Shown: one piece after another, positions 1 to 34,281 of the stretch | Layout of the letters: each line of letters starts with the position of its first letter | How positions within the stretch are numbered: the stretch's first letter is position 1 | IMG/VR virus record: IMGVR_UViG_3300045136_000478 | Location: 1-34,281 of that record | DNA: 34,281 bases | Origin: a virus | Strand: one strand, 5' to 3' | Made by a program: the position numbers and the translations under genes | Notes under the pieces: generated by a model | Databases searched by the model: none | What the model was told of the DNA's origin: nothing | Seen by the model: only the letters and a program-made list of their open reading frames with translations

Positions 1-192
1 TACAGCGTCCTCGCCCTCACCAGGCCGGACTGTTGGGCATACGAGGACTCGTCCCTGATGTCCTCGTCGTTCCAGCCAGAGGAGACTTCGTCGTACAGAC
101 GCCGAAGAGCATCCCCAAGCTGTCGGATGCGCTTCTCGCACTCGGCCAACTGCCTGTTGGCGTAGTCGAGGTGCGCACCGAGATACTGTCCG
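1..192. repeat. Left copy of 192-bp terminal overlap
   Basis: These 192 bases recur at 34090-34281. The only difference seen is T at 128 against C at 34217, which changes Ile to Val in the gene that crosses the join. The ends therefore close into a circle of about 34,089 bp. Overlap left by assembly of a circular or circularly permuted genome is the simplest reading; a true direct terminal repeat is less likely because the copies differ. Confidence 0.9.
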
Positions 193-527
193 CCCTCCCC
201 GCGCTCTCGACGCAGTGCTTCCTCCAGCTCGCGAATGCGAGCGTCCCGCGCTTCGATCTCCGCGAGCAGATGGCGCTCCCCGTCATCGCGCATCTTGTCG
301 CGCAGGATGAGTCGCTTGATCTCCGCGTCCTTCTCTGCTCTGAGACGCGAGATCTCCGCGGCCGTCCAGTGCTTCGATCCGACGTGGATCGTGAGCTCAT
401 CGAGGAGGTCCCACTCGCAGGCCACCGTCCGTGGAGATCCATACTCTCGCATCGCCTCGATCACGTCCTCGGCGGTGGGGTTCTCTGGCGCGTCGCCGTC
501 CGGCCAGATGTCGTCGATGGAGAGCAT
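1..527 (-). CDS. Coiled-coil protein, 5' part; gene crosses the window ends
   Basis: ATG at 527 opens a frame that runs leftward off position 1. It continues in register from 34089 to a TGA at 34047, giving a protein of 189 residues. It begins MLSIDDIWPDGD. Its middle is a highly charged heptad-like helix from about residue 65 to 110 with many E, R, K, L and I, and it ends GEQEVEA. No catalytic motif is visible and I do not recognise the family. It follows the transglycosylase gene by 37 nt and overlaps the DUF7666-like gene by 4 nt (GTGA), so it belongs to the leftward operon. A role in DNA metabolism or regulation is guessed only from position. Confidence 0.75.
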   Translation of the reverse strand, partial: MLSIDDIWPDGDAPENPTAEDVIEAMREYGSPRTVACEWDLLDELTIHVGSKHWTAAEISRLRAEKDAEIKRLILRDKMRDDGERHLLAEIEARDARIRELEEALRRERGEGGQYLGAHLDYANRQLAECEKRIRQLGDALRRLYDEVSSGWNDEDIRDESSYAQQSGLVRARTL

Positions 528-564
528 GTAGACAGGCGTGTCCACCCAGAGCTCCCATGACTTG

Positions 565-1185
565 TCAGGCATCCCGACACCCCCAGCCCGAGAGTCCGTA
601 CCGCCGCCAGATCGCGAGCGCGACCTCGTACTGCTGGCGCGGCGTCGCAAGGTATGCCTCCGAGGGGTACGGGCCCGCCTTGGGGTCGGCGTGCGGCGTG
701 AAGGCATCCCAGGAGCCGCGGTAGAAGCCGAACGCGCCCTGGTAGGTGCCCGAGTCCCACCGCCAGTCGCCTGGCCGGCGGCCGTAGCCCGTCTCGCAGG
801 CCCCGATCCGCTGCCACTTGTCCGGCAGCCACTCCCGCCAGGCGTAGTGGTAGTGGTGCCAGCGCCCGTAGGCGCTCCGGGCAGCTCGAGCCTTGGCTCG
901 CCACACGCGAGCGAGGTAGCGGGGGCAGCGGCCTGCCGCATGATCGCGTGCGGCCCGCATCTCGCCAGGAGCCGCCGCCCCCATCTTGGCCCGCCACTCG
1001 GCGTAGCGGCGCTGGTAGAAGCGCACGGCACGCCGCGCGTCGGGACACTGCATCGCGCGCGGGCGCACGGGGTCACTCAGGGGGAGAGCAGAGCCCGTTA
1101 CGGCCAGATCGCCCACGCCCGCGCGCGGCTCGCCGGCCGAGGCGGCCGGGAAGCTGAGGAGGAGCGTGCTCACGGTGGCTGCCAC
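565..1185 (-). CDS. Secreted Rpf-like transglycosylase
   Basis: 206 residues. Residues 1-18 form a short signal peptide ending in an ASA-type cleavage site, and residues 45-120 are a basic helical linker. Residues 122-203 match the Transglycos/Rpf-like fold: KWQRIGACETGYGR, then GTYQGAFGFYRGSWDAF, then a C-terminal IWRRYGLSGWGC. E131 is the expected catalytic acid, cleaving the MurNAc-GlcNAc bond of peptidoglycan outside the membrane. The GTG start at 1185 shares one base with the TAG of the upstream membrane gene, which supports the start, and the in-frame stop just upstream leaves no earlier choice. It lies far from the holin/peptidase cassette and close to the integrase. It may be a second lysin, or a lysogeny-expressed Rpf-like factor acting on host walls. 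Confidence 0.85.
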   Translation of the reverse strand: MAATVSTLLLSFPAASAGEPRAGVGDLAVTGSALPLSDPVRPRAMQCPDARRAVRFYQRRYAEWRAKMGAAAPGEMRAARDHAAGRCPRYLARVWRAKARAARSAYGRWHHYHYAWREWLPDKWQRIGACETGYGRRPGDWRWDSGTYQGAFGFYRGSWDAFTPHADPKAGPYPSEAYLATPRQQYEVALAIWRRYGLSGWGCRDA

Positions 1186-1343
1186 TACGACCCTGATGCC
1201 TCTCTCCCATCACGGGCTTCCCGCCGCACCTGCGACGGCTCGACAGTGCGCCGCGGGAGGCGGCGCCGTGGACGCAGCGCGTCCGCGCAGACCCAGCCAG
1301 CGAAGAAGCCGACGAGCGCCATGCCGAGGAGGGCGCCGCTCAT
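1185..1343 (-). CDS. Small single-span membrane protein
   Basis: 52 residues: a hydrophobic segment from residue 4 to about 22 (ALLGMALVGFFAGWVCADAL) followed by a strongly basic tail (RPRRRLPRR). It overlaps the preceding small gene by ATGA and touches the transglycosylase start by one base, so the three are probably translated together. A positively charged cytoplasmic tail after one span fits a pinholin-like or membrane-anchoring role beside a wall hydrolase, but the function is inferred only from context. Confidence 0.65.
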   Translation of the reverse strand: MSGALLGMALVGFFAGWVCADALRPRRRLPRRTVEPSQVRREARDGREASGS

Positions 1344-1513
1344 GCCGCGACCTCCCGCTCGTCGAGAACGCGGCGGACGATCGTGCTCGAGCGCCCTCCG
1401 CTGGGCAGAATCACCTGCGAAACCGCCCATTGGGCACTTGACGCCTTTAGAGTCCACGCGGGCCGAGAACGGCCTGGTTGAGCCAAATGGAGTGGGGGCC
1501 TCGTTCTCAGCAT
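1340..1513 (-). CDS. Possible 57-residue protein after the integrase
   Basis: ATG at 1513 lies 3 nt past the integrase stop. The frame ends in a TGA that overlaps the ATG of the membrane gene (ATGA), a junction style common in this genome. The C-terminal half (WAVSQVILPSGG, then IVRRVLDEREVAA) reads like protein, whereas the N-terminal third does not. A GGCCG-AGAA-CGGCC hairpin lies inside at 1461-1474. The stretch could instead be, or also contain, the phage attachment site, which often lies next to the integrase. No function recognised. Confidence 0.4.
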   Translation of the reverse strand: MLRTRPPLHLAQPGRSRPAWTLKASSAQWAVSQVILPSGGRSSTIVRRVLDEREVAA

Positions 1514-1516
1514 CGC

Positions 1517-2449
1517 CTACAGCCCGATCTCCTCCATCTTCCGCGCCACGTCCTCCACCGTCAGGTGTCCGTAGTAGCGCTGCGTCGTCGTCACGTGCTC
1601 GTGGCCCATGAGGAGCTGGCGCTCCTCGAGATCGAAGCCGAGCTCGCGCAGCCCGTGCCCGTAGGTGTGTCGAGTCTGGTGCAGGTTCAGCCGACGCACC
1701 CCCGCCTGTGCGCAGCAGCGGGCATGCCAGCGGTCGATCGTCGTGTTGCCGATCGGCACCGAGCGGAAGCGGTAGCGCTTGTGTCGCACGAGCCCCCAGA
1801 CGAAGTCGCCCTCCGCGAGGCCCTCGAGCAGATCGAGCTCGGCGATCGCCGCGCACACGTCGCGCCCGATCGGAACGATCCGATCCTTCCCACCCTTGCC
1901 TCGGTAGACGATGATGCGTCGGCGGCGCAGGTCGATGTGCTCGCGGCGGAGCATGCGCGCCTCGCCGCGCCGAAGCCCGGCCCCGAAGAGGATCGTGTAC
2001 AGGTGGCCGTCCGGTGAGGCGAGCCCCTGGAGCAGCGCGACTTCCTCCGGGCTGAAGATGTCGCGGGGCCGCCGCCGCGGCGGACGCATGCGCGGGACAC
2101 GTCCGACCATCGGGTTGCGCTCGATCCTCCCGTCCTCCTCGGCCCAGCGGAACCAGGAGTTCAGGATCGAGCGCGTGATGTACCGGGACTGCTCGGGCTT
2201 GCGCGCGAGCAGCCCGTTGATGTCGGCTGCCGTGATCTCGTGGAGCATCTTCTCCGGGCAGGCGCGCAGGAGCGCGGCCACCTCCCGTTCGTAGCCGTAG
2301 AGCGTCCTCTCCGACTTGCCATCGACGATCAGGTACTCGAGCCAATCGGCAAGGTCGGACGCGGCCCGAGCATCACGGTGGCGCACGTCGCGTATGAGCG
2401 CGTCGAACTCTACGCGAGTCGTCGTCGTCTCGCTCCTCACGCCGGTCAC
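1517..2449 (-). CDS. int: Tyrosine integrase
   Basis: 310 residues, a normal length for a phage tyrosine recombinase. Residues about 30-115 form the SAM-like core-binding domain. The catalytic domain follows with R160 (GAGLRRGE), K185 (GKGGKDR), H257-x-x-R260 (LHQTRHT), H283 (MGHEH) and nucleophile Y293 (RYYGH), so every expected active-site residue is present. The GTG start at 2449 overlaps the upstream TGA (GTGA), with GAGGAG about 6 nt before it. It would join attP to a host attB and, with a directionality factor, reverse this. It lies inside the early leftward operon rather than beside the repressor, so its control may differ from that in lambdoid phages. Confidence 0.95.
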   Translation of the reverse strand: MTGVRSETTTTRVEFDALIRDVRHRDARAASDLADWLEYLIVDGKSERTLYGYEREVAALLRACPEKMLHEITAADINGLLARKPEQSRYITRSILNSWFRWAEEDGRIERNPMVGRVPRMRPPRRRPRDIFSPEEVALLQGLASPDGHLYTILFGAGLRRGEARMLRREHIDLRRRRIIVYRGKGGKDRIVPIGRDVCAAIAELDLLEGLAEGDFVWGLVRHKRYRFRSVPIGNTTIDRWHARCCAQAGVRRLNLHQTRHTYGHGLRELGFDLEERQLLMGHEHVTTTQRYYGHLTVEDVARKMEEIGL

Positions 2450-2712
2450 TCGGTCTCCTCAGGCCCTGTCGAGCGGACGCGCTGCGTTCGTCCCTTCCGC
2501 ATCGGCCGGGTGTAGCCCGGGCCCTTGAGCCGGAAGTCAGGACCGAACCTGTAGGCCCGGATCTCGGCGCGGTTTCGCGGGGGAGGCTCCCTCTCTTCAC
2601 GCTCCGTCTCCCCCGGGTTGAGCGGGGCGGATTTGCCGCCAGCCCACCCGGGGAGGCGACTCTTCAGGAACTCCAAACGTTCCGAGCGACGTAGGTAGCG
2701 AATCCCCAGCAA
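2446..2712 (-). CDS. Hypothetical basic protein
   Basis: 88 residues if it starts at TTG 2712, just after the TAG of the Gp3-like gene. The open frame extends further upstream, but that part lies antiparallel in frame to the Gp3-like gene and looks like a shadow. It is rich in R, K, E and P (GETEREEREPPPRNR, then GPGYTRPMRKGRTQR) and probably partly disordered. It ends in a GTGA overlap with the integrase start. No domain recognised; the position next to int makes a small accessory or directionality protein conceivable. Confidence 0.5.
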   Translation of the reverse strand: MLGIRYLRRSERLEFLKSRLPGWAGGKSAPLNPGETEREEREPPPRNRAEIRAYRFGPDFRLKGPGYTRPMRKGRTQRVRSTGPEETE

Positions 2713-2714
2713 GA

Positions 2715-3857
2715 CTATCCCCCGAGCTTCTCCAGGCGATCGATGAGCGATGCCGCCTCCTGCCGCGTGAGCGCCTCGCGCAGCGGGGCCCAGTGGAGCC
2801 CGGAGCTGTCCTCTCCACCGAGCTCGGCGATCAGGAGCTCGACATCCGTCTCCCGCTCTCTCGCCACGGCGCTCCACAGGTGACGCGTCTCGATGCGTCC
2901 CGCCTCGCGCAGACGGCCCACGAGCACGTCGAGCTTCCGGGCCTGCGCATCGGTGCGGCGGCGTGAGCGGGTGGAGCGCGCGACCGTGTTTCCGACGCTT
3001 CGCTCCGCAGTCGGCTGCACGCTCGGTTCGGCGCGCAGTTCGTCGACCGGGATGGGCCCGCCGAAGGGTGGATCAGCAGGCGCACGCGGGATTGGAGCCG
3101 CGCTGCGAGAGGATCGAGGAGGCTCCTGACGGACGACCTCGGCGAGGCCCTGCTCGAGCGAGACGCCACCGTTCGAACGCTCCAGGGGCGTGTATCCGGC
3201 AGGGAGGGCTCGGCTCTCGGCCGCCGCGAGCGGGCCCTGCGCCCCGACGAGCTCGCGCATCGAGACGTCGATGTCGATGACGGGGACGGCGAAGCGCATC
3301 GTCTGGCCGGCTCGCACCTGGACGCGCTGCTCGAGACGCAGCCGCGCGGGGATCAGCACGCCCTGCGCGGTAGCGCGCTGCAGGATCTCGGCGGCGCCCA
3401 CGAGCTCCGCAGCCGCGTTCCAGCCCGTCGAGGAGACGAGCCAGGATCCGAGCCCGGGCAGGTCGGGCAGGATCACGGCAAGACGGGTAGTGGGCTTGCA
3501 CTCGCGCTCCTCCCCGCAGAGGCACGCTGAGTCGGAGATGATCTCGTGCTGCCCGTCACAGCGACGCTGGCAGCCGCCCTTCGACCACAGCTCGTACCAG
3601 GTCGTGGGGGCCTGGCCTGGGATGAGCATGATGGGCAGCGCGTCGGTCTCCGTGTAGAGCTCCCACTCGCCGGGATGTCCCTCCCAGTCGCGCACCTCTC
3701 CGCCCCAGAGCTCGGCGGCCCGCTCGAGGCGTACCGGGTCGCGAGAGGTGAGCCGCCAGCGGTCGAGCTTGCGGGGGTTCCCTCGCTCGTCGCGCTCGCC
3801 GGCGCGAATCCGGCCGACCTCGACCATCCGCCGCTGCAGGTCGATGATCGGGCTCAT
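2715..3857 (-). CDS. Gp3-like cysteine-containing protein (recombination directionality factor family)
   Basis: 380 residues. The N-terminal half follows the layout of the phiC31 Gp3-like family, often annotated 'hydrolase or metal-binding protein' in actinobacterial elements: PIIDLQRRM, GRIRAG, a WRLTS strand, GGEV-DWEG, a TETDALPI strand, then a zinc-type cluster C96-C100-C112-C114-C120 (GGCQRRCDG and ACLCGEERECKP) and DLPGLGSW. The C-terminal third is a proline/arginine-rich linker plus a helical tail. Gp3 of phiC31 binds the serine integrase and switches it to excision; here the integrase is a tyrosine enzyme, so that role cannot be assumed. Start ATG 3857 overlaps the nuclease stop (ATGA). 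The family call is from memory of its motifs. Confidence 0.6.
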   Translation of the reverse strand: MSPIIDLQRRMVEVGRIRAGERDERGNPRKLDRWRLTSRDPVRLERAAELWGGEVRDWEGHPGEWELYTETDALPIMLIPGQAPTTWYELWSKGGCQRRCDGQHEIISDSACLCGEERECKPTTRLAVILPDLPGLGSWLVSSTGWNAAAELVGAAEILQRATAQGVLIPARLRLEQRVQVRAGQTMRFAVPVIDIDVSMRELVGAQGPLAAAESRALPAGYTPLERSNGGVSLEQGLAEVVRQEPPRSSRSAAPIPRAPADPPFGGPIPVDELRAEPSVQPTAERSVGNTVARSTRSRRRTDAQARKLDVLVGRLREAGRIETRHLWSAVARERETDVELLIAELGGEDSSGLHWAPLREALTRQEAASLIDRLEKLGG

Positions 3858-4654
3858 GCGGCGAGCCTCCCCGGCGGCAGGACGGGCCTACCGAGCACCG
3901 CCTTCGAGACCTCGACTTCCCAGCGTGCCATCTCGATCATGTGCTGGCAGTAGTCCCAGACGCGCTCGGAGGTGTCGACCGGCACGACCAGGTAATCCTC
4001 GGGCGATACGACCACGCAGACGCCCCCCTCCGTCTCGGGCATCGGCTCGGTGTGCATCGCCTCCGGGTCGAAGACGTAGTAGCGCTTGTAGTTGATCTCC
4101 CGGCGGTCGGCGAGCAGACCCACGAGCTCGGCGTGGCGGTAGAGCGTGAGCTGCAGCGCGACTTCGGGATAGGGCGGACGAGCGCGCCCGGAGTCGGGGC
4201 CGTGCGGCGTCGTCTTGATGTCGCAGACAAGCGCGCGCCCGTCGATCCGAACGATCGCATCGAGCGTGCCGGCGTAGCCCCTCGTGACGTTGTAGACGGG
4301 GGCCTCGGCGAGGAGGAACTCGGGCTCGAACTCGCGGAGGAACGTCTCGTACTGCTCGACGTACGGGGCGATCTCGGGGGCAACCTCGGGGATGGCGCCG
4401 AGCGCGAGCTGCTCCGCGGCCCGGTGGACGTCCGAGCCGCGCGCCTTCGCCTCCGCGGAGCGCTGCCAGCGGGCGTCCTTGAGCCACTTCACCGCCCCGG
4501 CGCGATCTCCGTCCTCGACGAAGCTCTGCAGGATCTTGATGCGGTCGTAGGCTGCCTCCGCCACGGTCCTGGCGTGCCAGTCGACGAGCTGTTCCGAGGC
4601 ACCGAGCGCCTGCCGGATGAGCGTCGTCACGCTCCAGAACTTCAGCTCGCTCAT
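3854..4654 (-). CDS. PD-(D/E)XK nuclease, RecB/Cas4-like
   Basis: 266 residues from ATG 4654. The RecB-type active site is complete: GSDVH (H77), E118, GTLDAIV (D132), CDIKT (D145, K147) and the QLTLY motif (Q168, Y172). No Cys cluster of the Cas4 iron-sulfur type is visible, so it is closer to the phage RecB-like exonucleases than to true Cas4. It would degrade or process DNA ends during replication or recombination. It overlaps both neighbours by ATGA and sits upstream of the Gp3-like gene, a pairing I associate with actinobacterial phages and integrative elements. The frame stays open further upstream, but that part is a shadow of two other genes. Confidence 0.85.
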   Translation of the reverse strand: MSELKFWSVTTLIRQALGASEQLVDWHARTVAEAAYDRIKILQSFVEDGDRAGAVKWLKDARWQRSAEAKARGSDVHRAAEQLALGAIPEVAPEIAPYVEQYETFLREFEPEFLLAEAPVYNVTRGYAGTLDAIVRIDGRALVCDIKTTPHGPDSGRARPPYPEVALQLTLYRHAELVGLLADRREINYKRYYVFDPEAMHTEPMPETEGGVCVVVSPEDYLVVPVDTSERVWDYCQHMIEMARWEVEVSKAVLGRPVLPPGRLAA

Positions 4655-4848
4655 GGTGCCCTCCGCGACCAGCGATCGATCGGGATCACCTCGGCTCCCT
4701 CGGCGAGAGGATCGATCGAGCGCCAGTAGAGGACGATGGCGAGCACGCGGCTCGCGCGCGTGTCGCAGCGCCGCAGGAGATCGATGCCGAGCTCCTCGAG
4801 CACGCGCACGTCCTCCTCGAGCAGCGGCACGGAGCGGACGACGCTCAC
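4651..4848 (-). CDS. Hypothetical early protein, 65 residues
   Basis: GTG start at 4848 overlaps the upstream TGA, and its own stop overlaps the nuclease ATG (both NTGA). It is a small alpha-helical, acidic N-terminal protein (LLEEDVRVLEELGIDLLRRC) with no recognised domain. Its tight coupling inside the early operon supports it being real. Confidence 0.65.
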   Translation of the reverse strand: MSVVRSVPLLEEDVRVLEELGIDLLRRCDTRASRVLAIVLYWRSIDPLAEGAEVIPIDRWSRRAP

Positions 4849-5075
4849 GCCTGCCCCCTCGCGCGCAGGACGTGCTCGGTGACGAGCCTGACGTGCTGCT
4901 CGAGCTCCGCATCGTCGCCGAGCCCGTGCCAGGGGCAGACGGACGCGCGGATGCGGTGGTAGGTGTCCGAGGCGGACGCGCGCCGGCCAGGGGTGGCGCG
5001 CGAGCCGGCGGAGGGGAGAGGGAGACCGGCTTCGGTTCCGCCTCGGAACATCGTCGTCTCGTTGGCCAGAATCAC
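4845..5075 (-). CDS. Hypothetical early protein, 76 residues
   Basis: GTG start at 5075 overlaps the TGA of the preceding gene (GTGA), and its TGA overlaps the next GTG. The reading frame is open far upstream, but that stretch is antiparallel to a better gene. Residues 45-70 contain a Cys-Pro-Trp-His cluster (ASVCPWHGLGDDAELEQHV). Function not recognised. Confidence 0.6.
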   Translation of the reverse strand: MILANETTMFRGGTEAGLPLPSAGSRATPGRRASASDTYHRIRASVCPWHGLGDDAELEQHVRLVTEHVLRARGQA

Positions 5076-5428
5076 GCGGCCGGCTCCTCTCGCAGCGCTT
5101 CGTCGAGCGTCACGGAGCCCACGGAGCCCACGGAGCCCGGCTCCGTGCTGGCACCCATCCGACGGAGCCCGGAGCCGACGGTGCCTATAGCACCGTCGGG
5201 CTCCGTGGCTCCGTGGTCGGAATCGGGTAGCGACGGCGTCACGGAGCCCGACGGAGCCCACGCCTCGGGCTCCGTGGTACGCGAGCGGTAGCCACGTGCT
5301 CGTGGGGCCGGCAGTAGACGTCCGACGACGACGGACGACGGTCGCCACGAACCGTCCCGCATCCTGATCCAGGGGTGGCCGCGCTCGTCGACTGCGACGT
5401 CGCGATCGATGAGCTCGAGACGACTCAC
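5072..5428 (-). CDS. Early protein with repeat-rich linker
   Basis: 118 residues from ATG 5428, which overlaps the XRE stop. Residues 1-45 are a compact domain (LELIDRDVAVDERGHPWIRMRDGSW, with a short DxxG-HPW motif as in small phage early proteins). Residues 50-110 are a low-complexity linker rich in G, S, T, E and P, with GSVGSVGSV encoded by three tandem 9-bp units. The linker DNA carries a dense set of CGGAGCCC/GGGCTCCG dyads that look more like a cis-acting element than a coding constraint. No family recognised. Confidence 0.65.
   Translation of the reverse strand: MSRLELIDRDVAVDERGHPWIRMRDGSWRPSSVVVGRLLPAPRARGYRSRTTEPEAWAPSGSVTPSLPDSDHGATEPDGAIGTVGSGLRRMGASTEPGSVGSVGSVTLDEALREEPAA
5113..5274. 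repeat. Cluster of CGGAGCCC direct and inverted repeats
   Basis: CGGAGCCC starts at 5113, 5122, 5131, 5163, 5242 and 5252, with a variant CGGAGCCG at 5170. The complement GGGCTCCG starts at 5198 and 5267, with GGCTCCG at 5139 and 5207. That is about eleven copies in 162 bp, in both orientations. The first three are a 9-bp tandem array. It could be a protein-binding array, a replication origin element or a set of RNA hairpins in the early transcript. Confidence 0.75.
5170..5205. other. Long hairpin with CTATA loop
   Basis: CGGAG-CCGACGGTGC (5170-5184) pairs with GCACCGTCGG-CTCCG (5190-5205) around the loop CTATA, with a single bulged G at 5200. That makes 15 base pairs. It is the longest clear hairpin in the early region and is built from two of the CGGAGCC units. 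No U-tract follows on either strand, so a simple intrinsic terminator is unlikely. Confidence 0.7.
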
Positions 5429-5634
5429 GCTGCCAGCTCCTCCTCGAGCTGCTCCTCGAGCTCCTCGGGAGGGATGTCGTACACCCTCGCGAGAGCGAGG
5501 AGGTGGACGCGCTTCAGCGCGGTCTGGCCTCGCTCCATCCGGTAGATGGTCTTCTCGCTCACGCCGAGTTGAGAGGCCACGGCGGGACGTGAGAGCCCAC
5601 GCTGCCTCCGGATGGTCTCGAGACGGCCGGCCAT
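5425..5634 (-). CDS. XRE-family DNA-binding protein, Cro-like
   Basis: 69 residues with a full HTH_3 domain: LETIRRQRGLSRPAVASQLG, then VSEKTIYRMERGQ, with the recognition helix near residues 25-35, ending in an acidic Leu/Glu tail (EELEEQLEEELAA). It is the first leftward gene, divergent from the repressor gene. The ATG is only 10 nt past the -10 box of its promoter, so its mRNA would be leaderless or nearly so. By position it is the Cro-like lytic regulator; it could alternatively be an excisionase-type regulator. Confidence 0.85.
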   Translation of the reverse strand: MAGRLETIRRQRGLSRPAVASQLGVSEKTIYRMERGQTALKRVHLLALARVYDIPPEELEEQLEEELAA

Positions 5635-5669
5635 CGCGTCCGGACTTTACACGGACGCGCTGACCGTGT
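5635..5669. promoter_or_regulatory. Operator dyads in the divergent promoter
   Basis: Two overlapping inverted repeats lie between the divergent genes. One is CGCGTCCG (5635-5642) with CGGACGCG (5652-5659), 9 nt apart. The other is ACACGG (5649-5654) with CCGTGT (5664-5669), also 9 nt apart. The second sits in the spacer of the leftward promoter, overlapping its -35 box by three bases and touching its -10 box at one base. A repressor dimer bound here would block the leftward promoter. Confidence 0.7.
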
Positions 5670-5672
5670 CAA
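5644..5672 (-). promoter_or_regulatory. Early leftward promoter, sigma70-type
   Basis: On the minus strand TTGACA (5672-5667) is followed, after exactly 17 nt, by TAAAGT (5649-5644). A transcript start would fall near 5634-5638, at or within a few bases of the XRE ATG. This is the best promoter seen in the window and would feed the long leftward operon. Confidence 0.75.
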
Positions 5673-5684
5673 GATGTCCAGGCA

Positions 5685-6128
5685 GTGTCCGACATGTACC
5701 TCGATCTCAAGCGCAGAATCCCCGTGGTGGCCGAATGGACGGAGGTCGGCGAGGAGGACATGCAGCGGGCGCAGGAGAGGATCGGGCTCTCCGACGAGCG
5801 CCTCGCTCGCCTGATCCCGGTATCCGAGCGCACGTGGCGACGCTGGAAGAAGCGCGGAGCGATCCCGACCGCTCTCCTCCCGCGCGTCGCCGAGGTGCTC
5901 GATCTCGAGCTCGTGAAGACAGAGCCCGTGCGCGTCGATGCCTCGCGGCTGCCAGAGCTCTCAGGCTCTACTCGGTCGCCGTACCTCCTCGAATCGAGCG
6001 CAGCGACGCTCGACCTTCTCCGATCGATCGGGGAGACGCTGCTTCGCGTAGAGGACGTTCTGCTTCGTATCGAGCGAGCCACTCGCGAGCAGCAGCCAGT
6101 GCGGACGCGAGGCGCTCCTCCGCGCTGA
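5685..6128 (+). CDS. Putative immunity repressor with helix-turn-helix
   Basis: 147 residues on the plus strand from GTG 5685 (ATG at 5694 is an alternative). No clear ribosome site precedes it, so leaderless translation is possible. The HTH is at about residues 34-70: GLSDERLARLIPVSERTWRRWKKRG, then a LLPRVAEVLDLEL helix, as in MbcA/Xre-type and mycobacteriophage-style repressors. The C-terminal part (residues 95-135) is helical and could form dimers (LDLLRSIGETLLRVEDVLLRI). Its divergence from the Cro-like gene across paired operators is the classic switch arrangement. It is one of only two rightward genes and would be the one transcribed in lysogeny. Confidence 0.8.
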   Translation: MSDMYLDLKRRIPVVAEWTEVGEEDMQRAQERIGLSDERLARLIPVSERTWRRWKKRGAIPTALLPRVAEVLDLELVKTEPVRVDASRLPELSGSTRSPYLLESSAATLDLLRSIGETLLRVEDVLLRIERATREQQPVRTRGAPPR

Positions 6129-6258
6129 GGTTCCCCTCGCGATACGACTGCTCCCAGGCCGTGGAGCCGGCCATGTACACTTGCCTCCCCTGACGGTCTG
6201 ACCGCGATGATCCTACGAGAGCCGGTTCGCAGACGCAAGATGGCCGTACCGGACAGTC

Positions 6259-6711
6259 ATGTCTGTGCCTGATACGCGGGCCAACGAGCATACCATCGGG
6301 CTGGCGCTCGGCTTCACGGGCGTCGGCCTCGCGACCCTGGCGCTCTTCCTCCCGTACGTCGACGAGGCCTCAGCCGGATCCTTCGCGCGCGTCGCCGAGA
6401 ACACGCTCCTGCAGAGCGACCTGGGATGGACGAACCTCGTCCTCCTCGGTCTGGCAGGGTTCGGGCTCGTCCGGAACATCCTCTCGCCCCACAGGGTCAT
6501 CTGGCCCCTCGTGCTGGGCTGCCTGCTGATCGGGTTCGCGGTCTTCGCGGGAGTCAGCGAGTCGCAGCGCACGCTCTGTCCGCTTGGGCAGACGAGCATC
6601 ACCGAGCAGTGTTCCGTTGCCGAGCCGGGCCTCGGCGTCTACGTGCTGGCCCTCGGCGGAGGGGTCCTCGTCCTCTCCGGACTCTTCCTCGTGCGCCAGC
6701 GGGGCCGCTGA
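6259..6711 (+). CDS. Four-span membrane protein next to the repressor
   Basis: 150 residues. Hydrophobic segments lie at about residues 12-32, 56-72, 80-98 and 122-144, with an extracytoplasmic loop holding two cysteines (C107, C118), and it ends in RQRGR. It follows the repressor in the same direction after 130 nt with no obvious strong promoter between. A membrane protein co-oriented with a phage repressor and expressed in the lysogen often serves in superinfection exclusion or another conversion trait; that role is inferred from position. It converges on the leftward operon with a gap of only 10 nt. Confidence 0.75.
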   Translation: MSVPDTRANEHTIGLALGFTGVGLATLALFLPYVDEASAGSFARVAENTLLQSDLGWTNLVLLGLAGFGLVRNILSPHRVIWPLVLGCLLIGFAVFAGVSESQRTLCPLGQTSITEQCSVAEPGLGVYVLALGGGVLVLSGLFLVRQRGR

Positions 6712-6721
6712 TCTGCTCCGT

Positions 6722-6937
6722 TCAGGAGCGGACGATCTCGCTCACGGCGAAGGCGAACACGATCGCCGAACCGGCGATCGTGAAGGCGAAGCCGATCAGC
6801 ACGCGCCGCATCGCTGCGACCTCGCGCTGCAGCTGCCCGACGACGTGCGCGAGTACGTCGGGCTTCACCGCCTCGATCTCCGCGACCCGGCGCTCGAGGT
6901 CCCGCAGCTGGTAGGCGGTGCTGTTCCACTCGGGCAA
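6722..6937 (-). CDS. Coiled-coil plus single-span membrane protein, holin-like
   Basis: 71 residues from TTG 6937, directly after the TGA of the peptidase gene, with GGGAGG 8 nt upstream. Residues 8-42 are an amphipathic helix (YQLRDLERRVAEIEAV) and residues 46-66 a transmembrane segment (VLIGFAFTIAGSAIVFAFAV). This layout matches XhlA-type hemolysin/holin partners found in lysis cassettes. It is the last gene of the leftward operon. Confidence 0.7.
   Translation of the reverse strand: MPEWNSTAYQLRDLERRVAEIEAVKPDVLAHVVGQLQREVAAMRRVLIGFAFTIAGSAIVFAFAVSEIVRS
6759..6781. other. Perfect 10-bp hairpin near the convergent gene ends
   Basis: ACGATCGCCG (6759-6768) pairs perfectly with CGGCGATCGT (6772-6781) around a 3-nt loop. 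It lies inside the last leftward gene, about 50 nt from the end of the rightward gene. It has no U-tract on either side, so termination is possible but unproven. Confidence 0.5.
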
Positions 6938-7393
6938 TCAGACCCTCCCGGGCCAGTGTCCCGAGACGTGGATGTGGAAGGAATGCGATCCATCGGGGTC
7001 AGCGTAGTAGCGCCAGGTCGGGTGGCGCCGGGAGATGATCCGGTGCCCGAGGATCACGTACTCGATGGCGAGCGCCTGGTGATGGCGCCAGTAGAGCTTC
7101 GCGAGGCGGCGGGCCTTGAGGTAGTACCAGCCGCGGAAGAGGAACCGGTCCTTGCGGCCGAGATCGAAGGCTCGCGCCGGATAGACGGCGTGATCCGACG
7201 GAGCACCGCTCGGCAGGCGCGAGGCGGGGTTGTACGTCCCGAGGTCCGTGAAGCCACGATGCCGGCCCATCGAGTACGCGAGCCAGAGACTCTGGTGCAA
7301 GCTCGCGAAGCCCTGCGTCGGCTCGACGAAGTCGCCGTGCTTTCGGCGATAGCGCGCGAGAAGCTCCGGGTAGGTCGGGGATGGCGTCGGCAT
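6938..7393 (-). CDS. Zinc peptidase-like endolysin
   Basis: 151 residues. Two metal-ligand motifs resemble the M15/hedgehog-type DD-peptidase fold: SDHAVYPARAFDLG (H68, D77) and SHSFHIHVSG (H140, H142). It lacks a signal peptide, so it would depend on a holin. It lies between the two-span holin and the XhlA-like gene. The start-associated motif CGATAGG sits 11 nt upstream of the ATG at 7393. Expected action is cutting peptide cross-links of the host wall at lysis. The exact family is uncertain because the rest of the sequence (LARYRRKHGDFVEP, RGWYYLKARRLAKLYW) is not one I can name. Confidence 0.65.
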   Translation of the reverse strand: MPTPSPTYPELLARYRRKHGDFVEPTQGFASLHQSLWLAYSMGRHRGFTDLGTYNPASRLPSGAPSDHAVYPARAFDLGRKDRFLFRGWYYLKARRLAKLYWRHHQALAIEYVILGHRIISRRHPTWRYYADPDGSHSFHIHVSGHWPGRV

Positions 7394-7404
7394 TCCTGCC
7401 TTCG

Positions 7405-7411
7405 CCTATCG
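7405..7411 (-). promoter_or_regulatory. Start-associated motif, copy 1 (peptidase gene)
   Basis: The minus strand reads CGATAGGCGAAGGC, then AGGA and ATG. It fits the consensus CGATAGGYNNRGGC and lies 11 nt before the endolysin start. Confidence 0.65.
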
Positions 7412-7416
7412 TCCGA

Positions 7417-7602
7417 TCACTCCTCGCTCACGCCGTACCAGGGAATCTGGGGATCGAAGACCGACGCCAGCGCGACGACGACGGCGTTCACGGCAATCCC
7501 GATACCGGCAAGCTGGTCCGTGGTCAGGTCGAGGAGCCCGAGCAGGACGAGCGCGGAGAGTACCGCGTTCACCGCCCCGACGATGGCTGCTGTCTTCGTC
7601 AC
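7417..7602 (-). CDS. Two-span holin
   Basis: 61 residues from GTG 7602. The track between stops is longer, but the part above 7617 belongs to the upstream gene. Two hydrophobic segments, at about 6-26 (AAIVGAVNAVLSALVLLGLL) and 32-50 (AGIGIAVNAVVVALASVF), are joined by a short acidic turn (DLTTDQ), and a short tail ends in EE. This is the usual layout of small actinophage holins. It precedes the peptidase gene by 23 nt, and the motif CGATAGG lies 7 nt before the GTG. Confidence 0.8.
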   Translation of the reverse strand: MTKTAAIVGAVNAVLSALVLLGLLDLTTDQLAGIGIAVNAVVVALASVFDPQIPWYGVSEE

Positions 7603-7609
7603 GCCTACA

Positions 7610-7616
7610 CCTATCG
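7610..7616 (-). promoter_or_regulatory. Start-associated motif, copy 2 (holin gene)
   Basis: The minus strand reads TGA, CGATAGGTGTAGGC, GTG. The motif starts directly after the upstream stop codon and ends at the holin start. Confidence 0.65.
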
Positions 7617-8261
7617 TCACGGTGCCACATACGTGGGGCCAAGGCGTGCGCACATGAGGCGGAAGTCGGCGAAGGTGTTGGCTGCACCGGCGCCGTCCTC
7701 CTCGTAGTAGGCGGAGATCTCGATCTCGGACACCGCGCTCGCGCTCTCCATCGCTCCACTCTGATAGGCGAGGAGAGCCCACCAGTCGGGGTAGTCATTG
7801 GCCGTGATGTCGCCGCCGAACCCCGGACTGTTGAGTCGTCTCAGCTTGACTGCCCACTCGCCGCCGCTTCCCAGGAAGCCGAGCAAGGAGTCGGGTGTCG
7901 GTCCGGAGATGCGTCGCCCTCGAATCAGGAGCGCCGTGTCGACGTTGGCCGTGAAGACCTCGCTGAAGACCGAGATCGCGAGGATGTAGACCCCGTCCTT
8001 GGCGATCTCGAGGTTGCCGGCGGCGTTGACCGCGAAGGTCGGCGCGTCCCCGTACGCTCCTGAGGCCGCGAAGGATCCGCTCAGCATCGTCCAGTCGATG
8101 GGGGTGATGCTCGTGCTGAGGTCGGTGTCCGACTCGGCGCGGCAGTACTCGACGACATGTCGCTCTCCAGCCGATGCAGGCCGGCGCACGAGCGACTCGA
8201 CAGTCGCGCGCGTAACTGCCGCCTTCTTCTCGGGGCTGGAATGGCTGAGCGGCCGAGTCAT
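7617..8261 (-). CDS. Tail-tip or receptor-binding beta-sandwich protein
   Basis: 214 residues from ATG 8261, which overlaps the upstream stop (ATGA). After a helical N-terminus (SPEKKAAVTRATVESLV) the chain is beta-rich, with a C1q/TNF-like pattern: AGNLEIAKDGVYILAISV, then a DTALLIRG strand and a C-terminal EIEISAYYEEDG strand. Such jelly-roll heads are common at phage tail tips. It follows the tail protein gene and precedes the holin, the usual place for a receptor-binding protein. The fold is inferred from the strand pattern, not matched to a database. Confidence 0.6.
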   Translation of the reverse strand: MTRPLSHSSPEKKAAVTRATVESLVRRPASAGERHVVEYCRAESDTDLSTSITPIDWTMLSGSFAASGAYGDAPTFAVNAAGNLEIAKDGVYILAISVFSEVFTANVDTALLIRGRRISGPTPDSLLGFLGSGGEWAVKLRRLNSPGFGGDITANDYPDWWALLAYQSGAMESASAVSEIEISAYYEEDGAGAANTFADFRLMCARLGPTYVAP

Positions 8262-9451
8262 GCGATCTCCGTATCGGAACTCGTCACGACCGCTGGCACG
8301 CCGGAGCGGCCGACTGGCTCTCCGAGCTCGATGGGCCCGTCGGCGGTCCAGCGCCACGTGTACTCGTGGACGCGCTGCGTGCCAGAGAAGCCGCCGGCGA
8401 ACGACGATCCGGCGGCGACGGAGATGAGGTCGCCCGTCCGGAAGCTCGGCGCGATCCCTCGCTGCGGCGTGATGGCGACGAGGGTCTTGGGGCGGGCGCG
8501 CAGCCAGGACTCCATCTGCCACCAGCGTCGGTACAGCTCCCGTGAGGCCGCGCCTTCCTCCTCCGAGACCGCGTCGAAGATCCGGATGACCATCCGCTCG
8601 TAGTGGAGCGCCCGGGACGCTGCGATCGCCGCCGCGATCGTGGACTGGGGAGGGTCGGCCAGGCCCGGATCATCCGCGGTGACGTTGAACGCCCAGTGCT
8701 GATCCCCAGCCGGGTCGAGGGCGGTCTTGCGCCGCGGCCCAGCGTAGAGCCAGAGCTTGTTGCACAGGTCGCGCCAGTCGCGGGTGAGCCGGAGGGCGCG
8801 CGCGTTGTGCGAGCCGGTCGCGTACGCGAAGGCGACGCTAGCGGTCAGGTCGGTACCGTAGTCCCCGTTGTAGGCCGACACCTCACCCATGTAGTCCGGG
8901 TCATCGTCGACCGGTGTGCACACGACGTCGAGCTCGCCCGTGTCGACCAGTAGCTGGACGAGCTGCTCGATCGACATGGGCCAGTCGGTCGGTACGCCTG
9001 AGAGGTCGACCCCGCCGGTCGCGAACGTGCCCAGACGGATCCCCATGGGGCCCTCTCCGATCGCCGGGTCGCCTGACACCATCGAGTTCGTGAGAGCGGC
9101 CTCGACGATCTGTGGCCCCGTGACGTAGTCGGCGATGATCGACGGTTTGGAGAAGTCCCCATCCGCATCGCGCACCGGTCGGTAGGCCCAGATGAAGGTC
9201 GGATCGGCGAACGTCGCGACCCGGTACATGGTGTCTTCGTCCCCGGTGTCCTCGCAGAGGACGAGGCTCCCGTGGAAGTCGAGAGTGGAGCCGATGTAGA
9301 TCCGCATCCGGTGCGCCTCCCAGCTGCCGGACACCTGTTGTAGGGGGACGCGTATGGACGCGAAGCTCGGCCGGTTGTGCTGATGGGTGACCGACCCCTC
9401 GAGCACGATCTCGGTGATGTCGCTGTTGTCTACGTAGACGGCGAGGGCCAT
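8258..9451 (-). CDS. Minor tail protein
   Basis: 397 residues, beginning MALAVYVDNSDITEIVLEGS. That is the start of many siphovirus tail-tip proteins downstream of the Dit-like gene. It has a beta-rich N-terminal barrel (residues 1-100), a middle part with DWPMSIEQLVQLLVDTGELD, and a C-terminal segment (ARPKTLVAITPQRG, FRTGDLISV, TWRWTADGPIELGEP) like the baseplate hub or prophage tail endopeptidase platform. The ATG lies directly after the TGA of the preceding gene. Its likely place is the tail tip below the distal tail protein. Confidence 0.75.
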   Translation of the reverse strand: MALAVYVDNSDITEIVLEGSVTHQHNRPSFASIRVPLQQVSGSWEAHRMRIYIGSTLDFHGSLVLCEDTGDEDTMYRVATFADPTFIWAYRPVRDADGDFSKPSIIADYVTGPQIVEAALTNSMVSGDPAIGEGPMGIRLGTFATGGVDLSGVPTDWPMSIEQLVQLLVDTGELDVVCTPVDDDPDYMGEVSAYNGDYGTDLTASVAFAYATGSHNARALRLTRDWRDLCNKLWLYAGPRRKTALDPAGDQHWAFNVTADDPGLADPPQSTIAAAIAASRALHYERMVIRIFDAVSEEEGAASRELYRRWWQMESWLRARPKTLVAITPQRGIAPSFRTGDLISVAAGSSFAGGFSGTQRVHEYTWRWTADGPIELGEPVGRSGVPAVVTSSDTEIA

Positions 9452-9874
9452 TCAGGGTGCGGTGGTCGCGAGGAGGCCGAAGCGGAAGCCGCGCACGTGC
9501 CCACGCCAGACAGGGAACTCGACGCCGAGCTCCCACTCGACCGTGATCGACGGGGTCGAGCCGAAGTTCAGGGTTCCGGTCGTCGAGGCGATGGAGCGCA
9601 GCGCTGTTTTCAACGCGGAGATCATCGAGTTGCGGTTCGTCACCGTGTCGGCGACGATCACCCCGGCGAGCACGAGGTGCAGACCGTCCTCGAACCCGTC
9701 GTGGGCGATCAGCCCATCGGTCTGCGCGCGCTTGTCGATCTGCTTGCGCAGCTCCACCCCGTCGAGGCCGCTCGAGGCGGCCGGGTCGATCAGGTAGGTG
9801 TTGCCAGTCGTGGCATTGAAGGTGATCGTCCCGCCGCCGGTGACGAGCGTGGTGATGTCGGAGTAGGACGCCAT
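9452..9874 (-). CDS. Distal-tail-like minor tail protein
   Basis: 140 residues, immediately after the tape measure stop (TAG then ATG), the standard place of a Dit-type protein. It is beta-rich: TITFNATTGNTYLIDPAAS, LHLVLAGVIVAD, then TLNFGSTPSITVEWELGVEF and a final GHVRGFRFGLLAT strand. It is short compared with full Dit proteins (about 250 residues), which suggests only the ring-forming N-terminal domain. Confidence 0.7.
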   Translation of the reverse strand: MASYSDITTLVTGGGTITFNATTGNTYLIDPAASSGLDGVELRKQIDKRAQTDGLIAHDGFEDGLHLVLAGVIVADTVTNRNSMISALKTALRSIASTTGTLNFGSTPSITVEWELGVEFPVWRGHVRGFRFGLLATTAP

Positions 9875-12265
9875 CTAGAGACCCACTCCCCAGGCGGCCG
9901 CGGCGAGCTCGTTGCCCGCGTACCTGGAGGCGGGGTGCGAGATCCCGCTCGTCAGCTTGCGCAGCTCACGGTTCTGCTCGCGGGTGAGCTGGGCGAGCGT
10001 CCAGGTATTGGTGGCCACCTGCGCTGATCCGAGGTCGACGTTCGAGCCGAACTGTCCGATCAGACCGTGGAGATCGCGGAGGAACTCGAAGCTCATGCGC
10101 CGCCAGTCTTCGAGACTGAACCCTTCCCCGTCTCGGTCGCCTGTGCGCCGCTCGCGGAGCCCTGCGAGCGCTGCTCGGCGCATGCCCTGCCGTGTCCAGC
10201 CCTGGCGTCCGACCTGCGCCTGCTCGAAGAGTCTGCGGGCGCGCTCGGCGTCGGCGGCCGCCTTCCGCCGCACCCGCTCGAGACGTGCCCGCTCCCGCTC
10301 GGCCGCGGCTTCACGCTGGGCTTCCAGCCGGGCCTCACCTTCGGAGACGATCGACTCGATCGCCTGCTGTTCGGAGGCGACCTGCTCGTAGAGCGTGCGG
10401 AGCTCCTGCTTCTGCTGAGCGGTCAGTCTCTTCCGCCGCTCGAGCGCATCGATGCGGCGCTGGTAGTAGCCGAGAGCCTCACGGTGGAAGCGCAGGTCGT
10501 CCGCTCGACCCGGTGTCGCCTGGGCGCGCGCCTGGTCGAGCAGGATGTCCTCGATGGTGCGGGCGGGGGGACGCTCGGAGTTACCCGTGCCTCTCGTGCT
10601 CGCGCTCGCGCCGCTCGCGCCACGCCGTGTCTGCTGCGGAGACGAGACGCCGGGTCGACGCGGATCGAGCGTATCGGGTGCCGCGTGTGATCCCTCGCGT
10701 GCGAGCATGCCCTCGGCGGCGGCGAGATCCTTCTCGCTCGTCGCCTGCCAGGCAACACGAAACGCCTGGCGCTCGGTCGGCGTCAGCGCGTCGAGCCCCT
10801 CACGGACGGCGCGCTGGGCGACTGCCGTGATGCGCGGGTACCGCTCGGCGTACTCCCCGGCGAGGAGCTTGCCGCGGATCGAGCGGCGGGTGCCCTCCTT
10901 CGCGCCGCTCGCACCTGGCGTCGAGACAATGGCAGCTGCGCTCGCGGCTGCGACCGTGCCCGCACTCGGAACGAGCGAGAGGAGCGCCGCTCGCAGCACG
11001 GCCACACGCCCGGCGTTGACCGCCGCTGCTGTGCCGATCGTGTTGAGCGCGGCCACGGAGACAGCCGCGCTCCGGGCGGACGTCGGCCCGAGAATCGCGA
11101 TCGCCGTGCGCAGCGCGCCGAGTCCGCGCACGATCGCGAGGATCTTCCCCGCGGCGAAGGCGGCAACGAAGAGCTTGGCCGCGTTCTCCGCCCCGCCGAG
11201 CAGATCGACGAGCGGGCGGAGCGTGTCCCTGACGAGCCGGAGCCCGCCGGCGAACCCGCGGACGACTTGCTCGCCGGTCTCGATCGCCCGGTTCACCCGC
11301 TCCTGGATGCGACGCTGGTTCTCGGCGTCGCCCAGGTATCTCGAGAGCCGGTCGGAGAGGCTGGTCACGGCCGGGAGCAGCCCCATCCCGACGATCTCCA
11401 TCAGGTTCTCCCACTCCACGCGCAGACGGTCAGAGGCGGCGACCGCGTCGTCGGAGGCCTCCTCGGCAGCGCGCCCGTACGCGCGCTGCAGCGCCGCGAG
11501 CAGCTCAGTGCGTGTCGCAGTCCGGTCGACGTCGATCCCGATCCGGCGCAGGGCACCGCTCATCCCCAGATTCGCCTTGTTCACGATCTGGGCGGCCTGC
11601 TCGAGGTCGATGTACCGTCCCCGGGCAACATCGATCGCGAGCGCGTTCAGCTCGAGCGCCTTGTTCACATCGCGGGTGGAACGCACGAACATCTGGAAGG
11701 TCTGCATGAGCGCCTCGTCGTCGAAGCCGAGCTTCGCCTGGGCGCGGATGACCGCGTCGATCCGCCGGATGTACTCGTCGTAGGAGATGCCGAGCGCGTC
11801 CAGGGCCACCTTGGTCTGGCCGCGCACGTTCTGCTCCTCCTTGGCGGCGGAGATCGCGGTGCGCACCGCGTAGACGAGCCCTTGCGCCCCCACGTAGGCG
11901 GAGGCGAGTCCCACGGCCGACCGAACGAGCGAACGGGTGGAGATCGTCGCGCCCCGCTGCGCCCGCTCGAGGTCGCGCATCTCGCGTGCCTGCCGGTCGG
12001 CGGCGCGCGCCGCCTGCTCCTCCGCGTCTCTGAGGGCGATCGTCGCGCGCTTGGCCTGGGCCGACTCGGCACCGTACTGGGCGAGCGACTTGCGCAACCG
12101 GTCCTGCGCGAGATCCAGCCGGAGCGCCTCCCGGGACATCTGCCCGACCGACTCGCGCCACTGCGCCTCCGCGCGCTCCAGGCGCACCATCTCGGAGGTG
12201 TCGACGTTGAGAACGACGGTTGCCCCGCCCGTCGCCCCTCCGCGAAGCGCGTCACCGAACGCCAC
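9875..12265 (-). CDS. Tape measure protein
   Basis: 796 residues from GTG 12265, chosen because GGGAGGAG lies about 7 nt upstream. The frame opens further to 12292, but that overlaps the chaperone frame. The N-terminal 110 residues are a long charged coiled coil (AQDRLRKSLAQYGAE, RDAEEQAARAADRQ). Hydrophobic segments follow near the middle (KLFVAAFAAGKILAIVRGL, LRAALLSLVPSAGTVAAA). A second long coiled coil (DALERRKRLTAQQKQELRTL, EARLEAQREAAAERERARLE) and a short C-terminal domain end it. It sets tail length and is ejected with DNA. By the usual 0.15 nm per residue its length would fit a tail of about 120 nm. Confidence 0.9.
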   Translation of the reverse strand: MAFGDALRGGATGGATVVLNVDTSEMVRLERAEAQWRESVGQMSREALRLDLAQDRLRKSLAQYGAESAQAKRATIALRDAEEQAARAADRQAREMRDLERAQRGATISTRSLVRSAVGLASAYVGAQGLVYAVRTAISAAKEEQNVRGQTKVALDALGISYDEYIRRIDAVIRAQAKLGFDDEALMQTFQMFVRSTRDVNKALELNALAIDVARGRYIDLEQAAQIVNKANLGMSGALRRIGIDVDRTATRTELLAALQRAYGRAAEEASDDAVAASDRLRVEWENLMEIVGMGLLPAVTSLSDRLSRYLGDAENQRRIQERVNRAIETGEQVVRGFAGGLRLVRDTLRPLVDLLGGAENAAKLFVAAFAAGKILAIVRGLGALRTAIAILGPTSARSAAVSVAALNTIGTAAAVNAGRVAVLRAALLSLVPSAGTVAAASAAAIVSTPGASGAKEGTRRSIRGKLLAGEYAERYPRITAVAQRAVREGLDALTPTERQAFRVAWQATSEKDLAAAEGMLAREGSHAAPDTLDPRRPGVSSPQQTRRGASGASASTRGTGNSERPPARTIEDILLDQARAQATPGRADDLRFHREALGYYQRRIDALERRKRLTAQQKQELRTLYEQVASEQQAIESIVSEGEARLEAQREAAAERERARLERVRRKAAADAERARRLFEQAQVGRQGWTRQGMRRAALAGLRERRTGDRDGEGFSLEDWRRMSFEFLRDLHGLIGQFGSNVDLGSAQVATNTWTLAQLTREQNRELRKLTSGISHPASRYAGNELAAAAWGVGL

Positions 12266-12471
12266 CGCGCATCTCCTCCCGCAGCCGGACAAGCTCGGCG
12301 TGGCGCGCCTGGAGCCGCTCCGCCTCGCGGCGCTCCTCGACCAGATCGGGCCGGCTCAGCCACACCTCCAGGGCGGTGAAGGCGGCCTCCTCGACGAGCC
12401 ACTGGGTCACCTCGTCCTCACCCTCCCATCCACATCCGCACTCACACCGCACCCAGGTCAGCGCTGGAAAG
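12252..12471 (-). CDS. Tail assembly chaperone, frameshift (T-like) extension
   Basis: This frame is open from 12530 to the TGA at 12252 and lies between the tail chaperone and the tape measure, where the gpT part of a gpGT product is expected. It carries a Cys cluster (WVRCECGCGWEG) and a charged helix (VEERREAERLQARHAEL). It has no convincing ribosome site of its own. It lies in the +1 (or -2) frame relative to the upstream gene, and the frames overlap at CTT TCC (12471-12466). A programmed shift would join about 187 residues of the G-like protein to about 70 residues here. An internal GTG start is the alternative. Confidence 0.6.
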
Positions 12472-13032
12472 GGCCTGGACGAGCTTCGCGCAGCCAGGGC
12501 AGTCCGTGTCAGGGCATCCGTGCGCCGCACGAAAGGTGGCCCAGCGATCGAGCGGCTCGACGCCGATCCTCACCCCTTTCGCGTCGTGGGCGCGCAGCCG
12601 CTGGATGATCTCCGCGATCATCGCCAGGTCGTCCTCGGGTAGCGAGCCGTCGAGGAGGTCCTCAGGTCGCAGCGCGACGGGAGCGAAATCGCCCGGCTCC
12701 GTCTCGACCGCGACGACGGCTGCGCACACGAGATGGCGCTGGAACTCCCCGTAGCGGGCGATCCGCTCGAGCACCTGCTGCCGCTCGCCGTCGCCCGAGG
12801 CGAGATCGCTCGCGAGTTTCGCGGTCGCTCCTCCCTCCGAGGTCAGTTCGAGGAGCGCGAGCTCGAGCAGATCCTCGGGCAGGTCGCCGTGCTCGAGCAG
12901 GGTCGCGATGCCGGGGATGCGGATGCGCACCCGCTGGCCGGACGGCAGTGTGATCGTGTGCAGCGCCCGCGCCCGCCAGGTGGCGAGGCTAGGCGACGAC
13001 GGCGTACTGTCGGTCTGCTTCTCCGTGCCCAT
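12442..13032 (-). CDS. Tail assembly chaperone, G-like
   Basis: 196 residues from ATG 13032, with AAGGAGG 6 nt upstream. The start at 13155 offered by the longer frame is a shadow of the small gene above. Its order, after the major tail protein and before the tape measure, is that of gpG. It has a short beta segment (TITLPSGQRVRIRIPG) followed by LLEHGDLPEDLLELALLEL, a pattern frequent in actinophage tail chaperones, and ends in a Cys-rich tail (GCPDTDCPGCAKL) that overlaps the T-like frame. It would coat the tape measure during tail assembly and would not be expected in the virion. Confidence 0.7.
   Translation of the reverse strand: MGTEKQTDSTPSSPSLATWRARALHTITLPSGQRVRIRIPGIATLLEHGDLPEDLLELALLELTSEGGATAKLASDLASGDGERQQVLERIARYGEFQRHLVCAAVVAVETEPGDFAPVALRPEDLLDGSLPEDDLAMIAEIIQRLRAHDAKGVRIGVEPLDRWATFRAAHGCPDTDCPGCAKLVQALSSADLGAV
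12466..12471 (-). other. Possible +1 frameshift site
   Basis: The zero-frame codons are CTT TCC. A peptidyl-tRNA on CUU can re-pair on UUU, the same slip as at the bacterial prfB site, and this moves reading into the T-like frame. No downstream pseudoknot was worked out, and a -2 shift would give the same product frame. Confidence 0.4.
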
Positions 13033-13219
13033 GCTGTGCCTCCTTCGGCTGTGCGGACTGGGCTGCCTGCGCGCGGTCGAGCTCTTCCTCGAGGCGAGCT
13101 GCCTTCGCGCGGTCGAGCTCTTCCTCGACGCGAGCGCAGGCGATCGCGAGCTCACGGAGCAACGACCGGGCAGCCTTGAGCATCTGCCGGAGCCGCTGCA
13201 CCTCGACGAGCTCGCTCAT
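12989..13219 (-). CDS. Small coiled-coil tail-region protein
   Basis: 76 residues from ATG 13219, overlapping the major tail protein stop (ATGA). It is almost wholly helical, with an imperfect 12-residue tandem repeat (VEEELDRAKAA then LEEELDRAQAA). Its last 44 nt overlap the chaperone gene and hold the ribosome site of that gene. No family recognised; a tail assembly helper is possible from position. Confidence 0.6.
   Translation of the reverse strand: MSELVEVQRLRQMLKAARSLLRELAIACARVEEELDRAKAARLEEELDRAQAAQSAQPKEAQHGHGEADRQYAVVA
13071..13134. repeat. 36-bp imperfect tandem duplication
   Basis: A 28-nt block at 13071-13098 recurs at 13107-13134 with one mismatch, giving a 36-bp period. It encodes the repeated EEELDRA heptad of the small coiled-coil protein. 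Confidence 0.8.
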
Positions 13220-14184
13220 GACGTGTAGTTCGAGACCGTGTTCTTCGCGGTCACGGTGAGCGTGTTCTCGATGGTCGGATCGGGGAAGGCGGAGAGCTCG
13301 ATGTCGTAGAAGAGCGGCGCGCCGGAGGGATCCGGAACGAGCGAGACCCTGCGGATCTCCGCCGCGTCGATGTCCAGTGACACCTCGTCCGCGGAGGAGC
13401 GGGTGGCACGAATGTTGAGCGGGGCGGTCGCGAGCGCCTGCGCGTGGGTCGTCCCGGAGGGCGAGTCAGTAAGGAAGAGGCGCCAGATCGCATCGGTCTC
13501 GAAGAGGACGCGGAGCGTGCCCGTTACTCCCCAGCGTCCGGTGACCGAATCCGATGCCGCCATGCCCGTGTCGCCCTGGATCACCTGGGCGGCTCGCTCG
13601 GAGGTGAGAGAGAAGCTCTCGACGATGTCGGCCGTCGATCCGTCGAAGGTCACCGTGACGTTCGGATAGACGAGAGGCTCGAAGGTGCTCGGGGCGAGCG
13701 CGGGATCGGTTTCCCCCTCGACGCCTACGAGCCCGAGCACGGCTGCCGTGTACTGGAGCGCCTGGCCCGCGCCACCGGAGATCGAGAGGCTCGTCAGCCT
13801 GCAGTCGGACATGCGAGAGACGAGCGCGCTCGAGTCGAAGGCGTTGTAGATCGTCACGTACGGGAGGTACGCAGCGGCGGTGATCGTGTGCGTATAGGGG
13901 CCCGTACCGCTGGTCAGCACGGAGCCTACGTGCAGATACGCAAGGAACCCGAACTCATCGGCGCGCACGAAGCCGGCGAGGTTGCCCTCGATGAATGAGC
14001 CGACCTTGACCGCCCGCGAGCGCTGGAACGAGGAGTCGGTCTCCGGCAGATCGATGATCTGGACGGTCGGGCGGACGATGTCGCCGGTGACGCGGAGCTT
14101 GAACTTCGGAGTCGTCTGCGGCGTGCCCTTCGCGGTCTGCTTGCCGATCGCTGCGGTGAAGAAGTTTCCGGCGTGGCCTGCCAC
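13216..14184 (-). CDS. Major tail protein
   Basis: 322 residues from GTG 14184, directly after the TAG of the 59-residue gene. It is beta-rich with the usual tail-tube opening (GNFFTAAIGKQTAKGTPQTT, then KFKLRVTGD and FIEGNLAGFVRADEFGFLAY). The C-terminal half (SADEVSLDIDAAEIRRVS, PLFYDIELSAFPD) may be an added Ig-like or second tube domain. Its position between the connector genes and the tail chaperone is standard. It would polymerise as rings around the tape measure. Confidence 0.85.
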   Translation of the reverse strand: MAGHAGNFFTAAIGKQTAKGTPQTTPKFKLRVTGDIVRPTVQIIDLPETDSSFQRSRAVKVGSFIEGNLAGFVRADEFGFLAYLHVGSVLTSGTGPYTHTITAAAYLPYVTIYNAFDSSALVSRMSDCRLTSLSISGGAGQALQYTAAVLGLVGVEGETDPALAPSTFEPLVYPNVTVTFDGSTADIVESFSLTSERAAQVIQGDTGMAASDSVTGRWGVTGTLRVLFETDAIWRLFLTDSPSGTTHAQALATAPLNIRATRSSADEVSLDIDAAEIRRVSLVPDPSGAPLFYDIELSAFPDPTIENTLTVTAKNTVSNYTS

Positions 14185-14364
14185 CTAAGACTCCTTGGCC
14201 TTGACGCGCTTGACCGCGTGCGCCGCCTGGTCGAGCACAGCGATGACGCGCGGATCGCTGGTCTTGAGCGTCTCCCCGGCGACGACCTTGACCTCGCTAC
14301 CGTCGGCGAGGTGGCACGCGAACTCTGTGTACGGGGCGATGAGCTCGTAGGCGACCTGCTCCAT
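14185..14364 (-). CDS. 59-residue protein upstream of the major tail gene
   Basis: ATG at 14364 to TAG at 14185. The protein begins MEQVAYELIAPYTEF, contains a strand-rich CHLADGSEVKVVAGETL and ends in a basic helix (HAVKRVKAKES). It has high third-position GC and is bracketed by clean neighbours, and the start-associated motif ends directly at its ATG. Function unknown; small proteins here are often tail or neck accessories. Confidence 0.75.
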   Translation of the reverse strand: MEQVAYELIAPYTEFACHLADGSEVKVVAGETLKTSDPRVIAVLDQAAHAVKRVKAKES

Positions 14365-14371
14365 GCCCGCG

Positions 14372-14378
14372 CCTATCG
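14372..14378 (-). promoter_or_regulatory. Start-associated motif, copy 3 (59-residue gene)
   Basis: The minus strand reads CGATAGGCGCGGGC followed at once by ATG. This is one of the two copies that abut the start codon. Confidence 0.65.
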
Positions 14379-14391
14379 GCGCGGGTCTCGA

Positions 14392-14742
14392 CTACCTGCT
14401 GGCGAGGCGGTTGAGCCGGTCGACGAGGCTGCGGCGAGCTTCCGCCCGGCCCTTCTCGAGGAACCGCAGCGGTGTGATTCCACGCCGGGTGCCGCGCGAC
14501 TGGAAGTGTGCGTACCAGGCGCGCGACCGGAACCCGCTGGAGAGCCCGCGTGGTGTCTCGATCACGGGGAGCAGCTCCATCTGCGCCATCAGACCCGTAC
14601 GCCGGCGCGTCTGGGCGACGGCGGAGGCCGTGCGGGCGCCGTCCTCGCATGCGGCGCGCAGGGCTACACGGGCGGCCTGCTCGAGCTCGCGCGCGAGCTC
14701 CTCGCCCCAGCCGGCGACGAGATCGACGCGCGCGCTGATCAT
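14392..14742 (-). CDS. Tail completion / HK97 gp10-like neck protein
   Basis: 116 residues from ATG 14742 (ATGA overlap upstream). A long N-terminal helix (WGEELARELEQAARVALRAA) leads into TRRRTGLMAQMELLP, then a WYAHFQSRGTRRG motif and FLEKGRAEARRSLVDRL. That order, with a central WY..F...GT..., is typical of HK97 gp10-like proteins of the head-tail interface. Confidence 0.75.
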   Translation of the reverse strand: MISARVDLVAGWGEELARELEQAARVALRAACEDGARTASAVAQTRRRTGLMAQMELLPVIETPRGLSSGFRSRAWYAHFQSRGTRRGITPLRFLEKGRAEARRSLVDRLNRLASR

Positions 14743-15161
14743 GCGAGCACCGCCGGGTTGTCCGCCCAGGCGGTGAGCGTGGCCTGGCAGCCCCACTCCT
14801 CGTAGTCGATCTCGACTCGCTGCAGACGCGTGTACCAGATGCCATCCGCGGTCGCGAGCGTGGTCTGCGCCGTCTGCAGCGCCTGCTCGAGCCGGAGCGC
14901 GAGCTCCTCGAGCGGTTCAGGATCGAGCGGAGCCTCGCCGCCCGTGGCAGGCACGACCTTCGGCCAGGCGCGCACGGCCAACCGGAGCTCCGCGACCTGC
15001 ACGTTCGCGGCCCGCTCGGCGAGCCCTGGGCTGAACACGGCGATGACGCTCAGATCCCGATGCTGCCCCGTCCTGTAGCCAGAGTAGACGACGAAGTCGG
15101 GGAACGCCTGCTCGAGGTGCTCGGCGACGGCGCGGCGCCAGGAGCTGAGCAGGTTCGCCAC
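14739..15161 (-). CDS. Tail terminator-like protein
   Basis: 140 residues from GTG 15161, directly after the upstream TGA. Its order, between the gp10-like protein and the head-tail connector, is that of a tail terminator. It has an N-terminal helix (WRRAVAEHLEQAFPDFVVYSG), beta strands (LSVIAVFSPG, AELRLAVRAW) and a final strand pair (YTRLQRVEIDYEEWGCQATL), fitting the small alpha/beta terminator fold that caps the tail. Confidence 0.65.
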   Translation of the reverse strand: MANLLSSWRRAVAEHLEQAFPDFVVYSGYRTGQHRDLSVIAVFSPGLAERAANVQVAELRLAVRAWPKVVPATGGEAPLDPEPLEELALRLEQALQTAQTTLATADGIWYTRLQRVEIDYEEWGCQATLTAWADNPAVLA

Positions 15162-15797
15162 TCACGGCCTCCGACGGTACGGCTGCAAGCGGTGGCGCAC
15201 CGAGACGGGCATGCCGCGCCCCGCGAAGATGGCCTCCGCCTCGGGGACGACCGTGTACCCCGCCTGCGAGCTCGAGGCGAACGTCCCCGGGTTGGCCGTG
15301 AGGTTCTTCACCCACTCGAGGCACGCGAGCTTCACGTCCTCCGGCACCTCCGGCATCCCCCAGGAGCCCGTCACCGATGCCTGCCAGCCGAAGCCCGGCT
15401 GCACGGGGGCAACGCTCGGCGGGATCGTCACGATCCCGAGGTACGTGCCTCCCGGGGCTCCCCCGACCGGCCGCAGCCGGTACTCGTCCGAGGAGAGCGA
15501 CTGTGGATCGGCGGTGTCGCTGTACAGCTCGACGCTCGTCGCGGCAACGAGGTCGTAGGGCGCGAGATCGATCCAGCCAACGACGGCACCGTCGAGGATC
15601 ATGCGTCGCAGCGTGAACGCACGCGTCGCCGTCCCGGCCGGCCGGAACTCGCGCTCGCAGTACGTCCAGATCGCGCTCGAGCAGAGGTTGACCGCGTCCA
15701 CGAGCAGTCCGTCCCGGGAGCCGTCGTTCTCGTCGCGCCAGCAGTACGAGCGCGCCTCCTCGAGGCTGACGAGCGCCCGAGAGCTGAGGTCGTTCAC
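15162..15797 (-). CDS. Head-tail connector (adaptor) protein
   Basis: 211 residues from GTG 15797, overlapping the upstream TGA. The opening SLEEARSYCWRDENDGSRDGLL and a helix AVNLCSSAIWTYCEREF are the pattern of HK97 gp6-like connectors, which sit under the portal. The middle (DLVAATSVELYSD, YRLRPVGG) is beta-rich, and a helix (EVPEDVKLACLEWVKNLT) follows. It is longer than the simplest gp6 proteins (about 110 residues), because of that inserted beta part. The frame continues upstream, but only as a shadow. Confidence 0.8.
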   Translation of the reverse strand: MNDLSSRALVSLEEARSYCWRDENDGSRDGLLVDAVNLCSSAIWTYCEREFRPAGTATRAFTLRRMILDGAVVGWIDLAPYDLVAATSVELYSDTADPQSLSSDEYRLRPVGGAPGGTYLGIVTIPPSVAPVQPGFGWQASVTGSWGMPEVPEDVKLACLEWVKNLTANPGTFASSSQAGYTVVPEAEAIFAGRGMPVSVRHRLQPYRRRP

Positions 15798-16111
15798 GCG
15801 AGCGCCTCGGCGTGCTCGACGACGAAGGAGACCTCCTCGGCGGCGTGCGCGGCTCCCGTGCCCTGGCAGTGGACGTACCAGGTTCCCTCGGCAGGCTCGA
15901 ACGTGAGTTCGTAGATGCCGGTCGAGGGGTGCGTCACCTCCGGATCCGTGCCGGCGATGTACGACGTCGGTGGCTCGAGCACCCCACCGATCCGTCGCCG
16001 CGCGGTGAAGGTGACGGCAGTGGGATCGGTCAGCACCCCCTCGTCGTCTGGCACGCGGAACTCGGCGTGGACGATGACCTGCGCGCCCTCCATGTAGACC
16101 TGCATGGCCAT
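15794..16111 (-). CDS. Beta-sandwich head/neck protein
   Basis: 105 residues from ATG 16111 (a second ATG at 16105 gives two residues fewer). It has alternating strands (GAQVIVHAEFRV, AVTFTARRRIGG, STGIYELTFEP, GTWYVHCQGTG, VSFVVEHAEAL) as in small Ig-like phage domains. It lies between the 18-residue-repeat protein and the connector. The stop codon of the upstream gene is part of the CGATAGG motif before its start. Confidence 0.65.
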   Translation of the reverse strand: MAMQVYMEGAQVIVHAEFRVPDDEGVLTDPTAVTFTARRRIGGVLEPPTSYIAGTDPEVTHPSTGIYELTFEPAEGTWYVHCQGTGAAHAAEEVSFVVEHAEALA

Positions 16112-16117
16112 GCCTCA

Positions 16118-16124
16118 CCTATCG
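16118..16124 (-). promoter_or_regulatory. Start-associated motif, copy 4
   Basis: The minus strand reads CGATAGGTGAGGC then ATG. The TAG inside the motif is the stop codon of the 18-residue-repeat gene, so element and stop are merged. The spacing is one base shorter than the consensus. Confidence 0.6.
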
Positions 16125-17549
16125 GTCGCAGGCGAGGAGCTCGAGCTCGACGTCTGCCGCAGCCGCCTGTCGGAGGACGATGGTCGAGGCGGGTCTCGAT
16201 TCGAGCCGAAGCCGGGCCGCACCGCTCACGCTCGTCGCTTGCGCAGCGGGCGTGCGCAATCCGAGGCTGACGAGGGCCGCAGGTGTGTGCGTGAGCGCGA
16301 GACAGGCACGGATCGTGACCCCCAGCTCGCGCGGCGCTCTTCCCGCGGCGATCGCTCCCCCGATCACGATCCCGACCGAAGCCGAGCCGCTCGTGCCACC
16401 CGCCAGGAGCCCGCTCGCTGATGCGGTGACGACCGCGCTCGGTGAGGTGCCGGCCGCTGCTGCCGCTCCGCCGGGCACGACGATCAGAGAGCCCGGGGAG
16501 TAGCCTCCCGCCGAGGCGCCACCGGGTGTGGGCGTCTCGGTCGTGCCGCTCTCGGCGTTCGGCGGGTACCCGCCGGCGGTCGCGCCACCTGGCACTGCGG
16601 CGACGACGGCTCCCGAGGGCGTGCCGGCAGCGAGCGCGCCGCCTGCCTGCGCCGTGACGACGGGAGCGGGAGCTACCCCCTGGGCCTGCGCGCCTCCGAT
16701 CCCGACCGTGGTCGCGGGCTGCGGGCTCTGTCCTTCGGCCGTGGCGCCGCCGATCTGCACTGGCGTCGCCGAGGTCGGCGCGACACCCTGCGCGACCGCT
16801 CCTCCGGCCTGCATAGAGGTCGAGACGGTCGGGCTCCGACCCTGAGCCAGCGCCCCACCCGCCTGCGCCGTGACTGTGATCGTGGGTTCGCGCCCTTGCG
16901 CGGTCGCAGCGCCAGCCTGGGCGGCCGCGACCGCGCTCGGGGAGACGCCGCCGGCGATCGCTCCGCCGGGCGTGGGCGTCTCCCTCGTGCCCTCGCTCGC
17001 GGTCGGCGCATTGCCGGCGGCGAGCGCGCCGCCGGGCGAGAGCGTGACGACCGCGCCGGCTTCGACCCCGGCCCCGAGCGCAGCTCCCGGCTGAGCCGTT
17101 GCAGCGACGCCGGGAGAGAGCCCCTGGCCGACTGCACCGCCAGTAGCGACGGCGACAACGGGACCGGGTGACGCTCCCTGAGCGGAAGCTCCTCCGGGCT
17201 GCGCACCTGCGGCCGCAGCGGGCGCGAGGCCCTGGGCGAGCGCGCCACCCGGCGAAAGGGCGACGGTCGGCTGCGGCGTCTGACCCTGGGCGAGCGCGCC
17301 GCCGGCCGGCACTGCGGTGGAGAACGTGGGCCCGAAGCCCCCGGCGATAGCTCCTCCGGGCGCGACGGCGGCGGCAGGCTGCGGCGAGACGCCTGCCGCA
17401 GGCGCCCCGCCCGGGGCTGCCCCCACGATCGCGACCGGCGCGAAACCACCGGCGAGCGCGCCCCCGGGCGGGACGGTGGGAGGCCCTGCCTTCGTCCCGA
17501 CCCATGCTCGCCGCCGGGCGAGTGTCCAGCGGCGCCGGTAGACCCCCAT
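16119..17549 (-). CDS. Gly/Ala/Pro 18-residue-repeat protein
   Basis: 476 residues from ATG 17549 with GGAGG 6 nt upstream. After a short basic leader (YRRRWTLARRRAW), residues 29 to about 407 are about 20 tandem repeats of 18 residues with consensus GGAxAxGxxPxxxxxxxP. Two 22-residue variants carry the same ETPTP insert. A non-repetitive beta-rich end of about 70 residues follows (TIRACLALTHTPAALVSLGL). The repeats contain almost no charged or aromatic residues. A regular A-x-A-x-G pattern every 18 residues fits a beta-solenoid or polyproline-like rod. Located between the capsid-accessory genes and the connectors, it may be a head or neck fibre. I do not recognise the family. Confidence 0.7.
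   Translation of the reverse strand: MGVYRRRWTLARRRAWVGTKAGPPTVPPGGALAGGFAPVAIVGAAPGGAPAAGVSPQPAAAVAPGGAIAGGFGPTFSTAVPAGGALAQGQTPQPTVALSPGGALAQGLAPAAAAGAQPGGASAQGASPGPVVAVATGGAVGQGLSPGVAATAQPGAALGAGVEAGAVVTLSPGGALAAGNAPTASEGTRETPTPGGAIAGGVSPSAVAAAQAGAATAQGREPTITVTAQAGGALAQGRSPTVSTSMQAGGAVAQGVAPTSATPVQIGGATAEGQSPQPATTVGIGGAQAQGVAPAPVVTAQAGGALAAGTPSGAVVAAVPGGATAGGYPPNAESGTTETPTPGGASAGGYSPGSLIVVPGGAAAAAGTSPSAVVTASASGLLAGGTSGSASVGIVIGGAIAAGRAPRELGVTIRACLALTHTPAALVSLGLRTPAAQATSVSGAARLRLESRPASTIVLRQAAAADVELELLACDR
16359..17465. repeat. About 20 tandem 54-bp units
   Basis: Each unit codes for 18 residues beginning GGA and carrying P at position 10. The protein repeat is far more regular than the DNA repeat, so the array is old or under protein-level selection rather than freshly amplified. 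Confidence 0.75.
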
Positions 17550-17558
17550 CGGGGCCTC

Positions 17559-18053
17559 CTACGGCAGCTCGCGCACGTACGCGGTGCCGCTCAGATTGAC
17601 CGCATCCGCGGGGGCGAGGTTGAGCCGGACGACGAGAGCCTCGGCGTTCGCGACCAGGAGCCTGTGCTCGGGCGGCGGCATCCACACGTACGGGACGCGC
17701 ACGTTCAGCCCGTCGGCGTGCAGCGTCACGGGGGTGCCGGAGGTCGTCGCGACCGTCGTGTCGTTCGTGCGCGCGGTAAAGCCGGCCGCGGAGTCGTTGA
17801 CGAGCACGGGCCGCGGCGTCGCGGCCGAGCCGCCGGAGCCGGCGGTCACCGTCGCCGGCAGCCGGATCATCTCGACCCGGAGTAGCTCCTCCTGCGCGTC
17901 GCCTGCATCGGCTGTCCCGCCGACGTTCGCGAGGTAGACGGCTTCGAGCACGCACACCTTGTCCGCGGCCGGCTTGCAGTAGAAGAGATCCTGCACGGCG
18001 CTCACCGAGACGGCGGTGAAGGTGACGGTGTACAGGCGCCCGTGTCCGATCAT
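17559..18053 (-). CDS. Head-region beta-sandwich protein
   Basis: 164 residues, ATG 18053, with GGTGAGGAC just upstream. It is beta-rich throughout (GRLYTVTFTAVSVSAVQDLF, KVCVLEAVYLANVGGT, LLRVEMIRLPATV, NVRVPYVWMPPPEHRLLV, EALVVRLNLAPAD). It resembles small capsid decoration or spike-base proteins annotated in actinophages. It sits between two repeat proteins and may anchor one of them. Function inferred from position. Confidence 0.6.
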   Translation of the reverse strand: MIGHGRLYTVTFTAVSVSAVQDLFYCKPAADKVCVLEAVYLANVGGTADAGDAQEELLRVEMIRLPATVTAGSGGSAATPRPVLVNDSAAGFTARTNDTTVATTSGTPVTLHADGLNVRVPYVWMPPPEHRLLVANAEALVVRLNLAPADAVNLSGTAYVRELP

Positions 18054-18065
18054 CGTGTCCTCACC

Positions 18066-19445
18066 TCACATCCGTAGGAGAGTGTTGCGCGTGACCCGGC
18101 GGTCGGCGTAGACGAGACTGCGAGGGGGCGTGTAGTCCACCTCCAGGTAGCAGTAGTCGAGGTTGCCCGTCATCGCGGTGCTCGTCGAGCCCTTCGTCAC
18201 GCGGATGCGCGCCTCGATCGTGTCGCTCGTCTGCGCCGAGCGGAGCTGCGCGAGGGTGGGGGTGGGCGAGAAGGTCGCCTCGCCTGCCTCCTCGGTCGTC
18301 GTCGTCTTGACGGTCTCCGTGCCCGCGTTCGCGTTCCCGACGCGCGGCTGGAGACCCAGCGCGCCGCCGGTGACGGACGCCGTCATCCCCCACTCGACCT
18401 TGACCTTGACCGAGTTGATCGTCGAGCCATCGGGGATGCCCGGATCGCTGATGGTATGCAGTAGGGTGCCACTGTTCCCTACTGCTACCCAGGTCCCGTT
18501 GCCGTAGCCGACTCCGTTGAGCGACGGCGTGCTGTGCTCGTTTCTCGTCCACGCGCCCGTAGGGTCGGTGGCGTAGCGCAGCGCGCCGCTGAAGCCCACC
18601 GCCACCCAGGTTCCGCCGCCGTAGGCGACTCCGTAGAACGTTGTGGTGCCCTGAGGGTTGCTCGTCCACGCGCCCGTGGGATCGGTGGCGTAGCGCAGCG
18701 CGCCACTCCCACCTACCGCTACCCAGGTTCCGCCGCCGTAGGCGACGGACTCGAACGTCGTGGTGCCCTGAGGGTTGCTCGTCCACGCGCCCGTAGGGTC
18801 GGTGGCGTAGCGCAGCGCGCCGCTGAAGCCCACCGCCACCCAGGTTCCGCCGCCGTAGGCGACGCCCAGGAAGCCCGTCGTGCCCTGCGGGTTCGAGGTC
18901 CACGTCCCCGTGGGATCGGTGGTGTGGTACAGCGTGCCGCTGTCTCCCACCGCCACCCAGGTTCCGCCGCCGTAGGCGACTCCGTAGAACGTTGTGGTGC
19001 CCTGAGGGTTGCTCGTCCACGCGCCCGTAGGGTCGGTGGCGTGATACAGCGTGCCACCCTGGCCCACTGCCACCCATACGCCGTTTCCATAGGCGACTCC
19101 GTCGAACGACGCCGTGCCCTGAGGGTTCGAGGTCCACGTCCCCGTGGGATCGGTGGTGTGGTACAGGGCTCCACTACCACCCACGGCTACCCAGGTCCCG
19201 TTGCCGTAGGCGACGCCCAGGAAGCCCGCCGTGCCCTGCGGGTTCGACGTCCATGCGCCACCGACGAGCGGAAATGCCTCCGTCGTGATGTCGGGGAACC
19301 CGAAGTCCCCGCTCAGCGTCGCGTTCTTCGCGCTCGCGAGCGTCGCGTACACGTTGTCGCCTCTCAGCGCGTACGCGTTCTGCGGGTTCGTCCACCCCGT
19401 CGCGACGACGGTGTGACGGTTCGCGGGACGGCGCGTGATCGGCAC
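18066..19445 (-). CDS. Structural protein with inserted seven-repeat beta-propeller
   Basis: 459 residues from GTG 19445, directly after a TAG. Residues 1-62 (ATGWTNPQNAYALRGDNVYA, then GDFGFPDITT) and residues about 338-459 (IPDGSTINSVKVKVEWG, FSPTPTLAQLRSAQTSDTIE, LDYCYLEVDYTPP) read as the two halves of one beta-sandwich. Between them are seven 39-residue repeats with consensus WTSNPQGTTTF-GVAYGGGTWV, then AVGGSGALRYATDPTGA. The TDPTGxW turn resembles the Asp-box of BNR propellers, and seven units match a seven-bladed propeller. The repeats may bind a glycan or another ligand. It lies downstream of the major capsid gene, so a head-surface role is likely but not shown. Confidence 0.75.
   Translation of the reverse strand: MPITRRPANRHTVVATGWTNPQNAYALRGDNVYATLASAKNATLSGDFGFPDITTEAFPLVGGAWTSNPQGTAGFLGVAYGNGTWVAVGGSGALYHTTDPTGTWTSNPQGTASFDGVAYGNGVWVAVGQGGTLYHATDPTGAWTSNPQGTTTFYGVAYGGGTWVAVGDSGTLYHTTDPTGTWTSNPQGTTGFLGVAYGGGTWVAVGFSGALRYATDPTGAWTSNPQGTTTFESVAYGGGTWVAVGGSGALRYATDPTGAWTSNPQGTTTFYGVAYGGGTWVAVGFSGALRYATDPTGAWTRNEHSTPSLNGVGYGNGTWVAVGNSGTLLHTISDPGIPDGSTINSVKVKVEWGMTASVTGGALGLQPRVGNANAGTETVKTTTTEEAGEATFSPTPTLAQLRSAQTSDTIEARIRVTKGSTSTAMTGNLDYCYLEVDYTPPRSLVYADRRVTRNTLLRM
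18435..19253. repeat. Seven 117-bp tandem repeats
   Basis: Seven in-frame units of 117 bp code for the propeller blades. Several differ at only a few bases over long stretches, for example those around 18558 and 18792. The near-identity points to recent duplication or gene conversion; the seventh unit (nearest 18435) and the two outermost at the other end are the most diverged. Confidence 0.85.
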
Positions 19446-19727
19446 CTACATCGCCTCCGGGCGCGAGATCGCGCCCTGTCCGAGCAGCTCGACGAGGCCG
19501 CTCGCGCGCGCCGGGTGGTAGCCGACCGAGACGACGACCGGGCCGAGGTGTAGGTCGAGGTACGGCCCGTACGGGCCGTGGTCGCCCTGGCGGTGGCAGG
19601 GGTCGAGGTGCAGCCCGAGCGACAGCGTGCCGTCGAACCGCCACTGGACGAGCCAGCAGGGGCCGTACCACAGGCCCCAGGCCGGACCTAGGTGGTGTCG
19701 ATGAAGAGGATGCCCGCCGGATCCCAT
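19446..19727 (-). CDS. Small protein with HLDPC..GDHGPYGPYLDLHLG motif
   Basis: 93 residues if it starts at ATG 19727, overlapping the end of the upstream gene by 40 nt; no later ATG, GTG or TTG is in frame before the conserved part. The core (GLHLDPCHRQGDHGPYGPYL, then DLHLGPVVVSVGYHPAR) is a pattern I have seen in short phage proteins of unknown role. It touches the propeller gene start (TAG then GTG). His and Asp residues could bind a metal, but nothing proves this. Confidence 0.6.
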   Translation of the reverse strand: MGSGGHPLHRHHLGPAWGLWYGPCWLVQWRFDGTLSLGLHLDPCHRQGDHGPYGPYLDLHLGPVVVSVGYHPARASGLVELLGQGAISRPEAM

Positions 19728-20137
19728 TGCAGCGTGTACGGGGTGGACACGGTCTGGTCGGAGTCCCAGGCGAGCAGCGCGTACAACGGGTCGGTGGAAG
19801 AGGCCCCGCCCGTGTCGATCCACATGACCCCGTAGCGCCAGGTCTTCGACGCGGTGAATGTCCAGGTCACGTCGGCCGCGTCCCAGCGCACCTGGTCGGA
19901 CGCCGAGTCGTAGGTGATCGTCTTCGAGCTGAGCGTCTCCCCGCCTGCCGTGTACCCGGATCCGGCGCTGATCTCGTTGGTGGCGTCGTTGAAGAAGTCG
20001 TCCGTGTCGCGGTTCGGCGTGTAGGACGACGTGTGCAGCGAGAGCTTCACCGTGCCCGACAGGTAGTTGACGTCCGAGCCGACCTGCTCGGCGATCTTCT
20101 CCATCGTCAGCCCGTAGAAGGAGACCGTGATGGCCAT
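19688..20137 (-). CDS. Phage structural protein, tail or head accessory
   Basis: 149 residues, ATG 20137 with AGGAG upstream. It has the pattern of a common small phage structural protein: VNYLSGTVKLSLHTSSYTPN, then a DATNEI segment, GYTAGGETLSSKTITYD, VRWDAADVTWTFTASKTWRY and PLYALLAWDSDQTV. Such proteins appear in the head-accessory region of many siphoviruses. The role is unknown; a virion surface or neck location is likely. Confidence 0.7.
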   Translation of the reverse strand: MAITVSFYGLTMEKIAEQVGSDVNYLSGTVKLSLHTSSYTPNRDTDDFFNDATNEISAGSGYTAGGETLSSKTITYDSASDQVRWDAADVTWTFTASKTWRYGVMWIDTGGASSTDPLYALLAWDSDQTVSTPYTLQWDPAGILFIDTT

Positions 20138-20140
20138 GGC

Positions 20141-20401
20141 TCAGCTCCTCGCCTTCTCAATGCGGTAGGGACGACTCTGGATGTGCGTGTGGTAGCGCGC
20201 TCGCTCGGCCCCCGAGAGCACGCGCTGCTCGCGCAGCTTCCGCTCGAGCGCGAGGAACTCCTCGGGGGAGAGGGCGTACGCGGTCCGCCGCTGCTCCTGC
20301 GCCTCGACGATCGCGACCGCCTCGTCGAGCGACTCGGCGGCGACCGAGACGGCGCGGAACTCGCTCGTTCTCGGATCCTTCAGGCGGAGACGGACGGTCA
20401 T
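20141..20401 (-). CDS. Hypothetical structural-region protein, 86 residues
   Basis: ATG 20401 overlaps the upstream TGA (ATGA). The start has a short beta part (TVRLRLKDPRTSEFRAVSV), then helices (SLDEAVAIVEAQEQRRTAYA, FLALERKLREQRVL). The CGATAGG motif lies 8 nt before its start. No family recognised. Confidence 0.65.
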   Translation of the reverse strand: MTVRLRLKDPRTSEFRAVSVAAESLDEAVAIVEAQEQRRTAYALSPEEFLALERKLREQRVLSGAERARYHTHIQSRPYRIEKARS

Positions 20402-20562
20402 CGCCCTGACCTATCGGCGCCTCGCTCCTCGCGCCAGAGGCGTCCGCGCAGACGGTCGAGGGCCTGGAGATCGCGCCAGGGCCGCCGACGCCGCTTGCGC
20501 CCCGGGGAGGGGGCGGAGGAACCGGTTCCTCCGCCCCTTGTGCGCTGAGTGGGTGCTGCCAT
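20398..20562 (-). CDS. Possible 54-residue basic protein
   Basis: ATG 20562 to a TGA that overlaps the next ATG. It is very basic (GRKRRRRPWRDLQALDRLRG, RLWREERG). It fills what would otherwise be a 180-nt gap, and the junction is of the NTGA kind. The CGATAGG motif of the next gene lies inside its last codons. A DNA-binding or capsid-internal role would fit the charge; this is not shown. Confidence 0.5.
   Translation of the reverse strand: MAAPTQRTRGGGTGSSAPSPGRKRRRRPWRDLQALDRLRGRLWREERGADRSGR
20410..20416 (-). promoter_or_regulatory. Start-associated motif, copy 5
   Basis: The minus strand reads CGATAGGTCAGGGC, G, ATG. It precedes the 86-residue gene and overlaps the end of the small basic reading frame. 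Confidence 0.65.
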
Positions 20563-20581
20563 CCCCGGGGTACCTCAGCCC

Positions 20582-20824
20582 TCAGTCTTCTGCCGGGGCG
20601 GTCTTGGCCTTCCGCACACGCGCGAGCTCGGCCCTGCACTGCTTGATCCGATCCTGGATCTGGGCAGCGGCCTCCTTCGCGTCGATGCGGCCGTCGAGGA
20701 GCAGCGGGTCCATGCGAGCGGACTCGATTCGCTTGATCCGCGCCTCGTAGCCCGCGATCTCGTCCTCGAGCGCTGCCGCGTAGGCTGCCACCCGCTCCTT
20801 GGTCGCTTCGGTCGTGTGGTACAT
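20582..20824 (-). CDS. Small helical head-region protein
   Basis: 80 residues from ATG 20824, with a strong GGAGGAGG site just upstream. It is nearly all helix (TKERVAAYAAALEDEIAGYE, RIKRIESARMDP, KEAAAQIQDRIKQCRAELAR) and begins 9 nt after the major capsid gene. The frame stays open far upstream, but only as a shadow of the capsid gene. It may be a capsid accessory or a head-completion helper. Confidence 0.7.
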   Translation of the reverse strand: MYHTTEATKERVAAYAAALEDEIAGYEARIKRIESARMDPLLLDGRIDAKEAAAQIQDRIKQCRAELARVRKAKTAPAED

Positions 20825-20832
20825 GCCTCCTC

Positions 20833-22260
20833 CTAGAAGCTCGGCGCGACGAGTCCGGTGCCGCCGATGACCGAGGTCGCCGCCGGGTAGCGGCCACCGG
20901 TGAAGGCCACCTCGCCCCAGACCGCGAGCCTGACTGACTGCGGGGCGTTCGCCTGCTCGAACGTGAAGGTCCGCGGCCCGCCCGCCGGGTCGAGCCACAG
21001 ACGGTGGTCCTGCGGGCGGGTGACGATCACGACGTCCTCGTTCGTGCCGGCCCCGAGGTTCGTCGGGATGTTGTTGTCGGTCACGACGGGGAGCCCCTGG
21101 ATCGTGCCGACCACCGCCCCGTACTCGGGCGCGTCCCCGACCGCGAGCGCGTTGAACGGACCCTGCGCGTTCGGAACGGCGAGCGGCCTGCCGGCCGAGT
21201 CGAGCGTGCCCATGATCCACTCCCAGCGCCGCCCGTGCATGAGCGCGAGCAGCGGAGGCGCGTGCCGGTTGGTGACGATGCCCTCCTTGGCGCCGGCGAA
21301 CTTCGGGTAGAACTCGCCGACGGTCGGAGAGGCGTCCGTGTAGGTGATCGAGTTGATCCCCGCCACCGAGCGGAGGCCGAGCACGGTGCCCGCGGTGCCG
21401 TCGGCGTTCAGGCATGCCGCGTCCACCTTCGTCCACCAGTCGGCGATCAGATCGGCGAAGATCGTGTCGACCGCGTCCCGCGAGCGCTCGACCGCCTGCC
21501 GGGAGAGGTCGTTCTGCCCGGGGTACTGGCGGATCGGGACCGACATGAGCGTGTCGTCGAAGTCGGTCTCCTGGACGGCCGCGTTCTCGGCGGCCTGCGC
21601 GGCGACCGCCGTCCCGGTCGTGCCCCGCGGGATGTTGATCACCATGCCCTCCTCGGGCAGGTTGCGGCGCACGCCGGCGAGCGCTGCGAGGAACGGCGCG
21701 CCCGCCCGAGCGAGCGGGGCGTACTCGTCCACGAGGTACTGCGGGATCGTGAACCCGGAGAGCGCCCCGGTGCCCACGTCCCGCATCTCGCGCCCGAACC
21801 GCTCCCGGTACACGTCGGCCATCTGCCGCTCGTGCTGGACGAGCCGCTCGGCCGCGTCGGAGCGGTGCGCGAACTGCACGGCGTACACGTCGCGGGCGAA
21901 GTCGGCGAACGAGTGCCGGTCGGGCCGGTAGACGAGCTCGGCCCGGGCCCCGCCGCGCGGCGTCGGCTCCGGCCGGCGCCGGTCGGGCTCGGGGATGGCC
22001 GCCCGCCGCTCTTCTGCCTCCAGGTTCCCCTGGATGCGGGCGTACTCGGCGTGCGCGTCCTCGAGCGCCTGTCCCGTCGTCTCGAGTTCCTCGGCAAGCG
22101 TCCGCGCGGTCTCCGCGTACGCGGCCCGCTCGGCCTCGTCGGTCGGCTCGTCGCCGAGCTCGGCGATGCGGGCCCGAACGGCCTCCCATGCCTCCCGGGC
22201 GGCTCGCAGCGCGGCCTCGGCCGCGTCGCGCTGACGCGTCAACAGGTCGATGGTCTCCAT
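20833..22260 (-). CDS. Major capsid protein, HK97 type
   Basis: 475 residues. Residues 1-95 are a charged coiled coil (the delta scaffold domain: RQRDAAEAALRAAREAWEAV, LEETGQALE-type segments). A proline/arginine-rich stretch follows, then the HK97 fold from about residue 115 (FADFARDVYAVQFA, GFTIPQYLVDEYAPLARAG, GMVINIPRGTTGTAV, LPVVTDNNIPTNLG, FEQANAPQSVRLAVWGEVAF). It follows the prohead protease, which would remove the delta domain during maturation. Its ATG lies 1 nt after the protease stop. Confidence 0.93.
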   Translation of the reverse strand: METIDLLTRQRDAAEAALRAAREAWEAVRARIAELGDEPTDEAERAAYAETARTLAEELETTGQALEDAHAEYARIQGNLEAEERRAAIPEPDRRRPEPTPRGGARAELVYRPDRHSFADFARDVYAVQFAHRSDAAERLVQHERQMADVYRERFGREMRDVGTGALSGFTIPQYLVDEYAPLARAGAPFLAALAGVRRNLPEEGMVINIPRGTTGTAVAAQAAENAAVQETDFDDTLMSVPIRQYPGQNDLSRQAVERSRDAVDTIFADLIADWWTKVDAACLNADGTAGTVLGLRSVAGINSITYTDASPTVGEFYPKFAGAKEGIVTNRHAPPLLALMHGRRWEWIMGTLDSAGRPLAVPNAQGPFNALAVGDAPEYGAVVGTIQGLPVVTDNNIPTNLGAGTNEDVVIVTRPQDHRLWLDPAGGPRTFTFEQANAPQSVRLAVWGEVAFTGGRYPAATSVIGGTGLVAPSF

Positions 22261-22261
22261 C

Positions 22262-23035
22262 TCAGATCACTCCTCCTCTGCGCAGGCGCCGCTCCATGTC
22301 GGCGTCGAGCGCGCGAAGTAGCTGGGCGACAGACGTCGTCGGGCCCGCCGGTGGCGCGACCTGACCCGCACCCCTCGCGAGTGCGAGGCGATGCTCGTGG
22401 CCCTCCTCGGGGGAGCGACCCGGCGCCCCGAAGTCCGGGACGCGCAATGATGCAGCCGCGAGGCTGCGGATGAAGCTCTCCGTTTGCGGATAGGCGCCCT
22501 GGGCGCACACGCAGACGTCGTACTGGTGACCGATCGCGTCGATCTCCCAGAGCATGTCGACGGTGCCGTCCTCGAGCTCGCGCTGCTCGACGAGGTGCTC
22601 CTCGCCGATCGTGAAGGCGAACGAGGCCTGTCTCACGACGCCGCGGCCCATCTTGACCGCGAGCGCGCGCGCATCAGGATCCTCCGGGTCGACCCGGGCG
22701 AAGAAGCGCTCGCCATGGAAGTCCTCCGCGAGCTCGAGCCCACCGATGCCGCGCACATCGGTCGCGGCGACGACGGTCTTCATGTCGTGGCCGTGGTTGA
22801 GGTGGACGACCTCCTCACCGGCCCGCACGCGCTCGAGCACATCGGTGAACGCCCCGCGCGCGATCCGCTCGCGCATCCTGACCCAGCCCGGGATGTCCCA
22901 GAGCGTCGTCTCCTGGGCGTACACGGCGGCGTAGCCCTCGATCGTCCAGGAGCCGTCGCCCGTACCGGTGGCATCGCGTACCTGGATGTCGCGCAGCGGC
23001 GTGAGGGCGAGGCGGAGGCTCGAGCGCTCGGTCAT
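22262..23035 (-). CDS. Prohead maturation protease
   Basis: 257 residues with the herpesvirus/HK97 (U35-type) protease layout: IEGYAAVYAQETTLWD, then RIARGAFTDVL, the catalytic His in VHLNHGHD (H81 or H83), and the catalytic Ser in RQASFAF (S138). Then comes LWEIDAIGHQYDV, the usual substrate-strand motif. Its order, portal - protease - capsid, is canonical. The CGATAGG motif lies between the portal stop and its ATG, 8 nt from the start. Confidence 0.92.
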   Translation of the reverse strand: MTERSSLRLALTPLRDIQVRDATGTGDGSWTIEGYAAVYAQETTLWDIPGWVRMRERIARGAFTDVLERVRAGEEVVHLNHGHDMKTVVAATDVRGIGGLELAEDFHGERFFARVDPEDPDARALAVKMGRGVVRQASFAFTIGEEHLVEQRELEDGTVDMLWEIDAIGHQYDVCVCAQGAYPQTESFIRSLAAASLRVPDFGAPGRSPEEGHEHRLALARGAGQVAPPAGPTTSVAQLLRALDADMERRLRRGGVI

Positions 23036-23043
23036 CGCCCGCG

Positions 23044-23050
23044 CCTATCG
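23044..23050 (-). promoter_or_regulatory. Start-associated motif, copy 6 (protease gene)
   Basis: The minus strand reads TGA, CGATAGGCGCGGGC, G, ATG. The motif begins directly after the portal stop codon. Confidence 0.65.
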
Positions 23051-24262
23051 TCACTCGTCGTCCGCGGAGGGTGGCTCCGGATTCGGGGCTCCGCCGACCG
23101 GTGTGATCTGGAGGATGTCGCCGTCGGGATGCGGAGGCAGTCCGAGCTCGGCCCGCCCCTCGTTGGGCGTGCGAATGCCGGCCTGCACCTCGTGGACGAC
23201 CATGTCCGACTCGGTGAGGGCGTCGCCGCGGACGCGGCGGACGTGGAACGCCGGGTAGTCGCGGGCGCCGGGACCGAAGAAGCTCGGGTCGTGGGCGATC
23301 GTCTGTTCGATCCGCTGCCGGCGCGGCTCGAGCCCGTAGCGGACCCAGCGATCCTCCTCGTGCTCGGGGGTGAGCGGCTTGGCTCCCTCCTTGGAGGCGG
23401 CCCAGAGCAGCGATGGCGGCACGCCGAGGATGCGACCGACGTCCTCGATCGAGAAGGCTTGGCTCTCGACGAACTGCTGATCGGCGAGCGAGAGCCCGAT
23501 CGTCTCGATGCGCGGGTCTCCGCCGAAGACCTTGACCTTCGCACTCGACCCGGAGAGGTAGACCTGGCGGAACTCCTCGGCCTGCTGGGGAGTGACGTCA
23601 CCGGGGAAGACGACCGCGGTTGTGCGCCGAGAGCCGTCCTCGTAGAACTCGGCCTCCGCCGCCTGCCGGGCGAGCGCCGCCACCCAGGCTCTGCGGTGCC
23701 GCTCGACCGGGGAGGGCGACACGATCTGCCCCGGGTCAGGAGTGCCGACGCGGAAGTGGAGGACGTCGCGGCTCGTGAGCCACTCGGAGCGCAGGCCGGC
23801 GAGCTGCACCTGGTACTCCGGTCGCCGCAGCGTCCTGTTCCAGCGGGCCGCGACCTCGTCCGGGTGCAGGACGTAGATGGCGACGACCCGCCCGAGCTCG
23901 TCGTGCTCCTTGAGCCAGAAGGCGTTCCAGCGGGCCGTCAAGGAGGCCTCGGTGCGCTCCCACGCCTCGAACCACGAGTACCACTCGTTCGGCCGGCCGG
24001 CGAAGAACCGCGCCTGCCAGGTGGTGGTGACCATCCGACGCTCTGCGTCCTCGCCACGCCACACGCGCATGCGGTGCTTGGCGATCGCCTCCGATGCGAT
24101 CCGGATCGCCTGCGTCCAGGCCGGCAGCCCGGCCACTTCCCGCGAGGAGGCTGCCGTGCCCGAGGCACTGCGAAGGAGCACGCCCTGGCTCGCGAGCAGC
24201 TCGCCCATGCTCGCCTCGCGCTGCTCGATCAGGACGTCGCCGTGGCGCGTGCGGGCGATCAC
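23051..24262 (-). CDS. Portal protein, HK97 family
   Basis: 403 residues from GTG 24262, overlapping the upstream TGA. Typical portal features in order are PAWTQAIRIASEAIAKHRMR, NEWYSWFEAWERTEAS, RWNAFWLKEHDELGRVVAIY, VLHPDEVAAR, DVLHFRVG, SSAKVKVFGGDPRIETIGL, VGRILGVPPSLLWAAS and a C-terminal VHEVQAGIRTPNEGRAELGL. It forms the dodecamer at the DNA entry vertex and is the docking site for the terminase. Confidence 0.93.
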   Translation of the reverse strand: MIARTRHGDVLIEQREASMGELLASQGVLLRSASGTAASSREVAGLPAWTQAIRIASEAIAKHRMRVWRGEDAERRMVTTTWQARFFAGRPNEWYSWFEAWERTEASLTARWNAFWLKEHDELGRVVAIYVLHPDEVAARWNRTLRRPEYQVQLAGLRSEWLTSRDVLHFRVGTPDPGQIVSPSPVERHRRAWVAALARQAAEAEFYEDGSRRTTAVVFPGDVTPQQAEEFRQVYLSGSSAKVKVFGGDPRIETIGLSLADQQFVESQAFSIEDVGRILGVPPSLLWAASKEGAKPLTPEHEEDRWVRYGLEPRRQRIEQTIAHDPSFFGPGARDYPAFHVRRVRGDALTESDMVVHEVQAGIRTPNEGRAELGLPPHPDGDILQITPVGGAPNPEPPSADDE

Positions 24263-24465
24263 CCGATCACCTGCAGGTAGAGGACGCGCTCACGCGGAAT
24301 CCATGCTTCGCCCTCGAGCTCGAGTGTCCGGCCGGCCGCCTCGAGCTGCTCGACCTTCGCGAGCCGGTAGTGGCCGGCGGCGTTGCCGATCCAGATCCCC
24401 TCGAGGGATCTCGTCTCGCCTCGCAGGTGGATGCGCACGCGGCGCCGACGGAGGAAGATGGCCAT
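24259..24465 (-). CDS. Small portal-linked protein
   Basis: 68 residues from ATG 24465. It is a beta-rich small protein with a basic N-terminus (AIFLRRRRVRIHLRGE, then LEGIWIGNAAGHYRLAKVEQ). It lies between the tRNA and the portal, ends in a GTGA overlap with the portal start, and has the CGATAGG motif 9 nt before its ATG. A short SH3-like or DUF-type head protein is possible; the family is not recognised. Confidence 0.7.
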   Translation of the reverse strand: MAIFLRRRRVRIHLRGETRSLEGIWIGNAAGHYRLAKVEQLEAAGRTLELEGEAWIPRERVLYLQVIG

Positions 24466-24474
24466 GCGCCCTGG

Positions 24475-24481
24475 CCTATCG
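24475..24481 (-). promoter_or_regulatory. Start-associated motif, copy 7
   Basis: The minus strand reads CGATAGGCCAGGGC, GC, ATG. It lies between the tRNA 3' end and the 68-residue gene. Confidence 0.65.
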
Positions 24482-24494
24482 GACGAGGAGGTGA

Positions 24495-24567
24495 TAGCGG
24501 GCCCGGGAGTCGAACCCGGTTGCCGAGGTCATGAGCCTCGTCTCTGCGCCCGGCCGAGTCGCCCGCA
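24495..24567 (-). tRNA. tRNA-Met (CAU anticodon)
   Basis: The 73-nt cloverleaf on the minus strand has acceptor strands TGCGGGC and GCCCGCT, a 3-bp D stem (CTC/GAG), anticodon arm CGAGG-CTCATGA-CCTCG and T arm CCGGG-TTCGACT-CCCGG, with discriminator A. CCA is not encoded. Oddities: position 1 and 72 would be a U-U mismatch, and base 8 is G rather than U. The D-stem 11-24 pair is U-A and only two of the three initiator-type GC pairs are present, so an elongator tRNA-Met, or a lysidine-modified Ile tRNA, is more likely than an initiator. It lies between the terminase and head genes and is bracketed by two CGATAGG motifs. Confidence 0.85.
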
Positions 24568-24573
24568 CCGGGG

Positions 24574-24580
24574 CCTATCG
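24574..24580 (-). promoter_or_regulatory. Start-associated-like motif, copy 8 (before tRNA)
   Basis: The minus strand reads TGA of the terminase, TCCGC, CGATAGGCCCCGG, then the tRNA 5' end. The seven-base core matches but the second part does not, and no start codon follows. Confidence 0.5.
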
Positions 24581-24585
24581 GCGGA

Positions 24586-26097
24586 TCACCAGGAGGCGGC
24601 CCAGGGCTGCGAGACGCGGTTCGCCGCGTGCCACATGGCGCGCTCGTAGGCGATGATGCACGCTACCGCAGCGTCGATCTTCCGCGGCGAGTCCGGGTGA
24701 TCCTTGGTCACCACGGTCCCCCACGGGGTCTCCTTCGCGACGCAGTTGCCGACTGCGCTCGCGAGCAGCTCGTCTCCCGTGTGCGAGATCCTCCCCTCGA
24801 GCACATCCGTGCGGAAGCGCTCGCAGGCCGGAGCCATCCTCCGTGGCTGCCGGGTCTCGAACTCGACGATGCGCGACCCGTAGAGCTCCGACCACTGCTC
24901 GATCTCCCCGTACCAGCCAGGCGGATCGGCGGCGAGCTCGCGCACGTCGAAGCGCTCGAAGGCGCTGTCGATCTCCTCGTGCACCTCGGAGCGCGGGATC
25001 CGCCACTCGGCGCTCGCGCCCTCGGGCCGGCGCCAGGCCCTGAGGACCTCCACGTGACCGTCGAGCGTCGCAGCAGCCAGCACGGTCATGTCGCGTCGCT
25101 CCGATCCGTCGAAGCCGAGCACTACCGTCTCGCCGTCCTGGAGCCGCCGGGAGCTTCGGAGCTTCGCCCAGGATGCCGGGTCGATCCAGGTCGTCTCCGT
25201 CTCCGCCCACACGCAGCCATGCAGCTGCAGCACCTGCGCGCGCGTCAGCTCGGGGTTGGCCGCCTGCCGGCGCAGATAGTCGAGGGTGATCCAGGTGGCG
25301 GGGTTCGCGAGCTTCATCGCGCGCACGTCGGCGGGATCGACCGTCGGCGCGTGGTAGTTGTAGACGAGCGTCCGCGCCTCCCAGAGCCTGGCGACCTCGA
25401 GGCCCGGCCGCTCCTCGCGATCCTCCGCCGCGGCTGCCGCGTCGAGCAGCCGGCCGAGGATCGAGCTCGCCCGCTCGTGCGCCTCCCCAGCCGTTGTGAT
25501 GGTGAAGACCTGCGGGGCGGAGCGAGCCCCACCCGCCGAGGTGAGCGCCGCGTACGCGCGACGCAGGGATGGCGTCACCCACTGGGCGAGCTCGTCGCAG
25601 ACGACGAGCGAGGGGTTGTACCCGTGCATCTTGTGCGGATCGGAGGCGAGCCGGCGGATGATCCCGAGCCCGTCCTCGCGCACGATCTCGCCCGTGTAGT
25701 CGCGGACCCTCGCGAGCTCCGAGAGCACCGGGGAGCGTCGAACGAACGTGGCTGCAGCGTCGAAGAGGCGCCCGGCGTTCTTGTCAGAGGCGGCAGCGAG
25801 CAGGATCTCCGGCGAGCCATCGGATGTGAGTAGCCGGTAGACCGCGTATGCGGCGAGCAGCGAGGTCTTCCCGTTCTTCCGCGGGATCACGAACACGATC
25901 GACTGCCAGATCGGCCAGCCGTCAGTGTCGTAGGCGAGCGCCTCGCCCATCATCGCCCGCTGCCAGGGCTCGAGCACGAGGGGCTTGCCCGCCCACTCGT
26001 CGACGGATTGCTCGAGGTGCTCGCGACAGAAGGCCGCGAAGTGAGCGACCTCCGAGCCCTCGGCGTAGCGCGTCCACGGAAGCCGTGCCCGGCTCAT
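24586..26097 (-). CDS. terL: Terminase large subunit
   Basis: 503 residues, ATG 26097. ATPase domain: PRKNGKT Walker A-like motif at 72-78, preceded by the QSIVFVI strand, and Walker B LVVCDE at 164-169. The nuclease domain begins with VVLGFDGSERRD (D330) and ends with an acidic motif in KIDAAVACIIAYE. The N-terminal LVLEPWQRAMM is the usual adenine-binding motif. The length and the PRKNGKT variant match the Terminase_1 group of HK97-like phages. It would cut concatemers and drive DNA packaging with the small subunit upstream. Confidence 0.95.
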   Translation of the reverse strand: MSRARLPWTRYAEGSEVAHFAAFCREHLEQSVDEWAGKPLVLEPWQRAMMGEALAYDTDGWPIWQSIVFVIPRKNGKTSLLAAYAVYRLLTSDGSPEILLAAASDKNAGRLFDAAATFVRRSPVLSELARVRDYTGEIVREDGLGIIRRLASDPHKMHGYNPSLVVCDELAQWVTPSLRRAYAALTSAGGARSAPQVFTITTAGEAHERASSILGRLLDAAAAAEDREERPGLEVARLWEARTLVYNYHAPTVDPADVRAMKLANPATWITLDYLRRQAANPELTRAQVLQLHGCVWAETETTWIDPASWAKLRSSRRLQDGETVVLGFDGSERRDMTVLAAATLDGHVEVLRAWRRPEGASAEWRIPRSEVHEEIDSAFERFDVRELAADPPGWYGEIEQWSELYGSRIVEFETRQPRRMAPACERFRTDVLEGRISHTGDELLASAVGNCVAKETPWGTVVTKDHPDSPRKIDAAVACIIAYERAMWHAANRVSQPWAASW

Positions 26098-26103
26098 CCG
26101 CGC

Positions 26104-26412
26104 TCAGGATACGGAGCGCAGCCCTGAACGCTTCGCTCGCTGGCGCACCGCCGGCGAATGACCGACTGACGCCTTGACGACGGCAACCGGGTCGCGCCCG
26201 GGCTGCTTGCGCGCCAATGCCTCGCCCAGCTGCAGGCACAGGCGGTCGGCGGCGTGCATCTGCTTGACGAGCGGGTGCTCGACGAGCTGACCCTGCGAGC
26301 CGAGGGTGGTCAGGGGCCGGCCGGCCTCCTCCCAGGCGTCGATGATCGCCTGGCGACGCTCGCAGGCGGCCCGGTAGCGCTCCTCCGCGTCGGAAAAAAC
26401 GTCAGGCGGCAA
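26104..26412 (-). CDS. terS: Terminase small subunit, P27-like
   Basis: 102 residues from TTG 26412, overlapping the end of the HNH gene by 11 nt; GGGGTGA lies about 10 nt upstream. It is helical, with AEERYRAACERRQAIIDAWE, EAGRPLTTLGSQGQLVEHPL, VKQMHAADRLCLQLGEAL, close to the P27-family small terminase pattern (a G-x-x-xxHP-L segment). It ends in a basic tail. It lies directly before terL, 6 nt away. Confidence 0.8.
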   Translation of the reverse strand: MPPDVFSDAEERYRAACERRQAIIDAWEEAGRPLTTLGSQGQLVEHPLVKQMHAADRLCLQLGEALARKQPGRDPVAVVKASVGHSPAVRQRAKRSGLRSVS

Positions 26413-26803
26413 ATCCGATCACCCCGATTTTGGCCGATTCGAGGTCGGCTGCGGATTGCCGGAGAGACGCAGCTCGCGAGACACCCCCCCTTCGACCGTC
26501 GAGCGCGCCGTGGCAGTGCAGGCACGCCGCACGGCAGTCGTCGATCGTCGCCGCGTCATGGTTCCCGCCGAGCCGCGGGTCGAGGTGGACGCTCGTCGCC
26601 TCTCCGCGACATCCCTCGAGCCCGATCTCGCATCGCCCTCCTACGAGCTCGAGCCGCTGCAGCCTCAGCCTGCGCCAGTGCGCTCGCCAGGTACCGTGCA
26701 GACGGGCTCGAGCTGCTCGGCGGGGCGCGTCGTCGATCGCGTGCCGCGAACAGCGAGAACCCGGGCTCGGCGTGCCGCAGACGACGCATGGCCGCAGCCT
26801 CAC
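26402..26803 (-). CDS. HNH endonuclease
   Basis: 133 residues from GTG 26803, overlapping the upstream TGA; GGAGG lies 8 nt upstream. The N-terminal zinc knuckle is CVVCG plus C18. A basic helix (RAHWRRLRLQRLELVGG) leads to the HNH core: TSVHLDPRLGGNHD (H73, N81, H82) and CRAACLHCHG (C94, C97, H98). HNH proteins next to terminase genes are frequent in HK97-like phages and are needed for specific end cutting in several of them. The frame extends far upstream, but as a shadow. Confidence 0.88.
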   Translation of the reverse strand: MRLRPCVVCGTPSPGSRCSRHAIDDAPRRAARARLHGTWRAHWRRLRLQRLELVGGRCEIGLEGCRGEATSVHLDPRLGGNHDAATIDDCRAACLHCHGALDGRRGGVSRAASLRQSAADLESAKIGVIGFAA

Positions 26804-27051
26804 AGGTCGATTCCTCCCGGCATACGCCGTGCGATGTGGATGCCTCCAGTGAGGAGCCTCGCGAGCTCCTCGCGTGCCTGATCGTCGAGCGGGACGCGCA
26901 CGACGTGGGCATGAGTCGGCTGGACGTCGACGAACTCGATCACCGTCTGCTCCGCCGGGGTGCCGTTGGTCGCCTGGTCTGGCGGCAGAGTACGGCGGCC
27001 GACTCCGAACCGGTAGCCCACGAGCTCCTCGACGATCTGCCGTGGCATCAC
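26800..27051 (-). CDS. Hypothetical protein, 83 residues
   Basis: GTG 27051 overlaps the upstream TGA; an ATG follows directly at 27048 and could be the true start. It is a beta-then-helix protein (EEQTVIEFVDVQ-type strand, HVVRVPLDDQAREELARLL) that ends GGID-L. It is coupled to the HNH gene by GTGA. Function unknown. Confidence 0.65.
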   Translation of the reverse strand: MMPRQIVEELVGYRFGVGRRTLPPDQATNGTPAEQTVIEFVDVQPTHAHVVRVPLDDQAREELARLLTGGIHIARRMPGGIDL

Positions 27052-27635
27052 GCCGCCTCCTGCACCATCGCCCGGCCGACCACCTCACGGGCCGCTCGCT
27101 CGAGCACGCCGAGCGCCCAGTCACGTGGGTCGCGGCCCTCGATCTCCGCGGCGCGCACGCAGAGGTCGTGCAGCTCGCCGATCGCTCGCACAGAGAGCGC
27201 CGGTGGACGTGCACGCTCGAGGTCCTCGGAGAAGGCGAACTGCAGTTGCTGGCGCGTCCAGCCATGCCGCTCGGCCTCGTCGAGCCAGCGCTCCTGCTCG
27301 GGCTCATCCAGAGAGGCGACGAGCTCGTGCATCTCCCAGGAGAGGCCCGGTCGCCGACGCTCGACCGGGATGCCTCGCGCAACTCGGGCTGCGTGGCGCA
27401 CCATCCGCGATCGCGTGTCGAACTCGACGACCACCTCGTGGTAGTCCCGCGCGTAGCGCTCACCGTACAGCCGCCAGTCGCCGAGTGACCAGAGCGCCCG
27501 GTCGGTCGCTGCGAGGAGCGCTTCGCCGATGCGGCGCCACTCGTTGATCGGCAGGTCGCCTGTGATCTCGAGCCCGTCGGGACGCGAGACCACGCGGTCG
27601 GAGAGCTGCGGATGCCGGTGCTCGATGATGGTCAC
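27048..27635 (-). CDS. LmbU-family-like regulator
   Basis: 195 residues from GTG 27635, overlapping the upstream TGA. The core matches the LmbU transcription-regulator layout: LPINEWRRIGEALLAATD, ALWSLGDWRLYGERY, a MVRHAARVARGIPVERRRPG segment, LSWEMHELVASL, and EQERWLDEAERHGWTRQQLQ. LmbU proteins activate antibiotic gene clusters in actinomycetes through an unusual DNA-binding domain. In this phage it lies between the sigma-like gene and the packaging genes, where a late-gene activator would be expected. The last 50 residues (ARPPALSVRAIGELHDLCVR) are extra relative to the core. Confidence 0.65.
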   Translation of the reverse strand: MTIIEHRHPQLSDRVVSRPDGLEITGDLPINEWRRIGEALLAATDRALWSLGDWRLYGERYARDYHEVVVEFDTRSRMVRHAARVARGIPVERRRPGLSWEMHELVASLDEPEQERWLDEAERHGWTRQQLQFAFSEDLERARPPALSVRAIGELHDLCVRAAEIEGRDPRDWALGVLERAAREVVGRAMVQEAA

Positions 27636-28249
27636 GATCGCGCCTCGTGAAGCCAATCGGCGAAGAGATGCTCGATGGTGCCGAGATCGGGCTGCAGTCC
27701 GCGCGAGCGCCCGATCTGCGGCCCGATCGCATCGGCGAGATCTCGGAGGAGGCCCTCCACCACCTCTACGAGCGTGAGCCCATGCGCGATGGCTGCTGCG
27801 ACGTGTCGCAGCGTCCAGGCGTCACGCTCGGAGAGTCCGCCGGCGTATTGCTCGACGATCGTCTCGAGCTCGGGCTCGACGTCCTCGACGACGGGTTCCG
27901 GAAGCGTCCCATCGTCGCTCAGCGCCACTACTCGCTCAGGCTCGAACCGAGAGTCGCGGACGTGCCGGCGCAACCAGTCGATGTACGGACCGTCGGTGAG
28001 GCTGCCACCTCGCCGGTATCCGCGCATGGCTCGGTAGGTGTACGTCTCCCGTGAGACGCCCGACGCGAGGTCTGGGTCATAGCTCGCGTACGCCTGTACG
28101 CCGATCCCGAGCAGGTGGACCGCGAGGGCATCGAACTGATCATCGGGCAGGTGCGCGCCGTGCGCGCGGAGGGCGTCGTGAGCCGCTCGGCGTGAGAGCC
28201 GCTCGAGGCGCACGAACGTCTCCTCGTCGAGCGCTGTGGCCACTGCCAC
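27632..28249 (-). CDS. Sigma-factor-like protein
   Basis: 205 residues from GTG 28249 (a second GTG at 28243). The segment GIGVQAYASYDPDLASG, then TYTYRAMRGYRRG and GPYIDWLRRHV, follows the layout of sigma70 region 2 (the YDP, TYA..-RG and D-x-L-R marks). Later LSERDAWTLRHVAAAIAHGL could be a region 4-like helix pair, though the recognition helix is not obvious. Its order before the LmbU-like gene and packaging genes suggests a late-gene transcription factor. The similarity is by eye; a structural protein with a chance match is possible. No clear ribosome site is seen. Confidence 0.5.
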   Translation of the reverse strand: MAVATALDEETFVRLERLSRRAAHDALRAHGAHLPDDQFDALAVHLLGIGVQAYASYDPDLASGVSRETYTYRAMRGYRRGGSLTDGPYIDWLRRHVRDSRFEPERVVALSDDGTLPEPVVEDVEPELETIVEQYAGGLSERDAWTLRHVAAAIAHGLTLVEVVEGLLRDLADAIGPQIGRSRGLQPDLGTIEHLFADWLHEARS

Positions 28250-28278
28250 GTAGCGTAGCCATTGCTGGCGACGATGAG

Positions 28279-28584
28279 CTACTCCGGCTCCCGCAGCAGC
28301 GCGTACACCGTCGGCCGTGAGAGGCCGGCGATGCGTGCCATCTCAGCGACGGTGAGGCCGGCGTCGTGGCCGGCACGCAGCCAGTCGGCGAGGTCCAGCA
28401 TGGCCTCGGCGCGCAGCCGGTCGGCGAGTGCGCGCCGGGCGGCGGCCTCAGCTATCCCCTGCCGCGCGCTGTCAGGGAGCACCGTCTTGGCGACGGGGGA
28501 GGAGCCGACCTCGAAGATCCCGAGGTCGCGCTCCTCGACCGCGCGGCGGTAGGGCTCGAGCCAGGCGGGCTCACGCCTCCTCAT
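28279..28584 (-). CDS. Small helix-turn-helix protein
   Basis: 101 residues from ATG 28584 (ATGA overlap). The last 26 residues are a helix-turn-helix like those of resolvase tails and small phage regulators: GLTVAEMARIAGLSRPTVYA. The first part is helical and charged (YRRAVEERDLG, ALADRLRAEAMLDLADWLR). It may regulate the middle part of the operon. It precedes the sigma-like gene by 29 nt. Confidence 0.7.
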   Translation of the reverse strand: MRRREPAWLEPYRRAVEERDLGIFEVGSSPVAKTVLPDSARQGIAEAAARRALADRLRAEAMLDLADWLRAGHDAGLTVAEMARIAGLSRPTVYALLREPE

Positions 28585-28829
28585 CCGACCCTCTCCTCGG
28601 CTACATGCTCCGGCCGGCATGGCACGACGTAGCCGATTAGCCCGTCCGGCCGGATACAGACGAGGTCGCGGCCGGCCCAGACCCTAGACAGAGCCGCAGG
28701 CACAGGCACGACCACGCCTCGTTCGCCGGGGCGAACGACCCTGATGTCGCCGCCGGCGTGCTCGGTCACAGCGCCGAGGTGGGCGCGGAACACGACGCGA
28801 GTTCCGGGCTGGCGCACGAGCTCGCTCAT
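28581..28829 (-). CDS. Small beta-barrel protein
   Basis: 82 residues from ATG 28829 (ATGA overlap). Short strands and glycines (TRVVFRAHLGAVTEHAGG, DIRVVRPGERGVVVPVP, DLVCIRPDGLIGYVVPC) give an SH3/KOW-like pattern. GGATAGG, a weak relative of the start-associated motif, lies at 28844-28850, but 14 nt from the ATG. Function unknown. Confidence 0.65.
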   Translation of the reverse strand: MSELVRQPGTRVVFRAHLGAVTEHAGGDIRVVRPGERGVVVPVPAALSRVWAGRDLVCIRPDGLIGYVVPCRPEHVAEERVG

Positions 28830-29242
28830 CGCGCGTCCCCCGCCCTATCCGCGTCCGCGAGTCGCGCCAGGAGGCCCGCCGGAACCTCGGACTCTCCGAC
28901 GAGCCACGCATCCGCGTGGTACGCCGTCGGGCGCTCCACGCGGACGAAGATCGGCGCGCTCTCCTCGTGGAGGAGAGCGCAGTACTCGATCTCGCGGTCG
29001 GGCTCGTCGGCGTAGCCGAGCGAGATCAGCCGGAGATCGTCCGGCGGGATCCACCGCCGGACGGGCGCGAGGGGCGAGTGCGAGTAGTGCGCGCACGTCT
29101 CGCTCTGGCACCCGCGATAGAGATCGGTCTCGACGAGCTCCCCGCCGAGGGCGAGGAGCTGCTGCGGGTACAGCCCCCATCCCTCGATGGCGGGCCTAGC
29201 GAGCCGCTCGATGGCTCGCTCGGCGTCCTTGATCAGCGTCAT
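28826..29242 (-). CDS. Hypothetical protein, 138 residues
   Basis: ATG 29242 with GGAAGGAGG upstream, overlapping the upstream stop. It has an N-terminal helix (TLIKDAERAIERLARPAIEG), a Cys pair (GCQSETCAHYSHSP) and acidic beta-rich segments (REIEYCALLHEESAPIFVR). No family recognised. It is tightly coupled to the Csf1-like gene. Confidence 0.65.
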   Translation of the reverse strand: MTLIKDAERAIERLARPAIEGWGLYPQQLLALGGELVETDLYRGCQSETCAHYSHSPLAPVRRWIPPDDLRLISLGYADEPDREIEYCALLHEESAPIFVRVERPTAYHADAWLVGESEVPAGLLARLADADRAGDAR

Positions 29243-29961
29243 CTACGCCTCCTTCCTAGTCTCGGGGCGGGTTCCCCCGTCTGCCGCTGCGCGGCCACCC
29301 AGACGAGGAGCCGGATGGCCTGTGATCGGTCTCTGTGATCGGATCGCACACGTGCCCATGCCGCGCGGATGTCCGGATCGGCGAGCACGTGCAGCCGGTC
29401 GGTCTCCCCGGAGCCGAGCTCGGCCTTGGTGAGCCCCGCGCGGTAGCAGGCCTCCACATCGGCGAGGCGCTCCCGCACCCAGGATGCCTCGACCTCGACG
29501 AGCGATGTCTCGAGCGCGACGACGTACCTGTCGCGCCGATCGTTGATGGGTGTCCGGTACGCGAGGTGCTTCTGCCCTGAGGCCGCGAGACACAAAGCCC
29601 AGGGGCCCTCGGGCGGGTCGAGCAGCCACTGCCGGATGCGCGGCTTCTCGGCCTTCGATGCCCGCTCGAGACCGTGCTGCGCGCTCGCTCGTAGGCTGAA
29701 CAGGCACCAGCGCAGCTCGCGCTTCCCCGACGCCGAGCGCTCGCCGGTCGAGCCCGCGAGCCACTGGCAGCCCGGGTGCGCGCGGTCGCTCCAGGGCGCC
29801 CCGAGGTCGGCCCAGCCGGCGAAGTTGTCGCTCACCGCGAACGCCACGGTCTCCTCGCATGCGAGCCCCGTCCAGGCGCACGTCCCCGGCCCGCCGAGCT
29901 CGAGCTCGGGCCGATCGTGCGCGACCTGCCAGGCGAGCGTTGCGAGGGTCGCCTCGCTCAT
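29239..29961 (-). CDS. Csf1-like protein (type IV CRISPR effector family)
   Basis: 240 residues from the ATG at 29961. The order of marks resembles Csf1: a Cys site PGTCAWTGLAC (C28, C35), SDNFAGW (44-50, like the xNFTDW motif), a further Cys at C65, then DPPEGPWALCLA and SGQKHLAYRTPIN (116-140, like PPExPF and QHLxWRTPV). A C-terminal helical part (WVRERLADVEACYRAGLTKA) follows. Csf1 is the large subunit of type IV CRISPR complexes. No Csf2, Csf3, Cas6-like gene or repeat array is visible in the window, so any role here must differ or use host partners. The similarity was recognised by eye, so the call is tentative. Confidence 0.5.
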   Translation of the reverse strand: MSEATLATLAWQVAHDRPELELGGPGTCAWTGLACEETVAFAVSDNFAGWADLGAPWSDRAHPGCQWLAGSTGERSASGKRELRWCLFSLRASAQHGLERASKAEKPRIRQWLLDPPEGPWALCLAASGQKHLAYRTPINDRRDRYVVALETSLVEVEASWVRERLADVEACYRAGLTKAELGSGETDRLHVLADPDIRAAWARVRSDHRDRSQAIRLLVWVAAQRQTGEPAPRLGRRRR

Positions 29962-30470
29962 GCCGCCGCTCCGCTCGGCCGACGCTGGGCGCGCCAGCGT
30001 GCTGCGTGTTCGAGCACCTGCTTCTCGATCGCCTCAGCCTGCGGCCGCGCCGCCTGCCATACGTCCAGCATGCGCGTCTGCAGCGCCTGGTCGTCTCGCC
30101 ACTCGCGCAGCATCCCGTGGGGCCCGAACAGCTCGTCGACGACCTCCTCGTCGCTCTCGAAGTGCTTGCCCGCGGCGCGGATCCACCGCTCGGCCCGCAT
30201 CGCTGCCTGCTCCCTACTCGCGCCCGTCTCGACGCTGACTTCGCGCAGCGGTCGCGCGCTGCGCTCGAGCCGCGCTCGGAGCGCCGACCACGCCCAGGTC
30301 ACCTGCCCGGACTCGAGCGCCGAGGCGATCTCGCTGATCGAACGTTCGACTCGCTGCGGGGTGGCGAGGAAGTGCTCGATGATCGCGGCCTCATCCTCGG
30401 CGCGTGGTGTCTGCCCGGCGAATCGCTCGATCGCCAGGGCACGGAGCGCCTGCCAGTGGATCTCGCTCAC
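29958..30470 (-). CDS. Helical replication-module protein
   Basis: 170 residues from GTG 30470 (GTGA overlap). It is all-helical: IHWQALRALAIERFAGQTPR, AIIEHFLATPQRVERSISEI, RAERWIRAAGKHFESDEEVV, MLDVWQAARPQAEAIEKQVL. It lies directly after the iteron-containing replication protein gene and before the Csf1-like gene. A helicase-loader-like role would fit the position, but no ATPase motif is present. Confidence 0.65.
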   Translation of the reverse strand: MSEIHWQALRALAIERFAGQTPRAEDEAAIIEHFLATPQRVERSISEIASALESGQVTWAWSALRARLERSARPLREVSVETGASREQAAMRAERWIRAAGKHFESDEEVVDELFGPHGMLREWRDDQALQTRMLDVWQAARPQAEAIEKQVLEHAARWRAQRRPSGAAA

Positions 30471-31051
30471 GGTGCACCTCCTCTCGCTGCCAGAGCCGCC
30501 AGCTCGGCTCGGGGATCGATCCGCGACGGCTCACCCGCACCCGCACCCGCCCCGGCGTCCTGTAGTTCCGGTTCGGGTAACGGTGCGGGTGAAGGAGTAG
30601 TACTAGGGGACGGGACGGGAACGCGCGCGCGCGCCCGCGCGCGAGGAGACGGTCTCGTAGACGGTGGTGTAGACACCTCTGTAGACGCTTCTGTAGACGG
30701 TGGTGTAGACGGTGGTGTAGACACCTCTGTAGACGGTGCTGTAGACGATCGCTGTCGCCACCTCCGTTGCCTCTCGGCCTTCGTGGGATCGGTCGGGTTG
30801 TACTCGCGCCAGTCGTGCACAACCCACTCGTCACCGCTACGGTCGACGAGCCCGAGCTGTTCGCAGCGTTCGAGGAATCGGCGTGTCACTCCCGGCACCT
30901 CGGTGCGCACGCCGGCGACATCGATCACTCCATCCGTCCTGTGCCGTGCGCAGTAGCACAGGAGCCGCACCCAGGCGCGGAACTCGCGATCGCTCAGGCG
31001 TGCGATCTTCGGGTGGCTCGCGAACGCGTCGTCGATCCGAAGCCAGGCCAC
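30467..31051 (-). CDS. Replication initiator-like protein (phage replisome organizer N-terminal type)
   Basis: 194 residues from GTG 31051, which shares a base with the upstream TAG. Residues 1-95 are a winged-helix pattern typical of phage replication organizers: AWLRIDDAFASHPKIARL, EFRAWVRLLCYCARHRTDGV, FLERCEQLGLVDRSG, EWVVHDWREYNP. Residues 110-160 are a low-complexity (S-T-x-x)n tract encoded by 12-bp iterons, followed by an R-A repeat and a proline-rich tail. As with lambda O, the origin may lie inside the gene, in the linker between the DNA-binding and loading regions. Confidence 0.75.
   Translation of the reverse strand: MAWLRIDDAFASHPKIARLSDREFRAWVRLLCYCARHRTDGVIDVAGVRTEVPGVTRRFLERCEQLGLVDRSGDEWVVHDWREYNPTDPTKAERQRRWRQRSSTAPSTEVSTPPSTPPSTEASTEVSTPPSTRPSPRARARARVPVPSPSTTPSPAPLPEPELQDAGAGAGAGEPSRIDPRAELAALAARGGAP
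30622..30643. repeat. Alternating CG tract
   Basis: 22 bases of almost unbroken alternating C and G, with one CC break. It codes for the RARARAR run of the replication protein. Such tracts can adopt the Z form under supercoiling. It lies just 14 bp from the iteron array. Confidence 0.7.
30657..30752. repeat. Eight 12-bp iterons
   Basis: GTAGAC starts at 30657, 30669, 30681, 30693, 30705, 30717, 30729 and 30741, exactly 12 bp apart. The six-base fillers are mostly GGTGGT and ACCTCT, so part of the array also has 24-bp periodicity. In the coding frame they give (S-T-P/E-x)n. Perfect phasing in a replication gene suggests an origin iteron array; codon-level slippage of a disordered linker is the alternative. 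Confidence 0.85.
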
Positions 31052-31383
31052 TACGCCGCCTGCTCCCATGGTCGTCTGAGGTCGGCCTCGATCAGCCCCG
31101 CGAACCAGTCGGCGTCCGTCCATACCCCTACATCCGCCCCAGCGCTGCGAAGCTCAGTGAGCCAGGCCGCCTGTTCGGCGGTCAGGGTGTTGCCGCGTAC
31201 CTTGAGCTCGCGGAAGAGGACCTGTCCGCGCCCGCAGAGCACGAGGTCGGGGAAGCCCGTGCCATCGGCCTGCACGGGCGTGCGCCAACCACGGCCCGTG
31301 AGCGCTGGCCGGAAGTGCGCGACCCGGTAGCCGAGGAGACGAGCGACGTCGATGACACCGCGCTGCAGCTCGCGCTCGGTCAC
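31051..31383 (-). CDS. VRR-NUC nuclease
   Basis: 110 residues from GTG 31383 (GTGA overlap). The compact VRR-NUC fold is complete: TERELQRGVIDVARLLGYRV with Glu 5, then GTGFPDLVLC (D46), FRELKV (E59, K61), and the helix TLTAEQAAWLTELRSAGADV with a final VGVWTDADW strand. Stand-alone VRR-NUC proteins of phages cut branched DNA, including Holliday junctions. It lies in the replication and recombination block, just upstream of the initiator-like gene. Confidence 0.9.
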   Translation of the reverse strand: MTERELQRGVIDVARLLGYRVAHFRPALTGRGWRTPVQADGTGFPDLVLCGRGQVLFRELKVRGNTLTAEQAAWLTELRSAGADVGVWTDADWFAGLIEADLRRPWEQAA

Positions 31384-31949
31384 GGCCGCCACGCCTCCCA
31401 CCTTCCCGCACCCACATCATCTCCCGCGTACAGGCTGCGCGGGCCTCGGTGGTAGGCGTACCACTCGGGCTGCGCGCCGCCGTAGGCCTGGAAGGTGACG
31501 CCGACGTACCGGAAGCCCTTTTCGCGCGCGTGCCGCACGCAGTCGGCCTGGCGCTGCTCCAGCTCGCTCGGATCCCAGCGGTTGTCCTGCGGGAAGATCT
31601 GCAAGAGCACCGGCAGGTGCGTGAGCGGGCGGTAATCGACATCGTTGTACAGCCAGGCGACGGTCGAGATCGCGACGTCCGCGATCTCGTACTGCGCCAC
31701 CCTCGATGCGACCAAACTCGGCGGGAGGTCGGCCTTGAACTCGTCCTCGATGTTGAGGATGCAGCGACGACTGCCGAGCGACTCGGCGAGCGCGAGCAGA
31801 CGGTGCAGGCCCGCCTCGTCCCAGGCGCGCGCCCACGGCATGACGGCGACGCCGAGAGCCGGGGCGCGATCGATCACCGTGCGCCAGTGATGCCAGTCGT
31901 AGCCGTCACCGACGTTGAGCGCGAGCCACCGCATCCCGGCAGCGGCCAT
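31380..31949 (-). CDS. TIM-barrel-like protein of unknown substrate
   Basis: 189 residues from ATG 31949. The frame stays open upstream to a CTG at 32012, whose CTGA overlap with the previous stop copies the local junction style, and the added part (GAFLRHPQGGVEDVAEM) looks like true protein. The core has repeated strand-helix pairs (MRWLALNVGDGYDWHHW, ALGVAVMPWARAWDEAGL, CILNIEDEFKADLPP, VAISTVAWLYNDVDY, VLLQIFPQDNRWDP, KGFRYVGVTFQAYGGAQPEW) as in glycosidase-like TIM barrels. I recall similar proteins in actinobacterial phages and prophages. The acid pair in NIEDE could be catalytic. Its place in the replication block is odd for a wall or sugar enzyme. Confidence 0.65.
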   Translation of the reverse strand: MAAAGMRWLALNVGDGYDWHHWRTVIDRAPALGVAVMPWARAWDEAGLHRLLALAESLGSRRCILNIEDEFKADLPPSLVASRVAQYEIADVAISTVAWLYNDVDYRPLTHLPVLLQIFPQDNRWDPSELEQRQADCVRHAREKGFRYVGVTFQAYGGAQPEWYAYHRGPRSLYAGDDVGAGRWEAWRP

Positions 31950-32008
31950 CTCGGCGACGTCCTCGACGCCACCCTGCGGGTGGCGCAGGAACGCGCCGCT
32001 CTCACGGG

Positions 32009-32212
32009 TCAGAAAGGGCGGGATCGCAGCACCTCCTCGATCTCGGCGATCCTGCGCTCGTGCTCGTTGACGCGGCCGGTGAGCGCCTTGAGCGTCGCCG
32101 CTCGGCGCTTCCAGGCGGTGATCGGCTTGCCTGCCTGGGTCTGCGGGTGGAACTCCTCCTCCCGCATCGCGGCGGCGTCGATGCCGTCGGGCTGGATAGG
32201 CGTAGCTGTCAT
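32009..32212 (-). CDS. Short coiled-coil protein
   Basis: 67 residues from ATG 32212 (ATGA overlap). The second half is a heptad-rich helix (LKALTGRVNEHERRIAEIEE). No other features. It may be a small tail or regulatory adaptor; no family recognised. Confidence 0.65.
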   Translation of the reverse strand: MTATPIQPDGIDAAAMREEEFHPQTQAGKPITAWKRRAATLKALTGRVNEHERRIAEIEEVLRSRPF

Positions 32213-32685
32213 GGTGCGATCGTCACGGTCACGCTCGTCTCGTCTACGCTGACGACGTCGAGCTGCGGCGCTGGTAGAGGCGTGCGGCAGACGTTCGGCG
32301 ACTCATTTGGCGCGATCGTGAACGTCGGGCCCCCGGCCTCGGCGTACGCCTGGAGCACGTCGCGGATCGCAGCCCCCATCCACGACCGCACTTGAGCGGT
32401 CGTGCCTGTCTGCGCCATCTCACGCAGGCGCTGCCACTCGCCCGGATTCGCGGCGCGCCATTTGCAGAACTGAGCCGCGCCTTGCAGGTTGTGGAGCGCT
32501 GCGTAGCGGATCAGACCCGCTGCGCCGCACTCCCGCGGCGTGTAGAGTGCCTCCCATTCGCCGCAGCGAGTGAGCGCCGGTGGCGTCGCATCGCCCTCAT
32601 CGCCCAGCATCCCGACAGTACCGACACCCGCAGCGAGGGCAGCCGTCGCAGCCACGAGCGCTGCCACTGCTCGTAGCGGTCTCAC
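32209..32685 (-). CDS. Secreted or membrane-anchored protein
   Basis: 158 residues from GTG 32685, overlapping the upstream TGA, with GGGGAGG upstream. Residues 1-25 are a signal peptide or anchor (RPLRAVAALVAATAALAAGV). The mature part has four cysteines (two in RCGEWEALYTPRECG, one in FCKW, one in VCRTP), which could form disulfides outside the cell. It ends in beta strands (LDVVSVDETSVTVTI). It may be a lysogenic-conversion or exclusion protein; no family recognised. The frame above 32685 is a shadow. Confidence 0.65.
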   Translation of the reverse strand: MRPLRAVAALVAATAALAAGVGTVGMLGDEGDATPPALTRCGEWEALYTPRECGAAGLIRYAALHNLQGAAQFCKWRAANPGEWQRLREMAQTGTTAQVRSWMGAAIRDVLQAYAEAGGPTFTIAPNESPNVCRTPLPAPQLDVVSVDETSVTVTIAP

Positions 32686-32885
32686 ATCTCCACCTCCCCG
32701 TGTGTCGTCGCGCCCTGCGTGCGGCGATGCCGCGCGGGACGCGTCAGGTCGCGATCGTAGACTCCGTGTACCGCGCGGGCGAGCATCAGCGTGAGTCCCT
32801 CGTAGCTCTCCTCGAGCGAGCGCCCGGTGACTCTCTCCACGCGATCTCGTACGTCGGCCGGGACCGTCGGCCACGGCACGACCAC
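32682..32885 (-). CDS. Small protein after the LuxR-type gene; overlap problem
   Basis: 67 residues if it starts at GTG 32885. It reads well (VPWPTVPADVRDRVERVTGR, EESYEGLTLMLARAVHGVYD) and ends in an overlap with the signal-peptide gene. It overlaps the last 100 nt of the LuxR-type frame, whose own last 30 residues look like a shadow. Either the two genes truly overlap, or a single-base error or frameshift has split one gene in two. Confidence 0.5.
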   Translation of the reverse strand: MVVPWPTVPADVRDRVERVTGRSLEESYEGLTLMLARAVHGVYDRDLTRPARHRRTQGATTHGEVEM

Positions 32886-33091
32886 CCGCCCGGAGAGGGC
32901 ATCAGCAGCCCCTCGCAGGCTGCGATCCACACCGCGTGGGCGCGCGTGCGAGCCCCGAGACGATGCAGGATCAGTCGGACGCGCGACTTGACTCCCTCCT
33001 CCGAGAGCACCAGCCGCTCTGCGATCTCGGCGTTCGACATCCCGTCCGCCATCAGCCGGAGGGTGTCGAGCTGAGCTGGCGTCAGCTTCAA
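32786..33091 (-). CDS. LuxR-type helix-turn-helix regulator
   Basis: 101 residues from TTG 33091. Residues 2-60 are a full GerE/LuxR DNA-binding domain: LTPAQLDTLRLMADGMSNAE, IAERLVLSEEGVKSRVRLIL, then HRLGARTRAHAVWIA. There is no receiver or ligand domain, so it is a stand-alone DNA-binding protein. The C-terminal 40 residues do not look like natural sequence and overlap the next gene. An AT-rich palindrome lies on the start codon, suggesting self-control. Confidence 0.75.
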   Translation of the reverse strand: MKLTPAQLDTLRLMADGMSNAEIAERLVLSEEGVKSRVRLILHRLGARTRAHAVWIAACEGLLMPSPGGWSCRGRRSRPTYEIAWRESPGARSRRATRDSR

Positions 33092-33108
33092 CTATCACCA
33101 CCATAGTT
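33090..33108. promoter_or_regulatory. AT-rich palindrome at the LuxR-type start
   Basis: AACTAT (33090-33095), 7-nt spacer, ATAGTT (33103-33108). In a very GC-rich genome this AT-rich dyad stands out; it spans the start of the LuxR-type gene. It may be an operator. Confidence 0.45.
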
Positions 33109-33355
33109 CCTCATCTGCGGCCGCTGCGTCTCGCTCATCGGCCTCGTCCTCCCGGGCCAGAACGCCGAGTAGCGCCTCGTGCAGGCTCGACGCCGAAAGC
33201 CACCGCTGGTCAGAGAGGCCCTCCTCACCGTAGTCGCGCCTCCACGTGACCTCGATCGTGCCGTCACCGTACGTGACGATCTCGATGCCCAGGCCGCCAA
33301 GCCGCTGATGCACTCGGCGCAGCAGCTCATCCGTGGTCTGATGCGTCTCCGTCAC
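33095..33355 (-). CDS. Hypothetical acidic protein, 86 residues
   Basis: GTG 33355 overlaps the upstream TGA. It has an N-terminal helix (TDELLRRVHQRLGGLG), two strands (IEIVTYGDGTIEVTWRRD) and an acidic helix (ASSLHEALLGVLAREDEADE). No family recognised. Its final bases form part of the AT-rich palindrome. Confidence 0.65.
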   Translation of the reverse strand: MTETHQTTDELLRRVHQRLGGLGIEIVTYGDGTIEVTWRRDYGEEGLSDQRWLSASSLHEALLGVLAREDEADERDAAAADEELWW

Positions 33356-34050
33356 GACCGCCTCCCATAGGCGTAGTCGAGGATGATCTCGCCCTGCCTG
33401 ATGTAGACGTCGTCGGCGACGTCTTCTGCGTTAGCGGCTGCGTTGGCAGCGGTGTAGGCGACATAGGCAGGGGGTGAAGTGGAGGCGGCAGTGTGGGCGC
33501 TGTAGGCGGAGTCTCTGGTGCGGCTGTAGGCGGCATAGGCGATGGCGTAGGCGACTATGTCTAAGAGCTCGGCGACTATGTCTAAGAGCTCGCATGCGTC
33601 GGAGTAGGCGGCGTAGGCGGCGTAGGCTGCGGCGTCAGCGATCTTCTCGTCGATCTCGCCCCGTGCAAGCTGCCTGGCAGCCTCGATCGCCCGTCGTGGC
33701 CGGTCGTCGTCCGGGAACCGCTCCTCCCAGAGATGGAGCACCTCCTCGGCGAAGTCCGCCGCAGCCAGTCGCGCCGTTCGCTCATTCCACCCGCGCAAGT
33801 GCTCGACGATCCGCGCTCGCCTAGCGATGATCTTGTCCCCCGCGTCGAGCACGTCGCCGTCATACTCGGCGACGTAGAGGTCGCGGTCGATCCATCGCGA
33901 GAGGTGCTCGACGCGGCAGAGGTGGATCCCGTTCTGACACGGGAAGAGCGGCCCCCTGGCTGTTCGCCATTGCCCGAGGCGATAGCGCACGCCGTGGACG
34001 TAGATGGCGTCGCGACCGTTGAGCCACTTGTAGGCGGTCGCGGTGTTCAC
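33352..34050 (-). CDS. DUF7666-like protein with Ala/Tyr repeat region
   Basis: 232 residues from GTG 34050 (GTGA overlap). Residues 1-105 follow the DUF7666 pattern: AYKWLNGRDAIYVHGVRYRL, GPLFPCQNGIHLCRVEHLSR, YVAEYDGDVLDAGDKIIARR, then WNERTARLAAADFAEEVL. Residues 140-215 are an alternating Ala/Tyr repeat tract (AAYAAYAAY-like, with ELLDIVA twice). Such proteins are common in actinophages and may be helical-repeat adaptors; the biochemical role is unknown. Confidence 0.7.
   Translation of the reverse strand: MNTATAYKWLNGRDAIYVHGVRYRLGQWRTARGPLFPCQNGIHLCRVEHLSRWIDRDLYVAEYDGDVLDAGDKIIARRARIVEHLRGWNERTARLAAADFAEEVLHLWEERFPDDDRPRRAIEAARQLARGEIDEKIADAAAYAAYAAYSDACELLDIVAELLDIVAYAIAYAAYSRTRDSAYSAHTAASTSPPAYVAYTAANAAANAEDVADDVYIRQGEIILDYAYGRRS
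33551..33592. repeat. Perfect 21-bp tandem duplication
   Basis: Bases 33551-33571 and 33572-33592 are identical. The duplication codes for ELLDIVA twice in the DUF7666-like protein, and its lower GC content differs from the surroundings. Confidence 0.85.
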
Positions 34051-34281
34051 GCCTCGACCTCCTGCTCACCGAGAGCACGGCGGGCCGCGTACAGCGTCCT
34101 CGCCCTCACCAGGCCGGACTGTTGGGCATACGAGGACTCGTCCCTGATGTCCTCGTCGTTCCAGCCAGAGGAGACTTCGTCGTACAGACGCCGAAGAGCA
34201 TCCCCAAGCTGTCGGACGCGCTTCTCGCACTCGGCCAACTGCCTGTTGGCGTAGTCGAGGTGCGCACCGAGATACTGTCCG
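34047..34281 (-). CDS. Coiled-coil protein, 3' part; joins the gene at 1-527
   Basis: This is the C-terminal part of the 189-residue coiled-coil protein whose ATG is at 527 in this window. The visible tail reads AECEKRVRQLGDALRRLYDE and ends GEQEVEA before the TGA at 34047. The TTG at 34238 is internal, not a start. In this copy residue Val replaces Ile of the left copy (position 34217 against 128). Confidence 0.8.
   Translation of the reverse strand, partial: GQYLGAHLDYANRQLAECEKRVRQLGDALRRLYDEVSSGWNDEDIRDESSYAQQSGLVRARTLYAARRALGEQEVEA
34090..34281. repeat. Right copy of 192-bp terminal overlap
   Basis: Matches 1-192 except at 34217 (C here, T at 128). It shows that the sequence is circular or circularly permuted, with low-level strain variation or a sequencing error at one base. 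Confidence 0.9.

Follow-up and report, generated by a model that had tools for sequence, protein, structure and literature searches.

The closest described counterparts of the protein presented here are the head-filament candidate of phage phiCbK, the adsorption module of the satellite MiniFlayer, and a group of repeat proteins in actinophages. For phiCbK, the original report names gp76 as the most probable head filament—based on its size, its richness in Gly, Ala, and Pro, its lectin domain, and its position—and states that gp76 was not detected in the virions (PMC3556154). Our comparison places gp075, a homologue of the protein family phrog_644, directly before gp76 with a gap of ~75 bases. 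For MiniFlayer, a tail fibre gene together with three hypothetical proteins was suggested as an adsorption module (PMC10690885). In this satellite, phrog_644 directly follows the capsid gene, and gp8—two genes after phrog_644 and just downstream of the capsid—combines short beta-like repeats with a laminin-G/lectin-type domain; a search of the PDB sequences with MiniFlayer gp6 gave no match. In the actinophages, Orchid gp38, Gibbles gp37, and Moosehead gp28 lie one or two genes after phrog_644 and are built of short units of small residues, of which those of the two Gordonia phages, Gibbles gp37 and Moosehead gp28, match the 'minor tail protein' families phrog_7114/phrog_553.

Here, we describe a further repeat protein in the company of phrog_644, encoded on a viral DNA stretch of 34,281 nucleotides (IMG/VR record IMGVR_UViG_3300045136_000478), which was analysed as a whole and is called the window in the following. 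The gene (16119..17549, minus strand) starts with ATG and encodes 476 residues according to the ORF list; a Shine–Dalgarno-like AGGAGG (17555-17560, minus strand) lies upstream and overlaps the stop codon of the preceding gene. The protein consists of a basic N-terminal segment (residues 1–28, with six Arg and one Lys; 17466..17549, minus strand), a repeat array (residues 29–414; 16308..17465, minus strand), and a C-terminal segment without the GGA pattern (residues 415–476; 16122..16307, minus strand). The array comprises 21 units of GGAxAxGxxP plus eight residues. An earlier note on this DNA had counted 20 copies, which both our parse and a position-weight-matrix parse correct to 21; its description of about 380 residues in 18-residue units almost devoid of charged and aromatic side chains is borne out by an array of 386 residues in near-strict 18-residue phase, with only 14 K/R/D/E and five F/W/Y/H. 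Of the 20 unit spacings, 18 are exactly 18 residues and two are 22, both with an ETPTP insert. The lag-18 autocorrelation of the protein reaches 0.33, whereas 500 shuffled sequences do not exceed 0.19 at their best lag, and the pattern G[GA]Ax[AG]xGxxP occurs 18 times, compared with a mean of 0.08 and a maximum of two in 2000 shuffles. Gly and Ala make up 47% of the array (182/386).

Like this protein, phiCbK gp76 is rich in Gly, Ala, and Pro (21/12/7%), lies near head genes, and keeps company with phrog_644. Unlike it, gp76 spans 2799 residues and bears poly-Gly domains and a ConA-like lectin domain, which is absent from the window protein (no Pfam family matched). A 22-24-residue periodicity is found in the C-terminal third of gp76 (residues ~1750 to 2450), where, as in the rest of gp76, no run of 18-residue unit matches and no homology was detected. 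The repeats of Orchid gp38, Gibbles gp37, and Moosehead gp28 place Pro or Gly between probable strands as do the window units, but they differ in their 24-residue units, their consensus, and their C-terminal globular domain. A common family with these 24-residue repeat proteins was rejected, as the window protein is not among the matches listed in an hmmsearch with the 24-residue unit; likewise, we do not claim homology of the C-terminal domain of the named phages to the extra domains of the relatives described below (hhalign probability 35; absent by hmmsearch). MiniFlayer gp8 differs by its length of 1376 residues, a weaker periodicity (z 4.8), and another repeat consensus.

The earlier note knew no named family with this repeat, and our searches agree: the window protein has no match in Pfam, PHROGs, or the PDB sequences (zero PHROG and zero Pfam families), and tblastn against 50,697 phage records was negative both for the protein itself and, at E up to 1, for a block from the related locus L005. 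Among open-licence papers, none on the 18-residue repeat or on phrog_644 was found. Judged by its sequence, the 18-residue GGAxAxG repeat family is hence new relative to the libraries searched. A search for related loci with the repeat protein returned 51 pattern stretches, none of which was confirmed, and a search with the capsid protein returned L002 alone; L002 carries no phrog_644 and stops ~600 bases beyond its capsid gene, which puts the position of the repeat gene out of reach. Two DNA patterns derived from the units led to ten relatives with real arrays: L003, L004, L005, L006, L008, L009, L010, L011, and L012 from IMG/VR and L017, a contig of an actinobacterial metagenome-assembled genome. 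The window protein falls within this family by the same definition of at least three GGAxAxGxxP units in phase. L007 and L013-L016 were rejected as chance pattern matches. A looser DNA pattern gave at least 119 stretches; as judged by a unit scan and the inspection of eleven frames, its new loci either consist of simple Gly/Ala repeats or do not keep the phase, and they served as controls only.

The 11 family proteins, the window protein included, hold 170 units, with 8 to 27 units each. Of their 159 spacings, 120 equal 18 and the others are 19 or more, in a parse that bars spacings under 17 and uses a matrix trained on 97 strict units of the same 11 loci, in which G1, A3, G7, and P10 are set by the search pattern itself. 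Between adjacent strict units, the step from P10 to the next G1 takes nine residues in 47 of 66 cases and 10–14 in the others, the G1–P10 distance again being set by the search pattern. The C-terminal tails of the L004, L005, L009, L010, and L012 proteins carry FDxPTPxGGxDxGxP-like or FDEPTP-like repeats, which the window protein does not have. Members without a fused domain—the window protein (residues 1–28), L003, L004, L009, L011, L012, and L017—have, by eye, a short stretch containing Arg and aromatic residues ahead of the array, which might be an anchor. In L005, the array is preceded by a fused domain that resembles part of a separate upstream protein of 470 residues in L003 (blastp 1.5e-9) and part of an upstream gene in L004 (5.6e-5).

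The two ETPTP inserts of the window protein (residues 190–194, 16968..16982, and residues 338–342, 16524..16538, both minus strand) end the 22-residue units 9 and 17 and lie 148 residues apart, i.e., 8 × 18 + 4; the first block of the protein has no ETPTP-like motif at its start. Units eight positions apart share a mean DNA identity of 0.564, compared with 0.497 overall, and this super-period of eight units is significant against reordering of the units (P=0.008 for DNA and P=0.014 for protein, with the maximum over 13 offsets taken). The likeness of units eight apart supports an old block duplication in the array. The earlier note had read such a duplication from the shared insert; the duplication itself fits the super-period, yet the insert is not merely a relic of it, since ETPTP-like motifs are present in all 11 family loci (22 anchors). 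Within one protein, successive motifs are spaced N × 18 + 2 or + 4 residues apart, with N of 2, 3, 4, 6, or 8 and one exception in L006 that contains an inserted domain, and the number of units per block varies from 2 to 8 across the family. On the DNA level, the two ETPTP regions of the window are 56% identical, in keeping with an old duplication, and every one of the four Gly codons is found at unit position 1. The mean identity between units is 0.55, 0.57, and 0.36 for codon positions 1, 2, and 3. As position 3 is far more diverged than positions 1 and 2, it is the protein pattern that is kept, while similarity of the DNA has decayed.

In the window, the gene order runs terminase, portal, protease, capsid, phrog_644, a WVAVG repeat gene, a 164-residue protein, the 18-residue repeat protein, a 105-residue protein, an adaptor, and tail genes including the tape measure protein. 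The placement in a head/neck block given by the earlier note thus holds, with the repeat gene flanked by terminase, portal, protease, and capsid in one direction and by the adaptor and the tape measure in the opposite one. The capsid gene (20833..22260, minus strand) was identified by PHROG and Pfam, the tape measure gene (9875..12292, minus strand) by a weak match (E 5e-5), and the head-tail adaptor phrog_442 (15162..15791, minus strand, start approximate) by a match of E 1.8e-17 to residues 110–318 of ORF 15162-16118. The cassette marker phrog_644 (19688..20137, minus strand; 149 residues, PHROG match E 2.9e-20) is followed by the next large gene (18066..19445, minus strand), whose 459-residue product carries TSNPQGT...GGGTWVAVG repeats of ~39 residues; it matches no PHROG, and its Pfam match to Frataxin_Cyay (16.7 bits) lies under the cut-off of that family. 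The tandem units of this gene of ~117 bp (39 residues), TSNPQGTTTFYGVAYGGGTWVAVG, look propeller-like by eye. The 164-residue protein between the two repeat genes (17559..18053, minus strand) could be assigned to no PHROG or Pfam family and has no tblastn match in named phages and none in the PDB sequences, and the 105-residue protein (15794..16111, minus strand), which looks beta-sandwich-like by eye, matches neither PHROG nor Pfam. Two large genes hence separate phrog_644 from the 18-residue repeat gene. Elsewhere in the window, a tRNA-Met gene (24495-24567) lies between the terminase and portal genes, and the ORF for replication initiation (30467-31123) contains tandem repeats of 24/48 bp (30647-30755) that might represent iterons.

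The terminase of the window shares ~31-33% identity with its Streptomyces phage counterparts. The adaptor phrog_442 also lies shortly downstream in L005, L009, L012, and L017. The capsid belongs to phrog_2263 in the window, to phrog_10 in L004, L010, and L012, and to phrog_777 in L003 and L006; in L003, the cassette lies before the capsid gene rather than after it. Because capsid families and gene order differ in this way, the cassette is mobile across phage lineages while remaining among the head genes where a capsid is visible. A pectate-lyase-like spike gene is part of the cassette in L012 and L017, and genes resembling glycosyltransferases by eye lie near the cassette in L003 (6206-6850) and L010 (4593-5288).

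A phrog_644 profile built from 13 named-phage homologues finds phrog_644 in 10 of 11 family loci, compared with 3 of 115 control contigs (Fisher 1.6e-11); the controls comprise every remaining unnamed locus apart from L001 and L002. The lone family locus without it, L009, is a contig of 5,965 bases whose repeat gene starts ~175 bases from the edge. The link extends to periodic proteins more generally. In 17 named-phage loci—chosen by us for spread from homologue matches (40 and 80 records)—the first gene of at least 110 residues after phrog_644 on the same strand is strongly periodic (z at least 6) in nine cases, compared with 1 of 122 other genes, a comparison that excludes genes cut by the locus ends and many short genes (Fisher 5.6e-9). 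That definition skips shorter genes such as MiniFlayer gp7 and Moosehead gp27. Some of these loci are relatives of one another (Orchid/Gibbles, Sixama/Mareelih, ReT1v-2/REQ3, Guey18/Keelan, and phiCbK/RBC11), so that the counts are not independent and this P value overstates the evidence; phiCbK, moreover, was added because of its paper and is a biased pick, without which the count is 8 of 16. Eight of the 17 next genes fall below z 6, those of RBC11, TPA4, NoShow, and S-LBS1 below 2. The single periodic gene among the 122 others abuts a second copy of phrog_644; such an arrangement is seen in Mycobacterium phage Onyinye (L136, 8874-9428), where the second of two copies lies beside another periodic protein. 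In the three control contigs that bear phrog_644 and were not chosen for periodicity, the next genes reach z of 39.3, 9.1, and 8.1. One control contig, L044 (2320-3537), encodes a 406-residue protein of near-perfect 22-residue units directly after phrog_644 and a Gly-rich protein further on. The repeat units following phrog_644 in these named and control loci measure 22, 24, or ~40 residues and differ in sequence, and the resemblance is therefore a likeness of kind rather than demonstrated descent. In the window, the next gene after phrog_644 is that of the WVAVG protein, and the 18-residue repeat gene comes two genes further.

For the fold of the repeat, AlphaFold2 was run on a loosely aligned piece of 185 residues (pLDDT 42, pTM 0.27) and on seven units with a register-true alignment of 27 blocks, whose five models range in pLDDT from 35.5 to 61.0. 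Structure prediction had been proposed as a check by the earlier note. The best model (pLDDT 61, pTM 0.60) shows regular strands, two per unit at positions ~3–6 and ~11–16; Foldseek of the models against the PDB and viral models returned nothing at E<=0.001. Using VIA-align against 143 chains, the model is closest to 3lyc (Z 10.2, 2.4 Å over 126 residues) and 3jx8 (Z 10.0, rmsd 2.3 over 124 residues), followed by curlin (Z 9.8), an ice-binding protein, and trimeric-adhesin heads, with the Rhagium antifreeze protein at Z 8.0; for repeats, as the tool itself warns, such Z values may reflect a common arrangement only. All of them beta-solenoids, two-sheet ones included, 3lyc, 3jx8, the Rhagium antifreeze protein, and curlin resemble this model of moderate confidence in geometry and are unrelated in sequence. 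The models support, without proving, a two-strand beta rod that is solenoid-like. The earlier note had offered a narrow beta-solenoid or a polyproline-like fibre. The two strands per unit and the solenoids at the top of the aligner list support a beta-type repeat, of which a monomeric solenoid would be one candidate form; the polyproline-like fibre was rejected as unlikely, with only ~2 Pro per 18-residue unit (40/386). Collagen-like and polyglycine-II arrangements were rejected as well, as Gly recurs at unit positions 1, 2, and 7 and not at every third residue. A solenoid rises by 0.48 nm per coil, which would give about 10 nm for the window array.

Taken together, we consider it probable that the protein serves as a shaft, carrying an adhesion fibre or spike on the virion. 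Every unit of 18 residues would contribute two short beta strands (AxAx and approximately residues 11–16) joined by the GxxP turn, and the units would stack into a thin rod. Additional residues would be accommodated—as parsed—after P10 and ahead of the following unit, at the place where ETPTP would begin the blocks. Encoded in one cassette with phrog_644 and other probable surface proteins—the pectate-lyase-like spike and unassigned domains in the relatives, the WVAVG repeat protein in the window—the rod might hold or present surface domains on the outside of the particle, where the virus would meet its host initially; the basic N-terminal segment might act as an anchor. The association of phrog_644 with repeat proteins, including the head-filament candidate of phiCbK, lends indirect support to a thin fibre. 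By a rule of thumb of 1 nm per 12-20 residues, as given in the phiCbK study, the 386-residue array would span roughly 19–32 nm (PMC3556154). The fibre would more likely sit on the head or neck than on the tail. Against this placement, most of the named actinophages considered have phrog_644 among their tail or lysis genes and not near the head, and the neighbouring repeat proteins in named phages are often found in the tail region.

A trimeric triple beta-spiral shaft like that of adenovirus or reovirus, instead of a monomeric solenoid, would keep the fibre role and give a longer rod, and we regard it as rather unlikely. The unit does read strand–GxxP turn–strand–loop with its length changes in the loop, an order that would be repeated along three chains and may be comparable to the adenovirus repeat, and a poor monomer prediction as in the first AlphaFold2 run would be expected for a trimer. 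Yet, inward-facing residues of triple beta-spirals are larger than Ala, whereas the inward positions here would be mostly Ala, and the monomer model already has regular strands. Alternatively, the protein might have no role in adhesion and instead decorate the capsid or be a structural part of the tail or neck, as a minor tail protein. The gene between capsid and adaptor and the 'minor tail protein' matches of periodic phrog_644 neighbours in the two Gordonia phages fit this role; the window protein itself has no match to the phrog_7114/phrog_553 profiles. A range of 8 to 27 units per protein, however, suits adhesion better than a mechanical part of constant size, as do the spike or lectin-type domains encoded next to it in the cassette, which makes a purely structural role unlikely. 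Quite unlikely, too, is a flexible and mostly disordered low-complexity spacer without a fold of its own: the Gly and Ala content, the low confidence of the first prediction, and the variable block size would agree with it, but the near-strict phase of 18, the protein-level conservation in spite of third-position divergence, and the strands of the registered model disagree. That the array is a chance frame in GC-rich repeats from which no protein is made—conceivable in a high-GC window with many overlapping long frames, among them a 641-residue frame overlapping on the same strand—is highly improbable given the ribosome-binding site, ten relatives sharing the protein pattern, and the excess of third-position divergence.

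Beyond the adhesion-fibre shaft proposed for the window, we tentatively suggest a wider picture, which we hold to be somewhat less than an even prospect: together with an adjacent beta-repeat protein of short period, phrog_644 might constitute a fibre module of two genes that is widespread in tailed phages. Herein, phrog_644 would attach or cap the fibre and the repeat protein would form its shaft in many unrelated consensus forms of 18, 22, 24, or about 40 residues. The window family would then be a new 18-residue head/neck form, and the same module would underlie the head filament of phiCbK, the adsorption module of MiniFlayer, and the 'minor tail' repeat proteins of actinophages.

Phage fibres built of repeats drift too fast for sequence searches, and most of them are hence unnamed. 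As a small and recognisable neighbour that predicts their place, phrog_644 would allow such repeat fibres to be found across phages. The same marker would make the composition and attachment of the phiCbK head filament directly testable, and the family described here supplies a compact 18-residue unit for the study of narrow beta rods.

Follow-up and report, generated by a model that had tools for sequence, protein, structure and literature searches.

A predicted seven-bladed propeller inserted in a sandwich domain encoded among the head and connector genes of a phage

Gene, neighbours and repeat array

The window analyzed here is the whole 34,281-nt stretch IMGVR_UViG_3300045136_000478 (positions 1 to 34,281), and we call the 459-residue product of its gene at 18066 to 19445 on the minus strand the window protein. 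The open frame is on the minus strand, stops being present in the plus-strand frame, and its GTG start lies directly behind the stop codon of a small upstream open reading frame. Genes of the region run in one direction: upstream are the terminase, portal, protease, and capsid genes, and downstream are the head-tail adaptor, minor tail, and tape-measure genes. The major capsid protein is encoded at 20833 to 22260 (minus strand) and the head-tail adaptor, phrog_442, at 15162 to 16118 (minus strand); the terminase has Streptomyces phage TG1 as its best isolate phage, at 33% identity. A 476-residue Gly/Ala-rich protein with GGALAQG repeats is encoded at 16119 to 17549 (minus strand), and a short 24/48-bp tandem repeat lies within an open frame at 30647 to 30755.

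Seven in-register repeats of 39 residues (117 nt) occupy 18444 to 19223 on the minus strand, with blades starting at residues 75, 114, 153, 192, 231, 270, and 309. Tandem Repeats Finder (TRF) gave a period of 117 with a score of 742 and a second program agreed, which bears out the seven repeats recognized in an earlier, sequence-only reading of this DNA. The same reading took the repeats to be nearly identical at the DNA level, and this did not hold: pairwise identity among blades 1 to 6 is 71 to 89% in DNA (median, 78%) and 64 to 92% in protein (median, 77%), and blade 7 is more diverged. The protein median lies above the 60% median blade identity that marks highly repetitive propellers (PMC9218822). 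A TDPTGxW turn closes six of the seven repeats; blade 7 has no such turn, and a strand contributed by the N-terminal side makes it complete. In the Asp-box motif, SxDxGxTW, which forms the turn between strands c and d (PMC9218822), the spacing of Asp and Trp is that of the window turn, [TA]TDPTG[TA]W, but the window turn has its Gly one place later and Thr or Ala in place of Ser. These turns, which the earlier reading had likened to Asp-boxes, are Asp-box-like only, and the Asp-box Pfam model had no match in the window protein in a Pfam scan.

Short reads assemble tandem repeats poorly, and the array or its repeat number could on that account be an assembly artifact. We give this a negligible probability and reject it in the main. 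The units differ at 11 to 29% of bases, and the longest exact tracts common to blades measure 86 and 83 nt and link blades that lie two or three units from each other; because these tracts are shorter than the usual 150-nt read, the assembly is unlikely to have collapsed or expanded the array. Independent contigs of different sequence also have seven blades, and with the closing strand counted in, each blade has exactly one strand d.

Directly upstream of the window gene is a conserved small partner gene (19446 to 19676, minus strand) for a protein of about 75 residues, with the sequence WGxxYGxWWMVQW...GPYGPYVDLHLG. There is no ATG, GTG, or TTG near its conserved start, and the stop of the preceding gene is just upstream; it may use another start codon or depend on coupling. 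The partner gene also adjoins the gene for a related sandwich domain in L016, L017, L025, L026, and L028, and it precedes other large proteins in L022 to L024, one of which starts with an apparent related sandwich. Near the partner gene in L023 (2737 to 4056) and L024 (6250 to 7569) is a 439-residue protein with a metalloprotease-like HEMGHC motif, recognized by eye.

Among relatives, the gene order in L025 is capsid, small partner gene, sandwich gene, and head-tail adaptor; in L026 the sandwich gene lies between the head-tail adaptor and head closure genes; and in L027 it adjoins a phrog_240 head protein. Because the neighbors of the window gene are capsid and head-tail adaptor genes, a location in the virion is plausible and the window protein is likely to be a surface protein of the particle. 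Alternatively, it might not belong to the particle at all and might serve the infected or lysogenic cell that makes it as an adhesin, either secreted or displayed on the host surface. That proposal, which we consider improbable, can draw on a distant relative of the sandwich, without the insert, in a cellular and apparently secreted Anaerolineae protein (L031), and on L016, where the upstream neighbor is transcription-regulator-like and a glycosyltransferase-like gene is nearby. It has to contend with the window protein having no leader before the sandwich and with co-directional capsid, adaptor, and tail genes on both sides, likewise in L025 and L026. L025 is a prophage in an Anaerolinea genome, which is a hint, and only that, as to the host of the window phage.

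A sandwich domain with and without an insert

The front half of the carbohydrate-binding-module (CBM)-like sandwich comprises residues 1 to 54 (19284 to 19445, minus strand) and ends in ..SGDFGFPD, and the back half comprises residues 337 to 440 (18126 to 18437, minus strand) and begins with GIPDGSTINSVKV. Both were delimited by alignment, the front half with insert-less L025 and L026, and by a structural model. Between them, the inserted propeller takes up residues 63 to 336 (18438 to 19259, minus strand), as delimited by the model and by structural matches over residues 62 to 334, its first strand being the one that completes blade 7. Taken together, the two flanks look like a single domain, and the earlier placement of the sandwich at residues 1 to 62 and 338 to 459 agrees with these edges.

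The insert is absent from four relatives. L025 has a contiguous sandwich, FGFPDLAASDIPDGATI, in which the corresponding stretch is SGDFGFPDLAASDIPDGATITAV, with zero repeats. L026 and L041 likewise have contiguous sandwiches (FGFPALNIPPGS and FGFPALSLPPGS, respectively) with junction stretches (GDFGFPALNIPPGS and GDFGFPALSLPPGS) that lack the insert, and the more distant homologue L027 is also insert-less. In these homologues, from the Anaerolinea prophage and several phage contigs, a loop of few residues links the sandwich halves. These homologues with contiguous halves show that one sandwich has been split by an insert in the window protein, confirming the earlier view of a single sandwich interrupted by repeats. 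A complete seven-blade insert is found at the corresponding place in two other phages, L016 and L028, and L017 has an insert there whose propeller is cut by the contig end. The three complete insert-bearing sandwiches (window, L016, and L028) cluster in a tree with 89/90 support, a grouping that would be compatible with a single insertion event.

Other fusions were seen in passing. In L025, L026, and L041, the sandwich continues into low-complexity repeats like those of the Gly/Ala-rich window protein. In L018 (7959 to 8675), an insert-less related sandwich precedes a Hint (intein/hedgehog-like) domain, for which the Pfam Hint_2 match (E value of 2.7e-6) is just under the cut-off. In L037 (5335 to 8763), a similar seven-bladed propeller stands behind a different N-terminal domain and is followed by long TADAIV repeats; this fusion suggests that the propeller is a module that can pass from one anchor to another.

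Sequence searches detected neither a propeller nor a CBM relationship. Pfam and PHROG scans of the window protein gave sub-threshold matches only, and a PDB sequence search gave no useful relative. The joined sandwich had no match among isolate phage genomes, the L026 sandwich reached Streptomyces phage VWB only at an E value of 0.3, and a class-level genome search returned the genome of L025 and three weak matches.

The folds described here are predicted. An AlphaFold2 model of the window protein, built on an alignment of only six related sequences, has a closed ring of seven four-stranded blades at high confidence (mean pLDDT of 80.9, with the repeat region mostly at 80 to 96); its pTM of 0.67 leaves the relative orientation of the domains unfixed. 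Foldseek placed chains of YCF48 at the top (E value of 1.4e-12, TM score by target of 0.68 to 0.73) and also matched the seven-bladed designed propeller v13WRAP-T (TM score by target of 0.81), and VIA-align against a designed seven-blade propeller gave a Z score of 31.5 and an rmsd of 2.3 over 267 residues (model range of 63 to 334). The structure prediction check proposed with the sequence-only reading therefore came out in favor of a closed seven-bladed propeller. Modeled alone, the L025 sandwich (pLDDT of 87.2, pTM of 0.82) is predicted to be a beta-sandwich of the CBM kind, matching CBM16 and CBM4-like chains. Its likeness to jelly-roll CBMs (CBM16, CBM4, and CBM61; Z score of about 10.5, rmsd of 3.5 over 126 residues) is one of fold only, identity being about 10% and the phage sandwich differing in carrying an insert.

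Sialidases have Asp-box-like turns, and phage endosialidases use a propeller (PMC4901313), so the window propeller might be supposed to cleave polysaccharide on the host surface enzymatically, in the manner of sialidase-type tailspike propellers. We hold this to be highly improbable: among blades so close to uniform a single catalytic center does not stand out, no enzyme family was matched, and the best structural matches are non-enzymatic.

Blade number, homogenization, and variable positions

Seven blades were counted in each of the four complete propellers of this kind, those of the window, L016, L028, and L037. The nearest neighbor of every blade in the window, L028, and L017 proteins is a blade in the same protein, which supports homogenization or re-amplification of blades within these proteins. 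L016 has no blade with an internal nearest neighbor, and its blades are not homogenized. Between phages, the sandwich is 69 to 82% identical in its front half and 56 to 73% in its back half, and same-position blades are 39 to 59% identical. Within the window gene, synonymous differences affect 6 to 56% of shared-residue codons per blade pair, and the bulk of the amplification is therefore not of very recent date; what holds of the earlier suggestion of recent blade amplification is amplification or homogenization within the protein. The identical tracts of 83 to 86 nt are the expected trace of exchange between non-adjacent blades or of block duplication.

Change of the propeller by recombination between repeats may occur. 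A changing repeat number as a mode of variation, which we checked among related phages as the earlier reading had proposed, was not supported, every complete relative having seven blades. That the number stays at seven despite homogenized blades makes the blade count look constrained.

Propellers often act as protein-protein scaffolds. The window propeller could similarly have a structural or spacing function in the head or neck, serving in decoration or in contacts with neighboring virion proteins and not in host binding, a reading in keeping with the fixed number of seven and with the position of the gene among head and connector genes. We think it unlikely. Insert-less homologues occupy equivalent places in other phages, so the propeller is dispensable for the role of the anchor, and the blades diverge faster than the sandwich.

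Variation within the blades is concentrated at two positions. In the window protein, the most variable are position 2 (residues 76+39n) and position 16 (residues 90+39n), with an entropy of 2.24 bits each; by the strand limits of the model, position 2 is at the start of strand a and position 16 in the b-c turn. Across six related propellers, which are not fully independent, the same two positions had the top mean variability rank, a result equaled in 0 of 20,000 shuffles, and in the window alone a crude test of whether changes concentrate there gave P = 0.17, which is not significant. The pN/pS is 1.21 at these two positions versus 0.34 elsewhere, values near saturation. By the usual propeller topology, both positions would share one face, and the sandwich tethers, entering into strand d and leaving from strand c, would lie on the opposite face, a placement taken from strand order and not from coordinates. 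Variation on the face away from the tether fits a displayed binding surface; surface exposure alone may also account for it. Two other phage proteins of 1,200 to 1,500 residues, in L002 (7758 to 11477) and L003 (7755 to 12275), consist almost wholly of 40-residue blades, more than 20 in each, and their variable positions are the same two per blade as in the window.

Proposed role and relation to known propellers

The best explanation overall, and one that we consider somewhat probable, is that the window protein is a virion surface protein with a sandwich anchor and a displayed propeller adhesin. The CBM-like jelly-roll sandwich would be the conserved anchor, and the closed seven-bladed propeller would be held on two tethers between two of its strands, both reaching a single propeller face at the start of strand d and the end of strand c. 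Positions 2 and 16 would then point away from the anchor, on the opposite face. The propeller would most likely be a displayed adhesin for a host surface glycan or protein, with blades homogenized within most phage lineages and outward positions that differ; ligand binding is plausible from the fold and the position of the variation. A more specific proposal, which we put forward tentatively and think rather unlikely to be right as a whole, is that within-gene exchange keeps the blades alike and that, at the same time, each blade diversifies at its two outward positions, so that the particle would carry a ring of constant size with 14 variable positions. If true, a binding surface would be varied without a diversity-generating retroelement and without a change in repeat number.

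In its working, the window protein would find its closest parallels in phage receptor-binding proteins with propellers, of which phi11 Gp45 (five blades), PRD1 P2, and PhiKZ gp131C (seven blades) are known (PMC4901313), and in particular in phi11 Gp45 and PhiKZ gp131C. These too are phage proteins with proposed host-ligand binding; however, theirs are tail, baseplate, or spike propellers with diverged blades, whereas the window propeller is encoded in a head/connector cluster and inserted in a sandwich. YCF48, a photosystem II assembly factor (PDB 2xbg and 5ojr), likewise has seven blades of about 40 residues, but it is 18% identical and free-standing, with no sandwich around the propeller, and is not a phage protein.

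In its evolution, the window propeller would seem to resemble highly repetitive propellers and, less certainly, the WD domains of fungal NOD-like receptors. It shares with the former (Pereira and Lupas 2022, PMC9218822) a median blade identity above 60% and within-protein amplification, and differs in being inserted into a loop of a separate domain and in the constant blade number of its complete relatives; the text of that study mentions phages 0 times. The WD repeats of the fungal receptors het-d/het-e (PMC4986451) are similar within a protein and vary at a few positions on one face, four per blade compared with two in the window propeller. The het-d/het-e repeats differ in having a polymorphic blade number and demonstrated diversifying selection (PMC4986451), whereas the window kind has a constant number and, at most, putative selection. 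The former are WD40 and the latter Asp-box-like in sequence, and we claim no common descent.

Phage propellers and highly repetitive propellers were already known; what is new here is a complete propeller in the loop of a virion-type sandwich, together with clean insert-less relatives. Paper searches, whose coverage of subscription journals was slight, turned up no description of such an insertion into a phage sandwich, which is weak evidence of novelty. The locus provides a clean with-and-without case of domain insertion, in which one phage sandwich occurs with or without a whole propeller beside the same small partner gene. It also extends the known settings of internally homogenized propellers to a structural gene cluster of a phage. 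If the outward positions are selected for diversity, this would be a case of phage binding-surface variation resembling that of fungal NOD-like receptors.
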